From: Pollutimonas nitritireducens
GTDB taxonomy: Bacteria; Pseudomonadota; Gammaproteobacteria; Burkholderiales; Burkholderiaceae_B
Direction: 5' to 3'
NCBI RefSeq assembly: GCF_002849615.1
Contig: NZ_PDNV01000009.1
Coordinates: 1 to 64,000, forward strand
DNA: 64,000 nucleotides
A model generated the notes under the pieces. The model had not been told where the DNA came from and did no database searches. It worked only from the letters and a program-made list of their open reading frames with translations. This document shows, piece by piece, positions 1-64,000 of this stretch (the first letter of the stretch is position 1; each line of letters opens with the position of its first letter). The translations under genes were made by a program, and so were the position numbers.

Positions 1-72
1 CAGGGCCAGCAGTCGGTCTATCCGTTACTGCGCAAACAGGCCGGATATAAGACTGCAACCGTTCTCGCCTAG
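1..72 (+). CDS. 3' end of an unidentified gene (partial)
   Basis: Frame 1 is open from the first base of the window to a TAG at 70-72 and encodes 23 residues, ending ...GYKTATVLA. The start lies outside the window, so family and length cannot be judged. It lies on the same strand as the Bug receptor that begins 53 bases later, so it may be the catabolic enzyme or regulator such receptors often accompany. That link is inferred from position only. Confidence 0.4.
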   Translation, partial: QGQQSVYPLLRKQAGYKTATVLA

Positions 73-125
73 CCACACATTTCAAAAATTCGATTGCCAC
101 AAAGGAGGCGTCCATATAAGACAAC

Positions 126-1097
126 ATGTTGAAAAAAAGGATCTTATCTGCCCTGAGTCTTGGCATTTCGCTGGCGATCACAAGCACTGCATACGCCGCC
201 TACCCTGAACGTCCCGTCACGCTTGTCGTACCCTACCCCCCTGGCGGCACCACCGACTTGCTTGCCAGACTGGTGTCGATGAAGCTCACAAAAAGCCTGG
301 GCCAAACCTTCATCATCGAGAATAAACCCGGCGCGGGCGGCCAGATAGGTACACAAGCCGTCGCCAAAGCCAAGCCCGACGGCTATACGCTGGTGATGGG
401 AAACATCAATTCTCACGGAATCAACGCAGCTCTTTACAAAGAACTTCCGTATCGACCAGTAGAAGATTTCGCACCCATCATCATCGTCGCCGAAACCCCG
501 AACGTCATGGTCGCGAATAAAAATGCCCCATTCAAGAGCTTTGATGAGTTCATTGCCTACGCAAAACAGAATCCAGGAGTGGTCAGCTTCGGATCAACCA
601 GCATCGGCGGAAGCCCTCACATGTCCGGGGAGCTTCTCAAAGCAAAGGCCGGGATCGACATGGTCCACGTGCCTTACCAGGGCGGCGGCCCCATGCTTAA
701 CGACGTTCTCGGCGGCCAAATCCAGGTCGGCTTTGATAACTTACCTTCGTCCGCAGGTCATATCGAGTCGGGCAGCCTGCGCGCGCTCGCCGTAACCACC
801 ACCCAAAGGTGGCCCACCTTCAAGGACGTTCCCACCATGGCAGAATCAGGCGTGGCAGACTATGAAGTGTCCGCCTGGTTCGGTATTCTGGCGCCGGCCG
901 GCACACCGGACGATGTGGTACAAAAACTGAACCGGTCCATAGCGTCCGCATTGACTGAAGAAGATATGATAAAGCGGCTTGAGGGCTTGGGTGCACGCGC
1001 GGTGAAGAATACACCTGAACAGTTTTCGGACCACATCCGGGCGGAAGTAAGGAAGTGGACGGAAGTGGTCAAGACCAACAAGCTACCTATGCGATAG
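126..1097 (+). CDS. Bug-family tripartite tricarboxylate transporter receptor (periplasmic)
   Basis: This 323-residue protein has a Sec signal peptide at about residues 1-24: a KKR n-region, a hydrophobic core and cleavage near AYA-A. The mature part is a TctC/Bug solute-binding protein. The family-typical stretch YPERPVTLVVPYPPGG opens the mature protein, and GAGG, GYTLVMG and HVPYQGGGP follow. Bug proteins bind small carboxylates, amides or aromatic acids in the periplasm, and many are orphans without TctAB membrane subunits, as here. The ligand cannot be read from sequence. A purine-rich AAAGGAGG lies at 101-108, about 17 bases before the ATG, which is longer than usual spacing. The next gene is 138 bases away and unrelated. 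Confidence 0.9.
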   Translation: MLKKRILSALSLGISLAITSTAYAAYPERPVTLVVPYPPGGTTDLLARLVSMKLTKSLGQTFIIENKPGAGGQIGTQAVAKAKPDGYTLVMGNINSHGINAALYKELPYRPVEDFAPIIIVAETPNVMVANKNAPFKSFDEFIAYAKQNPGVVSFGSTSIGGSPHMSGELLKAKAGIDMVHVPYQGGGPMLNDVLGGQIQVGFDNLPSSAGHIESGSLRALAVTTTQRWPTFKDVPTMAESGVADYEVSAWFGILAPAGTPDDVVQKLNRSIASALTEEDMIKRLEGLGARAVKNTPEQFSDHIRAEVRKWTEVVKTNKLPMR

Positions 1098-1235
1098 TCG
1101 TTCCACCGGCCTCCTGCGGGACGCCGGCTGCCTTTAGTTCCCCAAAACGTCCACGACTACCAAGCCTCGCCCGTCGACCGCGGCCATAACTCCGGCTGCC
1201 TATATACTTGAAAGCCCGAACTGCTTGATCGACGC

Positions 1236-3440
1236 ATGGCTTACCGCATCCCCCAGTTTCAGCGCTTTTTCTACAGTCATCACTTTTTTGGCGGCTTGCG
1301 CCAAGCGATAGGAGTGCTGCTTCCCGCGCTGCTGCTAGCCGGCGTCTTCCAGCTGTACAGCATAGGCATGGTTGCAGCCATTGGCGCCGCGTGCGTGGCG
1401 ATCATCGACCAGCCGGGCGGACCTCGACGCTATGGCACGAATGGGATGTTGGGCGCAGTCCTCCTGGGCTCCATCACTGCTGCCGTCACGGGCCTGGCCA
1501 CAACGAACAGTGTGATGATCTGGCTGGTGGTGCCGGCCCTTTGTTTCATGTTTTCCATGTTCACCGTGTTTGGCAAGCAAGGAGGATTACTGGGCTTCGC
1601 CTGCCTGCTGCTGATGACGCTAACCATGCGCACTCCGCTGAGTCCCCATGACGTTCTGCTCCACACGGTGTATTCCTTTCTGGGCGGAGTCTTTTACTTC
1701 CTCTTCAGTTTCGTTGTTCATCGCCTGCTATGGCACCGCGAAGAACAGCAGGCCCTATCGGTCGCCCTGTTCGCCACAGCCGACTACATCGAAGCAAGAT
1801 CGCAGTTCTACGACGTCAATGCGGATCTCGACGCGACATATCGCAAACTGATACATGCCCAGTCGGCGATGACCGAGAAGCACCAGGCCGCGCGCGACAC
1901 CGTCTTGCGCGAGTTGCCGAGAGACGGCAGGCATGGCGACCGGCTGAGGGCTGCGTCGCTGAATGTCTTCATCGACATGGTCGCCCTGCTCGATAGTCTG
2001 GTCGCGACGCACACCGATTACGCCACGCTGCGGCGGATGGTACCTGACAGCGATGTCCTGATGTTTGCCCGCGATGCCTTGCACAAGCTTGCTGTGAATG
2101 TCGCACATATTGCGCTGAACATCGCCCGCAATAGACGTGTCAAGGAACGAAACAGCGTCAAGGCGGAGATTCGTGCCATTGAATACGAAATGGAAAAATA
2201 CCGGGTAGCCGGACTGGTCGAGAAAGAACCTGAAGTTTATGCCTTGCTGATCCAGGTGTTGCGCCGAATTCGGAATGCCACCCGATTGGTGGACCGCATG
2301 GCCGAACACACAAGCAACACCAACACCGCACACCTGGTGGACATGCGACTGGATAAGGCACTCGATCGGTTTCTTTCGCGGCAAACCTGGCGCATAGGCA
2401 TGTTGACCAGCAACCTGCGCCTGGATTCGCCGCATTTCCGGTATGCAATCCGCGTCGCTATTGCCGCATTGCTCGCCATGACGATTACAGCGCTTGTGTC
2501 GTATACCAGTCTGCGCGACCTGGTTCCAGGAGCAGGGCTGCATGGTTACTGGATTATCCTGACGATACTTGTCATCATGAAACCAGGCTTTGCCTTGACC
2601 CGACAGCGTAATGGCTGGCGGCTGGTCGGCACACTCATCGGCTGTGCTCTGGCACTGATACTTTTCAATGTCACCAGCAGCCCCGACATTTATCTGGCGG
2701 TGCTGGTTATAACCTGCGTATTGGGATATAGCCTGATTCAGGTGAACTACATGGTTTCCGCCATATGCAATACGTTATTTGTACTGCTGGTATTCCATTT
2801 TCTGTCGCCGACCACGAATGTCCTGATTGTGGAGCGCTTGGTCGATACCCTTATCGGCTGCGGAATCGCCTTGCTTTGCAGCTATATCCTACCTTGGTGG
2901 GAGCATGGTTTCATGGGATCCCTGGCCAACGCGGTCCAGAAAGCCAATCGGGAATACCTGAAGGCAGGCCTCCATTACGCGTCGCTAACTCGCGCACAAG
3001 CGGCCGCAAGCGTATTCGGATCCACTGCGGGCAACGCGCTGGACGCCGACCAGCATGAGGCCGAAATGCGTTGGAGACTGGCGCGTAAAAATGTTTACAT
3101 TGCCTTTGCCAACTTCGCGGGCGCCTTCTATCGAATGATGGAGGAGCCAGTGAAACGTCAAAACAATGTCCCCGAGCTGAACAATCTGATGATTCAATTC
3201 CATGTACTGGCCTTGCAGATTAGCGCCACGATCCCCATTCTGGCGAGCCTGGCTACTGTACCGGAAGGCGTCCAGAAATCGCTGGATGCAGTAGGCAATT
3301 ATCTGGAGGGCAGCGACGCGCATCCTCCCGCTTCCATCGAAACTGAAGGCGAGCTGGCATCGCTGGCGTATCCGTTGCGTCAGATGGTCAAGGCCGCGCA
3401 ACTGGTTCAACAGGAAATGCGCGGTGTTGCGACACCATGA
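1236..3440 (+). CDS. FUSC-family inner-membrane protein (YccS/aromatic acid exporter-like)
   Basis: This 734-residue protein has the two-block FUSC layout. One membrane cluster spans about residues 20-165 with a YccS-like N-terminal domain. A soluble, helix-rich middle follows at about 170-395. A second membrane cluster at about 400-560 includes the motif PGFALTRQRNGWRLVGTLIG, typical of the FUSC repeat. The C-terminal 170 residues are cytoplasmic. Family members include the p-hydroxybenzoic acid efflux protein AaeB and YccS, so efflux of organic acids is a reasonable but unproven role. No periplasmic adaptor gene sits next to it. The gene converges on yaaA with a 10-base gap. Confidence 0.8.
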   Translation: MAYRIPQFQRFFYSHHFFGGLRQAIGVLLPALLLAGVFQLYSIGMVAAIGAACVAIIDQPGGPRRYGTNGMLGAVLLGSITAAVTGLATTNSVMIWLVVPALCFMFSMFTVFGKQGGLLGFACLLLMTLTMRTPLSPHDVLLHTVYSFLGGVFYFLFSFVVHRLLWHREEQQALSVALFATADYIEARSQFYDVNADLDATYRKLIHAQSAMTEKHQAARDTVLRELPRDGRHGDRLRAASLNVFIDMVALLDSLVATHTDYATLRRMVPDSDVLMFARDALHKLAVNVAHIALNIARNRRVKERNSVKAEIRAIEYEMEKYRVAGLVEKEPEVYALLIQVLRRIRNATRLVDRMAEHTSNTNTAHLVDMRLDKALDRFLSRQTWRIGMLTSNLRLDSPHFRYAIRVAIAALLAMTITALVSYTSLRDLVPGAGLHGYWIILTILVIMKPGFALTRQRNGWRLVGTLIGCALALILFNVTSSPDIYLAVLVITCVLGYSLIQVNYMVSAICNTLFVLLVFHFLSPTTNVLIVERLVDTLIGCGIALLCSYILPWWEHGFMGSLANAVQKANREYLKAGLHYASLTRAQAAASVFGSTAGNALDADQHEAEMRWRLARKNVYIAFANFAGAFYRMMEEPVKRQNNVPELNNLMIQFHVLALQISATIPILASLATVPEGVQKSLDAVGNYLEGSDAHPPASIETEGELASLAYPLRQMVKAAQLVQQEMRGVATP

Positions 3441-3450
3441 CTGAAGGGCG

Positions 3451-4233
3451 CTAGGCGGGCGTGGCGCGCCTGAACACCAGCTTCTCCGGTGTGGAAACCT
3501 TAGCGTCGAACGCGTATCCATCGCTGTCGAAGTCGCGCAGCTTTTCAGGATCGGTAATCTTGTTGTCGATGACATGCCGGGCCATCAAGCCACGTGCGCG
3601 TTTTGCGTTGAAGCTGATCACTTTCCAGGCGCCATTTTTAAAATCCTGGAATATGCATTGCACCACCCTGGCCTGCAGCACCGCAAGATCCACCGCCTTG
3701 AAATACTCTTCAGACGCCAGGTTGAGCACCACCGGTTTGCGTTTGCCCACGCCGGACAAGCGGCTGTTCAAGTACGCGGCGATGCGGGGCCGCCAGAAAT
3801 CGTAGAGCGTCCGGGCTTCGCTGGTAGGCAGGCGTGTACCCATTTCCAGGCGATACGGCTGCATCAAATCCAATGGCCGCAAAACCCCATACAAGCCGCT
3901 CAGGACCACAACGTGGTCTTGCGCCCATTTCAGTTTGGCGTCAGACAAGCCTGATGCATCCAGCTTCTCGTAGACATCGCCATTAAAGGCCAGGACAGCC
4001 TGGCGCGAATTCGTCTGCGTGAAGGTGGGTTCCCAGGCAGCATAACGTTGCACGTTCAACTGGGCGAGCGTATCGCTGAGCTTCATCAGATCGGCGATCT
4101 GGGTCGCGGATTTCTTCTTCAGCACTTTGATCAATTCGCCAGCCTGTTCGACGAACAATGGCTGCGTATGTAGTGTTGTCCGTACCGGTGTATCGTAGTC
4201 CAGCTTCTTTGCCGGCGACAGTAACAGCAACAT
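3451..4233 (-). CDS. yaaA: Peroxide stress protein YaaA (DUF328/UPF0246)
   Basis: This 260-residue protein opens with the YaaA signature MLLLLSPAKKLDYDTP. It retains the family blocks LAFNGDVYEKLDA, LSGLYGVLRPLDLMQPYRLEMG and NLASEEYFKAV. In Escherichia coli YaaA limits the Fenton-active iron pool during hydrogen peroxide stress and binds DNA; the fold is of the cantaloupe type. Length matches the family (about 255-260). It lies 78 bases downstream of the 3-hydroxybutyrate dehydrogenase gene on the same strand, so co-transcription is possible. Identification is firm; the role in this organism is inferred. Confidence 0.93.
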   Translation of the reverse strand: MLLLLSPAKKLDYDTPVRTTLHTQPLFVEQAGELIKVLKKKSATQIADLMKLSDTLAQLNVQRYAAWEPTFTQTNSRQAVLAFNGDVYEKLDASGLSDAKLKWAQDHVVVLSGLYGVLRPLDLMQPYRLEMGTRLPTSEARTLYDFWRPRIAAYLNSRLSGVGKRKPVVLNLASEEYFKAVDLAVLQARVVQCIFQDFKNGAWKVISFNAKRARGLMARHVIDNKITDPEKLRDFDSDGYAFDAKVSTPEKLVFRRATPA

Positions 4234-4311
4234 TGTTCTCTTTCCTTATTGCTTATTGGTTTGCGCCATCTGCGTGTTCTTGATGCGCAAGCACCCGACC
4301 TTGTCGGCCAT

Positions 4312-5094
4312 CTACCTTGCTGTCCAGCCGCCATCGAGCGTAAGCGTCGTACCGGTCATTTGCTCTGCCGCTTCGGAAGACAGGAATACCGCTGCGCCGC
4401 CCAGCTGCTTGGGCGTGACGAATTGCAGCGACGGTTGCTTCTCTGCCAGGAGTTGCTTGGCCGCCTCGTCAATGCTTACATGATTTTTCTGGGCCAGCGC
4501 TTCAATCTGTTTCTCAACCAGCGCTGTACGCACCCACCCCGGGCAAATCGCGTTGCACGTAACGCCGTTACCGGCATTTTCGAGCGCAGTCACCTTGGTC
4601 AAGCCGACGACGCCGTGCTTGGCGGCAACATAAGCGGATTTCGTGGCTGAAGCGACCAGGCCATGCGCCGATGCAATGTTAATGATGCGCCCCCAGCCCT
4701 GCTTTTTCATGTAGGGTAAAACAGCCGCGGTACCGTGGAACACGGCCGACAGATTGAGCGCAATAATGGCGTCCCAGCGATCGACGGGAAAGTCTTCGAT
4801 CAGGTCTGTGTGCTGGATACCTGCATTATTGACAAGTATGTCAATGCCGCCCAGCGCCTGAGCCGCCTCGTCGATGAACTGGCGTGTGGCGGCAGCCTGC
4901 ATCAGGTCGGCATTGATGTAATACGCCTTGACGTCGAATTCAAGCTCCAGATTGACCCGCTCTTTTTCTATCGCGGCGGCGTCACCGAAACCATTGATGA
5001 CCACGTGGGTACCGTTGGCGGCCAGTTCGCGAGCGATCGCCAGACCTATACCACTGGTTGAACCAGTAATGACTGCACGTTTACCTGTAAGCAT
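4312..5094 (-). CDS. 3-hydroxybutyrate dehydrogenase (short-chain dehydrogenase/reductase)
   Basis: This 260-residue classical SDR has the nucleotide motif TGSTSGIG at 10-17, NNAG at 89-92 and the catalytic residues Ser142, Tyr155 and Lys159 (YVAAK). The substrate-side block NAICPGWVRTALVEKQI and the insert FVTPKQLGG are characteristic of bacterial D-3-hydroxybutyrate dehydrogenases. The enzyme interconverts (R)-3-hydroxybutyrate and acetoacetate with NAD+, and so feeds polyhydroxybutyrate breakdown products into acetyl-CoA. No polyhydroxybutyrate gene lies beside it. The start at 5094 fits the family length. The upstream 245 bases separate it from the divergent tRNA-Ser gene. Confidence 0.88.
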   Translation of the reverse strand: MLTGKRAVITGSTSGIGLAIARELAANGTHVVINGFGDAAAIEKERVNLELEFDVKAYYINADLMQAAATRQFIDEAAQALGGIDILVNNAGIQHTDLIEDFPVDRWDAIIALNLSAVFHGTAAVLPYMKKQGWGRIINIASAHGLVASATKSAYVAAKHGVVGLTKVTALENAGNGVTCNAICPGWVRTALVEKQIEALAQKNHVSIDEAAKQLLAEKQPSLQFVTPKQLGGAAVFLSSEAAEQMTGTTLTLDGGWTAR

Positions 5095-5266
5095 GTTGTT
5101 CCTTTCAGAGTGGGTCCCGATTCAGCGCAAGGCTGCCGCATTAGTGTACCGTCTCGACGCATTGCCTTTGGGACGCTGATGTCCATATCGGACCGATTAT
5201 GAGTTTTTTTATTTCCTTGCTAGAATAGCGGACTTGCTCGATATGCATCAAATCTCGACCGATTTT

Positions 5267-5295
5267 TTGCTCGATTTACGGCCAAGCGATATAGC
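5267..5295 (+). promoter_or_regulatory. Candidate sigma-70 promoter for tRNA-Ser
   Basis: TTGCTC at 5267-5272 and TATAGC at 5290-5295 are 17 bases apart, the ideal spacing. They lie about 45 bases before the mature 5' end of the tRNA. Each hexamer matches only part of the consensus, so this is a candidate only. Confidence 0.3.
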
Positions 5296-5339
5296 GATCT
5301 TGTGGACACCCATCAGGCAGCATATCGGTAGAACAAACA

Positions 5340-5429
5340 GGACAGGTGGCAGAGTGGTCGAATGCGCTGGACTCGAAATCCAGTGTACGTTTAGGCGTAC
5401 CGTGAGTTCGAATCTCACCCTGTCCGCCA
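5340..5429 (+). tRNA. tRNA-Ser (anticodon CGA)
   Basis: The 90-nt class II tRNA has acceptor arms GGACAGG (5340-5346) and CCTGTCC (5419-5425), discriminator G and an encoded CCA at 5427-5429. The anticodon stem CTGGA/TCCAG encloses the loop CTCGAAA, giving anticodon CGA for UCG serine codons. The long variable arm GTACG TTTAG GCGTAC and the T-loop GTTCGAATC are both present. A weak GC hairpin, GCGCCG/CGGCGC at 5447-5474, follows. Confidence 0.96.
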
Positions 5430-5592
5430 CTCAGACAAGTCGTCCAGCGCCGTCAAGGTGCTTTCTCTCGGCGCCGTTTCCCTCGCCATTGACACACATC
5501 TGTTCGAAAAAACACTTCTGCGCCACATCGCCGAGCGACATATTCCACTTGTAGGTATCATGACGTAACCACAATCACCGGAAAATCTCTCC

Positions 5593-5901
5593 ATGATTCA
5601 CGTCATAGCCACCATTACCACCCAGCCAGGCCAACGCGACAAGGTGTTGGAACTTTTCAGTGCCAATGTTCCCGCCGTGCATGCCGAGGACGGCTGCATC
5701 AGCTATGAAGCGGTGGTGGATGTTCCCGCTTTCGGCAAGCCCCAAACGTTGTTGGGCGACGATACCTTTATCGTACTGGAAAGATGGGAAAGCGCTCAGG
5801 CGCTCAAGGAACATGGGGCATCGGCCCATATGGCTGAATACGCCCGCAAGACCAGGCCAATGTTGGCCCAACGCGTCATAAACATACTCGAAGCCTGCTA
5901 A
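5593..5901 (+). CDS. Putative quinol monooxygenase (ABM domain protein)
   Basis: This 102-residue protein consists of a single antibiotic-biosynthesis-monooxygenase (ABM) ferredoxin-like domain. It has the opening strand MIHVIATITTQPGQRD, the central CISYEAVVDV, and the closing FIVLERWESAQALKEHGASAHM. Relatives such as YgiN act on quinols, or bind small aromatic or dicarbonyl compounds, as dimers without a cofactor. The substrate is not predictable. It stands alone between the tRNA and the AI-2E-family transporter gene, 120 bases upstream of the latter. Confidence 0.78.
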   Translation: MIHVIATITTQPGQRDKVLELFSANVPAVHAEDGCISYEAVVDVPAFGKPQTLLGDDTFIVLERWESAQALKEHGASAHMAEYARKTRPMLAQRVINILEAC

Positions 5902-6021
5902 ACACCCGACCTCGGGCCATTCACGTCGGACTTCAGGCTGGCCCGCATTCCGTGATATTGTCAAATCCTTGCGTACCTTTCCTTCATGGATGCGTCAACC
6001 TAACCCCACAGCCTTTCCTCT

Positions 6022-7164
6022 ATGCAACCTGTTCTGCCCGCATTCCTGATCGCCCGCTGGTTATTGGTACTCGTGGTACTTGCAGGACTTTATTTCCTCA
6101 GCGGCTTTCTGGTTCCTGTACTGGCCGCACTGATCGTGGGATTGGCAAGCTGGCCCTTATACCAGCGTCTTCTACGCCGCTGCGGCGGGCACAATGCCAT
6201 TGCGGCTTCACTGGCCCTGGTCATCGTCATCATCGTGCTGATTGTTCCGCTGTCGTTGGCATTGACCTATGCCATCCAGGAAGCAAGCAGTTTCATCGCC
6301 TGGACCCTGGAAGCCAACCGCAACGGCATGCCGACGCCTGGTTGGATACTAGCCCTGCCTCTTGTCGGCCCCCGTTTGGCAGAATACTGGGCCAACTATC
6401 TGGGTGAACCGCATGCGCTCGGAACGGTTGTGGAAATGGTCAGCGGCGAACATCTGGGCAACATCTATCGGATGATGCTGACCGCCACCGGCGACATCTT
6501 CCGACTATTGCTCACTGTCGTGTTCATGTTGATTACCCTGTTTTTCGTCTACAAGGACGGCGTCTACATCATGGGCCAGATCGACATCGTCGGCGAGCGC
6601 ATCTTGCCCGCGCGGTGGAAACGATTCTCCCGCGTCGTGCCGGCCACTATCAATTCCACTGTGACGGGCATGGGCCTGATCGCGCTGGGCGAAGGTGTCG
6701 TTTTGGGTTTGGCTTACTGGATCGCTGGCGTGCCGTCGCCCGTGCTGCTGGGCGTGGTGACGGGCTTCATGGCCTTGATACCCGGCGGTGCCCCCCTTTC
6801 CTTCACCCTTGTCTCCGTATACCTGGTCGGCTCGGGCAATCCGATGGCCGGCCTGGGACTATTTGTATGGGGTACGGTTGAACTGTTCATCGTCGACAAG
6901 ACCTTGCGACCGCGTCTGGTTGGAGGACCTGTCAAACTTCCGTTCCTGCCTACCTTTTTCGGCCTGATCGGCGGGGTCAAGACCATGGGCCTGGTGGGCT
7001 TGTTCATCGGTCCAGTGCTGATGGCACTGCTTGTGGCGATTTGGCGCGAATGGATACTGGAAGACAAGCACGATGATGTCATTTCGCGGTCGCCCCTACC
7101 CCATCCGACAGAATCCCAGCCCAACGCCGCGCTTCTTGTGCATCCGCCGCGCAAACCAAGATGA
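6022..7164 (+). CDS. AI-2E family transporter (PerM/YdiK-type membrane protein)
   Basis: This 380-residue polytopic protein belongs to the AI-2E transporter family (PF01594). Two N-terminal helices (about 10-60) are followed by the family's central soluble segment and then further helices. Family marks include LFFVYKDG near 175, the stretch LLGVVTGFMALIPGGAPL and the late PRLVGGPVKLPFLPTFFGLIGG. Members are reported as autoinducer-2 exporters, sodium/proton antiporters or permeases of unknown cargo, so the substrate is left open. The last 30 residues are hydrophilic and proline-rich. Confidence 0.85.
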   Translation: MQPVLPAFLIARWLLVLVVLAGLYFLSGFLVPVLAALIVGLASWPLYQRLLRRCGGHNAIAASLALVIVIIVLIVPLSLALTYAIQEASSFIAWTLEANRNGMPTPGWILALPLVGPRLAEYWANYLGEPHALGTVVEMVSGEHLGNIYRMMLTATGDIFRLLLTVVFMLITLFFVYKDGVYIMGQIDIVGERILPARWKRFSRVVPATINSTVTGMGLIALGEGVVLGLAYWIAGVPSPVLLGVVTGFMALIPGGAPLSFTLVSVYLVGSGNPMAGLGLFVWGTVELFIVDKTLRPRLVGGPVKLPFLPTFFGLIGGVKTMGLVGLFIGPVLMALLVAIWREWILEDKHDDVISRSPLPHPTESQPNAALLVHPPRKPR

Positions 7165-7496
7165 GGCCATGTCCGTCATACGGCTGGCGAGCGCAGCAAG
7201 CGTTCCGTGCCCTGCGGCGCGCGCCGACGCCACACGCCGCCATACTGCTGTCCCACAAGAATAAAAGCTACGCTGGACAGCCTAGCCTGAGCTACCTAGG
7301 TCGACAAGCTTAACGCTTCCGGCTGATGGCTGGCCGAAACTCAAATCTGCTACAAGTTGTACATATTTTGGACCTATGGTGATAGGCGGGGCTTCAGCCT
7401 TTATGCGGACCGAAAACGATACATTGTCGACGACGCATTCTCCTCTGAACTCACCGGTTTCAAAAAAGAAAATCAACAGCAGACTGGGGAGACGTG
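7165..7496. other. 332-base non-coding stretch upstream of the polysaccharide locus
   Basis: No convincing open frame is present. The left half is GC-rich (GGCGCGCGCC near 7218). The right half is AT-richer and probably holds the promoter of the polysaccharide locus, but I cannot point to a clear -35/-10 pair. The RfaH-recruiting ops motif is not seen here. Confidence 0.5.
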
Positions 7497-8069
7497 ATGC
7501 ATTGCCAGCTAAATAAATCGTCCGAAACAATGGGCTCGCCGTTACATTTCGCAAGTATCGAAGATGCGCCTGGCACACCCCCGGCTTGGTACGTAGCCTA
7601 TACAGAATCCCGACAGGAACAACTTGCATCCACAAATCTGCAACTGCAAGGATTCCTGACCTACCTGCCCATGTACCTCGGCAACCGGAAGAATCCGGCA
7701 AAAGCGATTGCCGAGCCCATGTTTCCGCGCTACCTGTTCTTCAAGCCTGCCAACCAAAAACAATCCATCAGCAGCGTCAGATCGACGCGCGGGATCAGTG
7801 CGGTCGTGAGATTCGGTTCCTATTTCGCACAAGTTCAACCCGAAACGTTGGCATCCATCCAACATCATGAAGAACTCAGCGCTCAACAGAACCAGTCTGC
7901 TGGCGTACTGCCGCAACGCGGTAGTCGTGTCAGGCTGTCTGCTCCCACACTGAATGGCATGGAGGGCCTTGTCCATTCGGTTTCAGCCCAGCGAGTGATC
8001 GTACTGATGGAAATTTTAGGCCAAGAGACCAGGGTGAAGTTGCGGCCGCATCAAGTGGAGCCTAGCTGA
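7497..8069 (+). CDS. rfaH: Transcription antitermination protein, RfaH/NusG paralogue
   Basis: The protein is 190 residues from ATG 7497. GTG 7494 is also possible, but GGGGAG at 7486-7491 is better spaced from the ATG. It carries an NGN domain (about 28-125), with WYVAYTESRQEQLASTNL at the start and MFPRYLFFKP, the RfaH/NusG strand. A KOW-type C-terminal domain follows, with LPQRGSRVRLSAP, MEGLVHSV and VLMEILGQETRVKL. A 25-residue N-terminal extension precedes the NGN core. Such specialised NusG paralogues join RNA polymerase at locus-specific sites and suppress premature termination in long polysaccharide operons. Its place directly before wza fits control of the 17-kb cluster downstream. 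The gene symbol is by family and position, not proven orthology. Confidence 0.82.
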   Translation: MHCQLNKSSETMGSPLHFASIEDAPGTPPAWYVAYTESRQEQLASTNLQLQGFLTYLPMYLGNRKNPAKAIAEPMFPRYLFFKPANQKQSISSVRSTRGISAVVRFGSYFAQVQPETLASIQHHEELSAQQNQSAGVLPQRGSRVRLSAPTLNGMEGLVHSVSAQRVIVLMEILGQETRVKLRPHQVEPS

Positions 8070-8097
8070 GCTATTCCAAGGAACACGTTCAATAACA

Positions 8098-8117
8098 CCT
8101 CGCTGGGGTGAGCGAGG
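8098..8117 (+). other. Hairpin in the rfaH-wza leader
   Basis: CCTCGCT (8098-8104) and AGCGAGG (8111-8117) form a perfect 7-bp stem with a 6-base loop, 28 bases after the rfaH-like stop. No T-run follows, so it is not a standard intrinsic terminator. It may be an attenuator, pause signal or processing site before wza. Confidence 0.5.
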
Positions 8118-8182
8118 CGCGACAGCTGTGTTCAGTCCACTGACCCCGAGATCAAACATTGCAGTAGTGGAAGCCCAGGTGA

Positions 8183-8202
8183 TTTTGCCTTTTTTGGCAA
8201 AA
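8183..8202 (+). other. Second hairpin in the rfaH-wza leader
   Basis: TTTTGCC (8183-8189) and GGCAAAA (8196-8202) form a perfect 7-bp stem around six T residues, about 50 bases before the wza start. Together with the hairpin at 8098-8117 it makes the 180-base gap a structured leader. That could be a target for the antiterminator encoded just upstream. Confidence 0.45.
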
Positions 8203-8249
8203 ACACTGCGGCAGCCTGTTCAACGTTCGTCAATGAAAAAGTGGATCCG

Positions 8250-9404
8250 ATGAAACAATGGCATATTTCCCCGCGCTGGCATGCAATGCCGCGCCTAGCC
8301 TCCGTCAGTGTGATGATAGCTACTTTCGCGCTGCTCTCTGCATGCAGTATGTCGCCAGGCATGCATATGGGCAAGCCGCAGGATGTGGCCAAGGCTCTTG
8401 AAGAAGAAGGTGCGCCGCCGGGCGCGCTGATGACGATATCCCCACAGCTCATCGAGCAGCAACGCTCCGCCCGCGACAGAACGGTCAATCATCAGGTGAA
8501 GCAATTCTTCGGTGCACCAGAGGAATACAGGGTGGGCCCGGGCGACATCCTGAATATTGTCGTCTGGAATCACCCCGAACTAAGCTTGCCGATGGCCGGG
8601 TCCAACGTAGCCACCAACGCGCTGAACATCGCCGACGTGGGCAATGGCTACAACGTCAGTCCCGACGGACGCATACAGTTCCCCTTCGTCGGAGCCGTCA
8701 AGGTGGCGGGCATGACCGAGTATCAGATTCGCACCATGCTGACGCGCCAGATGAGTCCGTACGTTAGCGAGCCGCAGCTCACGGTACGTATCCAGGCTTA
8801 TCGGAATGGACGAGTATATGTCGACGGCGAGGTACGTTCACCAGGTCTGCTGACCATGAACGACATCCCCATGACCTTGCCTGAGGCCATCAATCGTGCC
8901 GGCGGCCTTACCCCCGATGCGGACCGTTCATCGATCGTCTTGACGCGCAATGGAGTGGCGACCCCCATCAGCATGCCGCAACTTACCCGCAATGGCATCA
9001 ACCCCGCGCAGATATACCTCGCCGATGGCGATCTATTGCGTGTCATCAATAAGAACGACTCCAAGGTCTTCATGCTGGGTGATGTACACAGCCCGCGTGC
9101 CCAGGCGCTGCAGGACGGCGAACTGACACTGGCACAGGCCCTTGGCGAGGCTAGCGGCATCAACCCCGAAACTGGAAATCCGCGGCAGGTCTACGTCATT
9201 CGTAAAGGCAGCCAGGGGAACGCCGAAATCTATCATCTCGACGCCAGTGTGCCCACTGCCCTGGTCCTGGCCGCCGATTTCGAGCTCAAGGCCCGCGACA
9301 TGGTATTCGTCGATCCTGCTCCGATCGTGAGATGGAACCGAGTCATAAGCATGCTGCTGCCCAGTTACGGTGCTGTCAGCGCCACCCGGGATATGACACG
9401 ATGA
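8250..9404 (+). CDS. wza: Outer-membrane polysaccharide export lipoprotein (Wza family)
   Basis: This protein is 384 residues from ATG 8250. The signal peptide ends in the lipobox LLSAC, giving a lipidated Cys32. A Poly_export domain begins at YRVGPGDILNIVVWNHPEL (about 92-110), and SLBB domains follow with VYVDGEVRSPGLL and VFMLGDVHSPRAQAL. The C-terminal segment RWNRVISMLLPSYGAV matches the amphipathic helix that forms the outer-membrane pore of Wza octamers. A six-codon frame MKKWIR (8233-8253) overlaps the start as ATGA and might couple translation. The stop overlaps the wzc start by four bases (ATGA), so the two are translationally coupled. Confidence 0.93.
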   Translation: MKQWHISPRWHAMPRLASVSVMIATFALLSACSMSPGMHMGKPQDVAKALEEEGAPPGALMTISPQLIEQQRSARDRTVNHQVKQFFGAPEEYRVGPGDILNIVVWNHPELSLPMAGSNVATNALNIADVGNGYNVSPDGRIQFPFVGAVKVAGMTEYQIRTMLTRQMSPYVSEPQLTVRIQAYRNGRVYVDGEVRSPGLLTMNDIPMTLPEAINRAGGLTPDADRSSIVLTRNGVATPISMPQLTRNGINPAQIYLADGDLLRVINKNDSKVFMLGDVHSPRAQALQDGELTLAQALGEASGINPETGNPRQVYVIRKGSQGNAEIYHLDASVPTALVLAADFELKARDMVFVDPAPIVRWNRVISMLLPSYGAVSATRDMTR

Positions 9405-11698
9405 ACCGCCCCGACATGAACACTCCCTATCCACTGGCTCCTGCCGGCCAGACCTCGCCGGTGATCTTTGCCCAGCCCTATGCACCGCAAATGAACAGTG
9501 AAGACATCAATTTTCTGGGACTGCTCGATACCGTAAGGAACGCACGTTGGCTGGTCATCAGCACTGTCATGACGGCCTTGCTGATAGGCGGTGCCTATGC
9601 GTTATTCACCCAACCCGTCTACCAGTCGGACGTACTCATCCAGGTCGAGCAAAACCGGACGAGTCCAACGGGAAACCTGCTCAGCGAGCTGTCATCCATT
9701 TTCAATGTCCAATCTCCGGCAACCGCCGAGATCGAGATCCTGCGGTCTCGTCTCGTTGTGGGCGAGGCCAGCGACAGGTTGCAGCTGTATGTTGACGCGA
9801 AGCCGAACTACCTGCCCATTGTCGGTCGATGGCTTTCCAAGCATGTCACCGGTCTCTCCAACCCCCGCCTGTTCGAAATGGGAAGCTATGTTTTTGGCGG
9901 CTATGTCTGGGGGAAGGAATCCATTAGAGTGGGCCAGCTTGATGTCCCTCCTGAACTGGAAAATAAAGAGCTCACGCTCACACGCACCTCAGCAGGCTAC
10001 ACGCTGCACGGTCCTGATGGGGAATTGCTGGCGGAAGGCGCCGTCGGGGCCATTGCGCGGATTCAATCGGGCGACCAGCAAGGCAGCATAGTGATAAGCG
10101 AACTGGCCGCAAAGGTAGATGCTCGATTCACCCTGATACGTCGAACGCGTCAAAACATCATCCAGGATTTGCAGGACAAACTGGTTATCGATGAAAAAGG
10201 TAAACCGTCCGGCGTACTTTCCATGACGCTCAACGGAACGGACCCCCTGCAAATCACCAACATACTCAATGCCATCGGCGTCGCCTATGTGAAGCAGAAT
10301 ACGGAACGCAAGGCCGCCGAAGCGGAGAAGTCGCTGGACTTCCTGGAAGGCTTCCTGCCTCAGCTCAAGAAGCAGATGGATGACTCCGACAATAAGTACA
10401 CCGCGTTCCGGGACGTGAATGGCACCTTCAATCTTGGGACGGAGGGCACACTCTCGCTGAATACCTCGGTCGCCATGCAAACCAAACTGTTCGAACTGCA
10501 ACAGCGACGCAGGGAACTGAGCGCACAGTTTGGCGCTTCACATCCCACGATCCGTTCCCTTGACGGCCAGATCACGGCGTTGGAAGGCGAAGTGGCCAGG
10601 CTGACCGCACACATCAAGACACTGCCCGAGCTGGAACAGCAGCTGCTTAATCTTATGCGCGATGTAAAGGTCAACGGTGAACTGTACGCCAGCCTGCTCA
10701 ATAGTGCTCAGCAACTGCGACTGGTCAAGGAAGGCAAGGTCGGCAATGTACGCATGGTGGATACGGCAGTGATACCAGATCTGCCAGTGCGTCCTGACCG
10801 TCCCCTGGTATTGGCCATTTCGGCGCTGCTGGGTCTGTTGCTCGGCACAGGTCTCGCCTTGATGCGCGGATTCCTTCGCAATGGCGTCAAGGCACCCAAC
10901 GATATTGAGTCGACCCTGGGCATGAGCGTATTCGCCACGGTGCCCCGGGTGATGCCTGGCGCTCGCCGCTCACCGCGACTCACCGGGCGTAAAGGCGTGA
11001 AATATGTGCTTGCTGAAAGCTCCCCGGGCGATCCCGCAATAGAAAGTCTGCGAAGTCTGCGCACCACGCTGGGCTACGCGCTCCAGGATGCCGAGAACAA
11101 CATTATCATGCTGACCGGACCCACTGCGAATATCGGTAAAACATTCACCAGCGTCAACCTGGCGGCCGTGTTGGGGGCAGCCGACAAACGAGTGCTGCTC
11201 ATCGACGCAGATTTCCGTAGCGGCAGCATGCACCGGTATTTCGAACTCGAACGGTATAACGGATTCAGTGACCTGATCCACGGCAGTGCGACGCTGTCCG
11301 AAGTCTTGCACAAATCGGTCATGCCGAATGTCGACCTCATCACCACCGGCGTGCTCCCGCACAATCCTGCAGAAGTGCTGCTGTCTCCCAATGCAGTCCA
11401 GTTGCTGCATCAGCTGGCAGAAAGCTATGACGTCGTCCTGCTCGATACCGCACCAGTACTGCTGGTATCCGACGCCATGGCGTTGGCGCCTCATGTGGGA
11501 ACAGTATTCATGTTGGCCCGGGCACAGGTAAGCACCTTGAGCGAACTGGAAGAATCGGCAAAACGCTTGAACCAGGTTGGCGCGCAGGTCAAGGGCGTGA
11601 TCTTCAATGATTTCGATGCCTCAAGCCAGCGCTTCAGTTCGCGTTACGGCAATTATCAACACGGCTATGTCCCTTACGGGAGCAACGTATCCCGATGA
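9401..11698 (+). CDS. wzc: Polysaccharide co-polymerase / tyrosine autokinase (Wzc family)
   Basis: The protein is 765 residues from ATG 9401, which overlaps the wza stop. A Wzz chain-length domain follows a first membrane helix (ISTVMTALLIGGAYALF). A long periplasmic coiled region follows, then a second helix (LVLAISALLGLLLGTGLAL) near residues 470-490. The cytoplasmic BY-kinase has Walker A GPTANIGKT, Walker A' VLLIDADFR and Walker B VVLLDTAPVL. The tail SSRYGNYQHGYVPYG carries the usual tyrosine cluster for autophosphorylation. It sets chain length and drives export with Wza. No wzb phosphatase gene is present in the window, so the dephosphorylating partner must be encoded elsewhere. Confidence 0.94.
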   Translation: MNRPDMNTPYPLAPAGQTSPVIFAQPYAPQMNSEDINFLGLLDTVRNARWLVISTVMTALLIGGAYALFTQPVYQSDVLIQVEQNRTSPTGNLLSELSSIFNVQSPATAEIEILRSRLVVGEASDRLQLYVDAKPNYLPIVGRWLSKHVTGLSNPRLFEMGSYVFGGYVWGKESIRVGQLDVPPELENKELTLTRTSAGYTLHGPDGELLAEGAVGAIARIQSGDQQGSIVISELAAKVDARFTLIRRTRQNIIQDLQDKLVIDEKGKPSGVLSMTLNGTDPLQITNILNAIGVAYVKQNTERKAAEAEKSLDFLEGFLPQLKKQMDDSDNKYTAFRDVNGTFNLGTEGTLSLNTSVAMQTKLFELQQRRRELSAQFGASHPTIRSLDGQITALEGEVARLTAHIKTLPELEQQLLNLMRDVKVNGELYASLLNSAQQLRLVKEGKVGNVRMVDTAVIPDLPVRPDRPLVLAISALLGLLLGTGLALMRGFLRNGVKAPNDIESTLGMSVFATVPRVMPGARRSPRLTGRKGVKYVLAESSPGDPAIESLRSLRTTLGYALQDAENNIIMLTGPTANIGKTFTSVNLAAVLGAADKRVLLIDADFRSGSMHRYFELERYNGFSDLIHGSATLSEVLHKSVMPNVDLITTGVLPHNPAEVLLSPNAVQLLHQLAESYDVVLLDTAPVLLVSDAMALAPHVGTVFMLARAQVSTLSELEESAKRLNQVGAQVKGVIFNDFDASSQRFSSRYGNYQHGYVPYGSNVSR

Positions 11699-12669
11699 AC
11701 AGCAATAAAGAAAAATACCAGAAGCTGTGCACCGCAGAGCCTTCCATTCCGATCTTTTCGCAAGACTGGTGGCTGGATGCCGCGGCAGGTTCCAGCAACT
11801 GGGACGTTGCCCTGGTGGAGAACCGCGACAACATCATTGCATGCATGCCCTATGTAAAAACCAAACGGGCCGGCCTGAAGATTTCAACGGTTCCGCCGTT
11901 GACATATTGTCTCGGACCATGGGTGCGACCTGTTACCGCCAAGAACGTCAATTGCATCAGCAGGCAGAAAGAGGTGCTGGAAAGCTTGATCGAACAACTT
12001 CCCACGTTCGATCATTTCAAGCAGCAGTGGCATTACAGCCAAACGAACTGGTTGCCTTTTTACTGGCGTGGCTTTGAACAAACGACTCAGTACACCTATG
12101 TAATCGGCCTGCAAACCGACGCCGGCTCGACTTGGCAAGGGCTGCACGAAAGCACAAGAAGGGAAATTCGAAAGGCCATGGGCAGGGGAGGACTTTGTGT
12201 GCGCGACGACCTGTCGGTGGATGAATTCCTGCCACTGCACAGGAAGGTCTACGAGCGTCAAAATATGTCCATGCCGTACTCCGAGGACGTCGTAAGGGTG
12301 TTGGATAACGCCTGCGCCGGACGTAATCGCCGGAAGATTTTTATTGCCGAAGACCCGCAGGGGGCACGACACGCCGGGGTCTATCTGATCTGGGACGATA
12401 CCAGTGCCTATTACCTCATGGGCGGCAGCGATCCCGAATGGCGCAATAGCGGCGCGATGAGTCTGTGCATGTGGGAAGCGATCAAGTTTGCATCCGCCAC
12501 GACGGAACGCTTCGACTTCTGCGGCTCCATGATAAAGAGCGTCGAACGTTTCGTGCAGGCATTCGGCGGAATGCAGACGCCGTACTTCGCGGTTTCAAAG
12601 ACGTCGTCCAAACTGGCAGCTTCCATGCTGTTCGTCAGGTCCCTGACGAACGCTCACGCAGCACGATGA
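11695..12669 (+). CDS. FemAB/GNAT-like acyltransferase (Acetyltransf_6 type)
   Basis: This 324-residue protein starts by ATGA overlap with the wzc stop. It resembles the FemAB-type BioF2-like acetyltransferases: IFSQDWWLDAAAG near the N terminus, STRREIRKAMGRGGLCVRDDLSVDEFLPLHRKVYERQNM in the middle, and the GNAT-like block HAGVYLIWDDTSAYYLMGGSDPEWRNSGAMSLCMWEAIKFA. Members transfer acyl or aminoacyl groups onto sugars or peptidoglycan. Within this operon, decoration of the polysaccharide repeat is the likely role, but the donor and acceptor are unknown. It is in turn coupled by ATGA to the deacetylase gene. Confidence 0.68.
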   Translation: MNSNKEKYQKLCTAEPSIPIFSQDWWLDAAAGSSNWDVALVENRDNIIACMPYVKTKRAGLKISTVPPLTYCLGPWVRPVTAKNVNCISRQKEVLESLIEQLPTFDHFKQQWHYSQTNWLPFYWRGFEQTTQYTYVIGLQTDAGSTWQGLHESTRREIRKAMGRGGLCVRDDLSVDEFLPLHRKVYERQNMSMPYSEDVVRVLDNACAGRNRRKIFIAEDPQGARHAGVYLIWDDTSAYYLMGGSDPEWRNSGAMSLCMWEAIKFASATTERFDFCGSMIKSVERFVQAFGGMQTPYFAVSKTSSKLAASMLFVRSLTNAHAAR

Positions 12670-14039
12670 ACAGCATGGACTTCCTCATGTCGTCACGAGA
12701 CAGCACAATCTCGTGGCTGAACACGATTCTGTGCGAACGCCTCAGCAAACACCTGAAACTCATGCAGTGTGGGAAGGGGTATCTTCTTCTAACGGTATCC
12801 GGTAGCGCGACCAACATCCGGATCCGGTCCGAGCCAGCGACCTTTTCGCAGGCTGGTTCGGATTTACCCTGCGCCAGCTGGGATCCCCAACCTGAAGGGT
12901 GGAAATCCGCCCTGGGTGTTCCTCTACCCGCCCCCGGTGCCTCAAGCGTACCCTCGCCATTGATCGAGAAGATCGACACAACTTATATCATTCACTACGA
13001 CCTCCTTGGACTCGCTTGCTGGATGCTGTCGCGCCAAGAGGAAGTCGGCCGTGTAGACCTGGACAAGCATGGGCGCTTCCCAGCCCGTTCGTCGCATGCC
13101 TACAAGCACGGTTACCTGGAACGACCTATCGTCGATGAATGGCTTGCCATACTGGCGCAGGTCGTACAGCGTGCATGGCCTCAACTGGCACTGGCCAAGC
13201 CACAATTCACGGTTCGGGTTTCGCATGATGTCGACACTCCTGCCCGCTATGGCTTCTCCAGTGTCGGAAGACTGCTGCAAACCATGGCTGGCGACGTTCT
13301 GCGCCGACACGAGGTGCTTGAAGCGCTGCGGGCGCCGCTGATATGGTCGCAGTCCAAGAAGAAGCTGCACAGTGCCGACCCCTTCAACACCTTCAACTGG
13401 ATCATGAGCGCTTCCGAGCGCTACAAGATCATCAGCGCTTTCTATTTCATCTGCGGCAAGACCTATCCGGCTCATGACGCACGCTATGACGTCCGACACC
13501 CAGCCATCCGGGAACTCATGCGCGGCATCCATACAAGGGGTCATGAAATAGGCCTGCATCCCAGCTACAACACGTACAAGAGACCGGACATCATCGCTTC
13601 GGAGGCGCGTGTCCTTATCCGGACTTGCCGTGAGGAAGGCATAAAGCAGGCCACTTGGGGCGGCCGCATGCATTTTCTGCGCTGGCAGACACCCGCAACG
13701 CTATATGGTTGGGAGCAGGCCGGCATGGCGTACGACAGCACGCTTACCTACGCCGATCACCCGGGTTTTCGTTGCGGAACATGCCATGAGTACCCTGCCT
13801 TCGATCCGGTCGCCGGCAAGGCACTGCAGCTGCGCATTCGCCCACTGATAGCCATGGAATGCAGCGTTCTCGCGCCCCGCTACATGAATCTGGGCTCCGG
13901 CGACATTGCCCTGAAGAAGTTCATCCAGCTGAAACAGTCTTGTCGGGCTGTGAACGGCGACTTTACTTTGCTGTGGCACAACACCCTGCTGGAGCGTCAA
14001 CAGCAACGCGCTCTTTACGAGCACGTGCTGACTGCATGA
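12666..14039 (+). CDS. Polysaccharide deacetylase family protein (with DUF7033-like N-terminal region)
   Basis: The protein is 457 residues from ATG 12666, which overlaps the previous stop. A longer in-frame opening upstream lies wholly inside the preceding gene and is not needed. The NodB/CE4-like half has the metal and catalytic motif SHDVDTP and the second motif HEIGLHPSYNTYK, with the His pair replaced by the HxxxHPSxN form. The late segment GDFTLLWHNTLL is shared with other deacetylase-like proteins of capsule loci. The N-terminal 180 residues are a separate domain. It probably removes acetyl groups from amino sugars of the polymer or its precursor. The protein has no signal peptide and is expected in the cytoplasm. 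Confidence 0.75.
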   Translation: MNSMDFLMSSRDSTISWLNTILCERLSKHLKLMQCGKGYLLLTVSGSATNIRIRSEPATFSQAGSDLPCASWDPQPEGWKSALGVPLPAPGASSVPSPLIEKIDTTYIIHYDLLGLACWMLSRQEEVGRVDLDKHGRFPARSSHAYKHGYLERPIVDEWLAILAQVVQRAWPQLALAKPQFTVRVSHDVDTPARYGFSSVGRLLQTMAGDVLRRHEVLEALRAPLIWSQSKKKLHSADPFNTFNWIMSASERYKIISAFYFICGKTYPAHDARYDVRHPAIRELMRGIHTRGHEIGLHPSYNTYKRPDIIASEARVLIRTCREEGIKQATWGGRMHFLRWQTPATLYGWEQAGMAYDSTLTYADHPGFRCGTCHEYPAFDPVAGKALQLRIRPLIAMECSVLAPRYMNLGSGDIALKKFIQLKQSCRAVNGDFTLLWHNTLLERQQQRALYEHVLTA

Positions 14040-14095
14040 GCACCGCCATCCTGCACGCGAGGTAGCGGATCGCCTGGTTGATTACGAGCACTGAA

Positions 14096-15433
14096 ATGAA
14101 CGACAGAAAAAAAAGAATCCTATTGATCAGTTGTTTTTTTTATCCGCAGAACCGGATTCCAGTCCTGCGGATCGGGCAGTGGGCCAAGTACTGGGCCTCG
14201 GAGGGTCATGAGGTCACCGTGCTGACAACAAAAAAATATTCGTTCATGGGACCGTTCGGACTGGACCCCGACCTCCCGGCAGAAGTGCTGGTGATCGAAG
14301 TGCCCAGCCTCCCGCAGATTTTTGACCGTGCCAAACCCAACACCGAAGGCGGCAAGAGCCACACCGCAAGTGAGCCCATCAATGCCGAGTCGGGCTTCAA
14401 GAAAAAAGTAAGGAGCCTGCGCGGTTACATCGGTTCAACCGTCGACATTCATGATTTCTGGATCGGACCGGCCTACAAGACCGGCATGAAATTGCTGGCG
14501 GAGAATCGGTACGACGCCATAGTGAGCTCTTATTCACCGCCGGCAGCTCATATGGTGGCCAGCAAGCTGAAGGAGAGGCACCCGGAGCTAGTCTGGTTTG
14601 CCGATTTCCGCGACTTATGGGCAAACAACCACATCACGTCGGCAAAAGGGGTATTCAAGTGGATAGAAAGTGCCAGGGAAAACAGATGCCTGCGCGGACG
14701 TGCCAACGCGATCATTACGGTGTCGAAACCGCTCGCGATAGATCTACAGGCACGCCATCCCGAACTACCGGTCTGGGTCATTGAAAATGGCTTCGACCCA
14801 CAGGAGTTTCCCAGATGGATGCAGGCGGTGTCCGATGGACCGCAACTGACAGGAAACATCACAATATGCTATGCCGGTACGATTTATCCCAACCGGCGCG
14901 ATCCTACGCCCTTGTTCAATGCCGTGAACGAACTGATCGACAGCGGACAGGTAAGCGCCGAAAAGATCACCATCGAGTTCTACGGTCAAAATGAAAAAGA
15001 GCTGGCGGAAATAATCCAACGCACACGCGCCAACCGGCACAACATCATCAAGATAAAGGGTTTTGTATCGCGCCAGGTTTCTCTGGAGGCACAAGGCCGC
15101 AGCGATCTGCTGTTGCTGCTGGAATCGGGTGAGCCGCTAGCCAGGGGCATGCTGACCGGCAAGGTGTTCGAGTATCTCGTTAGCGGCATACCTATTCTGG
15201 CGGTTGGAATCGACAACACACACGCTGCTGGCGAACTGCTGGAGAACACCGGTACTGGCTACTGTGCCAGCGACTCCGATGAGTTGAAGCGCCTCTTGCT
15301 GGCCGCCATCGAGCTGAAATACTTCAGCTTCTACCGGCCGCGCAAGGATCTGATCGCCAAATTCTCCAGGCAGATACAGGCCCAATCGATTATTGACCGG
15401 TTGGCGGCGTTCCAGGGCGCGCCATCGTGCTGA
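14096..15433 (+). CDS. Glycosyltransferase family 4-like protein
   Basis: The protein is 445 residues from ATG 14096; TTG 14078 would add six. The N-terminal Rossmann half begins KKRILLISCFFYPQNRIPVLRIGQWAKYW, typical of GT4 enzymes that read a vectorial path along the acceptor. The second half has ITICYAGTIYPNRRDPTPLFNAV and the nucleotide-sugar site region DLLLLLESGEPLARGMLTGKVFEYLVSGIPILAVG, with the E-x7-E-like spacing of retaining transferases. It would add one sugar to the lipid-linked repeat. Donor sugar and linkage cannot be predicted. Its stop overlaps the start of the polymerase gene by seven bases. Confidence 0.85.
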   Translation: MNDRKKRILLISCFFYPQNRIPVLRIGQWAKYWASEGHEVTVLTTKKYSFMGPFGLDPDLPAEVLVIEVPSLPQIFDRAKPNTEGGKSHTASEPINAESGFKKKVRSLRGYIGSTVDIHDFWIGPAYKTGMKLLAENRYDAIVSSYSPPAAHMVASKLKERHPELVWFADFRDLWANNHITSAKGVFKWIESARENRCLRGRANAIITVSKPLAIDLQARHPELPVWVIENGFDPQEFPRWMQAVSDGPQLTGNITICYAGTIYPNRRDPTPLFNAVNELIDSGQVSAEKITIEFYGQNEKELAEIIQRTRANRHNIIKIKGFVSRQVSLEAQGRSDLLLLLESGEPLARGMLTGKVFEYLVSGIPILAVGIDNTHAAGELLENTGTGYCASDSDELKRLLLAAIELKYFSFYRPRKDLIAKFSRQIQAQSIIDRLAAFQGAPSC

Positions 15434-16755
15434 CCGCGCTCAAAGCGTACTACTTGTCGGCGTCGCTGCTACTGTTCCTGTTCGCCGTCTACTCGAACCG
15501 GAACGCCGCGCATGCTTTTGGCTATGGCGTCGCACTGAATATATTCCCACTGGCCTTATTGCCGGAGGTATCAATGGACATTGCGCGTATCGCGGGCATG
15601 CCATTGGCCTACCTGCCTGTCATCACGGCGGGGTTGGCCTTGGCGGTACGCAATCATGCGCGTGTGCCGCAGTCCTACCAGACTATGCTGGCACTCGCAT
15701 TTGTCTATTGTGTGTACACCTTCTTTACCACCGTGATCATGGGCGGCATAACGATCGCTAACGTAGCGTACTGGGCTGCGTGGCCGCTGAACTTTCTTAT
15801 CTACTTCTCCGCGGCCGCTTTTTTTTCGCGAATAGACACACAGGCCGCGAACAATGTGATCAAGGCTACGGCCGTCATCCTGGTGCTGGGTTGCCTTACA
15901 GGACTGGCACGTTACGGCCTGGGTATTGCGCCAGACGCGAATTTCATGCCGCTGGTAAACCGTAATGGAACTGTGGTGTTCATTGTGATGGTGTTCCCGC
16001 TGCTTTTCCATGTCTATAAAGAGCAGGAGAAGGCCAGAGCCCGGCTATTGTTTTGCATAGGATGCATATTCGTGACCCTGGCCTTTACGTTCTCCAGGTC
16101 GGGAATCATCGGCGTGGTGGCGTGCATCCTCTTGTACTACTTGCGGTTCTCGCTTGGCGGCCTGGCAAAAACGGCGGCGGTCGTGCTGTTGATTGTGACG
16201 GTGGCGTACAGCGGTGTGGCAGACAAATCATTGCAACGACTCGAACGCGTTATCGTCACTTCGCAGATGTTGATACACGGCGAAAGCCTGGACAACAGCA
16301 TGAATGACTTTAACCGCGTGATGTTGCTGAAGGGTGCCATCGCCACGGCGACGGACAACTTCTGGTTCGGCACCGGGTTGGGACTGGAGAACTACCAAAA
16401 GGCCTTCCACAAAGTCAGTGATTACGGGCAGGCATCCAAAGCTCACAATTTCTACATCTCATACTTTGCCGAGCTCGGTCTGATGGGCTTCTCCTTGCTC
16501 ATGCTCATTCTCTATCTGGCCTCATGCAAGCTATACCCCCTTTCAAGCCGACATAAGGCGTTCAAAGTTTCATTTGTGGCGATGGCCTTGATGATGACCA
16601 TGAACGAATACATCCTCATGCCCGAGCTCTGGTTCTTTTACGGAATGCTGGCCGGAATATCGAGGGCCCGCGATTACCTGCTGGTGCCCTTCCAATCGCG
16701 TCATCTTCCCGAGCAGCTCTTCAATCGCGTTCCCAATCGGAGTCCCCATGTCTAA
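15427..16755 (+). CDS. wzy: O-antigen ligase/polymerase-like membrane protein (Wzy candidate)
   Basis: This 442-residue, strongly hydrophobic protein with about 11-12 predicted helices starts at GTG 15427, overlapping the previous stop. It has the Wzy_C/O-antigen ligase features: a large periplasmic loop late in the protein containing FWFGTGLGLENYQKAFH and SKAHNFYISYFAELGLMGF, where the conserved H-N-x-Y/F-L motif of the family lies. In a Wza/Wzc/Wzx locus the parsimonious role is the repeat-unit polymerase. A ligase role cannot be excluded by sequence, but no other polymerase candidate is present in the locus. Confidence 0.82.
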   Translation: MLTALKAYYLSASLLLFLFAVYSNRNAAHAFGYGVALNIFPLALLPEVSMDIARIAGMPLAYLPVITAGLALAVRNHARVPQSYQTMLALAFVYCVYTFFTTVIMGGITIANVAYWAAWPLNFLIYFSAAAFFSRIDTQAANNVIKATAVILVLGCLTGLARYGLGIAPDANFMPLVNRNGTVVFIVMVFPLLFHVYKEQEKARARLLFCIGCIFVTLAFTFSRSGIIGVVACILLYYLRFSLGGLAKTAAVVLLIVTVAYSGVADKSLQRLERVIVTSQMLIHGESLDNSMNDFNRVMLLKGAIATATDNFWFGTGLGLENYQKAFHKVSDYGQASKAHNFYISYFAELGLMGFSLLMLILYLASCKLYPLSSRHKAFKVSFVAMALMMTMNEYILMPELWFFYGMLAGISRARDYLLVPFQSRHLPEQLFNRVPNRSPHV

Positions 16756-18019
16756 GAAGTATGGCTCGCTGGAGCGCAAAATCGCGAAATTCCTCGAACA
16801 GTTTCCACTGCTGAAATCGGCCGTCAAGAACGTCTATGGTCGCCTGGTCTTCATGCTAAACAGGCCAGCGAGCATAACCGTTTCAGACCATCGGCTTGAG
16901 GCGGTGGGTGACGGCATTCTCAACACCTTCTTTGGCTATTACGATAAAACACCGCTCTCCAAAGCGGGCTTCCTGCTTTGTCACTCGACCACACACGCGA
17001 CAGACCGAAAACCGGACTGCAGCAAGACACTGGACATACTGGTTTTCTCCGTCGACGACCTGAAGCATCCCGTGCTCAGCGTAAAGACCAGCGTATATAA
17101 CTGGCAGCAAGGCGCTCGAGCGCACTGGCTGGATGACGACACCTTCATTTTCAATGATTTCGACGCGTCGAATCAGTGTTATATAAGCCGCGTATTTTCG
17201 CTGAAAGAAAGCAGGGAAATCAAACGATTCGATTTTCCGGTGCAGGACTCATTTCGCGATGACTACTTCCTTTCCATCAACTATCGGCGTATTCAATCGT
17301 TGCGGCCAGACTACGGCTACCGCAACATGCCGGGTCTGGACGATCGGGGCATGGCTGAACTCGAGCAAGACGGGATATGGAAGATAGATCAGAAAACAGG
17401 GGCATCGTCACTGCTGTATTCCATTGCCGATGTCTGCGCAATCGCGCCCGACAGTCGGTTCGACGCCGCCCGGCACAAGATCAACCACGTCATGATATCT
17501 CCAGGCGGCGACAGGTTCATATTCCTTCACCGCTATTTCGTCGGGAATAGAAAATTCGACCGTCTATTTCTCGCCGCCGCGCATACGCCCGATCTGAAGA
17601 TGCTGGCTGACAACGAAATGGTGAGTCACTGTTTCTGGATTAACAACCATTCAGTGATTTCCTTCATGCGCGGCCCTTCGGGACACGATGGTTACTACGT
17701 ACTAAATGTCGACGATGGCAGTATCAGCTCTTACTTCAACGGCAAGCTCGATTCAATGGGCGATGGCCATCCGCACGTACATGATGACTGGTTCATCACC
17801 GACACGTATCCCGACAAATCCCGTATGCAGCATTTGTTCAAGGCCAGCCTGACCACCGGCGACGTGCAGGAAATTGGACAGTTTTTCCAGCCTTTTGAGT
17901 TCCGTGGGGAAACCCGCTGCGATCTGCATCCGAGGGTGTCTCCGGATGGCAGCAAAGTCTTTTTCGATTCCGTATTCAATGGAAAAAGAAAGCTCTACGT
18001 GTTGCAACTTCATGCTTGA
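16748..18019 (+). CDS. Uncharacterised beta-propeller-like protein of the polysaccharide locus
   Basis: I do not recognise this 423-residue protein as a named enzyme. It shows repeated four-stranded blade-like units: DILVFSVDDLKHPVLSVKT, RAHWLDDDTFIFNDFD, HVMISPGGDRFIFLHRYFVGNR, SHCFWINNHSVISFM and CDLHPRVSPDGSKVFFDSVFNGKRKLYVL. Repeats of the form SPDG-K-FF resemble TolB/PD40 and oligogalacturonate-lyase-type propellers. It has several conserved-looking histidines (GDGHPHVHDDW; CDLHPRVS). There is no signal peptide or membrane helix, so it should act in the cytoplasm. It overlaps the wzy gene by eight bases and is therefore part of the operon. A polysaccharide-modifying, lyase-like or scaffold role is possible. 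Confidence 0.6.
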   Translation: MSKKYGSLERKIAKFLEQFPLLKSAVKNVYGRLVFMLNRPASITVSDHRLEAVGDGILNTFFGYYDKTPLSKAGFLLCHSTTHATDRKPDCSKTLDILVFSVDDLKHPVLSVKTSVYNWQQGARAHWLDDDTFIFNDFDASNQCYISRVFSLKESREIKRFDFPVQDSFRDDYFLSINYRRIQSLRPDYGYRNMPGLDDRGMAELEQDGIWKIDQKTGASSLLYSIADVCAIAPDSRFDAARHKINHVMISPGGDRFIFLHRYFVGNRKFDRLFLAAAHTPDLKMLADNEMVSHCFWINNHSVISFMRGPSGHDGYYVLNVDDGSISSYFNGKLDSMGDGHPHVHDDWFITDTYPDKSRMQHLFKASLTTGDVQEIGQFFQPFEFRGETRCDLHPRVSPDGSKVFFDSVFNGKRKLYVLQLHA

Positions 18020-18090
18020 AGCGCCGTCTGCTTCACGCTGAGTGACCCACGTCACGCTTCTGATTTCCACTACTTCAGTGGAGTTAAACC

Positions 18091-19500
18091 ATGTCTTTCT
18101 CAGTTCTGATGTCGGTCTACCACGCCGAGAATCCAGAGTTTCTGCGCCAGGCGCTCCAGAGCTTGAACGACCAGACGCTCAAGGCCAGCGAAGTGATTTT
18201 GGTGGAGGATGGACCTTTGCCGGATGCTATGACCCACGTCATCGCCGCCTTTCGGGAAGCGTTGAATATCCGCTCGATCCAGCTTGCGACGAACGGCGGC
18301 CTCGCGCGTGCGCTGAACGAGGGTCTGAAGCATTGCCGCCACGATCTCATCGCGCGCATGGACAGCGACGATATTTCGCTGCCGGACAGATTCGAAAAAC
18401 AGATTACCTTCATGCAGCGCAATAGCGACATTGCTGCCAGCAGTGCTGCGCTCGATGAATTCGACGAACAAGGGCGTGTCTTCTCTTCGCGCATATTGCC
18501 GCTCACTCACGAGGAATTGACGAAATTTGCCAAGACGCGCAGCCCCATCAGCCATGCCGCCGCAGTGTTCAGGAAATCGGCCATTGATGCGGTGGGCGGA
18601 TATCCACCGTTCAAGCGCTCGCAGGACGTCGCCTTGTGGTCGCTGCTGATCGTGCGGGGATACCGGCTGGCCAATCTGCCCGACAAGTTATTCATGGTAC
18701 GAGCCGGCGCAGGATTCATGGCTCGCAGCGGACTGCATAGTTTCAAATATGAATATGCGGTGATTTGCTACCAGAGGAAAATTGGCTTCCTTTCGACCTT
18801 CGATTTCGTCAAGAATACCCTGATCAGGTTCTTGCTGGCCATCGCTCCGGCACGCTTAAAGAAGCTGCTCTATTCTCACGCGAAACTGGACATTGACGGC
18901 GTCTGGAATGCACTTCCGAAACGAACATTCGACCTGGCGTTCTCATTCCTGGGCCTGGTCCTTCTGTCGCCACTGATCTTATTGGCCTGGGTCGCCGCCA
19001 CGCTGGACACGCGCAGCAATGGCCTCTTCGTTCAGGAGCGTATCGGGCGGGCAGGGAAAAAATTCAACATTTACAAGATCAAGACCATGCGCGACCGCGA
19101 GGACCCGGGAAGTTCCATAACCACCTCGTGCGACACCCGGGTTACGCGCACAGGCGCCTTCCTGCGCAAAACCAAGCTCGATGAGCTGCCGCAACTATGG
19201 AACGTGCTGGTCGGGGACATGAGCTTTGTCGGACCGCGACCCGATGTTCCCGGCTATGCCGACGACCTGCAAGGCGAAGACAGGATCATTCTTTCGCTGC
19301 GGCCCGGCATCACCGGACCTGCTTCGTTGAAATACAAGAATGAGGAAGAAATTCTTGGCCAGCAAGCCGATGCCCTTCGCTACAACCGGGAAGTCATCTG
19401 GCCCGACAAGGTAAGAATCAATAAGGAATATATCCGCGAGCACAGCTTGCTCAAGGACATCAAGTACATCATCAATACCGTTGCCAAGGGCAACTCCTGA
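18091..19500 (+). CDS. Fusion of GT2 glycosyltransferase and polyprenyl-phosphate phosphoglycosyltransferase
   Basis: This 469-residue protein has two enzymes in one chain. Residues 1-240 are a GT-A family 2 transferase, with [16 protein letters not shown] at the start, VILVEDGP, and the metal motif MDSDD at 90-94. Residues about 275-469 are a monotopic phosphoglycosyltransferase of the WbaP/WcaJ/PglC class. That half has [19 protein letters not shown] with a re-entrant hydrophobic helix, KIKTMR, the catalytic Asp-Glu pair D364-E365 in [13 protein letters not shown], and SFVGPRPD at 378-385. It would load the first sugar phosphate onto undecaprenyl phosphate and add the second sugar. No other initiating transferase is seen in the window, so it probably starts the repeat unit. 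Confidence 0.88.
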
Positions 19501-19550
19501 GCAGTCGACCCCACAATGCCATCACTATCCTGATATACGAAGGTGCGCCC

Positions 19551-20741
19551 ATGCTTAACACCCCTTTTCCACCGTGGCCCAGTTTCACGGCCGAAGAAGC
19601 CGATGCAGTCCGCGAAGTCATACTATCGAACAAGGTGAACTACTGGACAGGCCAGGAATGCCGTAAGTTCGAGCAGGAATTTGCGGCCTGGACCGACTGC
19701 CAGCATGCGGTTGCACTGAGCAATGGCACGCTGGCCCTTGATGCTGCGCTGAAGGCACTGGGCATTGGGCCCGGCGACGAAGTCATTGTCACGCCTCGTA
19801 CCTTCCTTGCTTCTGTTTCCTGCATTGTCAATGCCGGCGCAAGACCCGTGTTCGCCGAGGTGGATCGCGATTCACAGAATATCACCGCATCCACCATACG
19901 GGCCGTGCTAAGCGAGAGAACCCGGGCCATCATTTGTGTCCACCTTGCCGGCTGGCCATGCGACATGGACCCCATCATGGCATTGGCCCAAGAGCGCGAA
20001 CTATTCGTCATCGAGGACTGCGCGCAGGCACACGGCGCTTACTACAAAGGCCGGCCTGTGGGCTCAATAGGCCATGTCGGCGCCTGGTCTTTCTGTCAGG
20101 ACAAAATCATGACGACCATCGGCGAAGGCGGCATGACCACAACCAACGACCGCCGCCTATGGTCCAGAATGTGGTCGCTCAAGGATCATGGAAAGAGCTG
20201 GGACGCGCTTTACAAGCGCGAGCATCCGCCCGGTTTTCGTTGGCTGCATGAAAGCTTTGGCACCAATTGGCGGATGATGGAAACGCAGGCGGCAATTGGT
20301 CGCATCCAGTTGCGGCGCATGTCCCGCTGGCATGCTTCGCGGCTCGCAATGGCCAGACAAATTTGGGCGACGGCGGCGGAATTGCCGGGGCTGCGCGCAC
20401 CGGTGCCGCCGTCCGATCTCACCCACGCCGCGTACAAATGCTATGTCTTCGTCGAGCCGGAAGTGCTGGGAGCCGGATGGAGCCGCGATCACATCATGGA
20501 GGAGATCAACGCCCGGGGGGTACCTTGCTATTCCGGCTCATGCTCGGAGGTCTACCTGGAAAAGGCGTTCGACGCCACGAATTTTCGCCCGGAACGGCGC
20601 CTGCCGATTGCCAGAGAACTGGGGGAAACCGCATTGATGTTTCTGGTACATCCTACGTTGGGCGAGCAGGAAATCGAGAAAACATGCAGCACGTTGACCC
20701 AGGTCATGCGGCGGGCGGTCCAAAAACATGCTTATGCTTAG
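19551..20741 (+). CDS. DegT/DnrJ/EryC1/StrS-family nucleotide-sugar aminotransferase
   Basis: This 396-residue PLP enzyme has the sugar aminotransferase motifs ALSNGTLALDAALKALGIGPGDEVIV, IEDCAQAHGAYYKGRPVGS and GAWSFCQDKIMTTIGEGG, with the Schiff-base Lys at 185. It would transfer an amino group to a keto sugar nucleotide. The WbpM/CapD-type dehydratase at 30870 in the same locus can supply a 4-keto-6-deoxy UDP-sugar, so formation of a 4-amino-4,6-dideoxy sugar is a reasonable inference. It is distinct from the WlbC homologue at 26559, which would serve the 3-amino pathway. It overlaps the flippase gene by 14 bases. Confidence 0.84.
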   Translation: MLNTPFPPWPSFTAEEADAVREVILSNKVNYWTGQECRKFEQEFAAWTDCQHAVALSNGTLALDAALKALGIGPGDEVIVTPRTFLASVSCIVNAGARPVFAEVDRDSQNITASTIRAVLSERTRAIICVHLAGWPCDMDPIMALAQERELFVIEDCAQAHGAYYKGRPVGSIGHVGAWSFCQDKIMTTIGEGGMTTTNDRRLWSRMWSLKDHGKSWDALYKREHPPGFRWLHESFGTNWRMMETQAAIGRIQLRRMSRWHASRLAMARQIWATAAELPGLRAPVPPSDLTHAAYKCYVFVEPEVLGAGWSRDHIMEEINARGVPCYSGSCSEVYLEKAFDATNFRPERRLPIARELGETALMFLVHPTLGEQEIEKTCSTLTQVMRRAVQKHAYA

Positions 20742-22071
20742 AAAGTTCAGTTTCAGGGGTGAATTCTTCAAGAACGTCATCACGCTGATGACGGGGACCA
20801 TCGCCGCCCAGCTATTTACCGTTGCCGTCAGCCCTATTCTGACTCGGCTGTATACGCCCGCCGACTTTGGCGTGCTCGCCTTGTTCACTGCCATGAATGC
20901 CGTCCTGAGTATTGTGGCCGCCGCCCGATATGAGACGGCCATCATGTTGCCGCGTGAAGACGGCGATGCGCTGAATATCGTGGTGTTGTCGACTGCCGTT
21001 ACGCTGATATTCGTTGCGCTGCTGCAGGCGGGTATATTTGTATTTGAAGGGCAAATAGTCGCCATTGCGGACACCCCTTTGATGGGCAAGTGGATTCATG
21101 CCTTGCCGCTAAGCGTAGCCTTGACCTCATGCACCCAGATCATGGTCTTCTGGAATAACCGCGCCAAGCGGTTTCGGCAGTTGTCTACTGCCCGGGCGCT
21201 ACATGGGATCGGCATCGGAAGTACCCAATGCGTGCTTGGATACGGAGTTGCCAGTTCGATAAGCTTGATCATTGGACACATAACGGGACATGTACTGGGG
21301 CTTGTGGCACTGGTTAAGGCCAATATGGCATCCATGACGGAACTCCGCGCTTCCATCAGTTCAGTGGCAATCAGGAACAATGCGAAACGGTATAGGCGTT
21401 TTCCGATGTTTTCCATGTGGGGCGCCCTGTTCGACAGCAGCGCCGCACAAGTTCCGCTATTCGTTGTCGCCAGCTTCTATTCCGCGTCCGAAACGGGACT
21501 GGTCGGATTCACCATAAAGGTGTTGTCCTTGCCGCTGTTCCTGGTTTCGAGCGCAATTTCTGAAGTCCTATATCAGAAGACAACTCAATTGGACAGCACG
21601 AATCCGGCTGCGCTCGGACGCCACATCGTGGGGATTTTCATACTTCTAGGCGGCATTGCCATCCCGTTCTGCACATTGTTCATGTTCTACGGCGTCGAAA
21701 TATTTTCCTTTGTATTCGGTCAGAACTGGGCACGCGCCGGCGAGTTTGCCGGGCCTCTGTCGGTGGCGGCGGGAGTCCGGTTCATGGTCAGCCCGTTGAG
21801 CGTCGTATTGAATTTGAATCACAACGTCAAGAAAGCGGTGGGATGGCAAGTCACTTACTTTTTAACTCTTACCTCCTTACTGATACTGAGCTCGCAGCAG
21901 AGTATCAGTTTCCTGCTCGATGCTTTCGTGGCCCACGAAATCGTGTTGTTCACCGTGTATTTTGCCATCATCCTCAAAGCGACACGCTACAGGAATCCCG
22001 TTGAACGCGGGTCTTCTCCAGGCGATGTACTGTCCCGCGGCCAGGCCATGGGCAGTGCCCCCGCAAAGTGA
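20728..22071 (+). CDS. wzx: Oligosaccharide flippase (Wzx-like, MOP superfamily)
   Basis: This 447-residue protein has about 12 hydrophobic helices. The opening stretch FFKNVITLMTGTIAAQLFTVAVSPILTRLYTPADFGVLALF is typical of MOP-superfamily polysaccharide transporters, and FPMFSMWGALFDSSAAQVPLFVVASFYS opens the second half. It should flip the undecaprenyl-linked repeat across the inner membrane for Wzy polymerisation. The start overlaps the aminotransferase stop by 14 bases. The gap to the asparagine synthetase homologue is 52 bases. Confidence 0.86.
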   Translation: MLMLRKFSFRGEFFKNVITLMTGTIAAQLFTVAVSPILTRLYTPADFGVLALFTAMNAVLSIVAAARYETAIMLPREDGDALNIVVLSTAVTLIFVALLQAGIFVFEGQIVAIADTPLMGKWIHALPLSVALTSCTQIMVFWNNRAKRFRQLSTARALHGIGIGSTQCVLGYGVASSISLIIGHITGHVLGLVALVKANMASMTELRASISSVAIRNNAKRYRRFPMFSMWGALFDSSAAQVPLFVVASFYSASETGLVGFTIKVLSLPLFLVSSAISEVLYQKTTQLDSTNPAALGRHIVGIFILLGGIAIPFCTLFMFYGVEIFSFVFGQNWARAGEFAGPLSVAAGVRFMVSPLSVVLNLNHNVKKAVGWQVTYFLTLTSLLILSSQQSISFLLDAFVAHEIVLFTVYFAIILKATRYRNPVERGSSPGDVLSRGQAMGSAPAK

Positions 22072-22123
22072 TGGCGCCATATCCGAAAACCCAATAGCTT
22101 CTGGCACGGCCAAGGAGAAATTT

Positions 22124-24022
22124 ATGTGCGGTATCACTGGCGGCTGGTGGGCGGAACCACCCCGCGATCTGGGTGGGCGCTTGACGAACTCGTTGAGCAA
22201 GCTCAGGAAACGCGGTCCGAACGACGAAGGCCGCGAACTGTTCGATGTCTGTAACGGCCAATTGGCGCTGGGACATACCAGACTTTCCATAATCGATCTG
22301 AGCGATGCAGGACACCAGCCCATGCACACTCGAGGGCGGCGGTACAGCATCGTCTTCAACGGCGAAATATACAACTACCGTGAGCTGCGGCAGGAGCTAG
22401 TGCTGCTTGGCCACACATTCCACTCCGACTCGGACACCGAAGTACTTCTAAAGGCCTGGCAGCAATGGAATGTTGACTGCCTGGTGCGCCTGGAAGGCAT
22501 GTTTGCCTTTGTCGTCTACGATGCCGGTAAACGCACCTTGAGTTGCGCGCGAGACGCTTTTGGCATCAAACCATTTTATTTTGAGCAAAAGCACGATTCT
22601 TTCACGTTCGCTTCGGAGCCGGCCGCGCTTGGCACACTACGTCAGGACAGGACCCAGGCGAACTGGCAACGTTGCTATGACTACCTGGTGCACGGCGACT
22701 TCGATAATCAGCAACACACATTCATCAACGGAATCCAGCAATTACTGCCCGGGCACTGGATGGAGGTCGACCTGACCAACCCCGCCTCTGGTGTGCAGCA
22801 GGTCTGGTGGCAACCGGACCTTGCTCAAACCAGTTCACTCAGCTTCGAACAGGCAGCCGAGGCGGTTCGCGAGCAATTTCTTCACAATGTCCGCTTGCAT
22901 CTACGCAGCGACGTGCCACTGGGCGCGGCACTTTCCGGCGGGATCGATTCGTCGGCCATTGTGTGCGCCATGCGATATCTGGACCCCGGCCAACCGATAA
23001 ATACGTTCAGCTACATTGCCCCCGGATATAAACAATGCGAGGAAAGCTGGATCGACCGGATCAACCAATTCACGGGCGCCAAGGCCCATAAGGTCAGTGC
23101 CTCCGGTGAAGACCTGACTCGAGACCTCGACAACTTGATTCAACTACAGGGGGAACCGTTCACCAGCACCAGCGCTTATGCGCAGTATCGGGTGTTTCAA
23201 CTAGCCCATGAAAACAACATGACCGTCACGCTCGAAGGACAAGGTGCCGACGAACTGCTGGCAGGTTACGCCGGCTACCCCGGGCACAGGATGCTGAGCA
23301 TGCTCGAATGCGGCGACCTGCCCGGTGCCGAACGCTTTGCCAGGAACTGGGCGCGCTGGCCCGGACGCAGCTACGGGCGCGCCTGGCAGTACCTGGCTGC
23401 CATCACTCTCCCGGATACTCTGTTCGGCGTCGCCAGCAAGGCGATGGGACGCAGCTTCACGCCATCGTGGATCAACGCCGAGGCCCTTGCCAACGCCGGC
23501 GTCAGCATGGTGTTTGAGCGCGAGAAAATTCATTCCGATGCCAAGGGTCGTCGCGTCATGGAACGACTTGCGAGCTCATTGACAAATCGGCATCTGCCGG
23601 GCTACCTGCGCGAAGGCGACCGGAACTCCATGCAATTCTCGCTGGAAAGCCGCGTACCCTTCCTGACCTTACCCCTCGCGAATCTGCTTTTTTCGTTGCC
23701 CGAGCATTACCTGATATCGCGTGGCGGCGAGACAAAAAGCGTATTTCGGGCCGCGCTGCGCGGCATCGTTCCCGATGATTTGCTGGACCGCAGAGACAAG
23801 ATAGGTTTCGAGACGCCGGAGTCATCATGGTTCATCGAAAAATCCGAAAGCGTCAGACAGTGGTTGCAAACGAGTCACGACATACCATTCCTGAACGCGC
23901 GGGCGCTTCTGAATCAGTTCGACTCGATTGCCGGCGGTAAAGCCCCGTGCACGACACAAGTGTGGCGTTGGGTCAATTTCCTGAAATGGTACGAACAGTC
24001 GGGCTGCACCGAAAATGGCTGA
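22124..24022 (+). CDS. asnB: Asparagine synthetase (glutamine-hydrolysing) homologue
   Basis: The protein is 632 residues from ATG 22124, preceded by a strong AAGGAGAAA. That start exposes the catalytic Cys2 of the class II glutaminase (MCGITGGWW). The N-terminal amidotransferase (about 1-200) has LGHTRLSIIDLSDAGHQPM and FNGEIYNYRELR. The C-terminal synthetase has the PP-loop ALSGGIDSSAI near 270 and EGQGADELLAGY. In polysaccharide loci such proteins, for example WbmI in Bordetella O-antigen clusters, are thought to amidate the carboxyl group of uronic acids rather than make asparagine. That is the favoured reading here, given the uronic-acid pathway in the same locus. It overlaps hisH by eight bases. 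Confidence 0.86.
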   Translation: MCGITGGWWAEPPRDLGGRLTNSLSKLRKRGPNDEGRELFDVCNGQLALGHTRLSIIDLSDAGHQPMHTRGRRYSIVFNGEIYNYRELRQELVLLGHTFHSDSDTEVLLKAWQQWNVDCLVRLEGMFAFVVYDAGKRTLSCARDAFGIKPFYFEQKHDSFTFASEPAALGTLRQDRTQANWQRCYDYLVHGDFDNQQHTFINGIQQLLPGHWMEVDLTNPASGVQQVWWQPDLAQTSSLSFEQAAEAVREQFLHNVRLHLRSDVPLGAALSGGIDSSAIVCAMRYLDPGQPINTFSYIAPGYKQCEESWIDRINQFTGAKAHKVSASGEDLTRDLDNLIQLQGEPFTSTSAYAQYRVFQLAHENNMTVTLEGQGADELLAGYAGYPGHRMLSMLECGDLPGAERFARNWARWPGRSYGRAWQYLAAITLPDTLFGVASKAMGRSFTPSWINAEALANAGVSMVFEREKIHSDAKGRRVMERLASSLTNRHLPGYLREGDRNSMQFSLESRVPFLTLPLANLLFSLPEHYLISRGGETKSVFRAALRGIVPDDLLDRRDKIGFETPESSWFIEKSESVRQWLQTSHDIPFLNARALLNQFDSIAGGKAPCTTQVWRWVNFLKWYEQSGCTENG

Positions 24023-24641
24023 TATATCGGTCCTCGACTATGGCGCAGGAAATGTGAACTCGGTCATACGAATGATAGAGAGGGCTGGCGGACAGGCACG
24101 GCGGATCTCCTCGCCGGAAGAAGTATCAGAGTCGGCGAAGCTGATTCTGCCCGGAGTCGGAGCATTCGATTACGGGATGTCGCAGCTTCATGCACGGGGC
24201 CTGGTCCCTGCCCTGACTACCATTGCGTTGGAAAAATCCATTCCAGTATTGGGAATATGCCTGGGAATGCAACTCATGTGCACGGGAAGCGAAGAAGGGA
24301 CGTTGCCCGGCCTGGGCTGGATTGACGCCCACGTCAGGCGTTTTTCATTTGCGGATAATTCCAGACTGCGAGTGCCACACATGGGCTGGAACACAGTCCA
24401 GGTGCCAAGGACCAACCCCTTGCTGGCCACCGACGAGGGCGAGCAGCGGTTCTACTTTGTGCACTCATATTTCGTGTCGTGCAATGACCCGGGCGATCCA
24501 ATTGCCACCGCCAATTATGGCGGGAAATTCGTCGCGGCGTTTCAACGAAACAATCTCTCCGGCGTACAGTTTCACCCGGAGAAAAGCCATCGCTTCGGCC
24601 TGCGGCTTATGAATGCCTTTGTTGGTGACGAACATGCTTGA
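24015..24641 (+). CDS. hisH: HisH-type glutamine amidotransferase subunit of the sugar-amidination set
   Basis: This 208-residue class I glutaminase has the nucleophile Cys82 in GICLGMQLM and the His187/Glu189 pair in FHPEKSH. It opens with SVLDYGAGNVNSV as in HisH. Its neighbours are a HisF paralogue and a WbpG/PseA-type amidotransferase, not his genes. By analogy with HisH2 of Pseudomonas aeruginosa O-antigen loci it should supply ammonia to convert an N-acetyl group of the sugar to an acetamidino group. A housekeeping hisH is expected elsewhere in the genome. Confidence 0.85.
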   Translation: MADISVLDYGAGNVNSVIRMIERAGGQARRISSPEEVSESAKLILPGVGAFDYGMSQLHARGLVPALTTIALEKSIPVLGICLGMQLMCTGSEEGTLPGLGWIDAHVRRFSFADNSRLRVPHMGWNTVQVPRTNPLLATDEGEQRFYFVHSYFVSCNDPGDPIATANYGGKFVAAFQRNNLSGVQFHPEKSHRFGLRLMNAFVGDEHA

Positions 24642-25401
24642 GCATCGAGTGATACCGGCACTGCTCCTGCGCGATGGAGGTCTGGTCAAGACGCGTCGAT
24701 TCAAGGACGCCAAGTACATCGGAGATCCCATCAACGCCATCCGCATCTTCAACGACAAGGAAGTGGACGAGTTGATTGTGCTTGATATCGATGCATCAAG
24801 GCGTTGCAGTGAACCTGACTATGCAACGATCGAACAAATTGCGGGAGAGTGCTTCATGCCCGTTTGCTATGGCGGCGGCATACATTCGGTCGAGCAAGCC
24901 GCAGGGCTGTTCAATCTGGGAATCGAAAAGATTTGCCTGCAGTCTGCCGTCTTTGATGATCCGGATCTGATCTCACGGATTGCCGATCGATTCGGCTGCC
25001 AGAGCGTCGTCGTATCGGTGGATATCAAGCACAACTGGTTGAAGAAGCCGATGCTGTATGAAAGCCGCAAGGGCCGCAAACGCGAGCAAGACTGGCTTGA
25101 GTTCGCCCAAGCCGCAGTCAAGGCGGGTGCGGGCGAAGTACTCCTTACCGCAGTAGAGCGTGAGGGCGCGATGACAGGCTACGACCTGGCACTGGTCAGG
25201 CAAGCAGCCGATGCACTGAAGGTACCGCTGATTGCACTAGGGGGGGCGGGAAGCCTGGCCGATATCAAGGCAGTCATAGACGCGGGCGCTTCGGCAGCGG
25301 CCGCGGGATCGCTATTCGTCCTCCATGGACCTCACCGGGCCGTGCTGATCACTTACCCGCCCTATGCGGAGCTTGAAAAACTTCAGGAGCAATATCGATG
25401 A
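24634..25401 (+). CDS. hisF: HisF-type subunit of the sugar-amidination set (Asp11 lost)
   Basis: The protein is 255 residues from ATG 24634, which overlaps the hisH stop by eight bases. The TIM-barrel family marks are present: MLEHRVIPALLLRDGG, PVCYGGGIHSVEQA, ALGGAGSLADI and GASAAAAGSLF. Canonical HisF has CLDVKDG at positions 9-15, with Asp11 as a catalytic acid; here residue 11 is Leu (ALLLRDG). The Asp130 equivalent (VDIKHNW) is kept, while the later DRDG block reads EREG. Loss of Asp11 argues against cyclase activity and for a role as an ammonia channel to the amidotransferase encoded next. Confidence 0.85.
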   Translation: MLEHRVIPALLLRDGGLVKTRRFKDAKYIGDPINAIRIFNDKEVDELIVLDIDASRRCSEPDYATIEQIAGECFMPVCYGGGIHSVEQAAGLFNLGIEKICLQSAVFDDPDLISRIADRFGCQSVVVSVDIKHNWLKKPMLYESRKGRKREQDWLEFAQAAVKAGAGEVLLTAVEREGAMTGYDLALVRQAADALKVPLIALGGAGSLADIKAVIDAGASAAAAGSLFVLHGPHRAVLITYPPYAELEKLQEQYR

Positions 25402-26528
25402 ATCGACCGTACCAAGTATGTACCCGTTGTGTCATGGACACGAGCGCTTCAGATATTGTTTTCGATGCGATGGGCGTCTGCAATTACTGCAGCCAGTTTC
25501 TCATCCACTCGAAAGACATCATTTACCAGGACCCCGTCGCCAAGAAGGCAGAACTGGACCGTATCGTCGCCCAAATAAAAGCGGCGGGAAAGAACAAGCG
25601 CTACGACTGTATCGTAGGCGTGTCTGGAGGCGTGGACAGTTCATGGGTGCTATACCAGGCCGTCAAGCTGGGGTTGCGGCCGCTGGCCGCACATATGGAC
25701 AATGGCTGGAACAGCGAGCTGGCGCAGCACAATATTGCCAATCTGGTGCAAGGCCTGGGGGTGGATTTGCATACGCATGTCATAGATTGGCCCGAGTATA
25801 AGAAGCTGATGCAGGCTTTTTTCGATGCGGACGTCATCGATGTGGAATTACTCTACGACAACGCGATGCTGGGCGTGAATTATCGGCTGGCCGTCCAGCA
25901 CGGCACCCGGTACATACTTGCTGGCACCAACCAGGCGACCGAGGGCATGCGCATGCCGCCAGGCTGGAACTGGTTCAAGTACGACAAGACGAATATCAAA
26001 GCGGTGGCCCGGAATTTCGGCCGGGTGCAGATGAGGACGTTTCCCGTGATCGGCACGCTGGATTATGTGCGATATCGCGTATTGAACCGAATCCGATGGA
26101 CGTCGTTTCTGGACATGATGCCGTTCAACAAGTTCGAAGCGCTGAACGAGTTGACCGACAGGTATGGCTACAAGCCCTATCCCTACAAGCATTACGAATC
26201 GATATTCACCCGGTTCTATCAGGGCTACATTCTTCCGAACAAGTTCGGCATCGATAAGCGCCGCCTGCACCTGGGGACGCTGGTGGCCGCAGGCCAACTC
26301 AGTCGCGAGAAAGCGCTTGAAGGTCTTGAAGGAATTGCCTATGCCAGCAATGCGGACCTGGAACGTGATAAGCAATACTTCATCAAGAAAATGGGCTGGT
26401 CCTCTTCAGACTTATCGGCCTACCTGAGTCGCGACCCAAAGCCGCACAGCCTCTACGGAACCGAACAACCATTGTGGAATATGTTCCAGCGCAGCTATGC
26501 AACGCTTTGTCGGGGTCAGGCAAGATAG
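25398..26528 (+). CDS. N-acetyl sugar amidotransferase (WbpG/PseA-like)
   Basis: This 376-residue protein starts by ATGA overlap with hisF. It has paired cysteines CTRC (8-11) and CNYC (28-31), likely a zinc knuckle, and the PP-loop SGGVDSSWVLYQAVKLG used to adenylate the substrate. Conserved blocks include DNGWNSELAQHNI, GTNQATEGMRMPPGWNW and TRFYQGYILPNKFGIDKRR. With HisH and HisF it should form an acetamidino sugar from an N-acetyl sugar, as for WbpG in Pseudomonas aeruginosa. The substrate is most likely the UDP-2,3-diacetamido uronic acid made by the facing operon. It is the last gene of the rightward operon; a hairpin overlaps its stop. Confidence 0.86.
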   Translation: MNRPYQVCTRCVMDTSASDIVFDAMGVCNYCSQFLIHSKDIIYQDPVAKKAELDRIVAQIKAAGKNKRYDCIVGVSGGVDSSWVLYQAVKLGLRPLAAHMDNGWNSELAQHNIANLVQGLGVDLHTHVIDWPEYKKLMQAFFDADVIDVELLYDNAMLGVNYRLAVQHGTRYILAGTNQATEGMRMPPGWNWFKYDKTNIKAVARNFGRVQMRTFPVIGTLDYVRYRVLNRIRWTSFLDMMPFNKFEALNELTDRYGYKPYPYKHYESIFTRFYQGYILPNKFGIDKRRLHLGTLVAAGQLSREKALEGLEGIAYASNADLERDKQYFIKKMGWSSSDLSAYLSRDPKPHSLYGTEQPLWNMFQRSYATLCRGQAR

Positions 26529-26560
26529 TCCGGAGCATCGGCCACCAGACTATCTTGCCT
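26518..26560. terminator. Bidirectional hairpin between the two polysaccharide operons
   Basis: AGGCAAGATAGTC (26518-26530) and its perfect complement (26548-26560) make a 13-bp stem with a 17-base loop. The left arm contains the TAG of the amidotransferase gene. The right arm reaches into the TAG of the convergent wlbC-like gene. No long T-run follows on either strand, so it may work as a factor-assisted terminator or transcript stabiliser. Confidence 0.6.
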
Positions 26561-27671
26561 AGGCGATCACGGCTTGCAAGCAGAAAGTCTTCACCGCGTC
26601 GGCAATTTCCACCAATTCCTGTTCAGTCAAATGCTCACCGATCGGAAGGCTGAGCAAATGGCCATCATTGCGATTGGCGAACATATGCTGGTCGGGTTCG
26701 CCCAGGTAGCGGTATGCCTGAAGCTTGGGCAATGCGATCGGATAATGCACTCCCGTCTGTATGCCGCCCTCTTTCAGAAAGGCGGCCAGTGCTTCGCGCG
26801 ACGCGGTACGCACGACGAACAAGTGAAAGGCGTGACGACAGCCATCGGCAACCCTGGGTAATGTGAGGCCATCAATGCCATCGAGTTGGGTGGTATAGAA
26901 CGAGGCCACCTCGTTGCGACGATTTATCCATGCATCGAGATAGCGAAGCTTGACCGTAAGGATCGCTGCCTGCAGGCCATCGAGCCGGCTATTGCGACCC
27001 TCGAATTGATGATCGTACTTGTCGACACGACCATGGTTGGCAATCATGCGGCACTGCCGTGCCAGACGTTCATCATTGGTCGTGATGGCGCCACCATCAC
27101 CGTAGGCGCCAAGATTTTTCCCCGGGTAAAAGCTGAAGGTCCCTGCATGCCCGATGGCGCCCACACGCCGGCCCTTGTATTCGGCCCCATGTGCCTGAGC
27201 ACAGTCCTCGATAAGCTTCAATCCCGACTCACGGGCCAGCGCCATCAATCCATCCATGTCACAAGGATGGCCATACAGATGGACCGCTATGATGGCAACC
27301 GTTCGCGATGTGATGCGGCTATGCACATCGGCCACATCGAGCGTATAAGTGACTGGGTCCACATCGGCAAACACTACTTTGCAACCGCTGCGCGTCACGG
27401 CTTCGCTAGTGGCAATAAAGGTGTTGGCCGGCACAATGACTTCGCCGCCACGCGGGAAGTTCATCGCCTCCAGCACTATTTCGATGGCATCCGTGCCATT
27501 GCCCACACCGACGCAATGTTCGGCCTGCTGATACGCGGCGAACCTTCGCTCGAACGTCTCCACGACTTCGCCGCCGATGAATGCGGAGTCCCTTATGACT
27601 CCTGCAATGGCCTTGTCGATCTCGGATTGCATGTGCAGGTATTGGGAATGTAAATCAAGGAATTTGATCAT
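26559..27671 (-). CDS. wlbC: UDP-3-keto-uronic acid aminotransferase (WlbC/WbpE-like)
   Basis: This 370-residue DegT-family PLP enzyme has GVGNGTDAIEIVLEAM, IEDCAQAHGAEYKGRRVG and GTFSFYPGKNLGAYGDGGAI, with the Schiff-base Lys at 185. WlbC and WbpE use glutamate to aminate C3 of the UDP-3-keto-GlcNAcA made by WlbA/WbpB. The order dehydrogenase - oxidoreductase - acetyltransferase - aminotransferase matches wlbABC of Bordetella. The start overlaps the end of the acetyltransferase gene by 17 bases. The 3' end meets the rightward operon at a hairpin. Confidence 0.86.
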   Translation of the reverse strand: MIKFLDLHSQYLHMQSEIDKAIAGVIRDSAFIGGEVVETFERRFAAYQQAEHCVGVGNGTDAIEIVLEAMNFPRGGEVIVPANTFIATSEAVTRSGCKVVFADVDPVTYTLDVADVHSRITSRTVAIIAVHLYGHPCDMDGLMALARESGLKLIEDCAQAHGAEYKGRRVGAIGHAGTFSFYPGKNLGAYGDGGAITTNDERLARQCRMIANHGRVDKYDHQFEGRNSRLDGLQAAILTVKLRYLDAWINRRNEVASFYTTQLDGIDGLTLPRVADGCRHAFHLFVVRTASREALAAFLKEGGIQTGVHYPIALPKLQAYRYLGEPDQHMFANRNDGHLLSLPIGEHLTEQELVEIADAVKTFCLQAVIA

Positions 27672-28134
27672 TGATGTCTCTTATTTTGCGTGCGGGACTA
27701 CCTGCATAAACGCCAGGCGCGACAATATCTCGTGTTACCACTGCACCGGCACCAACCACCACGTCATCGCAGATTTGAACCGGCAGTATGGTTGCATTGG
27801 TGCCTATCGATACCCTGTTGCCCAGGCGCGTCGGCATCCACAGCGTCTTGTTGCCCCGCGCTGGCCCTCCGTGGCGAAACAGGTCATTTACAAACTTGGC
27901 CCCGTGTGAAACAAAACAGTCCTCACCGATTTCGACCAGTTCACAAACAAAGGCATGGGACTGTATGCGGCAGCGGTTGCCAATCTTGACGCCTCTTTGG
28001 ATTTCGACGAAAGGGCCGACAAACACGTCGTCACCCAAAGTGCAGTCATAAATATTCACCGGATCGACCAGGGTCACCCTTGCGCCGAACACGACATTGG
28101 CAACGGAGATGCTTCTGATGCTCGGGCTATTCAC
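27655..28134 (-). CDS. wlbB: UDP-3-amino-uronic acid N-acetyltransferase (WlbB/WbpD-like)
   Basis: This 159-residue left-handed beta-helix protein has hexapeptide repeats running from about residue 10 to 150 (FGARVTLVDPVNIYDCTLGDDVFVG; IGNRCRIQSHAFVCE; IGTNATILPVQICDDVVVGAGAVVTRDI). The closing GVYAGSPARKIRDI is typical of sugar N-acetyltransferases. WlbB/WbpD acetylate the 3-amino group using acetyl-CoA and act as trimers. The start is a GTG at 28132-28134 sharing one base with the wlbA-like TAG, so translation is coupled. Confidence 0.86.
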   Translation of the reverse strand: MNSPSIRSISVANVVFGARVTLVDPVNIYDCTLGDDVFVGPFVEIQRGVKIGNRCRIQSHAFVCELVEIGEDCFVSHGAKFVNDLFRHGGPARGNKTLWMPTRLGNRVSIGTNATILPVQICDDVVVGAGAVVTRDIVAPGVYAGSPARKIRDINDQIP

Positions 28135-29195
28135 TACGCGGCTCCCAGCTTTGAATACTTGGGACGAAAATGTAGTTTTACTTCCCGTCCGGTCTCTATC
28201 GATTCGTAGATTGCATTAATAAGTTCCAGACTCTTGCGTCCTTCGAGACCGTCCACCATGTGCCGCTTCTGATTGACAATGCAGTCGACGACATGTTTGT
28301 AATAGGCTTGGTGGCCGAATCCGTAAACGTTCGGTGGGTTGACTGAATACTTCGCCATCACCTGATCGTCTTCCGGTTCCGGCTCGACAAAATTCCAGAC
28401 CTTCATTTCGTTCACTGCAAATCCGCCGATCTCCACTGCGCCTTTCTCCCCAAGTATGGAAATGGAGCCCTCCAGATCTTTGGGCCTTACTGCCGTGGTC
28501 GCTTCTATGCAGCCCAGCGCGCCGTTGCGAAAATGCAATATCACGACAGCGGTATCTTCAGCCTCGATATGCGCAAGTGCAGTGGTACTCATGGCCACCA
28601 CGCTATCGACCTCCCCCATCATCCACTCAAGCAGGTCAACATGATGGCTGGCCTGATTGGTAAGTACGCCGCCATCCAAAGCCCATGTACCACGCCAGGC
28701 GTCCTGATCGTAGTAAGACTGGGGACGGCACCAACGCACGCGCACCGTTCCCATTACCAGCTTGCCAAATCGGTCGCGCTCCAACGCCTCGCGCAGTTTC
28801 ATGACCGGGACATTGAATCTGTTCTGCTTGACGACGAACAACTTGATCCTGGCCCGCTCGCAAGCCCTGATCATGTCGTCAGCATCGTCCATGGTGAGAG
28901 CCATCGGCTTTTCTACGACAATATGCTTGCCGTAGGGTGCCAGTTCCTTCACATGGCGCGCATGGTGCCCGCTCTCGGTCAGCACTACGACTACGTCGAT
29001 ATCGATCTCGCGCATCATGCGGTGCATGTCGATGAAACCCGGCACGTTGAAAAGCTCGGCGGTGGCGGCCGCCCTCTCTTCAAGAATATCGCAGACCGCC
29101 GCCAGTTCAGCGCCGGCGATCTGATTCTTACCCAAGAGTTCGGCGTGTCGCTTCGCTATCCGGCCGCATCCCACCAATGCAAATTTCAGAGTCAT
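28134..29195 (-). CDS. wlbA: UDP-N-acetylglucosaminuronate 3-dehydrogenase (WlbA/WbpB-like)
   Basis: This 353-residue Gfo/Idh/MocA oxidoreductase has the Rossmann motif [18 protein letters not shown], the cofactor and catalytic block [13 protein letters not shown], and the C-terminal domain with [24 protein letters not shown]. WlbA/WbpB oxidise C3 of UDP-GlcNAcA with NAD+. The NADH formed is recycled at the expense of 2-oxoglutarate, as shown for the Pseudomonas and Bordetella enzymes. The ATGA overlap with the dehydrogenase upstream indicates tight coupling of the two oxidation steps. Confidence 0.87.
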
Positions 29196-30553
29196 TCCAC
29201 CCTCTCGATAGTCAGTTCATGTACCTGGGAGACCCGGCCAATGCCGAAGTACTCAATGCCCTTGAGGCCGTCATCATGCAGATCGAAAATGTTCCGCCCA
29301 TCGAAAATGACGGGATGCTTCAGCCTTGCCTTGATTGCATTAAAGTCAGGACTTCGGAACTCCTTCCATTCCGTCACGATAATCAGGGCGTCGGAACCGT
29401 CCAGCGCGACCATGGGGTGCTCGGCATAGGACAACTGACTATTCTGGGGACCGAAAATCCGCCGCGCCTCGTGAATGGCCGCCGGATCGTAGGCAACGAC
29501 TTTCGCGCCCAATCGTAGAAGCGCTCCGATGACCACCCTGCTTGGCGCTTCCCGCATATCGTCGGTATCGGGCTTGAATGCCAGTCCCCACAATGCAAAG
29601 ATTCGACCGGTGAGGTCCGGACCAAAACGCGCGACGACCTTTTCGACCAGGACGGACTTTTGCTGCTCGTTTGCCTGCTCCACAGCCGCGAGCACCTTCA
29701 AGTCCTCTCCCACGGCGGCCGCTGTGCGAAGAAGCGCCTGTATATCCTTGGGAAAGCATGACCCGCCATATCCGCAACCCGGATAGAGGAAATGCCAGCC
29801 TATCCGCGTGTCCGAGCCTATCCCCTGCCGGACCTGTTCAATATCTGCCCCAAGCTTTTCGGAAAGCAAGGCAAGCTCATTCATGAACGATATCCGTGTA
29901 GCCAGCATGGCGTTTGCCGCGTATTTGGTCAGTTCCGCAGAACGTGCATCCATCACCAGCAAGCGGTCATGCTTGCGCTGGAACGGCGCGTACAGGGTAC
30001 GCATGATATGAATCGCATTCGGATCGTTCGAACCAATAACGATACGATCGGGACGCATGAAGTCTTCGATCGCCACACCCTCTTTCAGGAATTCCGGGTT
30101 CGATACGACGCTGAACTCAATGTCGGTGCACCGGCGGTCCAGCTCTGCGCGAATCACCGCCTCGACTTTGGTGGCGGTGCCGACAGGCACCGTGCTTTTA
30201 TCGACAATCACTTTGTAGTCGGTCATGTACTTGCCAATATTCCTGGCTGCGCCAAGGACATACTGGAGATCGGCCGATCCGTCTTCGTCAGGCGGAGTGC
30301 CAACGGCAATCAACTGCAAAGTACCGAACTCGACGGCACGCCTGACGTCCGTCGTAAAGTTCAGCCTGCCGGCCGCTACATTCTTTTTTATGATCTCATC
30401 GAGTCCCGGTTCGTAAATGCACACACCGCCTGCCTCCAGCAAGGCGATTTTCACGGGATCGACATCAAGACAAAGCACATCATTTCCGACGTCGGCAAGG
30501 CAAGCGCCCGTTACGAGCCCGACGTAGCCGCTGCCGATGACCGTCACCCTCAT
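29192..30553 (-). CDS. UDP-sugar 6-dehydrogenase (UDP-glucose/UDP-GlcNAc dehydrogenase family)
   Basis: The protein is 453 residues from the ATG at 30551-30553, which follows a strong AGGAGG seven bases upstream; a longer frame without such a site is not preferred. It has [41 protein letters not shown], the catalytic-cysteine block [17 protein letters not shown] and [13 protein letters not shown]. These marks are those of the Ugd class, whose usual substrate is UDP-glucose. Leading a wlbABC operon suggests that UDP-GlcNAc might be the true substrate, giving UDP-GlcNAcA for WlbA. Sequence alone does not settle this. It opens a four-gene leftward operon. Confidence 0.87.
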
Positions 30554-30869
30554 ACATCCTCCTCCCCACTCTGCGCATGGCATCCCTGGCTTCGCAGCCA
30601 GAGCCCCGTAGTCGTCCGTTAAGTAATTGATACAGACGTTATTGAATGCATCATAGAGAGGAACAATATGTGCGCACATCCGGTCTTTGCACTACCCCAT
30701 GCGGCCGTCCGAACACCAGTGACTGCTGAATTTCTTACCCCGTCTGACGTATGTCTGGGAGTCGGCGGACTACTTATTATTGGCATATGAAAAAAGAAGT
30801 TTCAAATCGCTAGTTCAGAAGCCGGACAAGACCGGTCATCCAGACCGGCAAGACAAGGAGAAGGGAGGG
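30554..30869. other. 316-base divergent intergenic region
   Basis: This region separates the leftward ugd-wlbABC operon from the rightward dehydratase gene and should contain both promoters. The visible items are the AGGAGG ribosome site of the leftward operon (30556-30561), a short TGGCT-TCGC-AGCCA hairpin at 30587-30600, and a -10-like TATTAT at 30775-30780 without a good -35. It is AT-richer than the flanking genes. Confidence 0.5.
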
Positions 30870-32993
30870 ATGAGCTACATTGTTACTGGCCGCGACCCCG
30901 CGGAAGGTCTGCGTGCATCATCCAGGCGCAATTCGTTCCGGGGACGACTACTAGCCCTGTCGCGCATTCAAAAACGCGCCCTTCAAATCGCTGCGGACAC
31001 GTTGCTTATCTGGCTCGCCTTATGGCTTGCATTCTATTTGCGTCTGGACGATATGGACGCTGTCCGACCTTTTGGAGGACATGCGTGGCTCTTCGTTGCC
31101 GCTCCAGTACTTACTGTGCTGGTACTGGCACGATTCGGCCTATATCGTGCTGTCCTGCGCTACGTTGGCTATCAAGCCCTGGCGACAGTCGCCATGGCGG
31201 TAAGTATCTCCTCAGCCTTGCTGGCCATCTTCATTTTTTTCTACCCTGAGCCGGTCGCACTGATTCCCCGCTCTATCGTCATCATCTATTGGATGCTGTG
31301 CCTCATGTTCATTGCGGGTTTGCGCATCACGCTCAAGCAATACTTCCGGGGACAGGCTTTTACCCTCACATCATTTCGGCCCGATTCCATTCGCCGGGTG
31401 GACAACAACCCTAGCGGGAAGATCCGAGTGGCCATTTACGGCGCCGGCGATGCGGGCAACCAGTTGCTGATGGCTTTGCGGCTTGGCAATGAACGTCATG
31501 CCGTCGGGTTCATTGACGACGATCCCGATCTGACTGGCCGCGTTATTGCTGGGATGCCGGTTTACGGGCCGCAGCAGCTCAATGCGCTGATCAATGAACG
31601 CTACGCCCAGGAAGTATTGCTGGCCATTCCATCGGCCTCCCGTGCGAGGCGCGCAGAAATCGTCGACCTGCTAGCTCCCTATCCTTTCAGTGTCCGCACT
31701 GTCCCCGGCTTCATGGACCTCGCGAGCGGCCGCGTCAAGGTCCAGGACTTGCGCGATGTAGATATATCCGATTTGCTGGGACGTGATCCTGTACAGCCAA
31801 ATCGGGAACTCCTGGAACAATGCATACGGGATCAAGTCGTCATGGTGACCGGGGCGGGAGGTTCCATTGGAGCTGAATTATGTCGCCAGATCGTCCTGAG
31901 CCGTCCCAGCACGCTGATATTGTTCGAACAAAGTGAGTTCAATTTATACAGCATACAGGGCGAGCTGGAAGCTTTCGTACATCATTCCGGGGAGCTCGAT
32001 ATCAGGATCGTACCGGTGCTCAGTTCCGTACGTAATCAGGATCGCCTTTTCGACGTCATGTCCATCTGGCATGTCAACACTGTCTATCATGCTGCCGCCT
32101 ATAAGCATGTGCCGATGGTGGAACGCAATATCGCCGAAGGCGTCATCAACAACGTTTTCGGCACGCTGTATTCGGCGCAGGCAGCGTTACGAGCCGGTGT
32201 CAGCAACTTTGTGCTGATATCCACGGATAAAGCCGTACGCCCCACCAATATCATGGGGAGTACCAAACGACTGGCAGAACTGATTCTGCAGGCCCTTGCC
32301 TGCGAAGCTCATCCACGGCTTTACGGCGAGGATGGCAAGCCAGCCATTCAAAACCGAACGCGCTATTCGATGGTGAGATTCGGCAATGTACTGGGCTCGT
32401 CAGGATCGGTCGTCCCCCTCTTTCGTCAGCAAATACGCAACGGAGGTCCCGTCACTGTCACGCACCCTGAAATGACGCGCTATTTCATGACCATACCGGA
32501 AGCTGCGCAGCTGGTCATACAGGCGGGCTCCATGGGTCAAGGCGGCGATGTGTTCGTGCTGGATATGGGCGAACCCGTAAAAATCGCCGATCTTGCAAGA
32601 AAGATGATTGCCCTGTCCGGCCTGAGCGTACGCAGCACGATCAATCCCGGAGGCGACGTCGACATCAAGTTCATCGGCTTGCGTCCAGGAGAAAAACTAT
32701 ATGAAGAGCTCCTCATCGGCAACAACGTAAGCGCTACCGAACATCCTATGATCATGCGTGCAAACGAAAAGCGGCTGGAATGGGAACAGCTCAAGCCTGT
32801 CTTGACCGATCTTCGTAATGCTGTAAAAAATGACAACTATCCGCGTATCCAGCAATTATTCATAGAGCTGGTTGACGGCTACCAGCCCGAGGAGGCAATG
32901 GTCGACTGGATACACCTTCAACAAACAGCGGCGAGCCGCGTCGAATCCGACATGCAGGACTCTCTGCCAACCTTTCGTGCGACCCCCGTCTGA
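30870..32993 (+). CDS. Membrane-bound UDP-sugar 4,6-dehydratase (WbpM/CapD/PglF-like)
   Basis: The protein is 707 residues from ATG 30870, preceded by AAGGAG and GGGAGGG; a TTG at 30780 would add 30 charged residues and is less likely. Four hydrophobic segments lie at about 40-58, 72-88, 103-125 and 134-152. A CoA-binding-like Rossmann domain has GAGDAG at 191-196, and an extended SDR domain has TGAGGSIG at 327-334. The usual Tyr of the YxxxK pair is replaced by Met462 with Lys466 (NIMGSTK), as in WbpM and PglF. It should convert UDP-GlcNAc to the 4-keto-6-deoxy sugar, the entry to QuiNAc, FucNAc or bacillosamine. Confidence 0.9.
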   Translation: MSYIVTGRDPAEGLRASSRRNSFRGRLLALSRIQKRALQIAADTLLIWLALWLAFYLRLDDMDAVRPFGGHAWLFVAAPVLTVLVLARFGLYRAVLRYVGYQALATVAMAVSISSALLAIFIFFYPEPVALIPRSIVIIYWMLCLMFIAGLRITLKQYFRGQAFTLTSFRPDSIRRVDNNPSGKIRVAIYGAGDAGNQLLMALRLGNERHAVGFIDDDPDLTGRVIAGMPVYGPQQLNALINERYAQEVLLAIPSASRARRAEIVDLLAPYPFSVRTVPGFMDLASGRVKVQDLRDVDISDLLGRDPVQPNRELLEQCIRDQVVMVTGAGGSIGAELCRQIVLSRPSTLILFEQSEFNLYSIQGELEAFVHHSGELDIRIVPVLSSVRNQDRLFDVMSIWHVNTVYHAAAYKHVPMVERNIAEGVINNVFGTLYSAQAALRAGVSNFVLISTDKAVRPTNIMGSTKRLAELILQALACEAHPRLYGEDGKPAIQNRTRYSMVRFGNVLGSSGSVVPLFRQQIRNGGPVTVTHPEMTRYFMTIPEAAQLVIQAGSMGQGGDVFVLDMGEPVKIADLARKMIALSGLSVRSTINPGGDVDIKFIGLRPGEKLYEELLIGNNVSATEHPMIMRANEKRLEWEQLKPVLTDLRNAVKNDNYPRIQQLFIELVDGYQPEEAMVDWIHLQQTAASRVESDMQDSLPTFRATPV

Positions 32994-33141
32994 TTTAAAG
33001 TTTGAAGTATGAAAACGTAAACAATCCACGCCTATAAAGGCGGCTGGTTGCATTTGGATTCGTATTAGGTCGTTTCGCTAACAACTGTGAAATGAGATTC
33101 CGGACACAATGAGGCACTCAGACTAAAAATAAGGTGCTGTC

Positions 33142-33459
33142 ATGAAACGATTGTTATTGGCTGGAGCGGCTACTTTGGCAATGCTGGGTTCATCAGCAGC
33201 AATGGCACGAGTCGATGTCGATATCTCCATTGGAGTGCCAGGGGTCATCTATAGCGAACCTGACTATTATTATCCACCGGTAAGATATGTAGAGCGGCCC
33301 CGCGTGATAGTGGTACCGGAGCGCCGCTACCACAGGCCAGTAACGGTTTATGGCCCGCGCTATTACCGCGAAGACTATCGTGATGGCCGACATTACAGGA
33401 AGCACCATAACAAACATCATGGCAAGCACCATAGCAGACGTGGGCATCGGGATGACTGA
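33142..33459 (+). CDS. Small exported Tyr/His-rich protein of unknown function
   Basis: This 105-residue protein has a signal peptide (MKRLLLAGAATLAMLGSSAAMA, cleaved near residue 22). A short strand-like part DVDISIGVPGVIY follows, then a proline/tyrosine-rich stretch with PDYYYPPVRY. The C-terminal third is very basic and histidine-rich (HYRKHHNKHHGKHHSRRGHRDD). Similar small exported proteins with YYPP and His-rich tails are common and uncharacterised in Burkholderiales. Metal or envelope-polymer binding can be imagined but not shown. It stands alone, with AAGGTG before the ATG and a 44-bp palindrome after its stop. Confidence 0.72.
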   Translation: MKRLLLAGAATLAMLGSSAAMARVDVDISIGVPGVIYSEPDYYYPPVRYVERPRVIVVPERRYHRPVTVYGPRYYREDYRDGRHYRKHHNKHHGKHHSRRGHRDD

Positions 33460-33467
33460 AGCGCATC

Positions 33468-33511
33468 CCTGACGAACGAAAAGCTGCAATTGCAGCTTTT
33501 CGTTCGTCAGG
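33468..33511. terminator. 44-bp perfect palindrome acting as a likely bidirectional terminator
   Basis: Bases 33468-33489 and 33490-33511 are perfect reverse complements, 22 bp per arm with no spacer. The outer part is CCTGACGAACG and the centre is GCTGCAATTGCAGC. Each strand has a run of four T residues in the 3' arm. It lies between the convergent small exported gene and serS. Confidence 0.75.
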
Positions 33512-33524
33512 CAGTATTCCGGGC

Positions 33525-34970
<1,446 letters not shown>

Positions 34971-36308
34971 TTACTCCTTGCCATGACGCTTATCGAGGTC
35001 GCGCAGGAAAGCCAGTTTTTCGGAGATTTTACCTTCCAGGCCTCGGTCGGTCGGCTTGTAGAACTTTGCGCGCACACCGTCGGGAAAATAATTTTCGCCC
35101 GCCGCGTAGCCATGAGGCTCGTCATGTGCGTAGCGATAAGCCTTGCCATGACCAAGTTCTTTCATCAATTTCGTGGGCGCATTGCGCAGGTGCACGGGCA
35201 CTGGGGCGCTGCCGTTGTCCTGAACATATCGGCGCGCCGCATTATAGGCATTGTAGACAGCGTTCGATTTGGCGGCACATGCCATGTACACCAAGGCTTG
35301 TGCCAAGGCGAGCTCGCCCTCGGGCGAACCGAGTCGCTCGTAAATATCTGCACCATTCAAGGCAAGCTCGGTCGCCCTGGGATCGGCCAAGCCTATGTCC
35401 TCCACTGCCATGCGCACGATGCGGCGCGCCAGGTAGCGCGGATCGGCGCCGCCGTCTATCATGCGAGCGAACCAGTACAGGGTAGCGTCCGGGTCGGAGC
35501 CCCGCACCGATTTGTGCAAGGCGCTGATCTGATCATAGAAGGCATCTCCGCCTTTATCGAAGCGACGCAGATCTTGCGACAAGGATGTTTCAAGCCAGGC
35601 GGCATCGACAACGGTGCGGCCGGCGCCATGCGCCGATTCCGCCACGACTTCCATGGCATTGATGACCCGCCGTGCATCGCCGTCGGCCCACCGTGCAAGC
35701 TGGTCGCGCGCCGCGGGATCGAAGTTCAATACGGCATCGGAAGCCGCATCCCGATTGAGTAGTACGATGGCACGGTCGATGAGTTCCATCAATTCATCGA
35801 CTGACAGAGACTGCAACACGTACACCCGCGCGCGCGAAAGCAGCGCCGAATTGACTTCAAAAGACGGGTTCTCGGTGGTGGCGCCTATGAAGGTGAACAG
35901 GCCGCTTTCGACATAAGGCAGGAAGGCATCTTGTTGGGCCTTGTTGAACCGATGAACCTCATCGACGAACAAAATGGTGCGTCGTCCCTGTCCCTGGGCT
36001 ACCTGGGCCGCGACCACAGCCTCCCGTATATCTTTGACGCCACCCAAAACCGCGGACATCGAAAGGAACTGAGCTTCGAAGCCATCTGCCATCAACCGCG
36101 CGAGAGTCGTTTTGCCGACTCCTGGCGGCCCCCAGAAGATCATGGAATGAGGTCGTCCCGACTGGAAAGCGACCCGCAAGGGCTTGCCCGGACCCAGCAA
36201 GTGGGATTGCCCCACCACTTCGTCCAGTGTGCGGGGTCGCATGCGCTCGGCCAGTGGCGCATAGGCGGAAGCATTGATCGAAGATGTGAATAAATCGTGG
36301 GAGTTCAT
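34971..36308 (-). CDS. rarA: Replication-associated recombination protein A (RarA/MgsA)
   Basis: This 445-residue AAA+ clamp-loader-like ATPase has Walker A GPPGVGKT at 60-67, Walker [19 protein letters not shown] and sensor region [13 protein letters not shown]. The C-terminal tetramerisation part has [26 protein letters not shown] and [21 protein letters not shown]. RarA tetramers act at stalled replication forks and open DNA ends. The gene lies 13 bases after lolA, in the conserved gamma/betaproteobacterial order lolA-rarA-serS, so it is probably co-transcribed. Confidence 0.95.
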
Positions 36309-36321
36309 CGAGCGCCCATGC

Positions 36322-37008
36322 TTACCGCATCTTCACTACATCCACGCCGACGGGCGCAACAAACTGGAATTCGCCGGATGCCAATTTGGGATTGGCCTTG
36401 ATATTGGAGAGTTCGATATGGGTAGTCTGGCCAAAGGCATCCAGCAATTCCAGACGCACCGGTAGACTGTCCTTCAGGCCTATGTCGACATGCGTAAATC
36501 CAGCGTCCGCGCTGCGAGGTGTGGCCCGTAACCAATCGAGCCCGTCCTTGCCAGGCAGTTCAGTAACTGAAAATGCTTCGTCCAGCGAGCCCGAACCGAA
36601 AAGTATCGCCGCTGGCGATGCACCTATGGATTGGTCAACCTTGCGCTGAGTCACCTGGGCGAGGTCAGGATCGTATTGATACACGAGTTTGCCATCGGAC
36701 ACGATCAATTGTTCGTAGGGCTTTTTCACAGCCCACTTGAACTGTCCTGGGCGTTTGAAGGCGAACTCTCCGGATTGCGGCCGCTTGCCGCCACCCTTGC
36801 TGTCCATCGTTTGCTGCGTGAACTGGCCGGTGCCGGACTGCACCTTGGTGGCAAAGTCACGCAACTGAGCAGGCGCCTCAGCCGCGCAGGCCAACAACGG
36901 TGCCGTGGCCAACATCGCAGCGCCGGCCGCAAGGCGCAAGCGTGCGAAATGGCCCGCCGCTTGCCGTAGCGCTGTTCCATGCCGGACGGGATTCTGATTA
37001 TTCTTCAT
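36322..37008 (-). CDS. lolA: Outer-membrane lipoprotein carrier protein LolA
   Basis: The protein is 228 residues from ATG 37008; ATG 37017, three codons upstream, is equally possible, and both lie within the end of ftsK. A long signal region ([20 protein letters not shown]) precedes the mature LolA fold. Marks are [63 protein letters not shown] and the late [14 protein letters not shown]. LolA ferries lipoproteins from LolCDE to LolB across the periplasm. The cysteine in the signal region (LLACA) looks lipobox-like, but mature LolA is soluble, so I treat it as an ordinary signal. Confidence 0.92.
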
Positions 37009-39355
37009 TGGAGACATTTCCTGCAGGAACCAGAATTTCACGATTGCCATTGGACTGCATGGCGGAAACCAGACCGGACTGCTCCATTTGCTCGAGCAAC
37101 CGGGCCGCCCTGTTATAACCAATACGCAAATGGCGCTGAACAGATGAGATCGATGCACGTCGGTTCTTGAGTATCACTTCGACCGCCTGATCGTAAAGCG
37201 GGTCGGATTCGGCATCGGCAAAACCTGTCACGCTGCCCACGCCATCCCCTGTTTCGCCTTCCAGCGTGCCTTCGAGCAGTCCCTCAATATAGTTAGGCTC
37301 TCCCTGTTGCTTGAGTGACTCTACCACGCGGTGCACTTCGTCGTCATGAACGAATGCACCGTGCACCCGCGCAGGAAAGCCCGAACCCGGAGGGAGATAA
37401 AGCATATCGCCCTGCCCCAGCAAGGCTTCCGCGCCCATTTGATCGAGAATAGTGCGGGAGTCGATCTTCGACGACACCTGAAACGCAATCCGCGTTGGAA
37501 TATTCGCCTTGATCAAGCCAGTGATAACGTCCACACTTGGGCGCTGTGTGGCCAATATAAGATGGATGCCCGCCGCGCGCGCCTTCTGGGCAAGGCGGGC
37601 GATAAGTTCTTCGATCTTTTTGCCGACAACCATCATGAGATCGGCGAGCTCGTCGATGACGACGACGATCATGGGCAAAGTACTTAATGGCTCGGGAGCA
37701 TCGGGCGTTAGTGAAAAAGGATTCGGAATGGGCTCTTCGCGCTTTATGGCTTCAGTTATCTTGCTGTTGTAGCCAGCCAAATTACGTACGCCCATCTTGC
37801 TCATGAGGCGATAGCGTTTTTCCATTTCCCCTACGCACCAGTTCAAGGCGTTGGCGGCATGACGCATATCGGTGACGACGGGTGCGAGCAGATGCGGGAT
37901 CCCCTCGTAGACGCTCATTTCCAGCATCTTCGGATCGATAAGAATAAGGCGCACCTGGCTCGCGTCGGCCTTGTATAAGAGAGAAAGAATCATCGCATTG
38001 ATTCCCACCGACTTACCGGAACCAGTGGTGCCTGCTACCAACAGATGAGGCATTTTGGCCAGGTCGGCCACGACGGGGTTGCCAGCGATGTCTTTACCCA
38101 GCGCCATGGTAAGCATGGATGCCCCAGCGTGATAAGTCTGAGAGCCGATTATTTCAGACAGCTTGACCATTTGGCGCTTGGCATTGGGAAGTTCGAGACC
38201 CATCAAGTTCTTGCCCGGGATCGTTTCGACCACACGGATGCTGACCAGGCTCAAGGCACGGGCCAGATCCTTGGCCAGGTTGACTATCTGGCTGCCCTTC
38301 ACTCCCGTGGCCGGCTCTATCTCGTAACGGGTGATGACCGGCCCTGCCTGAGCCGACACGACCACAGCCTTGACTCCGAAGTCAGAAAGCTTCTTCTCGA
38401 TCAGCCTGGAGGTGAATTCTATCGTTTCGGGCGACACGGTTTCAGGCTGCTCGACCGGCATGTCGAGAAGCCCCAAGGCCGGTAGAGAACCAGCACCTTG
38501 CGTTTCAAGCGGTGCGGTGAACAAGGTCTTTTGCTTTTCTTTTTCGGCCCGCGGCGACTTCGGCACGGAAGTAATGGCCGGCTCGATACGAACCGGTACT
38601 TCGTGCACCAGCTGCTCATGCTTGGCAACCACAGTCTCGTCGCGTACTGCCTTGTTGGCTTCACCCAGGCGACGATCCTCGCGAGCCGCTTTCAGCTCGA
38701 GTACACGCCGGACAGCCTTTTCAATGGCGGAACCCACTCTCTCTGAAAGGTACAGCCAGGAAAAACCAAAGAACAGGCTGGCGCCTACTGCTACAAATGC
38801 CAGCAATAGCAAGGTACAACCCGTCGTGCCAAGCGACATGGACATCAGGTCGGACAGCAGTTGTCCCAGTTGGCCGCCAGCGCCCGCTGGCAATTTGGCG
38901 CCAAACTGCTTCAACTGTAGCGCTTCTATGCCCATCATGCCGACAAACAATAGGAAAAAACCAATGCCGACCTCCCAATGAACGCGCGGCAGGCTCTCAA
39001 CCTGTGGCTTGGGCAGCAGGATGCTGGTGAGGCGGTAAAAACCGATGGCAACGCGTTGTGCGAGCAGCACCACCAGAAGCCATGCAGAATAGCCGAACAG
39101 GAAAAGCAGGAAATCGGAGATATATGCACCCAACGTCCCGCCACGGTTCAGCGTGTGGGTGGAGTGCACGGAGTGAGACCACGCGGGATCGGTAGGATCC
39201 CAGCTGGCAAGCACCAGGCCTAGCCATGCCGCCAGGGCGGCGAAGAAAATCCAGCGCGCTTCACGCAGTAGTCCCGACAGCCGAGACTGCAAGGGCGAAG
39301 GACCATTACGCACGTTGCGCGAAGACCGGGGAGAGGTAGCAGGTAATCTAGCCAT
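36998..39355 (-). CDS. ftsK: DNA translocase FtsK
   Basis: This 785-residue protein has an N-terminal FtsK_4TM domain (helices between about 30 and 190) and a linker of about 100 residues. The motor follows: an alpha domain near 300-400 with [25 protein letters not shown], Walker [10 protein letters not shown] near 440, and Walker [12 protein letters not shown]. The C-terminal gamma winged helix begins near 715 ([41 protein letters not shown]). The gamma domain recognises KOPS and contacts XerD. The linker is short compared with that of Escherichia coli FtsK. Divergent trxB lies 44 bases away. Confidence 0.95.
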
Positions 39356-39357
39356 AG

Positions 39358-41107
<1,750 letters not shown>

Positions 41108-41126
41108 TGAATCACTGGAACACGAT

Positions 41127-41456
41127 ATGAGCTGGCTTTATCTTGCTATTGCAATCAGCGCGGAAATCATCGCCACTACCGCGCTTAAAGCATCGGACGG
41201 GTTCACACGACTGTATCCGGCGATGATCACGACAGTGGGATACCTGGTGTCGTTTTACTTTCTGGCGTTGACCTTGCGTGTCATTCCCGTGGGGGTCGCG
41301 TATGCAATTTGGTCGGGAGCCGGCATCGTGGCCATTTCGATGATCGGGTATGTCATGTTCAAACAGACGCTCGACGCTGCCGCTTTAATCGGCATAGGCC
41401 TTATCATCGCAGGCGTACTGGTCTTGAACATTTTTTCAAAATCGACCATGCATTAA
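41127..41456 (+). CDS. Small multidrug resistance efflux protein (EmrE/QacE-like)
   Basis: The protein is 109 residues from ATG 41127, which matches the 105-110-residue family. Four hydrophobic helices are visible. The essential membrane Glu is present at residue 13 in ISAEIIATTALKASDGFTRL, and AYAIWSGAGIV keeps the family's Trp in helix 3. Such dual-topology dimers exchange protons for quaternary ammonium compounds, guanidinium or other cations. Which of these is exported cannot be told. A hairpin follows the stop. Confidence 0.88.
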   Translation: MSWLYLAIAISAEIIATTALKASDGFTRLYPAMITTVGYLVSFYFLALTLRVIPVGVAYAIWSGAGIVAISMIGYVMFKQTLDAAALIGIGLIIAGVLVLNIFSKSTMH

Positions 41457-41490
41457 GACAGGCCAGCCGGCAGAAAATGCTTCGGGAATG

Positions 41491-41523
41491 ACAAAGGCCG
41501 ACAATTGTATTGTCGACCTTTGT
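41491..41523 (+). terminator. Rho-independent terminator after the SMR efflux gene
   Basis: ACAAAGG-C-CGACAAT and ATTGTCG-A-CCTTTGT form a 15-position stem with one mismatch and a TGT loop. The downstream strand continues into T-rich sequence (ACTTTTATATTTTTT). Confidence 0.75.
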
Positions 41524-41704
41524 ACTTTTATATTTTTTATGGGACCTGCAACTTTCTTATGTACCGATTTATCGGCTTGCCCATGCAGGGCTTTGTCTCC
41601 TCACCTGCATGGAACGCATTGTGCATGATTTTTCAAAAGCTAACACCTAGGGAATGCACTAAGTTAATGCGGATTTTATCTAAGCCAGGGCGTGATTCGC
41701 CATT

Positions 41705-42454
41705 ATGGTGCATCGCGTCATGAATCAGCTGCCTTCTGAAACGCTTACCATACTGGTCGTCGATGATGATCCAGTAACGTGTGCGCGGCATAAAGCCTAC
41801 TTTGAGCGTCAAGGCTACCTCGTATTGATCGCCGGCAGCGGCCCTGAGATGTGGCACTGCATGCAGCACGCGAAAGTTGCCTTGATATTGCTGGACGTAG
41901 GACTGCCAGGCAAAGATGGTCTCGAGCTTGCCCGCGAGTTACGTGCTCACGATGACTATTTGGGAATAATCCTGGTAAGCGGACGTGACGACGATATCGA
42001 CAAGATCGTAGGGCTGGAGTCGGGCGCCAATGATTATGTGACGAAACCGTTCAATTCCCGCGAGCTGCTGGCGCGCGTAAAGATCGTCCTGAGACAAACC
42101 CATCGACTACGTCCGCGTCAATTAATTGAAGTGCAGCAGGAACTTCGCTACTTCGGTGGCTGGACGCTGGATCTCGCTTGCCGCCGACTCAAGGACGACA
42201 ACGGAGGCGAACTCACGCTATCGCGCGGCGAAATGGATTTACTGATAGCCCTGGGGCAACGGCCGGGCATGGTGGTTAGCAGGAGCACACTCACGCAGGC
42301 GATAAGCCAGCGACCGTGGGACGCGTCCGACCGCACGATAGACGTACTGATATCAAGACTGAGGAAAAAATTACGGGACGACCCTCAAAAACCTCGGCTA
42401 ATCATCACCATCCGTAGCGAGGGGTACGTTATGGTGGGCCGCCAAGAGGCTTGA
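41705..42454 (+). CDS. torR: OmpR-family response regulator, TorR-like
   Basis: This 249-residue protein has a receiver domain (1-130) with the acidic pocket VVDDDPV, phospho-acceptor Asp64 in LLDVGLPGKDG and Lys in DYVTKPFN. A winged-helix DNA-binding domain follows, with LTLSRGEMDLLIALGQRPGMVVSR and RTIDVLISRLRKKLRDDP. The receiver resembles TorR closely, including DDPVTCARHKAYFERQGY and IILVSGRDDDIDKIVGLESGANDYVTKP. Its partner should be the hybrid kinase encoded opposite, and its target the torA-like gene. Its last 57 bases overlap that kinase gene on the other strand. ATG 41720 is an alternative start. Confidence 0.84.
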   Translation: MVHRVMNQLPSETLTILVVDDDPVTCARHKAYFERQGYLVLIAGSGPEMWHCMQHAKVALILLDVGLPGKDGLELARELRAHDDYLGIILVSGRDDDIDKIVGLESGANDYVTKPFNSRELLARVKIVLRQTHRLRPRQLIEVQQELRYFGGWTLDLACRRLKDDNGGELTLSRGEMDLLIALGQRPGMVVSRSTLTQAISQRPWDASDRTIDVLISRLRKKLRDDPQKPRLIITIRSEGYVMVGRQEA

Positions 42455-44083
42455 CCTGAGTTCATCACAGCTTGCGTGGCACAGCCGTGCAAGTTCCGAA
42501 ATAAGATGGTCCATCACAGGCTCGTTTACGATGGGTCCGTTCGTCGCTATTTCAAGCTGACGTGCGGCATCAACGACGAATGTCATGCCCAGGTTGCCGG
42601 CTGCGCTGCGCAACCGATGGGCATCGCCCGCGACGGAAATCCAATCCTTGCGCAGTACGGCAGCATCAATGGCACCAAGGTCGGTAGCCACCCCGGCGCG
42701 GAATATGTTCAACAATTCCAGCATCATGGCTACGCCGAGCTCCCCGATCTCGGTTTCTACCCAGGCGGCGTCGAGCAGACTTGGGGCCTTGGCAGCGCCG
42801 AAAGAAGACGTTGCGTGATCCGCGGGCACGATGGTCACGTTATTGCGCCCCGCCGTCACTGTTCGCAAGGTCTCATTCAATTGCAACGAGGTGAATGGCT
42901 TACGCAGGAACGCAGACATTCCAGCCAGCAAGGAGCGCTCCATGACATTGCCCGACAGGTCGGCCGACATGACGATCACGGGCACCTGCTTCCACATTCC
43001 CCCTTGCATCTCGCGAATCTGCATAGCCAAGTCTATGCCGGAAGTGCCTGGCAGGTTCATATCCATCAAGATGGCGTCCACCCGGTCTCTTGACTGCAGA
43101 ATGTGCAAAACTTGGCGACCATCGCCGGCCACAAGTGGATGATGGCCATTCGATGCAAGATAGCGGGTACAAACAAGACGGTTGATTTCGTCATCTTCCA
43201 CCAGCAAGACTGTCAACGAACCCGCATCACTGGCAGTCGAACGGGCAATAGACCGCGATGCTGTCGCCGGCATGCTGGCCGCACTATCGAACTCAAGGTG
43301 AAAGCGGATGCGGCTTCCTTCGTTCAACTTGCTGTCCAGGCGGATATCGCCGCCCATTCCGTCAATCAGGCGCCGGCAGATCGCAAGACCCAGGCCTGTC
43401 CCCCCCCGGCGGCCGTGAACCAGATGTTCCACCTGCACGAAGGGCTTGAACACCTCGGCGCACTGTTCCGAAGGAACACCAATTCCGGTATCGGTAATTG
43501 AAAAATGCAGCATCACCCGCTGGGCGCGCGATGGGTGGGCCGTCACCGCGATCGTGACTGACCCTTCATCGGTGAACTTGATGGCATTGCCGATAATGTT
43601 AAGCAAAACCTGATTGAGTTTGCGTCGGTCGCCCATGATGACGACAGGGACATCCCGATCGATATCGCGGATCAGTGCGATGCCTCGCTTCTGCGCCTGT
43701 ATCGTCTGCAATGAAAGCATGTCATCGATGACGGCATGCACGTCGAACGGGACGATCTGAGCCTCGTACTTCCCCGATTCGATCCGCGAATAATTCAACA
43801 TATCGTCCAGGACTTCCAATAGCGTCGTGTTCGCGTAGGAGATCATCCGCGCGTACTCGCGCTGACGCTCATCCAGCTTGGTATCCTGTAACAATTGCAC
43901 AGCGCCACTTACTCCGCTGAGCGGCGTCCGAAGTTCATGGCTGAGAGATGCCATGAACACGTTTCCCGCCTGCGCTTTCTCCTCGATTCGTCTGAATCGG
44001 CAAACGAGATGAAACGTGTAATACATCCACATCGGAATGACAATTGCCAAGACCAGCATGGTTATCCAGTACAGCTTCGGAAT
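42398..44083 (-). CDS. torS: TorS-like hybrid histidine kinase lacking a periplasmic sensor (probable ATT start)
   Basis: From ATG 44059 the protein is 553 residues; from ATT 44083 it is 561 and gains PKLYWIT before the membrane helix. GGAGGGAG lies six bases before that ATT, and no ribosome site precedes the ATG. One membrane helix is followed by the kinase core (phospho-His41 in SLSHELRTPLSG, ATG numbering; Asn in LLNIIGNAIKFTD; GTGLGLAICRRL). Then come a receiver (Asp333 in LMDMNLPG) and an HPt domain (His481 in DAHRLRSAAGNLG), i.e. a full phosphorelay. Escherichia coli TorS is over 900 residues with a large periplasmic and HAMP part, absent here. It follows the torA-like gene after a terminator. 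Confidence 0.8.
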   Translation of the reverse strand: MPKLYWITMLVLAIVIPMWMYYTFHLVCRFRRIEEKAQAGNVFMASLSHELRTPLSGVSGAVQLLQDTKLDERQREYARMISYANTTLLEVLDDMLNYSRIESGKYEAQIVPFDVHAVIDDMLSLQTIQAQKRGIALIRDIDRDVPVVIMGDRRKLNQVLLNIIGNAIKFTDEGSVTIAVTAHPSRAQRVMLHFSITDTGIGVPSEQCAEVFKPFVQVEHLVHGRRGGTGLGLAICRRLIDGMGGDIRLDSKLNEGSRIRFHLEFDSAASMPATASRSIARSTASDAGSLTVLLVEDDEINRLVCTRYLASNGHHPLVAGDGRQVLHILQSRDRVDAILMDMNLPGTSGIDLAMQIREMQGGMWKQVPVIVMSADLSGNVMERSLLAGMSAFLRKPFTSLQLNETLRTVTAGRNNVTIVPADHATSSFGAAKAPSLLDAAWVETEIGELGVAMMLELLNIFRAGVATDLGAIDAAVLRKDWISVAGDAHRLRSAAGNLGMTFVVDAARQLEIATNGPIVNEPVMDHLISELARLCHASCDELRSSLLAAHHNVPLATDGDD

Positions 44084-44107
44084 AGTGATCTCCCTCCGTT
44101 GAGCAAT

Positions 44108-44131
44108 AAAAAGCCCGGGTTGGGTACCGGG
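44108..44131 (-). terminator. Intrinsic terminator after the torA-like gene
   Basis: On the minus strand, CCCGG and CCGGG pair around an eight-base loop, with a flanking wobble pair, and run directly into TTTTT. It sits about 30 bases after the torA-like stop and before the torS-like ribosome site, so kinase expression would need read-through or its own signal. Confidence 0.5.
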
Positions 44132-44159
44132 TCTTAAAGAACAACAAGTAGCCGGCCTT

Positions 44160-46820
44160 TTACTTGGTCACTGCGTCCTTTGCGTTCTTGGCCAAGAACT
44201 CCAGTACCAGCTTGCGTTCGCCGTCGTCCAGGCCGGCACGCGGGAACATGCTCTGCGTGATGCCCATCCATTGACTCATTGTATAGTCGCCGGGCTCTCG
44301 CGCCACGTGACACAAGGTACACCGTCCATAAAACAACTTTTCGCCCGGCGACATGGACCCGAGAGTCGCCCCTTTCAGGTTTTGTGCGCGGGTAGCGAGG
44401 TTCATTGAAGCGATATCCAGCGCGATGCCCTTGTTCTGTTCGATGGCAGGGGGTTCGAATGCCCGATTTTCGGATTCGGGATCAATACATTTTTTGAGGC
44501 TGGCCACGCAGGTATTGGCGCTTGTCGCCTGACTCAGCCCGCTAGCCGGAACACTGGTCGTGATGACATTGATCGATCCACTGTTGCATCGGCCTTTCGA
44601 GTCGAATTGCACCCATCCGCCTTCTTCCAGACTGACGACACCCTTCATGATCTGTTCAGTCACGCGTGCGCCCGCAATCACGGCACCGCGTTCGTTGAAG
44701 AGCTCCACCAGGTCGCCATCCTTGATGCCATTGGCCTTCGCATCTTCAAGGCTCACCAGCACATGCTGGCGTCCCTGGATGTGCTGCTCATTGCGAAGGT
44801 CGGTATTGGCCATTTGCGAATGCAGGCGATTGAATGGATGCGGACTGACCACATGCACCTGGCCGGGCTTGGCATTACCCAAATATTCGATGGGCTCCAG
44901 GAACTTAGGGATCGGCGGGCAATCAGCAACCTTGGCTTTGGCGATGACGTCGCAATACAGTTCGATCTTGCCCGACGCGGTATGCAGCGGCTTGTTAACC
45001 GGATCAGTATAGAAATCGCCATGGCGCACCCATTGATGCATCGGTTCGGGTACGTCCAACTTAACGTGCCCTTTCTCCCAGAACTCATCAAAAGGAATAC
45101 CCGGGTTGGCATGCGCATAGGCATTTTGAAGGATTTGCTTAACGGTCAGGCCTTCAGTGAATTGAAAGCCTACGCCCATCAGATCGCCGAGACGCTTGAA
45201 GATCTCAAAATCATCCAGACTCTCACCATAAGGCTCGATCACCTGCCGCATGGCATAGATCTTATCGTTGCCATAGGTACCGCCGGAACTCATATCATCG
45301 CGTTCAAGCGCCGACGTAGCCGGCAATACGATATCGGCGAAACGCGACGAGGCGCACCACCATGGATCCTGGCAGATGAACGTCTGGACCTGCTGGTTTA
45401 ATGCACGCAACAACTCATTCGTGTCCTGCTGGTGCGACATCACATTATTTCCGGAGGTATAAACGAGCTTGACATCCGGAAAGGTGTCTTCAGTACCATC
45501 ACGCGTGTACTTCTTGCCCGGATTCAGCAACATCTCGCTGATGCGCGATGCAGGGCAGCGCGAAGTCAACGGATTACGCCCTTGAGGAATGCCGATAGGC
45601 ATCACCTTGGTCGATTGCGGCATTCCGCCGCCACCATAGTGCCAGCTGAAACCGATGCCTTCACCCGGCTTCCCGATTTTGCCCAGCATCGCGGCCAGAT
45701 TGATGGCTGCCCAATGAGGCATCTCGCCATGATGAGCGCGCTGTAACGACCAGCCAATGGCAAACTGCGTCCGCTTGGCGGCGAACAGCTCTGCCAACTC
45801 GACGATTTTTGCCGCGGGAATACCGGTGATTGCTGCGGCCCATTCGGGTGTCTTGGGAGGTGTCCCGTCGGCGTCCTTGCCCAACAAATAGGGCAGGAAT
45901 TTGTCCAGTCCGACGGTGTATTTATCCAGATACGCCTGGTCGTGCTTGCCGTTGGTATATATGTACCAGGACATGGCAAGGAACAAGGCAGTATCCGTAT
46001 TGGGCACGATTTTCACCCAGTCCGAGCCCATGGCAACGTCGGTGGGTGTGTATTGAGGGTTGATGGAAATGAACTTGACGCCCCTTTCCTTGATCTTCTT
46101 CCAGCGAGGGTACATCTGGTGATCGGCCACCGTGAACTCGACGCGATTATTCTTCCAGGGATCGCAACCGACCCAGACCATGACTTCGGTCTTGTCGGCA
46201 ATGACTTCCCACGCGGTCTGCGGCGAATACACTTCCATATCGCCGATGATGTGCGGCAAGCTGATCTGCGACGCGCCGGCTGAATAATCGCCCGTGGTGA
46301 CGGAATGGCCTCCTATCAGGTTGAACAACCGGCCCTGAAGAACCTGTGGTCGCAGAAGTCCCGCATGCGACCAACCACCGTACGAAGCACTGAACAATGA
46401 CTGATTCCCGTGCTTTTCAGCCGTGGTAAGGATCGCATTGGCTGTGATGGCCAGTGCTTCCTCCCAACTCACCCGGACGAAGGGCTCCTTGCCCCGCAGA
46501 TGCGGTTTCGTATCACCGGTGGGGTCGGCCAGATACGACTTGCGGATCATTGGGTACTGAACCCGGGTCTTGTGATAGACGCGACCGAGCAGCCCCTCGG
46601 TAAGCATTTTCGTGGGCATGGCGTCCAGGTCGGGCAGAGCCTGGACACCGATCAGCACACCGTTCTGCACGACAGCCTTGAAAGGTCCCCAATGACTGGC
46701 ACTAGGTATGGTCACCGTGTCGGCCGCAAATACCGCATTTGCGCCGAACCATGTGAGTCCGTTGGCGGCTACCGTGGATGCCACCGTGGTCTTGAGGAAT
46801 GTTCTTCTACTGACTTGCAT
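44160..46820 (-). CDS. torA: TMAO/S- or N-oxide reductase (TorA-like molybdoenzyme) with C-terminal haem c site
   Basis: This 886-residue protein has a Tat signal (SRRTFLKTT at 4-12). The molybdopterin domain has SYGGWSHAG at 146-154 and the probable Mo ligand Ser180 in TTGDYSAGASQISLPHIIGDMEVYSPQTAWEV, as in TorA/DorA. The dinucleotide-binding domain (VHVVSPHPFNRLHSQMANTDLR) follows at 650-800. Unlike Escherichia coli TorA (848 residues), the chain ends in a monohaem c segment, CTLCH at 834-838, followed by PGDYTMSQWMGITQSMFPRAGLDDGERKLVLEFL, similar to the C-terminal haem domain of TorC. No torC or torD is nearby. The exact substrate (TMAO, DMSO, biotin sulfoxide) is not certain. Confidence 0.86.
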   Translation of the reverse strand: MQVSRRTFLKTTVASTVAANGLTWFGANAVFAADTVTIPSASHWGPFKAVVQNGVLIGVQALPDLDAMPTKMLTEGLLGRVYHKTRVQYPMIRKSYLADPTGDTKPHLRGKEPFVRVSWEEALAITANAILTTAEKHGNQSLFSASYGGWSHAGLLRPQVLQGRLFNLIGGHSVTTGDYSAGASQISLPHIIGDMEVYSPQTAWEVIADKTEVMVWVGCDPWKNNRVEFTVADHQMYPRWKKIKERGVKFISINPQYTPTDVAMGSDWVKIVPNTDTALFLAMSWYIYTNGKHDQAYLDKYTVGLDKFLPYLLGKDADGTPPKTPEWAAAITGIPAAKIVELAELFAAKRTQFAIGWSLQRAHHGEMPHWAAINLAAMLGKIGKPGEGIGFSWHYGGGGMPQSTKVMPIGIPQGRNPLTSRCPASRISEMLLNPGKKYTRDGTEDTFPDVKLVYTSGNNVMSHQQDTNELLRALNQQVQTFICQDPWWCASSRFADIVLPATSALERDDMSSGGTYGNDKIYAMRQVIEPYGESLDDFEIFKRLGDLMGVGFQFTEGLTVKQILQNAYAHANPGIPFDEFWEKGHVKLDVPEPMHQWVRHGDFYTDPVNKPLHTASGKIELYCDVIAKAKVADCPPIPKFLEPIEYLGNAKPGQVHVVSPHPFNRLHSQMANTDLRNEQHIQGRQHVLVSLEDAKANGIKDGDLVELFNERGAVIAGARVTEQIMKGVVSLEEGGWVQFDSKGRCNSGSINVITTSVPASGLSQATSANTCVASLKKCIDPESENRAFEPPAIEQNKGIALDIASMNLATRAQNLKGATLGSMSPGEKLFYGRCTLCHVAREPGDYTMSQWMGITQSMFPRAGLDDGERKLVLEFLAKNAKDAVTK

Positions 46821-46926
46821 GTTGCACTCTCGCCTAAAGTCGTTTACTTCAGAAACTGCCTAATCCAAAGTGTACGGAGCGGTCGTGAACCCGATGAGCG
46901 GATCGAGTTAATGCAGCGGAGAGATT

Positions 46927-46943
46927 TGTTAATCGCGTTAACA
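46927..46943. promoter_or_regulatory. Candidate operator palindrome upstream of the torA-like gene
   Basis: TGTTAA and TTAACA are perfect inverted repeats separated by TCGCG. The site lies 107 bases before the torA-like start and near the 3' end of the MFS gene. The binding protein is unknown. It does not match the decamer boxes known for Escherichia coli TorR in any obvious way. Confidence 0.4.
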
Positions 46944-46981
46944 GGCGCCAGCATTGCACACTGCCTCGCTGTGCAGTGCCT

Positions 46982-48175
46982 TCATATATCACGCCTTGGC
47001 CCGCCATGCCGTGGCAACTGATGCCAGAAGATGACGGCCGCGACCAGGCCAAATGCACCGGTGGCGGCAATGCCCGCGCTCAGCGATATCAGCGCGGTCA
47101 GACTAGACAAAAGAATAGGACCCGCACTGGTTCCAATGTCGGCGATCAGCCGCCACAGCCCCAGAAACTGGGTCCTTCCCACCGACGGCGACGCATCAGC
47201 ACCCAGGGTCATGACGATACCCGACCCAATGCCATTACCCAGCCCCATCAGCATGCACACGAGAGAAAAGCTGAGCAAAGCGCCCGTGAGCGGTAAGGCA
47301 AACAGGGAAGCCGCCAGAATGAGCGAACAGGGTAACGCCACCCAGAGACGGCCATACTGATCCATAATTTTGCCGGCGGGATAAAACACCAGCATATCGA
47401 TGGACGACACCAGACCGAAGACCACGGCGGTCATCGCAGGCGTCAAACCGATGGCGTCTGCCCACAGGGGTATGGCGACCTGACGCGACGCACGCATTGC
47501 GCTGATCAACAGTATCCCGAAGCCCAGTGTGAGAAACACATGCCTGTGCGTCGAGGCAATACCACTCATGCGTGACGTAGGCGGCGCAACGACGCCTATG
47601 TTGTCGCGCAGCTGCAGCTCGGGCAAAGCAAAGGATAAGGCGCCGGCGGCCACAAGCGCTGCAATTGCCACGTAGTACGCTCCCGCCAAACCTACCATAT
47701 GCATCAGGGCCGCGGCTGCAAACGGACCTATGAACATGCCAATACGTTGTGTTCCACCCAGTGTCGAGAATGCACGCGCACGCATATGCACCGGGACCGC
47801 GTCCATCAGATAGGTTTGCCTGGCCAAGTAGAACACGGCTGTTGCAAGTCCCATAAGCAGCACACCAAGCGCCAGCAATACCGGATGACGAGCCACTGCG
47901 CACAACGTGAGCGCCAGCACGCTCAACACCGCCGCGCCGATCAGCGAGCGCCGTTCACCATGTCTGGAAGTGATCATCGCTGCGGGAATGTTGCCTGCCA
48001 GGGACCCTAGGCCGACCAGGGCGGCAATGAAACCCGCCGTGGACGGCGAGGCGCCGATGTCGATGGCGCTCAGCGCTATCACGGGCAGGATTGCTCCGTT
48101 GGCAATACCGAACAGCACCGACGGCCCGAAAGCCGGGATGATTATTTTGTTCCAGCGGAACGGTGTATCGCTCAT
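46982..48175 (-). CDS. Major facilitator superfamily transporter
   Basis: The protein is 397 residues from ATG 48175; a TTG 54 bases upstream would add 18 polar residues before the first helix and is less likely. Twelve helices are apparent. The loop 2-3 signature is GNIPAAMITSRHGERRSLIGAAVLSV, and a related repeat lies in the second half (YPAGKIMDQYGRLWVALP). The family is that of drug or metabolite exporters. The C-terminal tail after the last helix is very short. The substrate is unknown. It lies 161 bases upstream of the torA-like gene on the same strand, with no sign that they share a function. Confidence 0.8.
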   Translation of the reverse strand: MSDTPFRWNKIIIPAFGPSVLFGIANGAILPVIALSAIDIGASPSTAGFIAALVGLGSLAGNIPAAMITSRHGERRSLIGAAVLSVLALTLCAVARHPVLLALGVLLMGLATAVFYLARQTYLMDAVPVHMRARAFSTLGGTQRIGMFIGPFAAAALMHMVGLAGAYYVAIAALVAAGALSFALPELQLRDNIGVVAPPTSRMSGIASTHRHVFLTLGFGILLISAMRASRQVAIPLWADAIGLTPAMTAVVFGLVSSIDMLVFYPAGKIMDQYGRLWVALPCSLILAASLFALPLTGALLSFSLVCMLMGLGNGIGSGIVMTLGADASPSVGRTQFLGLWRLIADIGTSAGPILLSSLTALISLSAGIAATGAFGLVAAVIFWHQLPRHGGPRRDI

Positions 48176-48407
48176 GTAAAGCTCTGTGACTCGTCGGCGA
48201 CCTTCCGCGCTGACATCAGGAATGGACAAAAAAGTCCAAGGGCATCATTTTGCCATTACCACGAGGCAAGCTACGGGCGTTCTTCCTATTCTGCTGTGTC
48301 AGGCATAGTCGCGATATATTTTGGTGGCGCCTGAACGTGCCAGAGGAACATTAAAACCGCAACGTCACTCTATTGGGCAGTACGATAGATGGTAGCGCTA
48401 CACAAGC

Positions 48408-48441
48408 AAGAGCCCTGCTTATCTGTGTAAACAGGGCTCTT
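48408..48441. terminator. Terminator hairpin after icd
   Basis: AAGAGCCCTG (48408-48417) and CAGGGCTCTT (48432-48441) form a perfect 10-bp stem with a 14-base loop, 31 bases after the icd stop. T content on the minus-strand side is low. The rest of the 296-base gap from 48176 to 48471 shows no gene. Confidence 0.7.
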
Positions 48442-48471
48442 TCAGATTTCGATGGATCAGTTCAAAACTGA

Positions 48472-49728
48472 CTACATATTTTCGATCATGACCTGGCCGA
48501 AACCGGAGCACGAAACCTGTGTGGCGCCTTCAAGCAAGCGCGCAAAATCGTAGGTCACTTTCTTGGACAGGATGGATTTTTCCATGCTGGAAATGATCAA
48601 GTCGGCGGCTTCTGTCCAGCCCATGTGGCGCAGCATCATTTCGGCGGAGAGGATCTCGGAACCCGGATTGACGTAATCTTTACCCGCATATTTAGGCGCT
48701 GTGCCATGCGTGGCTTCGAACATGGCGATGGAATCGGACAAGTTGGCTCCGGGAGCGATACCGATACCGCCGACCTGTGCGGCAAGCGCGTCGGAGACAT
48801 AGTCGCCGTTAAGATTCAGCGTGGCGATGACGTCGTATTCGGCAGGACGCAACAGGATCTGCTGCAGGAAGGCGTCGGCAATGACGTCCTTGACCGTAAT
48901 CTCGCGACCGGTCTTGGGATTCTTGAATTTGCACCATGGACCGCCGTCGATGAGTTGCGCGCCGAATTCCTTTTGAGCAAGCTCATAGCCCCAGTCGCGG
49001 AAGCCACCTTCGGTGAACTTCATGATGTTGCCCTTATGCACCAACGTGACCGATGCCTTGTCATTGTCGATGGCGTACTGGATGGCCTTGCGCACCAGGC
49101 GCTGCGTGCCTTCACGCGATACAGGCTTGATGCCGATACCTGAGGTTTCGGGGAAACGAATCTTGGTGACGCCCAGTTCATTTTGCAGGAACGCGATCAG
49201 CTTCTTGGCGTTGGCGCTTTCCGCTTCGAATTCGACGCCTGCATAGATGTCTTCCGAGTTTTCACGGAAGATCACCATATTGGTTTTCTCAGGCTCTTTC
49301 ACGGGCGACGGAACGCCCTTGAAATACTGGATAGGCCGCAGGCAGACATACAGGTCGAGTTGCTGGCGTAATGCCACGTTCAGCGAGCGGATACCGCCGC
49401 CGACCGGCGTCGTGAGAGGACCTTTGATCGAAACGACGTAATCCTTGACAGCTTCCAGCGTTTCTTCAGGCAACCAGACGTCGGGGCCGTAGATTTTGGT
49501 GGATTTTTCACCCGCGTAGACTTCCATCCAGTGGATCTTGCGCTTGCCACCGTAGGCCTTGGCAACTGCAGCGTCAACGACTTTGAGCATGACAGGCGTG
49601 ATGTCGGCCCCGGTGCCATCGCCTTCGATGAAAGGAAGAATGGGCTCGTCGGGGACGTTGAGCGAAAAATCGGCATTGACCGTAATTTTTTGGCCCGCTG
49701 CGGGTACCTTGATGTGCTGGTAGGACAT
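48472..49728 (-). CDS. icd: Isocitrate dehydrogenase (NADP-dependent)
   Basis: This 418-residue protein is close to the 416 residues of Escherichia coli Icd. It has the substrate and phosphorylation loop [15 protein letters not shown], the dehydrogenase block [26 protein letters not shown] and [33 protein letters not shown]. The NADP-specifying region and [24 protein letters not shown] are conserved. It decarboxylates isocitrate to 2-oxoglutarate in the TCA cycle. The Ser in NSEDIYAG is the residue phosphorylated by AceK in enterics. A 200-base region separates it from the divergent DUF1841 gene. Confidence 0.96.
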
Positions 49729-49928
49729 GAATGCTCCAGTTGTGCTCTATAAGGAGTAAGAATCGGATAAGTGCCAAACGAAAATGCGTAGTCTTATATA
49801 AGAGTAGTTTATCCTAAATCGTGGTCTGTATCCGACCTTAAAGCATACTGCGAACTGCCCTGACGTCAAAGAGGCTTTAAAATGGTCATTTTCATCGAAC
49901 AATGTGGTGGTAAGCCACGGGATGTCTT

Positions 49929-50357
49929 ATGTTCAATCCATCGCGCGAACAGGTGCGACAGTTTTTTACCGAAGCCTGGACCAAGCGGAAGGCGGGCGGT
50001 GTGTTGACACCGCTCGAAACAATGGCGACCGACCTGGTCGAACTGCACCCTGAATATCACGCAGACTTGGGAAACCCGGAAATCGCGGAAGCCGACTTTT
50101 CTGTGGAAAAAGGCCAGACCAACCCATTTCTGCATTTATCCATGCACCTGGCCATCAACGAACAATTGTCAATAGATCAGCCACCGGGCATCAAGAAAGC
50201 CTTCCAGGGTCTGCTGGCCACGCGCGACGCCCACGAAGCCGCCCACATCATCATGGAAGCGCTGGGCGAAGTCATCTGGGAAGCCCAGCGGCTGGGCACC
50301 CCATTTGATAGCGATAAATACCTGGAATTGATCCGCCGTCATGCCACGCGTGGTTGA
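49929..50357 (+). CDS. DUF1841 family protein
   Basis: This 142-residue conserved protein of the DUF1841 family is found in beta- and gammaproteobacteria. It has the typical start MFNPSREQVRQFFTEAWTKRK and the block VEKGQTNPFLHLSMHLAINEQL, with DAHEAAHIIMEALGEVIWEAQR near the end. The conserved His residues in these two blocks suggest metal binding, but no function is established. It stands divergent from icd and convergent with a cytochrome gene; its stop lies inside an inverted repeat. Confidence 0.82.
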   Translation: MFNPSREQVRQFFTEAWTKRKAGGVLTPLETMATDLVELHPEYHADLGNPEIAEADFSVEKGQTNPFLHLSMHLAINEQLSIDQPPGIKKAFQGLLATRDAHEAAHIIMEALGEVIWEAQRLGTPFDSDKYLELIRRHATRG

Positions 50358-50362
50358 CGGCG
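50334..50362. terminator. Inverted repeat across the DUF1841 stop codon
   Basis: CGCCGTCA (50334-50341) pairs with TGACGGCG (50355-50362). The palindrome CCACGCGTGG lies between them. The right arm contains the TGA of the DUF1841 gene. The convergent cytochrome gene ends 14 bases further on. No T-run follows. Confidence 0.45.
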
Positions 50363-50375
50363 TTCCGACTGAATA

Positions 50376-50738
50376 CTACTTGCGTACCGCCAGAGGTGAC
50401 TCGAGACTGGACAACCAAGCCGCGATATTGGCGATATCTGTCGAGGAAAGCGGCGCCGCCATAGCGCCCATTACAGCATTCTTGCGAATATTCGCCGTGG
50501 CGGGAGCGCCACTTGCACCGCGTTGGTAGGCGCGCAAGGCATGCCGTAGATAATCTTCATGTTGCCCGGCCAGTATGGGATACGTAGGCAATACCGATGT
50601 CTTGGCATCGGCACCATGGCACGAGGCACAGGCGAATTTTTCAAATGCCGCTTTGCCGGCGGCCACATCGGCGGCGACAGCACCGGATGCAGTGGAGAAC
50701 ATGGCGGCGGCCGCCAGAGCGAATGACAGTTTTTTCAT
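50376..50738 (-). CDS. Small c-type cytochrome (class I, c4/c553-like)
   Basis: This 120-residue protein has a Sec signal peptide (MKKLSFALAAAAMFSTASGAVA, cleaved near 22) and one haem site, CASCH, at about 37-41. PILAGQHEDYLRHALRAYQRG follows, as in each half of cytochrome c4. A Met in NAVMGAMAAPLSS is the likely sixth ligand. It is periplasmic and would carry electrons to a terminal oxidase or reductase. It follows the second cytochrome gene by 12 bases, forming a two-gene operon whose products together resemble a split dihaem c4. Confidence 0.88.
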   Translation of the reverse strand: MKKLSFALAAAAMFSTASGAVAADVAAGKAAFEKFACASCHGADAKTSVLPTYPILAGQHEDYLRHALRAYQRGASGAPATANIRKNAVMGAMAAPLSSTDIANIAAWLSSLESPLAVRK

Positions 50739-50750
50739 GCTGGCCCCCGA

Positions 50751-51104
50751 TTATTTAAGGCTGGAGTAATAGGCGGCCAGGTCGGCCATGTCTTGTGGCG
50801 ACAGGCTTTGCGCGATGGCTTCCATGGTGGGGAACGAGCGGCCGCCATTGGCGTATTCATTCAGGGCGGCAACGATATACTCTGCATTCTGGCCGGCAAT
50901 CATGGGAACGTTATAGACCTCTGGAAAACTGGCCTTATAGCCCGGTATGCCATGGCAACCGATGCACATCGAGATCTTAGAGAGAGCGGCCTTGGCGTCG
51001 CCCACGGGCGCGGCATCCGCCGCGAGGGCTTGGCCCGCATAAACACAGGAAGCCATAACGGCCAGCGCAGCAAAAGTGCGCGTCAGGGGGGATCGCAGCT
51101 TCAT
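50751..51104 (-). CDS. Small c-type cytochrome (class I)
   Basis: This 117-residue protein has a signal peptide (FAALAVMASCVYAGQALA, cleaved near 29) and the haem site CIGCH at about 47-51. PMIAGQNAEYIVAALNEYANGGRSFPTMEAIAQSLSPQDMADLAAYYSSL follows, with the sixth-ligand Met in FPTMEAI. It is the first gene of the two-cytochrome operon. The upstream 141 bases contain an FNR-like site. Partner enzymes are not identifiable from the neighbours. Confidence 0.88.
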   Translation of the reverse strand: MKLRSPLTRTFAALAVMASCVYAGQALAADAAPVGDAKAALSKISMCIGCHGIPGYKASFPEVYNVPMIAGQNAEYIVAALNEYANGGRSFPTMEAIAQSLSPQDMADLAAYYSSLK

Positions 51105-51133
51105 AATAGCTCTTGTTAGACAGTGAATAACTG

Positions 51134-51147
51134 TTGATTTATGTCAA
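51134..51147. promoter_or_regulatory. FNR/CRP-family-like box upstream of the cytochrome operon
   Basis: TTGAT-TTAT-GTCAA differs from the FNR consensus TTGAT-N4-ATCAA at one position. It is centred about 37 bases before the cytochrome ATG and about 105 bases before the divergent moxR ATG. Position fits regulation by oxygen or redox state, but it is a single short match. Confidence 0.4.
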
Positions 51148-51245
51148 GCAACCAACGAAAAATGGAGATTGTACGATAATTGAGGCTAACGATACACGAA
51201 TGTCCTTCGACTTGGTAATGCTGACTACCTATCTGGAACGAATAA

Positions 51246-52118
51246 ATGACTCCTGCCGCCGCACCTTTCCCATCCGAACGCTTCACCGGCACCGAACGCT
51301 ATGTGGCGACCGCCGACCTTAAACTGGCCGTCAATGCGGCGCTGGCTTTGCAGCGTCCCCTGTTGATCAAGGGGGAACCCGGCACCGGCAAAACAATGTT
51401 GGCCGAAGAGGTCGCCGCAGCATTGGGCCGACCGCTGCTGCAATGGCACATCAAATCCACCACAAAGGCACATCAGGGCCTGTATGAATATGATGCCGTT
51501 TCACGGCTTCGGGATTCTCAACTGGGCGACGAGAAAGTACGAGACATCGGCAACTACATCGTCAAGGGAACGCTATGGCAGGCCTTCGAGGCTGACGAAC
51601 CCGTGGTCATGCTGATCGACGAGATCGACAAGGCGGATATCGAATTCCCCAACGATTTGTTGCGTGAGCTGGACCGCATGGAGTTTCACGTCTATGAAAC
51701 CCGCCAGACAGTGCAGGCCAAGCACCGGCCGCTGATCATCATCACATCCAACAATGAAAAAGATTTGCCTGATGCCTTTCTGCGTCGCTGCTTCTTTCAC
51801 TACATCAGCTTCCCGGACCGCGATACCATGCAGGAAATCGTGGCCGTCCATTATCCGTCGATCAAAGAAGATGTATTGCGAGCCGCCATGGACACCTTCT
51901 TTGCACTGCGCGAGGCGCCCGGACTAAAGAAGAAGCCTTCGACGTCTGAATTTCTGGACTGGTTGCGCTTGCTCCTGAATGAGGCTGTGTCCGCCAAAGA
52001 CATCAGCAGCACAACAGGCGATCTGCCTCTGATGGCCGGCGCACTGCTCAAGAACGAGCAAGACCTCACGCTTCTGCAACGCCTGGCGGCCATGACACGG
52101 GTCAGCCAGCGCCGTTGA
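51246..52118 (+). CDS. MoxR-family AAA+ ATPase
   Basis: This 290-residue AAA+ protein has Walker A GEPGTGKT at 43-50, Walker B VVMLIDEIDKAD near 118-129, sensor 1 in LIIITSNNEKDLPDAFLRRCFFHYISFPD and the helical lid beyond 190. MoxR proteins act as chaperones that load cofactors or remodel protein complexes, often with a VWA-domain partner. That partner is encoded two genes downstream (52775), with a GNAT gene between them. The first ATG at 51246 gives a normal family length. Confidence 0.92.
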   Translation: MTPAAAPFPSERFTGTERYVATADLKLAVNAALALQRPLLIKGEPGTGKTMLAEEVAAALGRPLLQWHIKSTTKAHQGLYEYDAVSRLRDSQLGDEKVRDIGNYIVKGTLWQAFEADEPVVMLIDEIDKADIEFPNDLLRELDRMEFHVYETRQTVQAKHRPLIIITSNNEKDLPDAFLRRCFFHYISFPDRDTMQEIVAVHYPSIKEDVLRAAMDTFFALREAPGLKKKPSTSEFLDWLRLLLNEAVSAKDISSTTGDLPLMAGALLKNEQDLTLLQRLAAMTRVSQRR

Positions 52119-52164
52119 GCACGGCGCACCTGTCCAGACCACTTTTCAGAGGGAAGATCGCAAC

Positions 52165-52785
52165 ATGAGCCTGCACCAGGGTTTCCGAGAACTGCCGACA
52201 CCGACAACGCTGGAGGGCTACGGCGTAGCGCTCGTTCCCATGCAAAAAGAGCACGCGCCCGGCCTCGAGCTTGCAGCCGCCGACGGAAAGCTATGGCAAC
52301 TCCGCGTGACGTCAGTGCCAGAACCGGGTACGACCCCGGCCTACGTGGACACGGCACTTGACGGCCAGCGCATGGGCCACATGCTGCCATTTTCCATCAT
52401 CGAGCAAGACAGCGGCGACATCATAGGCAGTACCCGCTATCACGATATCGTCCCCGCCGTTGCACGGCTGGAGATAGGCTACACGTGGTACGCCAAGCGC
52501 TGGCAGCGCACGCATGTGAATACCGCCTGCAAGCTATTATTGCTGCGCCATGCATTCGAAACACTGGGTGCCGTGGTCGCCGGCTGGCGCACCGACAACT
52601 ACAACTTTGCCTCACAGCGCGCGATCGAGCGGCTGGGCGCCCGAAGAGACGGCGTCCTGCGCCATCATGCGCTGCGTCGCGACGGCAGCGTACGGGATAC
52701 GGTCATGTACAGTCTTCTGGCCGGCGAATGGCGGGAAGTCGAAAAGCATCTTGAATATCAACTGAGTCGGCACCATGCTGATTGA
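52165..52785 (+). CDS. GNAT-family N-acetyltransferase
   Basis: This 206-residue protein is of the RimJ/RimL-like GNAT type. Its core has IGSTRYHDIVPAVARLEIGYTWYAKRWQRTHVNTACKLLLLRHAFETLG, covering the acetyl-CoA-binding motif A region. VVAGWRTDNYNFASQRAIERLGARRDGVLRHH follows, the usual N-x-x-S-x-R-x-I-E-x-x-G signature. It may acetylate a protein N terminus or a small molecule. It is inserted between the moxR and VWA genes: 46 bases after moxR and overlapping the VWA gene by 11 bases. Co-expression is therefore likely. Confidence 0.86.
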   Translation: MSLHQGFRELPTPTTLEGYGVALVPMQKEHAPGLELAAADGKLWQLRVTSVPEPGTTPAYVDTALDGQRMGHMLPFSIIEQDSGDIIGSTRYHDIVPAVARLEIGYTWYAKRWQRTHVNTACKLLLLRHAFETLGAVVAGWRTDNYNFASQRAIERLGARRDGVLRHHALRRDGSVRDTVMYSLLAGEWREVEKHLEYQLSRHHAD

Positions 52786-53947
52786 CTTCTTCTATCATTT
52801 GCGAGCACGCAAGCTCCCGGTATCGGTGCAGGAATACCTAACCTTGCTGAGCGCGTTGCAAACCAGCCTTATGCCGCCCAGCATCGATGATTTCTATCAC
52901 CTGGCCCGCATGACCCTGGTCAAGGATGAGACCTTGTTCGACCGTTACGACCAGGCCTTCGGCGAGTTCTACCACACCTTGCAGGCGGCGACGCCGACCG
53001 ACAAGGAAATCCCGCTGGACTGGCTTATCAAGGAGTTCCAGAAAAACCTCAGTCCTGAAGAAAAAGCGGCGATCGAGAAGCACGGTTGGGACAAGCTCAT
53101 GGAGCTCTTCAAAGAAAGACTGGAAGAGCAGAAAGAACGCCACGCCGGCGGCAACAAGTGGATAGGTACCGGAGGATCATCGGCGTTTGGCCACGGCGGC
53201 TACCATCCGGAAGGCATACGCGTGGGAGGGCCGTCGGCCGGAAACCGGACCGCCATCAAGGTCTGGGAAAAGCGCGAGTATCGCGATTACGACGACCAGC
53301 AGGAGTTGGGCACGCGCAACTTCAAGATGGCGCTACGACGCCTGCGCCGTTTTGCGCGCGAAGGCGCCGATCTGGAACTCGACCTGGATCACACCATTGC
53401 CAGCACGGCAAAGAATGCCGGGTTTCTGGACCTGCAAATGGTGCCTGAACGGCACAACACCGTTAAAGTGGTGATGCTGCTGGACGTAGGCGGCAGCATG
53501 GATGACCACATCGCTCGGGTCGAAGAACTATTCTCGGCGGCACGCAGCGAATTCCGTCATCTGGACGTGTACTACTTTCACAACTGTCCTTATGAATCCC
53601 TTTGGCAAAATAATCGGCGCCGTACGGCGGAACGCTTCGATACCTGGGATATTCTGCGCAAGTACAACGATGACTGGAGGCTTATCATTGTGGGCGATGC
53701 AACCATGAGTCCGTACGAAATCCTCCAGCCTGGTGGCTCGGTCGAACACTACAACAAAGAGACCGGCGCCGCATGGCTGCAGCGCCTGCTGGAAAACTGG
53801 CCCAAGTCGGTCTGGCTGAATCCCGAACCCGAAGCCTATTGGCAGTATCGGCAATCCATCGCTATTATCAAGAACATCATGCATGAGCGCATGTACGGAG
53901 TAACCGTCAGTGGGCTGGAACAAGCCATGCGCGCGCTCTCAAAATAG
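52775..53947 (+). CDS. VWA-domain protein (CoxE-like, MoxR partner)
   Basis: This 390-residue protein of the CoxE/VWA-containing family has an N-terminal helical region (MLIDFFYHLRARKLPVSVQEYL) and a charged middle. A C-terminal von Willebrand A domain opens with VVMLLDVGGSMDDHI near residue 232. The MIDAS motif is DxGGS rather than the canonical DxSxS, a form seen in this subfamily. Such proteins work with a MoxR ATPase in metal-centre insertion or complex assembly. The client is not evident here. The operon probably ends at the hairpin 21 bases after the stop. Confidence 0.86.
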   Translation: MLIDFFYHLRARKLPVSVQEYLTLLSALQTSLMPPSIDDFYHLARMTLVKDETLFDRYDQAFGEFYHTLQAATPTDKEIPLDWLIKEFQKNLSPEEKAAIEKHGWDKLMELFKERLEEQKERHAGGNKWIGTGGSSAFGHGGYHPEGIRVGGPSAGNRTAIKVWEKREYRDYDDQQELGTRNFKMALRRLRRFAREGADLELDLDHTIASTAKNAGFLDLQMVPERHNTVKVVMLLDVGGSMDDHIARVEELFSAARSEFRHLDVYYFHNCPYESLWQNNRRRTAERFDTWDILRKYNDDWRLIIVGDATMSPYEILQPGGSVEHYNKETGAAWLQRLLENWPKSVWLNPEPEAYWQYRQSIAIIKNIMHERMYGVTVSGLEQAMRALSK

Positions 53948-53967
53948 TATGCATGAAAACGCCCTTG

Positions 53968-53992
53968 CCGAAGTCTGTTAAAAAGACTTCGG
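53968..53992 (+). terminator. Terminator hairpin after the moxR-GNAT-VWA operon
   Basis: CCGAAGTC (53968-53975) and GACTTCGG (53985-53992) form an 8-bp stem with a nine-base A-rich loop. TTACTTTG follows. It separates the operon from the M16 peptidase gene. Confidence 0.55.
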
Positions 53993-54028
53993 TTACTTTG
54001 ACCTTACTCTCTACTCGGATAATTGCGC

Positions 54029-56785
54029 ATGCTACTGTCGCTTTCGGAAATCAAATTCCGCTTGCTTGCCTTGCTGGTATTGACCTTCATGGCATTGCCG
54101 GCAACGGCCCTGGACCTTCCCTCTGGAATCACGCAGGTCACGTCCATCGAAGGCGTCACCGAATACAAGCTGGATAATGGCCTGCGGGTATTGTTGGTAC
54201 CGGAAGGGTCGAAACCCACCACCACGGTAAACATGACATACCTGGTCGGAGCGCGGCACGAAAACTATGGTCAGACCGGAATGGCGCATTTGCTCGAACA
54301 CTTGCTGTTTCGCGGCACGCCAACCATGCGCAATGCACTGGCGGAGTTCTCCAAACGAGGGTTGCAGGCCAACGGATCGACCACCAGCGACCGGACCAAT
54401 TACTACGCCAGCTTCGCCGCCAATCCGGAAACCCTGGAATGGTATCTGGGCTGGCAGGCCGACGCCATGGTGAATTCGCTTATTGCGAAAGAAGACCTCG
54501 ATTCTGAAATGACCGTAGTGCGCAACGAAATGGAACGGGGCGAAAACAGCCCATTCCAGGTGTTGATGCAGCAGATGCAAGCCACTTCATTTCGCTGGCA
54601 TAACTATGGCAACAGCACCATCGGCGCACGTTCCGACGTCGAGAACGTAGATATCGGTCAACTGCGGGCTTTCTACCAGACATACTATCAACCGGACAAT
54701 GCCGTTCTGATCGTGGCCGGTGGCTTCGACCCCGCGCAGACGCTACGGACCATCGCGCAGGCCTTTGGCAAGATCCCCCGCGCGGAACGCAAGCTGCCGC
54801 CCGAGTACACCGTGGAACCCGTTCAGGACGGCGAACGGCAAGTCACACTGCGCCGCCAGGGCGGTAGCCCGCTGATTGCAGCCATGTACCACGGACCTGC
54901 TGCATCCAGCCCAGACTACACAGCGCTTGATCTTGGCGTTGGCATACTGGCCGACACACCATCGGGCCGTTTGTACCATGCCCTCGTCGGGAATAATCTC
55001 AGCACCGACATCTTCGGTTTTGCGGCCGGATTGAACCAGCCCGGCTACGTTCTGTTCGGGGCCCAATTACAGCCGGGGATGGATCAGACCAAAGCAGTGC
55101 GCACACTGGAAGATACGCTGGACTCGATCGCGTCGAAGCCTTTCACCGATTCGGACCTGGATCGCATTCGCAATAAATGGCTGACTGACTGGTCGCAGAC
55201 GTACGCGAACCCAGCGGACATGGCAGCAGCTTTATCCGAAACGGCCTCTGACGGCGACTGGCGCCTGTTCTTTTTGCGGCGCGACCAGGTAAAAAGTGCA
55301 GAGTTGCCCGAAGTGCAACGCGTCACGGCGGCTTACCTGGTTCCAAGCAATCGGACGATCGGCTTATACATTCCCACCGAGCAGCCCACTCGCGCGCCGC
55401 AGGCGACCAAGATAGATCTGGATGCCTTGTTGAAGGACTACAAAGGCCAGGGTACCGGCGAAGCCATTGCCGCATTCGACCCCAGTCCAGCCAATATCGA
55501 TGCGATGACTCAGCGTGCACCCCTTGTATTGCCGAACGGGGAGGTGAAGCTGGCCCTTTTGCCCAAACCGACGCGCGGCGACCGGGTAGAGGCGAATTTG
55601 CTTTTGCAGTTCGGCACGGCCGACACGCTTAAGGGGAAACGCGTCATTGCGGGTGCGGTTGCATCCCTGCTCGATCATGGCACCAGCACGATGTCCCGGC
55701 AGGAAATCCAGGATAAATTCGATGCCTTGCAAGCCAATGTAAGCTTCGGCGGAGAAGCTGGCGTCGTCGCGGTGGACATGTCGACTACAAAAGAGCACTT
55801 GCCTGCCCTGGTCGAGCTTGTGTTGCATATACTTCGCGAAGCAAACTTTCCTGCCAACGAACTGGTCGAATACCAGCGCCAAGCCAGTACGGCGATCAAG
55901 AACGCCATGTCCGAGCCAAGCGCGCTTGCATCGCGAACGCTTGCACGGCACGATAATCCGTGGCCGCGTGACGATGTGCGCTACACGCCCAGTTTCGACG
56001 AATCGCAGAGCGAAATCGCCGCCATTACTCAAAAAGATCTGATCGAGTTCCACTCGCAATTTTATGGTGCCGGCAGCATGGCGCTGGCCGCAGTAGGCGC
56101 CTTTGATCCTGCAGCGGTCAAGACGGCGCTGAGCACGGGCCTGCAGGGCTGGCGCAAGGCACCCGCCTATGAACGCGTGTCACACCCTTACAACGCCGTG
56201 GCGCCCGCCGAGTTCGACATCAATACGCCGGACAAGGCCAATGCATTCTATCTGAGCAAAATGCCGTTGAAGCTGCAGGACACTGATCCGAAGTACCCTG
56301 CCCTGTATCTGGCCAATTACCTGCTGGGCGGTTCAGAGACTTCCCGTCTCTGGAACCGGATACGGGTTCAGGAAGGATTGTCTTATGATGTACGCAGCCG
56401 CCTGGACGCATCGTCCTTCGAACCCTCGGGCGGATGGACGCTCTATGCCATTCACGCACCCGAGAACAGCCAACGGCTTGAGGATGCAATGGCCGAAGAA
56501 CTTCAGCGTGCACTGAAAGAAGGATACACACAGGAAGAAGTCCAGGAAGGCATCAACGCGCTGCTCAATTACCGCAAGCTAGCGCGCACACGAGACGGCG
56601 TACTGGCCTCGGCGTGGATCAACTACATGGAGTTGGGCCGCAGTTTCGAATGGTCAGAAAGAATGGATAAGGCGCTGGCCGCTTTGACCGTCGACGACGT
56701 GAACGCGGCGCTACGTTCATCACTTGACCCGGCCGGCTTCAGCACTGCCGTGGCAGCCGACGAGAAAAAGCAAAAACCGAAATAG
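54029..56785 (+). CDS. M16-family zinc peptidase (pitrilysin/insulinase type, two-domain)
   Basis: The protein is 918 residues from ATG 54029; an in-frame TTG six bases upstream is not preferred. A signal peptide (FRLLALLVLTFMALPATA, cleaved near residue 27) indicates periplasmic location. The inverted zinc motif HLLEH is at 87-91 in GMAHLLEHLLFRGTP, and the distal Glu lies in MTVVRNEMERGENS. The second, non-catalytic M16 half begins near 490 (LPNGEVKLALLPKPTRGDR). Both M16 domains thus lie on one chain. It probably degrades peptides in the periplasm. Convergent with dnaJ. Confidence 0.9.
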   Translation: MLLSLSEIKFRLLALLVLTFMALPATALDLPSGITQVTSIEGVTEYKLDNGLRVLLVPEGSKPTTTVNMTYLVGARHENYGQTGMAHLLEHLLFRGTPTMRNALAEFSKRGLQANGSTTSDRTNYYASFAANPETLEWYLGWQADAMVNSLIAKEDLDSEMTVVRNEMERGENSPFQVLMQQMQATSFRWHNYGNSTIGARSDVENVDIGQLRAFYQTYYQPDNAVLIVAGGFDPAQTLRTIAQAFGKIPRAERKLPPEYTVEPVQDGERQVTLRRQGGSPLIAAMYHGPAASSPDYTALDLGVGILADTPSGRLYHALVGNNLSTDIFGFAAGLNQPGYVLFGAQLQPGMDQTKAVRTLEDTLDSIASKPFTDSDLDRIRNKWLTDWSQTYANPADMAAALSETASDGDWRLFFLRRDQVKSAELPEVQRVTAAYLVPSNRTIGLYIPTEQPTRAPQATKIDLDALLKDYKGQGTGEAIAAFDPSPANIDAMTQRAPLVLPNGEVKLALLPKPTRGDRVEANLLLQFGTADTLKGKRVIAGAVASLLDHGTSTMSRQEIQDKFDALQANVSFGGEAGVVAVDMSTTKEHLPALVELVLHILREANFPANELVEYQRQASTAIKNAMSEPSALASRTLARHDNPWPRDDVRYTPSFDESQSEIAAITQKDLIEFHSQFYGAGSMALAAVGAFDPAAVKTALSTGLQGWRKAPAYERVSHPYNAVAPAEFDINTPDKANAFYLSKMPLKLQDTDPKYPALYLANYLLGGSETSRLWNRIRVQEGLSYDVRSRLDASSFEPSGGWTLYAIHAPENSQRLEDAMAEELQRALKEGYTQEEVQEGINALLNYRKLARTRDGVLASAWINYMELGRSFEWSERMDKALAALTVDDVNAALRSSLDPAGFSTAVAADEKKQKPK

Positions 56786-56805
56786 CGCGGCAGCGCCATT
56801 TCGGT
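56776..56805. terminator. Inverted repeat across the M16 peptidase stop codon
   Basis: ACCGAAATAGCGC (56776-56788) pairs with GCGCCATTTCGGT (56793-56805), 12 of 13 positions, around a GGCA loop. The left arm contains the TAG of the peptidase gene. The convergent dnaJ gene ends nine bases beyond. It is a likely bidirectional terminator, though no T-run is present. Confidence 0.55.
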
Positions 56806-56813
56806 ATCCTGGA

Positions 56814-57932
56814 TCAGGAAAAGAAACTTTTCACGCGGTCGGTCCAGGATTCGCTTTTGGGCGAATGCTTTTCGCCGCCCTGCGCCAAAGATGTTTCGAA
56901 CTGGCGCAAGATCTTCTTCTGTTCATCGGTCAGCCTTACCGGCGTTTCGACCGAAATGTGGCAATACAGATCGCCTGGATAACTGGCTCGCAGACCCCTT
57001 ATGCCCTTCCCCCGCAGACGGAAAGTCTTACCTGTCTGCGTACCCTCGGGTATGGTAATGGCACCCCGTCCCGACAATGTGGGCACTTCCAGTTCGCCAC
57101 CCAGTGCCGCCGTCGTGAATGGAATCGTCAGTTCGCAGTGCAGGTCTTCGCCGTCGCGCTGGAAAATACCGTGCTGCTTCAAGTGAATTTCGACATAAAG
57201 ATCGCCGGGAGGGCCGCCATTCACGCCCGGTTCGCCATTACCCGACGACCTGATACGCATGCCATCATCGATACCCGCGGGTATCTTGACCTGCAAGGTC
57301 TTGTTCTTGCGCGTGCGGCCGACTCCGTCGCACGTGGCGCATGGCTCGGTAATTTCCTTGCCACGGCCATGACAGGTCGGGCAGGTTTGCTGCACACTGA
57401 AAAACCCCTGCTGCATACGCACCGTGCCGCTACCATCGCAGGTATGGCAAGTCTTGGCGTGGGTGCCGGGCTTGGCACCGGAACCATGACAAACTTCACA
57501 GCTTTCCCAACTGGGTACGCGAATTTCAGTATCAAACCCGTTGGCGGCCTGCTCCAGGCTAATGTCCAGCGTGTATTTAAGGTCGGCACCGCGGTACACC
57601 TGTGCGCCACCGCCACGACGGCCCGCGCCACCAAAGATCTCGCCAAAAATATCACCAAAGGCATCGGCAAAACCGGCTCCGCCCATGCCGCCCGCCCCTG
57701 AATTAGGGTCGACGCCTGCATGGCCGAACCTGTCATAGGCACCGCGTTTTTGTTCGTCAGATAACATCTCGTAGGCCTCTTTGGCTTCCTTGAATTTCTC
57801 TTCGGACTCTTTGCTATCCGGATTGCGATCCGGGTGGTGTTTCATCGCCAGCTTGCGATAAGCTTTTTTCAGTTCTTCGTCGGAGGCATTCTTTGCCACC
57901 CCAAGTACTTCGTAATAGTCGCGTTTTGCCAT
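56814..57932 (-). CDS. dnaJ: Chaperone protein DnaJ
   Basis: This 372-residue class A J-protein has a J domain (1-70) with HPD at 33-35, then a G/F-rich region ([24 protein letters not shown]). Four zinc motifs follow ([32 protein letters not shown]) between about 140 and 215. The C-terminal substrate-binding domain ends the chain. It stimulates DnaK ATPase and delivers unfolded clients. It follows dnaK after 104 bases that include a weak CCCG/CGGG hairpin, probably as part of one heat-shock transcript. Confidence 0.97.
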
Positions 57933-58036
57933 TTGAATTGCTTGCGTCTTAGACGTCTATTCGTTGTGCATGAACAAGAACGCCCGATTTCCGGCATGAC
58001 ACCAGAAACCGGGCCTGAAACCGCTACAACCAGACT

Positions 58037-59959
58037 TTACTGATCGCGTTTGACTTCTTTGAAGTCAGCATCGACCACGTTGTCGTCAGCAGGTTGCGCA
58101 GCTTCTTCCGAGCCTTGCGACGCGGCAGCTTGTGCCTGCATGTTTGCGTACATCTTCTCGCCCAGCTTTTGCGAAACGGTCGAAAGCGCCTCTACCTTCG
58201 CATCGATGGCTGCCTTGTCGCCATCTTTCATGGTGTCCTCGAGGTCTTTGATAGCGGCCTCGATGGATTCCTTTTCCGAAGCATCCAACTTGTCGCCGTA
58301 TTCTTCCAGCGACTTGCGGGTGGAGTGCACCAAGGAATCGGCCTGGTTACGGGCCAGTGCAAGCTCGGCGATACGGTGATCTTCCTCGGCGTTGGCTTCG
58401 GCATCTTTCACCATGCGCTCGATTTCCTGGTCGGTCAGGCCCGAGTTGGCCTTGATGGTGATCTTGTTTTCCTTGCCCGTGCCTTTGTCCTTGGCCGACA
58501 CGTGCAGAATACCGTTGGCATCGATATCGAACGTGACCTCGATTTGAGGCGCGCCGCGCGTTGCGGGCGGTATGCCTTCAAGGTTGAACTCGCCCAGGCC
58601 CTTGTTGCCGGCTGCGATTTCGCGTTCGCCCTGGAATACCTTTATGGTCACCGCAGGCTGGTTATCGTCTGCCGTGGAAAACACCTGCGAGAACCGGGTA
58701 GGTATCGTGGTGTTTTTATGGATCATCTTGGTCATGACGCCGCCCAGCGTTTCGATGCCCAGGGACAATGGCGTCACGTCGAGCAACAAAACGTCTTTGC
58801 GGTCACCCGACAACACGGAACCCTGGATGGCAGCGCCAGCCGCGACGGCTTCGTCGGGGTTGACATCTTTGCGCGGTTCTTTGCCAAAGAATTCCTTGAC
58901 CTTCTCCTGGACCTTGGGCATGCGCGTCATACCGCCCACCAGGATCACGTCATCGATGTCCGATGCTTTTATACCGGCATCCTTGATGGCAGTACGGCAC
59001 GGCGCGATGGTGCGTTCGATGAGTTCCTCGACAAGAGCTTCGAGCTTGGAACGCGTGATTTTCAGGCTGAGGTGCTTGGGACCGGACGCATCCGCCGTAA
59101 TGTATGGCAGGTTGATTTCGGTCTGCTGCGCCGATGAAAGTTCAATCTTCGCTTTTTCAGCCGCTTCTTTCAGGCGCTGCAAAGCCAGCATGTCTTTCGC
59201 GAGGTCGACACCGCTTTCCTTCTTGAATTCGCCGATGATGTATTCGATGATGCGCTGGTCGAAGTCTTCGCCGCCCAGGAAGGTATCGCCATTGGTCGAC
59301 AGCACTTCAAATTGCTTCTCGCCATCCACATCGTTGATGTCGATGATGGAGATATCGAACGTACCGCCGCCCAGATCATAAACGGCAATCTTGCGGTCGC
59401 CCTTCTCCGTCTTGTCCATGCCGAAGGCAAGGGCCGCGGCCGTGGGCTCGTTAATGATGCGCTTGACGTCCAGACCCGCAATGCGTCCGGCGTCTTTCGT
59501 GGCCTGGCGCTGGCTGTCGTTGAAGTATGCGGGGACCGTGATGACAGCCTCGGTGACTTCTTCACCCAGGTAATCTTCAGCGGTCTTCTTCATTTTGCGC
59601 AGTACGTCGGCCGACACTTGTGGCGGCGCGAGCTTCTTGCCCTGGGCTTCGACCCATGCGTCGCCATTGTCGGCCTTGACGATGTGATACGGCATAAGGT
59701 CAATGTCTTTCTGGACCGCTTTTTCTTCGAATTTGCGGCCGATGAGGCGTTTGACCGCATAGAGCGTGTTTTTGGAGTTGGTGACCGCCTGGCGCTTGGC
59801 CGGAGCACCCACCAGGATTTCTCCGTCTTGCAAGTAAGCGACAACTGAAGGCGTAGTGCGTGTGCCTTCCGCGTTTTCAATGATTTTGACCGTGCTGCCG
59901 TCCATCACAGCCACGCAGCTGTTGGTCGTGCCCAGGTCAATGCCGATAATCTTGCCCAT
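58037..59959 (-). CDS. dnaK: Chaperone protein DnaK (Hsp70)
   Basis: This 640-residue Hsp70 has the nucleotide-binding motifs [36 protein letters not shown] and [14 protein letters not shown]. The linker [19 protein letters not shown] leads to the substrate-binding domain. The lid ends in the typical C-terminal [20 protein letters not shown]. It works with DnaJ and GrpE in protein folding and in control of sigma-32. It has its own sigma-32 promoter 57-84 bases upstream, so it can be expressed separately from grpE. Confidence 0.98.
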
Positions 59960-60015
59960 AATTTATCATCCTGCTAAAGAAATTTTTAATTCGGAAAACT
60001 GCTTGAATAGGTCAC

Positions 60016-60043
60016 AAATGGGGATACGGCGCGTTATTTCAAG
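60016..60043 (-). promoter_or_regulatory. Sigma-32 heat-shock promoter of dnaK
   Basis: On the minus strand CTTGAAA (60037-60043) and CCCCATTT (60016-60023) are separated by 13 bases. Both boxes fit the RpoH consensus CTTGAAA-N(11-16)-CCCCATnT fully. The -10 box lies 56 bases before the dnaK ATG. Confidence 0.88.
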
Positions 60044-60059
60044 CCATATCGTCCATTTT

Positions 60060-60650
60060 TTACGATTCTTGCGCGGATTTGCCCGCGGACACCATCACCA
60101 GAGCGGGACGCAAGACCCGGTCAGCGATCGTGTAGCCTTTTTGCAGCAACTGTGCGACCGTATCTTCCGGCAAGTCGGACGGTACCGTAGAGATGGCCTG
60201 ATGCCGATGAGGATCGAAGATATCGCCCGGTACCGGTGCGACTTCCCTGAGCAGGTTACGTTCGAAGGCGGCGTTCAGCTGGCGCAAGGTGACTTCGACG
60301 CCGTCTTTCCATGACTCGGCGGTCTGCCCGGTTTGAGCCAACGCGGCTTCGAGGCTATCCCGAACCGGTATCAGGCTTTCGGCAAACGATTCGGTACCGA
60401 ATTTTCGCGCCTTGGCAACGTCGTCGGCGGCGCGTCGGCGGATGTTTTCGACATCGGCCTTGGCCCGCAACAATTCGTCGTGATAAAGAGCCACTTTCTC
60501 CTGCGCCTCGGACAATAGGGTGGCCCAATCTTCCTGGGCCTGCAATTCAGTTTCCTGGGCCTGATCCTGCCCGGTGCCGCCCTCGAGTTGCTCCGGGGTA
60601 TCAACAGGCGGATTGCTCTTCGGATCGAGGGACTCGTTGGGTGCCGACAT
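60060..60650 (-). CDS. grpE: Nucleotide exchange factor GrpE
   Basis: The protein is 196 residues from the ATG at 60648-60650 (MSAPNESL), preceded by GGAG; a start 15 bases upstream is less likely. It has a disordered Gln/Glu-rich N terminus and a long dimerising helix ([30 protein letters not shown]). The conserved beta-domain ends in [48 protein letters not shown]. It releases ADP from DnaK. It lies upstream of dnaK with 100 bases between them. Confidence 0.96.
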
Positions 60651-60686
60651 AAAAAATCTCCACATGCTAAGTATTCAATTCAATAA

Positions 60687-60714
60687 AAATGGGGACAATC
60701 GCCCCCGTTTCAAG
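60687..60714 (-). promoter_or_regulatory. Sigma-32 heat-shock promoter of grpE
   Basis: On the minus strand CTTGAAA (60708-60714) and CCCCATTT (60687-60694) are 13 bases apart. Boxes and spacing are identical to those of the dnaK promoter. It lies 37 bases before the grpE ATG. Confidence 0.88.
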
Positions 60715-60761
60715 ACCTCGTGTACGGCTCTGTCAGAACTCGTTCCGCCGAATGGCATGGG

Positions 60762-61826
60762 TCAGGGAATCCAGCCTCCCAGGTGCTTTCGGACCAGCCC
60801 CGCGAGGCTGGAAATCCATATTGGGTCGTCGTTCAAACACGATATATAGCGGAACTGTTGACCGCCCTCGCCAAGAAATGCGTCGCGGCATTGCATCTGG
60901 ATTTCCTCCCGCGTTTCAAGGCAATCGGCCAGAAAACCCGGACACATGACATCCACCCGGGTAATGCCCTGCCTGGCCCATTCGCGCAACAATGGTTCAG
61001 TATACGGCTCGAGCCACTTTTCGGCGCCAAACCGGCTCTGGAATGAAACGTGTACGAGGCTGGCGTCGACACCCAGGCGACGCTTGAGCAACAGCACGGT
61101 CTCCATGCAGTCGCGATGATAGGGATCGCCCTGTTGTATCGTACGACGCGGCAAGCCATGGAAGCTGAGGAGCAGGCGCTGCGGCTTGCCGTGCAGAGCC
61201 CAGTAATCGGTGACCTGACGCGCCAGCGCATCGATATAACCAGGCTCGTCATAATAGCGTTTCACAAAACGCATTTCGGGCTGGTTGCGCAGCTTCGCAG
61301 CATGCGCGGCCACCGCATCGACCGCGGTCGCTGTCGTGCTGGCGGCATACTGCGGGTACATGGGCACCACCAGAATGCGTTCGCACCCCTTCTTCCGCAG
61401 TGCATCCATGGCGTCCGGGATGGAGGGATTGCCATAGCGCATGCCCAGTTCCACGTGCGCTGGGACACCGGCATCGGAAAGATGCTGCTGCACGCCCAGC
61501 GCCTGCGCCTGGCTGTAGACCAGCAGCGGCGAACCCTGCTCCAGCCAGATTTCCTCGTAGCGGGGTGCCAGCGCCTGAGGCCGCCGGGTAAGGATAAAAA
61601 TGCGAAGGATGATCTGCCATATCCATGAAGGAATCTCGATAACGCGAGGATCAGAGAGAAACTCACGCAGGTAGCGACGTATGGATTTGGCTGTGGGTTC
61701 GTCAGGGGTGCCGAGATTGACGAGAAGCACGCCCAACGGGCCGGCCTCGCGTGGTGGCGGCTCACCGTCAAGGCCGTGGGGGTCGGCGGGTTCCGGCAAA
61801 TAACGCGGGGCAAACAGCTGGATCAT
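60762..61826 (-). CDS. hemH: Ferrochelatase
   Basis: This 354-residue protein has the ferrochelatase signature region LLLSFHGLPRRTIQQGDPYHRDCMET, with the metal-site His in SFHGLP and the conserved Glu late in the chain (VMCPGFLADCLETREEIQMQCRDAFL). GVLLVNLGTPDEPTAKSIRRYLREFLSD opens the domain. It inserts ferrous iron into protoporphyrin IX, the last step of haem synthesis. The sequence has no membrane helix. Its place between hrcA and grpE is shared with Bordetella-type genomes. It lies 65 bases after hrcA. Confidence 0.96.
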   Translation of the reverse strand: MIQLFAPRYLPEPADPHGLDGEPPPREAGPLGVLLVNLGTPDEPTAKSIRRYLREFLSDPRVIEIPSWIWQIILRIFILTRRPQALAPRYEEIWLEQGSPLLVYSQAQALGVQQHLSDAGVPAHVELGMRYGNPSIPDAMDALRKKGCERILVVPMYPQYAASTTATAVDAVAAHAAKLRNQPEMRFVKRYYDEPGYIDALARQVTDYWALHGKPQRLLLSFHGLPRRTIQQGDPYHRDCMETVLLLKRRLGVDASLVHVSFQSRFGAEKWLEPYTEPLLREWARQGITRVDVMCPGFLADCLETREEIQMQCRDAFLGEGGQQFRYISCLNDDPIWISSLAGLVRKHLGGWIP

Positions 61827-61891
61827 TTTCTATAACTCATTGAGACACGACAGGAAGATATAACAGGGCTCGACGATTTACCGGGCAATCG

Positions 61892-62902
61892 TCAAGACTG
61901 ATTATGGCTTAGCGCATTCGATAACATGCGCGCGGTGATGTCCACGATGGGGATGACGCGTTCATATGCCATGCGCGAGGGACCTATGACACCCAGGGTG
62001 CCGACGATCTTGCCGTCGACCCCATAAGGCGCGGTAATGACCGAGACATCGTCCACCGGCATCAACTGCGAATCGCCGCCGATATAGATCTGCACGCCCT
62101 GCGCCCGACTGGAAACGTCCAGCAACTGCAAGAGATCGGTTTTCTTTTCGAACAATGAAAACATGCGTCGCAAGCGGTCCATGTCGGAGGCGATCTCGGA
62201 AATATCGAGAAGTTTGCTTTCGCCCGATATGACCAGGCTGTCGTCGGCATCAGAGCTTGCGGTGCCTGCTTCGACCGCAGCCTGCATCAAGCGCGAGATA
62301 TCGGCTTGCAAGGATGAAAGTTCATCGGTAATGGAAAGGCGGACCTGATCGAAGGACATGCCGGCAAAATGCTGGTTGAAAAAATTGCTGGCCTCGAGCA
62401 GTTCTTGCTCGAGGTAGTCACGCGCAACGAAAAGAATGCGATTCTGCACATCGCCGTCAGGGGTGACAATGATAAGCAAGACTCGTTTGTCGGATAACCG
62501 TATGAACTCGATTTGGCGGAAAATTTGCGCGCGCTTGGGCGCGAGCACCACACCTGCGAATTGCGACAGATTCGACAGCAAGGCCGCAGCGGCCGTGACG
62601 GCACGGCCGGGCTCGGCCGCCGGAAGAATTTGGCGGATATGGCTAGCAGGCAACACTTCGAAGCGCTGCACAGCCAGCAGTCGATCGACGAACAACCTAT
62701 ACCCCTTGGGCGTCGGTATGCGGCCAGCAGAAGTATGAGGGCTATGGATCAGACCCAGATCTTCGAGGTCGGCCATGACGTTGCGGATGGTCGCTGGCGA
62801 CAAATCGAACATCTTCGACAGGGTACGGGAGCCCACCGGTTGTCCGTCCGCAATATAACGTTCTATCAGCGCTTTCAAAAGCGCGTTGGCTCGATCATCC
62901 AT
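61892..62902 (-). CDS. hrcA: Heat-inducible transcription repressor HrcA
   Basis: This 336-residue protein has an N-terminal winged helix ([68 protein letters not shown]) and the HrcA GAF-like domain. The C-terminal block [48 protein letters not shown] is strongly conserved. HrcA binds the CIRCE inverted repeat, usually before groESL, and is itself helped by GroEL. No CIRCE site is seen in this window, so its target lies elsewhere. Divergent from nadK. Confidence 0.95.
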
Positions 62903-63020
62903 GACTATATTTCAGGTACCGTTATAAAAAGTGGTTTTTCTACCTACAGCCATGTGGCTGCAGGGACCATATAATCAACTAAACCCTATTATTCCACCAA
63001 TCATCAAGGTGTCTAACCTT

Positions 63021-63920
63021 ATGCACTTTAAAACCGTTGCGCTCATCGGCAGGCATCAAGACAGCGGGCTGGATGCTCCTTTGCGCAAACTTGCCGGCAC
63101 GCTGCATGCCGCCGGATGCAAAGTGCTCATCGAAGCCGATACCGCCACTAATACCGGTATAACAGAACATGTCATAGCCGATTACGCGGCCATCGGTCAG
63201 CAAGCCGACCTGGCCGTCGTCATGGGCGGAGACGGAACCATGCTGGGCGCCGCGCGCCAACTGGCCGTTACCCGCGTGCCGCTTATCGGCATCAACCACG
63301 GTCGCCTTGGATTCATCACCGACATCCCACTGCACACTGCCAACGATGCGCTAGCCAGCGTCCTGAAGGGCAATTTCGAAATCGAAGAACGCATGTTGCT
63401 CGAAAGCCGTGTCGTGCGGGACGGCAAAATCATGTTTTCGGGCCTGGCCGTGAACGACGTCGTACTGAACCGTGCGGGCCGCGGCGGCATGATAGAAGTT
63501 CGTGTGGAACTCGATGGCGTATTCATGTACAGCCAGCGTGCCGACGGCCTGATTGTGGCCACGCCCACGGGTTCGACGGCGTATTCACTGTCTGCCAATG
63601 GCCCTATCGTGCACCCTCAGCTGAATGCCATCCTTCTCGTTCCGGTTGCACCGCAAACGCTATCAAACCGCCCTATCGTCCTGCCCGACACTGGTACGCT
63701 CAGCCTTACCATCACGGCGCTGGGCAGGGTCGAGTCCGGCGCCAGCGTCCACTTCGACATGCAGACCTGGTCCGACTGCCAGCCAGGCGACCGCATCGAC
63801 GTACGCAGGGCTCAGCACACGATTCGTTTCGTCCATCCCACTGGTTACAGCATTTTCTCGACGCTACGTCGGAAACTGTACTGGAACCACATGCCCCAAC
63901 TTTCCGACGAGGTCGAATAA
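63021..63920 (+). CDS. nadK: NAD kinase
   Basis: The protein is 299 residues from ATG 63021 (MHFKTVALIGRHQDSG); longer in-frame openings upstream add a hydrophobic stretch not found in the family. It has the GGDGTML motif, followed by RVPLIGINHGRLGFITDI, then NDVVLNR and TPTGSTAYSLSANGPIVHPQLNA. It phosphorylates NAD+ to NADP+ with ATP or polyphosphate. It lies just before recN, a gene order common in betaproteobacteria. Confidence 0.95.
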   Translation: MHFKTVALIGRHQDSGLDAPLRKLAGTLHAAGCKVLIEADTATNTGITEHVIADYAAIGQQADLAVVMGGDGTMLGAARQLAVTRVPLIGINHGRLGFITDIPLHTANDALASVLKGNFEIEERMLLESRVVRDGKIMFSGLAVNDVVLNRAGRGGMIEVRVELDGVFMYSQRADGLIVATPTGSTAYSLSANGPIVHPQLNAILLVPVAPQTLSNRPIVLPDTGTLSLTITALGRVESGASVHFDMQTWSDCQPGDRIDVRRAQHTIRFVHPTGYSIFSTLRRKLYWNHMPQLSDEVE

Positions 63921-63923
63921 TAC

Positions 63924-64000
63924 ATGCTGCGTACCCTGCACATACGCGATTTTGTTATTGTCGATCAGTCCGAGATTCAGTTCGAATCGGGATTTACCGT
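63924..64000 (+). CDS. recN: DNA repair protein RecN (5' end only)
   Basis: ATG 63924 starts three bases after the nadK stop and stays open to the window edge. The 25 visible complete codons begin MLRTLHIRDFVIVDQSEIQF, which matches the first strand of the SMC-like ATPase RecN. RecN aids double-strand break repair. The Walker A motif would lie just beyond the window. Confidence 0.85.
   Translation, partial: MLRTLHIRDFVIVDQSEIQFESGFT

Follow-up and report, generated by a model that had tools for sequence, protein, structure and literature searches.

Bacterial reduction of TMAO, DMSO and methionine sulfoxide is commonly assigned from torC/torA gene pairs. In the E. coli TorCAD/TorTSR system, the C-terminal haem of TorC has been modelled over the substrate funnel, 17-35 Å from the Mo (PMC11727998; all published sources are cited here from excerpts). 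In C. jejuni (Cj0264-Cj0265), TorA works with a separate soluble TorB, a monohaem c protein that resembles the C-terminal domain of TorC, and depends on the cytochrome bc complex QcrABC for its electrons, which come from menaquinol (PMC6195509). Enzymes of this kind can also serve protein repair, since MtsZ is a methionine sulfoxide reductase (PMC5122715), and C. concisus BisA, with its monohaem partner BisB, takes part in oxide respiration as well as in the repair of methionine sulfoxide (PMC10653797).

We analyzed a stretch of 64,000 nucleotides from Pollutimonas nitritireducens (contig NZ_PDNV01000009.1, positions 1 to 64,000; referred to here as the window), which encodes a TorA-type reductase with a predicted haem domain of the TorC/TorB kind in the same polypeptide. 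The features of this locus are as follows.

44160..46820, minus strand: reductase of 886 aa uniting TorA and haem c parts, the span including the stop codon (open reading frame, TIGR00509 and torC matches, 36 fused homologues)
46722..46820, minus strand: Tat-type signal region, residues ~1-33, with SRRTFLK (PF10518, E = 0.0047, under the cut-off)
44451..46700, minus strand: catalytic bis-MGD domain, residues 41-790 (PF18364, PF00384, PF01568; PDB matches to DorA, MtsZ and TorA)
46371..46382, minus strand: Tyr147-Gly-Gly-Trp150 (invariant in 37/37; Y-G-W in DorA and MtsZ)
46281..46283, minus strand: Ser180, probable Mo ligand (invariant in 37/37; GDYS motif common to DorA)
44349..44450, minus strand: linker, residues 791-824, between the end of the TorA-type model matches and the haem domain
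44163..44348, minus strand: predicted haem c domain of TorC C-terminal/TorB type, residues 825-886 (TIGR02162 torC positions 325-382; alignment with the E. coli TorC tail and monohaem proteins; structural model)
44307..44321, minus strand: CTLCH haem-binding motif, residues 834-838 (C834, C837 and H838 invariant in 37/37)
44247..44249, minus strand: Met858, probable sixth haem ligand (invariant in 37/37; also in 17 aligned tails)
42398..44059, minus strand: hybrid kinase of 553 aa, TorS-like but lacking the periplasmic sensor and HAMP (TIGR02956, E = 3.6e-117)
41705..42454, plus strand: TorR-like response regulator, overlapping torS tail to tail (NF008034 TorR, E = 1.4e-69)

A preliminary description of this DNA had placed a TorA-like reductase at 44160-46820 with a Tat signal, Ser180, SYGGW (146-150) and CTLCH (834-838), and each of these was found in the sequence. 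The N-terminus, MQVSRRTFLK, is Tat-like, and the RR motif is present in 35 of the 36 homologues (none was seen in locus L053). PF18364, PF00384 and PF01568 all exceed their cut-offs, giving the three-domain molybdopterin fold, and the bisC family model TIGR00509 matches residues 41-793 (E = 1.4e-247) with 823.8 of 1017.55 bits, below its curated cut-off. The NCBIfam TorA equivalogs are likewise not reached (TIGR02164, 608.8 of 1465 bits; NF011682, 638 of 909 bits). Judged by its sequence, the 886-residue protein is a periplasmic-type, Tat-type member of the TorA/DorA/BisC bis-MGD S/N-oxide reductases, with Ser180 in the place that we take, from DorA, to be that of the Mo ligand. Its closest solved structures are DorA (Rhodobacter) and MtsZ (Haemophilus influenzae), which cover residues ~22-791 and stop there, ahead of the haem domain. 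The Tyr-Trp spacing, pointed out earlier as differing from DorA and as something that may alter the substrate range, is a group trait: SYGGW occurs in all 37 fused proteins as opposed to SYGW in the aligned DorA and MtsZ chains. An AlphaFold2 model of the full-length protein reached a mean pLDDT of 77 and a pTM of 0.79, with low confidence in the active-site loops and at residues 837-840.

The end of the protein had been read as a TorC-like haem segment, that is, as the last carrier domain of TorC fused to the enzyme, and this reading is borne out. Positions 325-382 of the torC model TIGR02162 match residues 826-883 (E = 6.3e-8 for the whole protein and 2.9e-9 for the last 126 residues alone), and the tail aligns with that of E. 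coli TorC. The CxxCH motif lies in TorC-like surroundings with a distal Met, as in TorC C-terminal and TorB haem domains, and the equivalent of Met858 is kept in all 17 aligned TorC, TorB-like and fused tails. None of the Pfam cytochrome models exceeded its cut-off on this tail (best DHC, 14.5 of 22.2 bits, E = 0.074), and the haem-domain model had no PDB match with E ≤ 0.001, so that its likeness to 2fwt (DHC, E = 0.16) and 2blf_B (sulfite dehydrogenase, E = 0.88) is suggestive only. Collectively, the last ~60 residues are, by homology, a counterpart of the fifth-haem domain of TorC, with a predicted haem.

The haem fusion lies in a single frame in 36 full-length homologues from other assemblies, and both haem cysteines, His838, Met858 and Ser180 are invariant in these and the window protein (37/37). 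Since the homologues were found via the tail, its presence in them partly reflects how they were selected; the patterns used for the search spanned residues near 850-857 and 874-881 and included neither the CxxCH nor Met858. A whole-protein search of 399 genomes of the order uncovered a split by identity: all four other matches of at least 58% identity reach residue 881-882, whereas none of the 10 matches of 38-43% identity passes residue 797. Comparison of the window with Pollutimonas subterranea (L020) gives a dN/dS of 0.016 for the protein and 0.029 for the haem part, at a tail identity of 95.6%, and at this level of comparison the haem tail is under strong purifying selection. A chance CxxCH is rejected on the torC model match, the identity split, the invariance and the low dN/dS. 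Broken copies do exist elsewhere, with an in-frame TAA (L008), a split over two frames (L054/L009), just the end of the tail left in frame (L057) or, on a Photobacterium plasmid (L118), matches in two pieces with the haem in a 360-aa frame. They could lend some colour to the idea that the window gene is an artefact, either a spurious union of two genes through misassembly or frameshift, or a gene with a decaying tail. Against the 36 intact fused frames, the tail identity and the dN/dS of the haem part relative to L020, however, we give this idea a negligible probability. Neither of the two findings that had been named as grounds for abandoning the fusion applies: the intact homologues reject joining by misassembly or frameshift, and they retain the CxxCH segment.

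In a tree of 60 sequences built without epsilonproteobacterial TorA, 40 fused enzymes form one group (support 100/100), the carriers of which are drawn from several classes of Pseudomonadota. Pairs of TorA and a monohaem TorB-like protein from the same GTDB family (L106-L108) form their own branch outside this group; their haem proteins align with the fused tail and share its C-x-x-C-H, W, G and M, but are encoded by separate genes, and a TorC-type hinge precedes their haem domain. Likened to C. jejuni TorA-TorB through its published description (PMC6195509), the window genome apparently has the same combination of a TorA-type enzyme, a TorB-type domain and a bc complex without TorC, and it differs in that the haem is fused and, by gene search, no menaquinone route was found. 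The excerpt of PMC6195509 describes no TorA-haem fusion, and none was reported among the matches listed in our search of the open-access literature. As we read it, the arrangement amounts to the Campylobacter TorA-TorB pair merged into a single polypeptide, in apparently ubiquinone-only bacteria.

Like E. coli TorCAD/TorTSR, the locus combines a TorA-like catalytic domain, a domain of the TorC fifth-haem type and adjacent TorS and TorR homologues; unlike it, the genome contains neither a NapC/NirT-type pentahaem TorC nor a TorD-family protein, and its TorS has no sensor. The TorR-like (41705-42454, plus strand) and TorS-like (42398-44059, minus strand) genes next to torA were absent from the preliminary description. 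The TorS-like protein matches positions 458-942 of the 967 in TIGR02956, with a score under the cut-off, and NF008034 TorR is the best NCBIfam match of the regulator, also below cut-off. Only 39 residues precede the TorS H-box in the window, compared with 480-501 in five relatives, and the dN/dS of this gene relative to L020 is 0.119. Both TorT and the TorS sensor are absent in the window, L020, L021 and L026, so that a TorR-like and a sensor-less TorS-like protein stand in place of the full TorTSR set (TorT, TorS with sensor, TorR). Given this sensor loss, control of torA in the window's group is probably constitutive or exerted by an internal signal. The motif CTGTTCATAT, which we take to be the Tor box, has 51 matches in the window (38.5 expected), none of them between torA and the MFS gene, and no tor-box-like site with up to two mismatches lies between 46821 and 46981, which counts against the reading favoured below.

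TorR- and TorS-like genes occur near 22 of the 38 fused loci, TorT near 21 and all three near 19, and of five plasmid records that carry annotation, four list torT beside fused torA; in Lautropia and at several Comamonadaceae loci, the search found no tor regulators next to the fused gene. In view of the TorT/TorS/TorR-like genes, TMAO is the likeliest substrate. The fold comparison points elsewhere: the best PDB match of the catalytic part in Foldseek is MtsZ of Haemophilus (7l5i, TM 0.93 by target), with DorA next, and resemblance of the model to a methionine sulfoxide reductase would argue against TMAO. The same fused enzyme might then have the repair of methionine sulfoxide in periplasmic proteins as its main job, as MtsZ, BisA and DorA can, fed by the cytochrome c pool. 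Such a role would fit the loss of TMAO sensing in the window's group and the loci without tor regulators, and its low electron flux would lift the energetic objection considered below. However, the sequence bits against DorA and MtsZ are nearly equal, so that resemblance in fold does not settle which substrate is used, and the TMAO-sensing set adjoins the fused gene in half of the loci; we regard repair as unlikely to be the main function.

As for electron input, the NapC/NirT family, and so TorC, had no match in the whole genome, with a positive E. coli control, which strengthens the earlier statement that no TorC is nearby. TorD-family proteins were also missing from this genome but matched, at family level, in 18 of the 22 other fused genomes; near the 38 fused loci, E. 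coli queries found neither the tetrahaem part of TorC nor TorD. NapC/NirT proteins are missing in 9 of the 22 genomes as well, which indicates that a donor of that class is not required, although their presence in the other 13 and the lack of a carrier gene beside the window torA speak against feeding from a soluble carrier pool. Cytochrome c1 was found in all 22 genomes and in our own, where the adjacent Rieske, cytochrome b and c1 genes make a complete bc1 operon; being in every genome tested, bc1 does not discriminate. MenD scored at best 76.6 of 244.2 bits in the own genome, below cut-off, and had no match above cut-off in 18 of the 22 others. The MqnA/D family (PF02621) had no match in the own genome and matched barely over cut-off in one of 23, that of the nearest relative, L020. 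From these missing menaquinone-route genes, the carriers of fused TorA are apparently ubiquinone-only.

Soluble carrier genes adjoin fused torA at three of the loci scanned, none of them the window: a class I cytochrome c gene 73 bp downstream in Zoogloea, an OpuAC-cytochrome c gene (encoding a betaine-type binding protein joined to cytochrome c) 9 bp downstream in a Saprospiraceae MAG, and a pseudoazurin gene in the same gene run in Leisingera. Cupredoxins were sought with the Leisingera pseudoazurin as sole query, and three CxxCH frames near fused torA (L035, L038 and L042) were run against Pfam; that of L042, ~1.1 kb downstream, matched a MauG-type dihaem peroxidase and was not counted as a carrier. 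The two small cytochromes at 50376-51104, earlier put forward as feeders, lie more than 3.5 kb from torA, past MFS and isocitrate-dehydrogenase-like genes and beside a MoxR/VWA-like pair. The 10-kb flanks of torA in L020 hold no CxxCH frame of 85-449 aa, so linkage does not support a dedicated partnership, and these cytochromes might still act as pool carriers.

An unknown quinol dehydrogenase had been the other feeder suggested; it may exist, but it is not needed, since a bc1 complex is present. If from outside the NapC/NirT family (e.g., NapGH-like or a b-type membrane protein), it would let a ubiquinone cell reduce TMAO without bc1 and without an opposing membrane potential, given the energetics in the excerpt of PMC6195509. 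At L109, a TorC-type haem domain sits on an unrelated dihaem cytochrome, which shows that such domains can join other partners. We nevertheless hold this route to be rather improbable; weakly against it, a search with E. coli YccM matched neither the 38 loci nor the window.

Instead, we consider it reasonably probable that the protein is an N-/S-oxide reductase whose own haem takes electrons from the pool of soluble carriers. In this scheme, bc1 would oxidise ubiquinol, and a soluble carrier of the periplasm would pass electrons one at a time to the enzyme's haem; this carrier would be a class I cytochrome c in the window's host and pseudoazurin in some of its relatives. The haem, held above the substrate funnel in the way modelled for the E. 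coli TorC domain, would reduce the bis-MGD Mo, and the oxide would be reduced at Mo-Ser180. The fusion would take the place of docking by a separate TorC or TorB, which suggests that it gives access to electrons from ordinary soluble carriers rather than from a dedicated partner. Expression would be under the TorSR pair, with TorT and full TorS for TMAO sensing at about half of the related loci.

Run in reverse, the enzyme would be a dehydrogenase (e.g., of dimethyl sulfide) passing electrons via its haem on to cytochrome c and from there to an oxidase. Redox potentials should make this direction downhill in a cell with ubiquinone, bc1 and a high-potential carrier pool. The frequency of TMAO-sensing TorT near fused loci and the use of the TorC-type domain for reduction in C. 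jejuni and E. coli (PMC6195509, PMC11727998) make it very improbable.

TMAO reduction driven by ubiquinol via bc1 has been described as clearly unfavourable when it must work against a proton-motive force of normal size (PMC6195509), and with no MenD above cut-off the bc1 step of the pool-fed scheme would be thermodynamically strained. The strain would be relieved if the membrane potential were low, TMAO/TMA high or cytochrome c reduced by another dehydrogenase. Tentatively, and with less than even confidence, we postulate that one-piece, unnamed oxide reductases are widespread in ubiquinone-only bacteria, plugged into the cytochrome c/pseudoazurin pool, and that they respire TMAO at a point beyond bc1, in the manner of a terminal oxidase. 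If true, this would conflict with the published position that menaquinol is required for reaching TMAO through bc1, and whether ubiquinol and bc1 drive fused TorA is a clear test of that bioenergetic limit. In a one-piece reductase, the last electron step is also directly measurable in the purified protein.

Biogenesis raises a further question, namely how a folded molybdoenzyme passes via Tat and also receives a c-type haem. Wolinella cNosZ, a periplasmic nitrous oxide reductase with its own C-terminal monohaem c, is an unrelated, Sec-exported copper enzyme, whereas fused TorA pairs a Tat signal with a predicted haem c. Maturation of c-type cytochromes is not expected to allow easily the covalent attachment of haem to an open tail after folded Tat export, and no paper combining Tat export with haem c was found in the open-access literature.

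In addition, five annotated plasmid records name the fused protein just 'molybdopterin-dependent oxidoreductase'. With this generic label and no torC beside fused torA, oxide respiration may be overlooked in Thauera, Aromatoleum, Azospirillum, Pollutimonas and others.

The TorA-haem c fusion is real and conserved. In the window, the gene and the protein that it encodes comprise the following parts:

44160-46820, minus strand: fused torA, a single open frame of 886 codons plus stop
residues 1-33 of fused TorA: Tat-like signal
residues 41-790: catalytic part, a TorA/DorA/BisC-type molybdoenzyme
residues 791-824: linker
residues 825-886: haem c domain, with CTLCH at 834-838

The tail fell below every Pfam cut-off. 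It nevertheless matches the TorC model at its C-terminal end, over positions 325-382 of 387, and C-x-x-C-H, W, G, and M are common to all 17 aligned TorC-type tails (i.e., E. coli TorC, 3 monohaem TorB-like proteins, 1 three-haem protein, 3 other TorC-type proteins, and 9 fused ones), which bears out the TorC-like haem segment recognized in the preliminary description. That description also raised the possibilities that CTLCH is not conserved among homologues and that a frameshift or misassembly joined two genes. Neither is borne out. Tyr147, Gly148, Gly149, Trp150, Ser180, Cys834, Cys837, His838, Trp851, Gly853, and Met858 are invariant in a 37-row alignment, with Trp851 and Gly853 falling within a search pattern used to find homologues. 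In addition, a tail-alignment scan of the species-genome collection yielded 294 candidate stretches and 38 loci, and both domains share one frame in 36 of these, the exceptions being a split frame in Quisquiliibacterium (L054) and a locus (L057) that retains just the tail end in frame, without CxxCH.

The 38 loci were found by their tails, with whole-protein searches serving as an additional check. Across 399 genomes of the order, all four additional matches with identities of at least 58% (two of them broken copies) extend to residue 881-882, and all 10 matches of 38-43% identity stop by residue 797. Plasmids gave 232 records; among the 40 matches listed, 6 have 55.6-67.2% identity and run at least to residue 882, and the other 34, of at most 40.8% identity, stop by residue 864. 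The tail thus goes with the group. Relative to the nearest relative, Pollutimonas subterranea, dN/dS was 0.016 for the whole protein and 0.029 for the haem part. Elsewhere, one homologous copy (L008) carries an in-frame TAA, and that on a Photobacterium plasmid (L118) matches in two pieces.

A twin-arginine motif precedes 35 of 36 fused homologues. Haem of the c type is attached outside, to the unfolded cytochrome, and Tat carries folded proteins; a Tat signal and covalent haem c in one chain are therefore an odd combination, for which our literature search on Tat export and haem c found no paper. The linker may hold the fused tail open until export.

Fused forms occur in 5 of 399 sampled genomes of the order, 11 of 268 of the family (E < 1e-30; both domains in one frame in all 11), and 4 of 398 of the phylum (frames of 885-939 aa), own genome counted each time. 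Carriers include Pollutimonas, Thauera, Aromatoleum, Zoogloea, Acidovorax, Lautropia, Azospirillum, Phaeobacter, Moritella, and one Saprospiraceae MAG, which may reflect contamination or transfer. A tree of 60 catalytic domains shows an apparent single origin: all 40 fused domains lie on one side of a branch (support 100/100; one change in 100% of 200 bootstrap trees), outside of which are 7 TorC-partnered, 3 TorB-partnered, and 10 domains without partner assignment, with the tree program issuing long-branch warnings for L113 (in the fused group), L096, L013, and E. coli TorA, among others. Because the tree has a midpoint root only and lacks Campylobacterota sequences, this origin applies to the sample and does not indicate an ancestor.

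Compared with the known TorA-TorB/TorC arrangement, the haem domain here sits on the reductase, an organization for which we found no report in the literature searched. Judged from sequence, the fused TorA is a variant of that arrangement. The lack of a nearby TorC pointed out in the preliminary description extends to the entire genome (estimated completeness 100%), which has no NapC/NirT-family protein; the search for torD that it suggested likewise returned no TorD-family protein. Genes for the Rieske protein, cytochrome b, and cytochrome c1 are adjacent in this genome. Among the 22 further fused-locus genomes that we compared (22 of the 38 loci, split L054 included), 13 gave a NapC/NirT match and 9 gave none; a few matches lie in frames of ~370-420 aa, which could accommodate the TorC of a second system. 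TorD-family proteins occur in 18 of the 22, and cytochrome c1 in all 22, as required if a soluble carrier reduced via bc1 feeds the fused haem, yet it is common in such bacteria. Since, with this genome added to make 23, MenD reaches the cut-off in only 4 (two from Azospirillum and two from Moritella) and PF02621 in 1 (P. subterranea, 26.9 bits vs a cut-off of 26), most of the 23, the window's genome among them, probably lack menaquinone.

Soluble carrier genes lie near fused torA in three lineages. One, in Zoogloea, is a class I cytochrome c gene (101 residues) 73 bp downstream; the others are:

L038:10268-11548 (Saprospiraceae MAG), 9 bp downstream of fused torA: OpuAC substrate-binding (betaine-type) domain fused to class I cytochrome c
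L117:12556-12990 (Leisingera plasmid): pseudoazurin, in the gene run torA-moeA-DUF2478-moaA-pseudoazurin

We interpret these cases as pointing to the soluble pool as the source of electrons for the fused haem. The scan took in 47 loci, looking for CxxCH frames of 85-449 aa and using a single pseudoazurin as query; by it no soluble carrier gene adjoins fused torA in the window. Small class I cytochromes c are encoded by two neighbouring genes at 50376-51104 (minus strand), beside a MoxR/VWA-like gene pair.

Garg and others (PMC6195509) showed that TMAO reduction in C. jejuni requires QcrABC, proposed that QcrC passes electrons to TorB, a separate protein there, and argued that a ubiquinol-bc1-TMAO route is hardly workable against a normal proton-motive force. 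If a soluble carrier does feed the fused haem, these apparently ubiquinone-only bacteria may drive TMAO reduction via bc1 under a weak force or with ample TMAO, may reduce cytochrome c through other dehydrogenases, or may use the fused enzyme at low flux for repair. Our data do not choose among these. By analogy with the E. coli TorC haem, modelled over the substrate funnel in PMC11727998, the tethered domain could imitate that position.

Related haem domains also occur outside the fusion. A pentahaem TorC stands beside TorA at six loci (L096, L097, L100, L103, L104, and L110), and in three from the window's own GTDB family (L106-L108) an unfused TorA is paired with a TorB-like monohaem protein that carries a TorC-type hinge. 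A further form has TorD-like and TorA stretches next to it:

L109:1241-2866: dihaem cytochrome c with hydrophobic N-terminus, fused to a TorC hinge and TorC-type haem domain

From these sequences, the domain looks like an exchangeable plug for TorA, carried by different electron sources or by the reductase itself. Too broad a reading is disfavoured because five weak phylum-search matches (L098, L099, L101, L102, and L105) are small cytochromes, and the retrieved stretches of 8-11 kb contain no TorA match.

TorS- and TorR-like genes, which the preliminary description did not mention, adjoin fused torA in the window. Across the 38 fused loci, whose flanks are of unequal length, a TorR-like gene and a TorS-like kinase accompany 22, TorT accompanies 21, and 19 have all three nearby; searches with the E. 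coli proteins detected no TorD and no tetrahaem TorC part near any, although the TorD query could miss a distant TorD. In the window and three relatives (L020, i.e., P. subterranea, L021, and L026), TorS and TorR are present and neither TorT nor the TorS sensor was found. The window's kinase is:

42398-44059, minus strand: TorS-like kinase without periplasmic sensor or HAMP

It is under purifying selection (dN/dS 0.119 vs P. subterranea, whose kinase has the same length, 553 residues). The distance from kinase start to H-box is 30-71 residues in the window, L021, and L026 vs 480-501 in five relatives that have TorT. According to PMC11727998, TorS of E. coli is bound by apo-TorC at its sensor domain; because the window's kinase lacks this domain, feedback from apo-TorC cannot operate there as it does in E. 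coli. Five annotated plasmid records give fused torA no specific name; torT is annotated beside it in 4 of them, and molybdenum cofactor genes lie behind it in 3.
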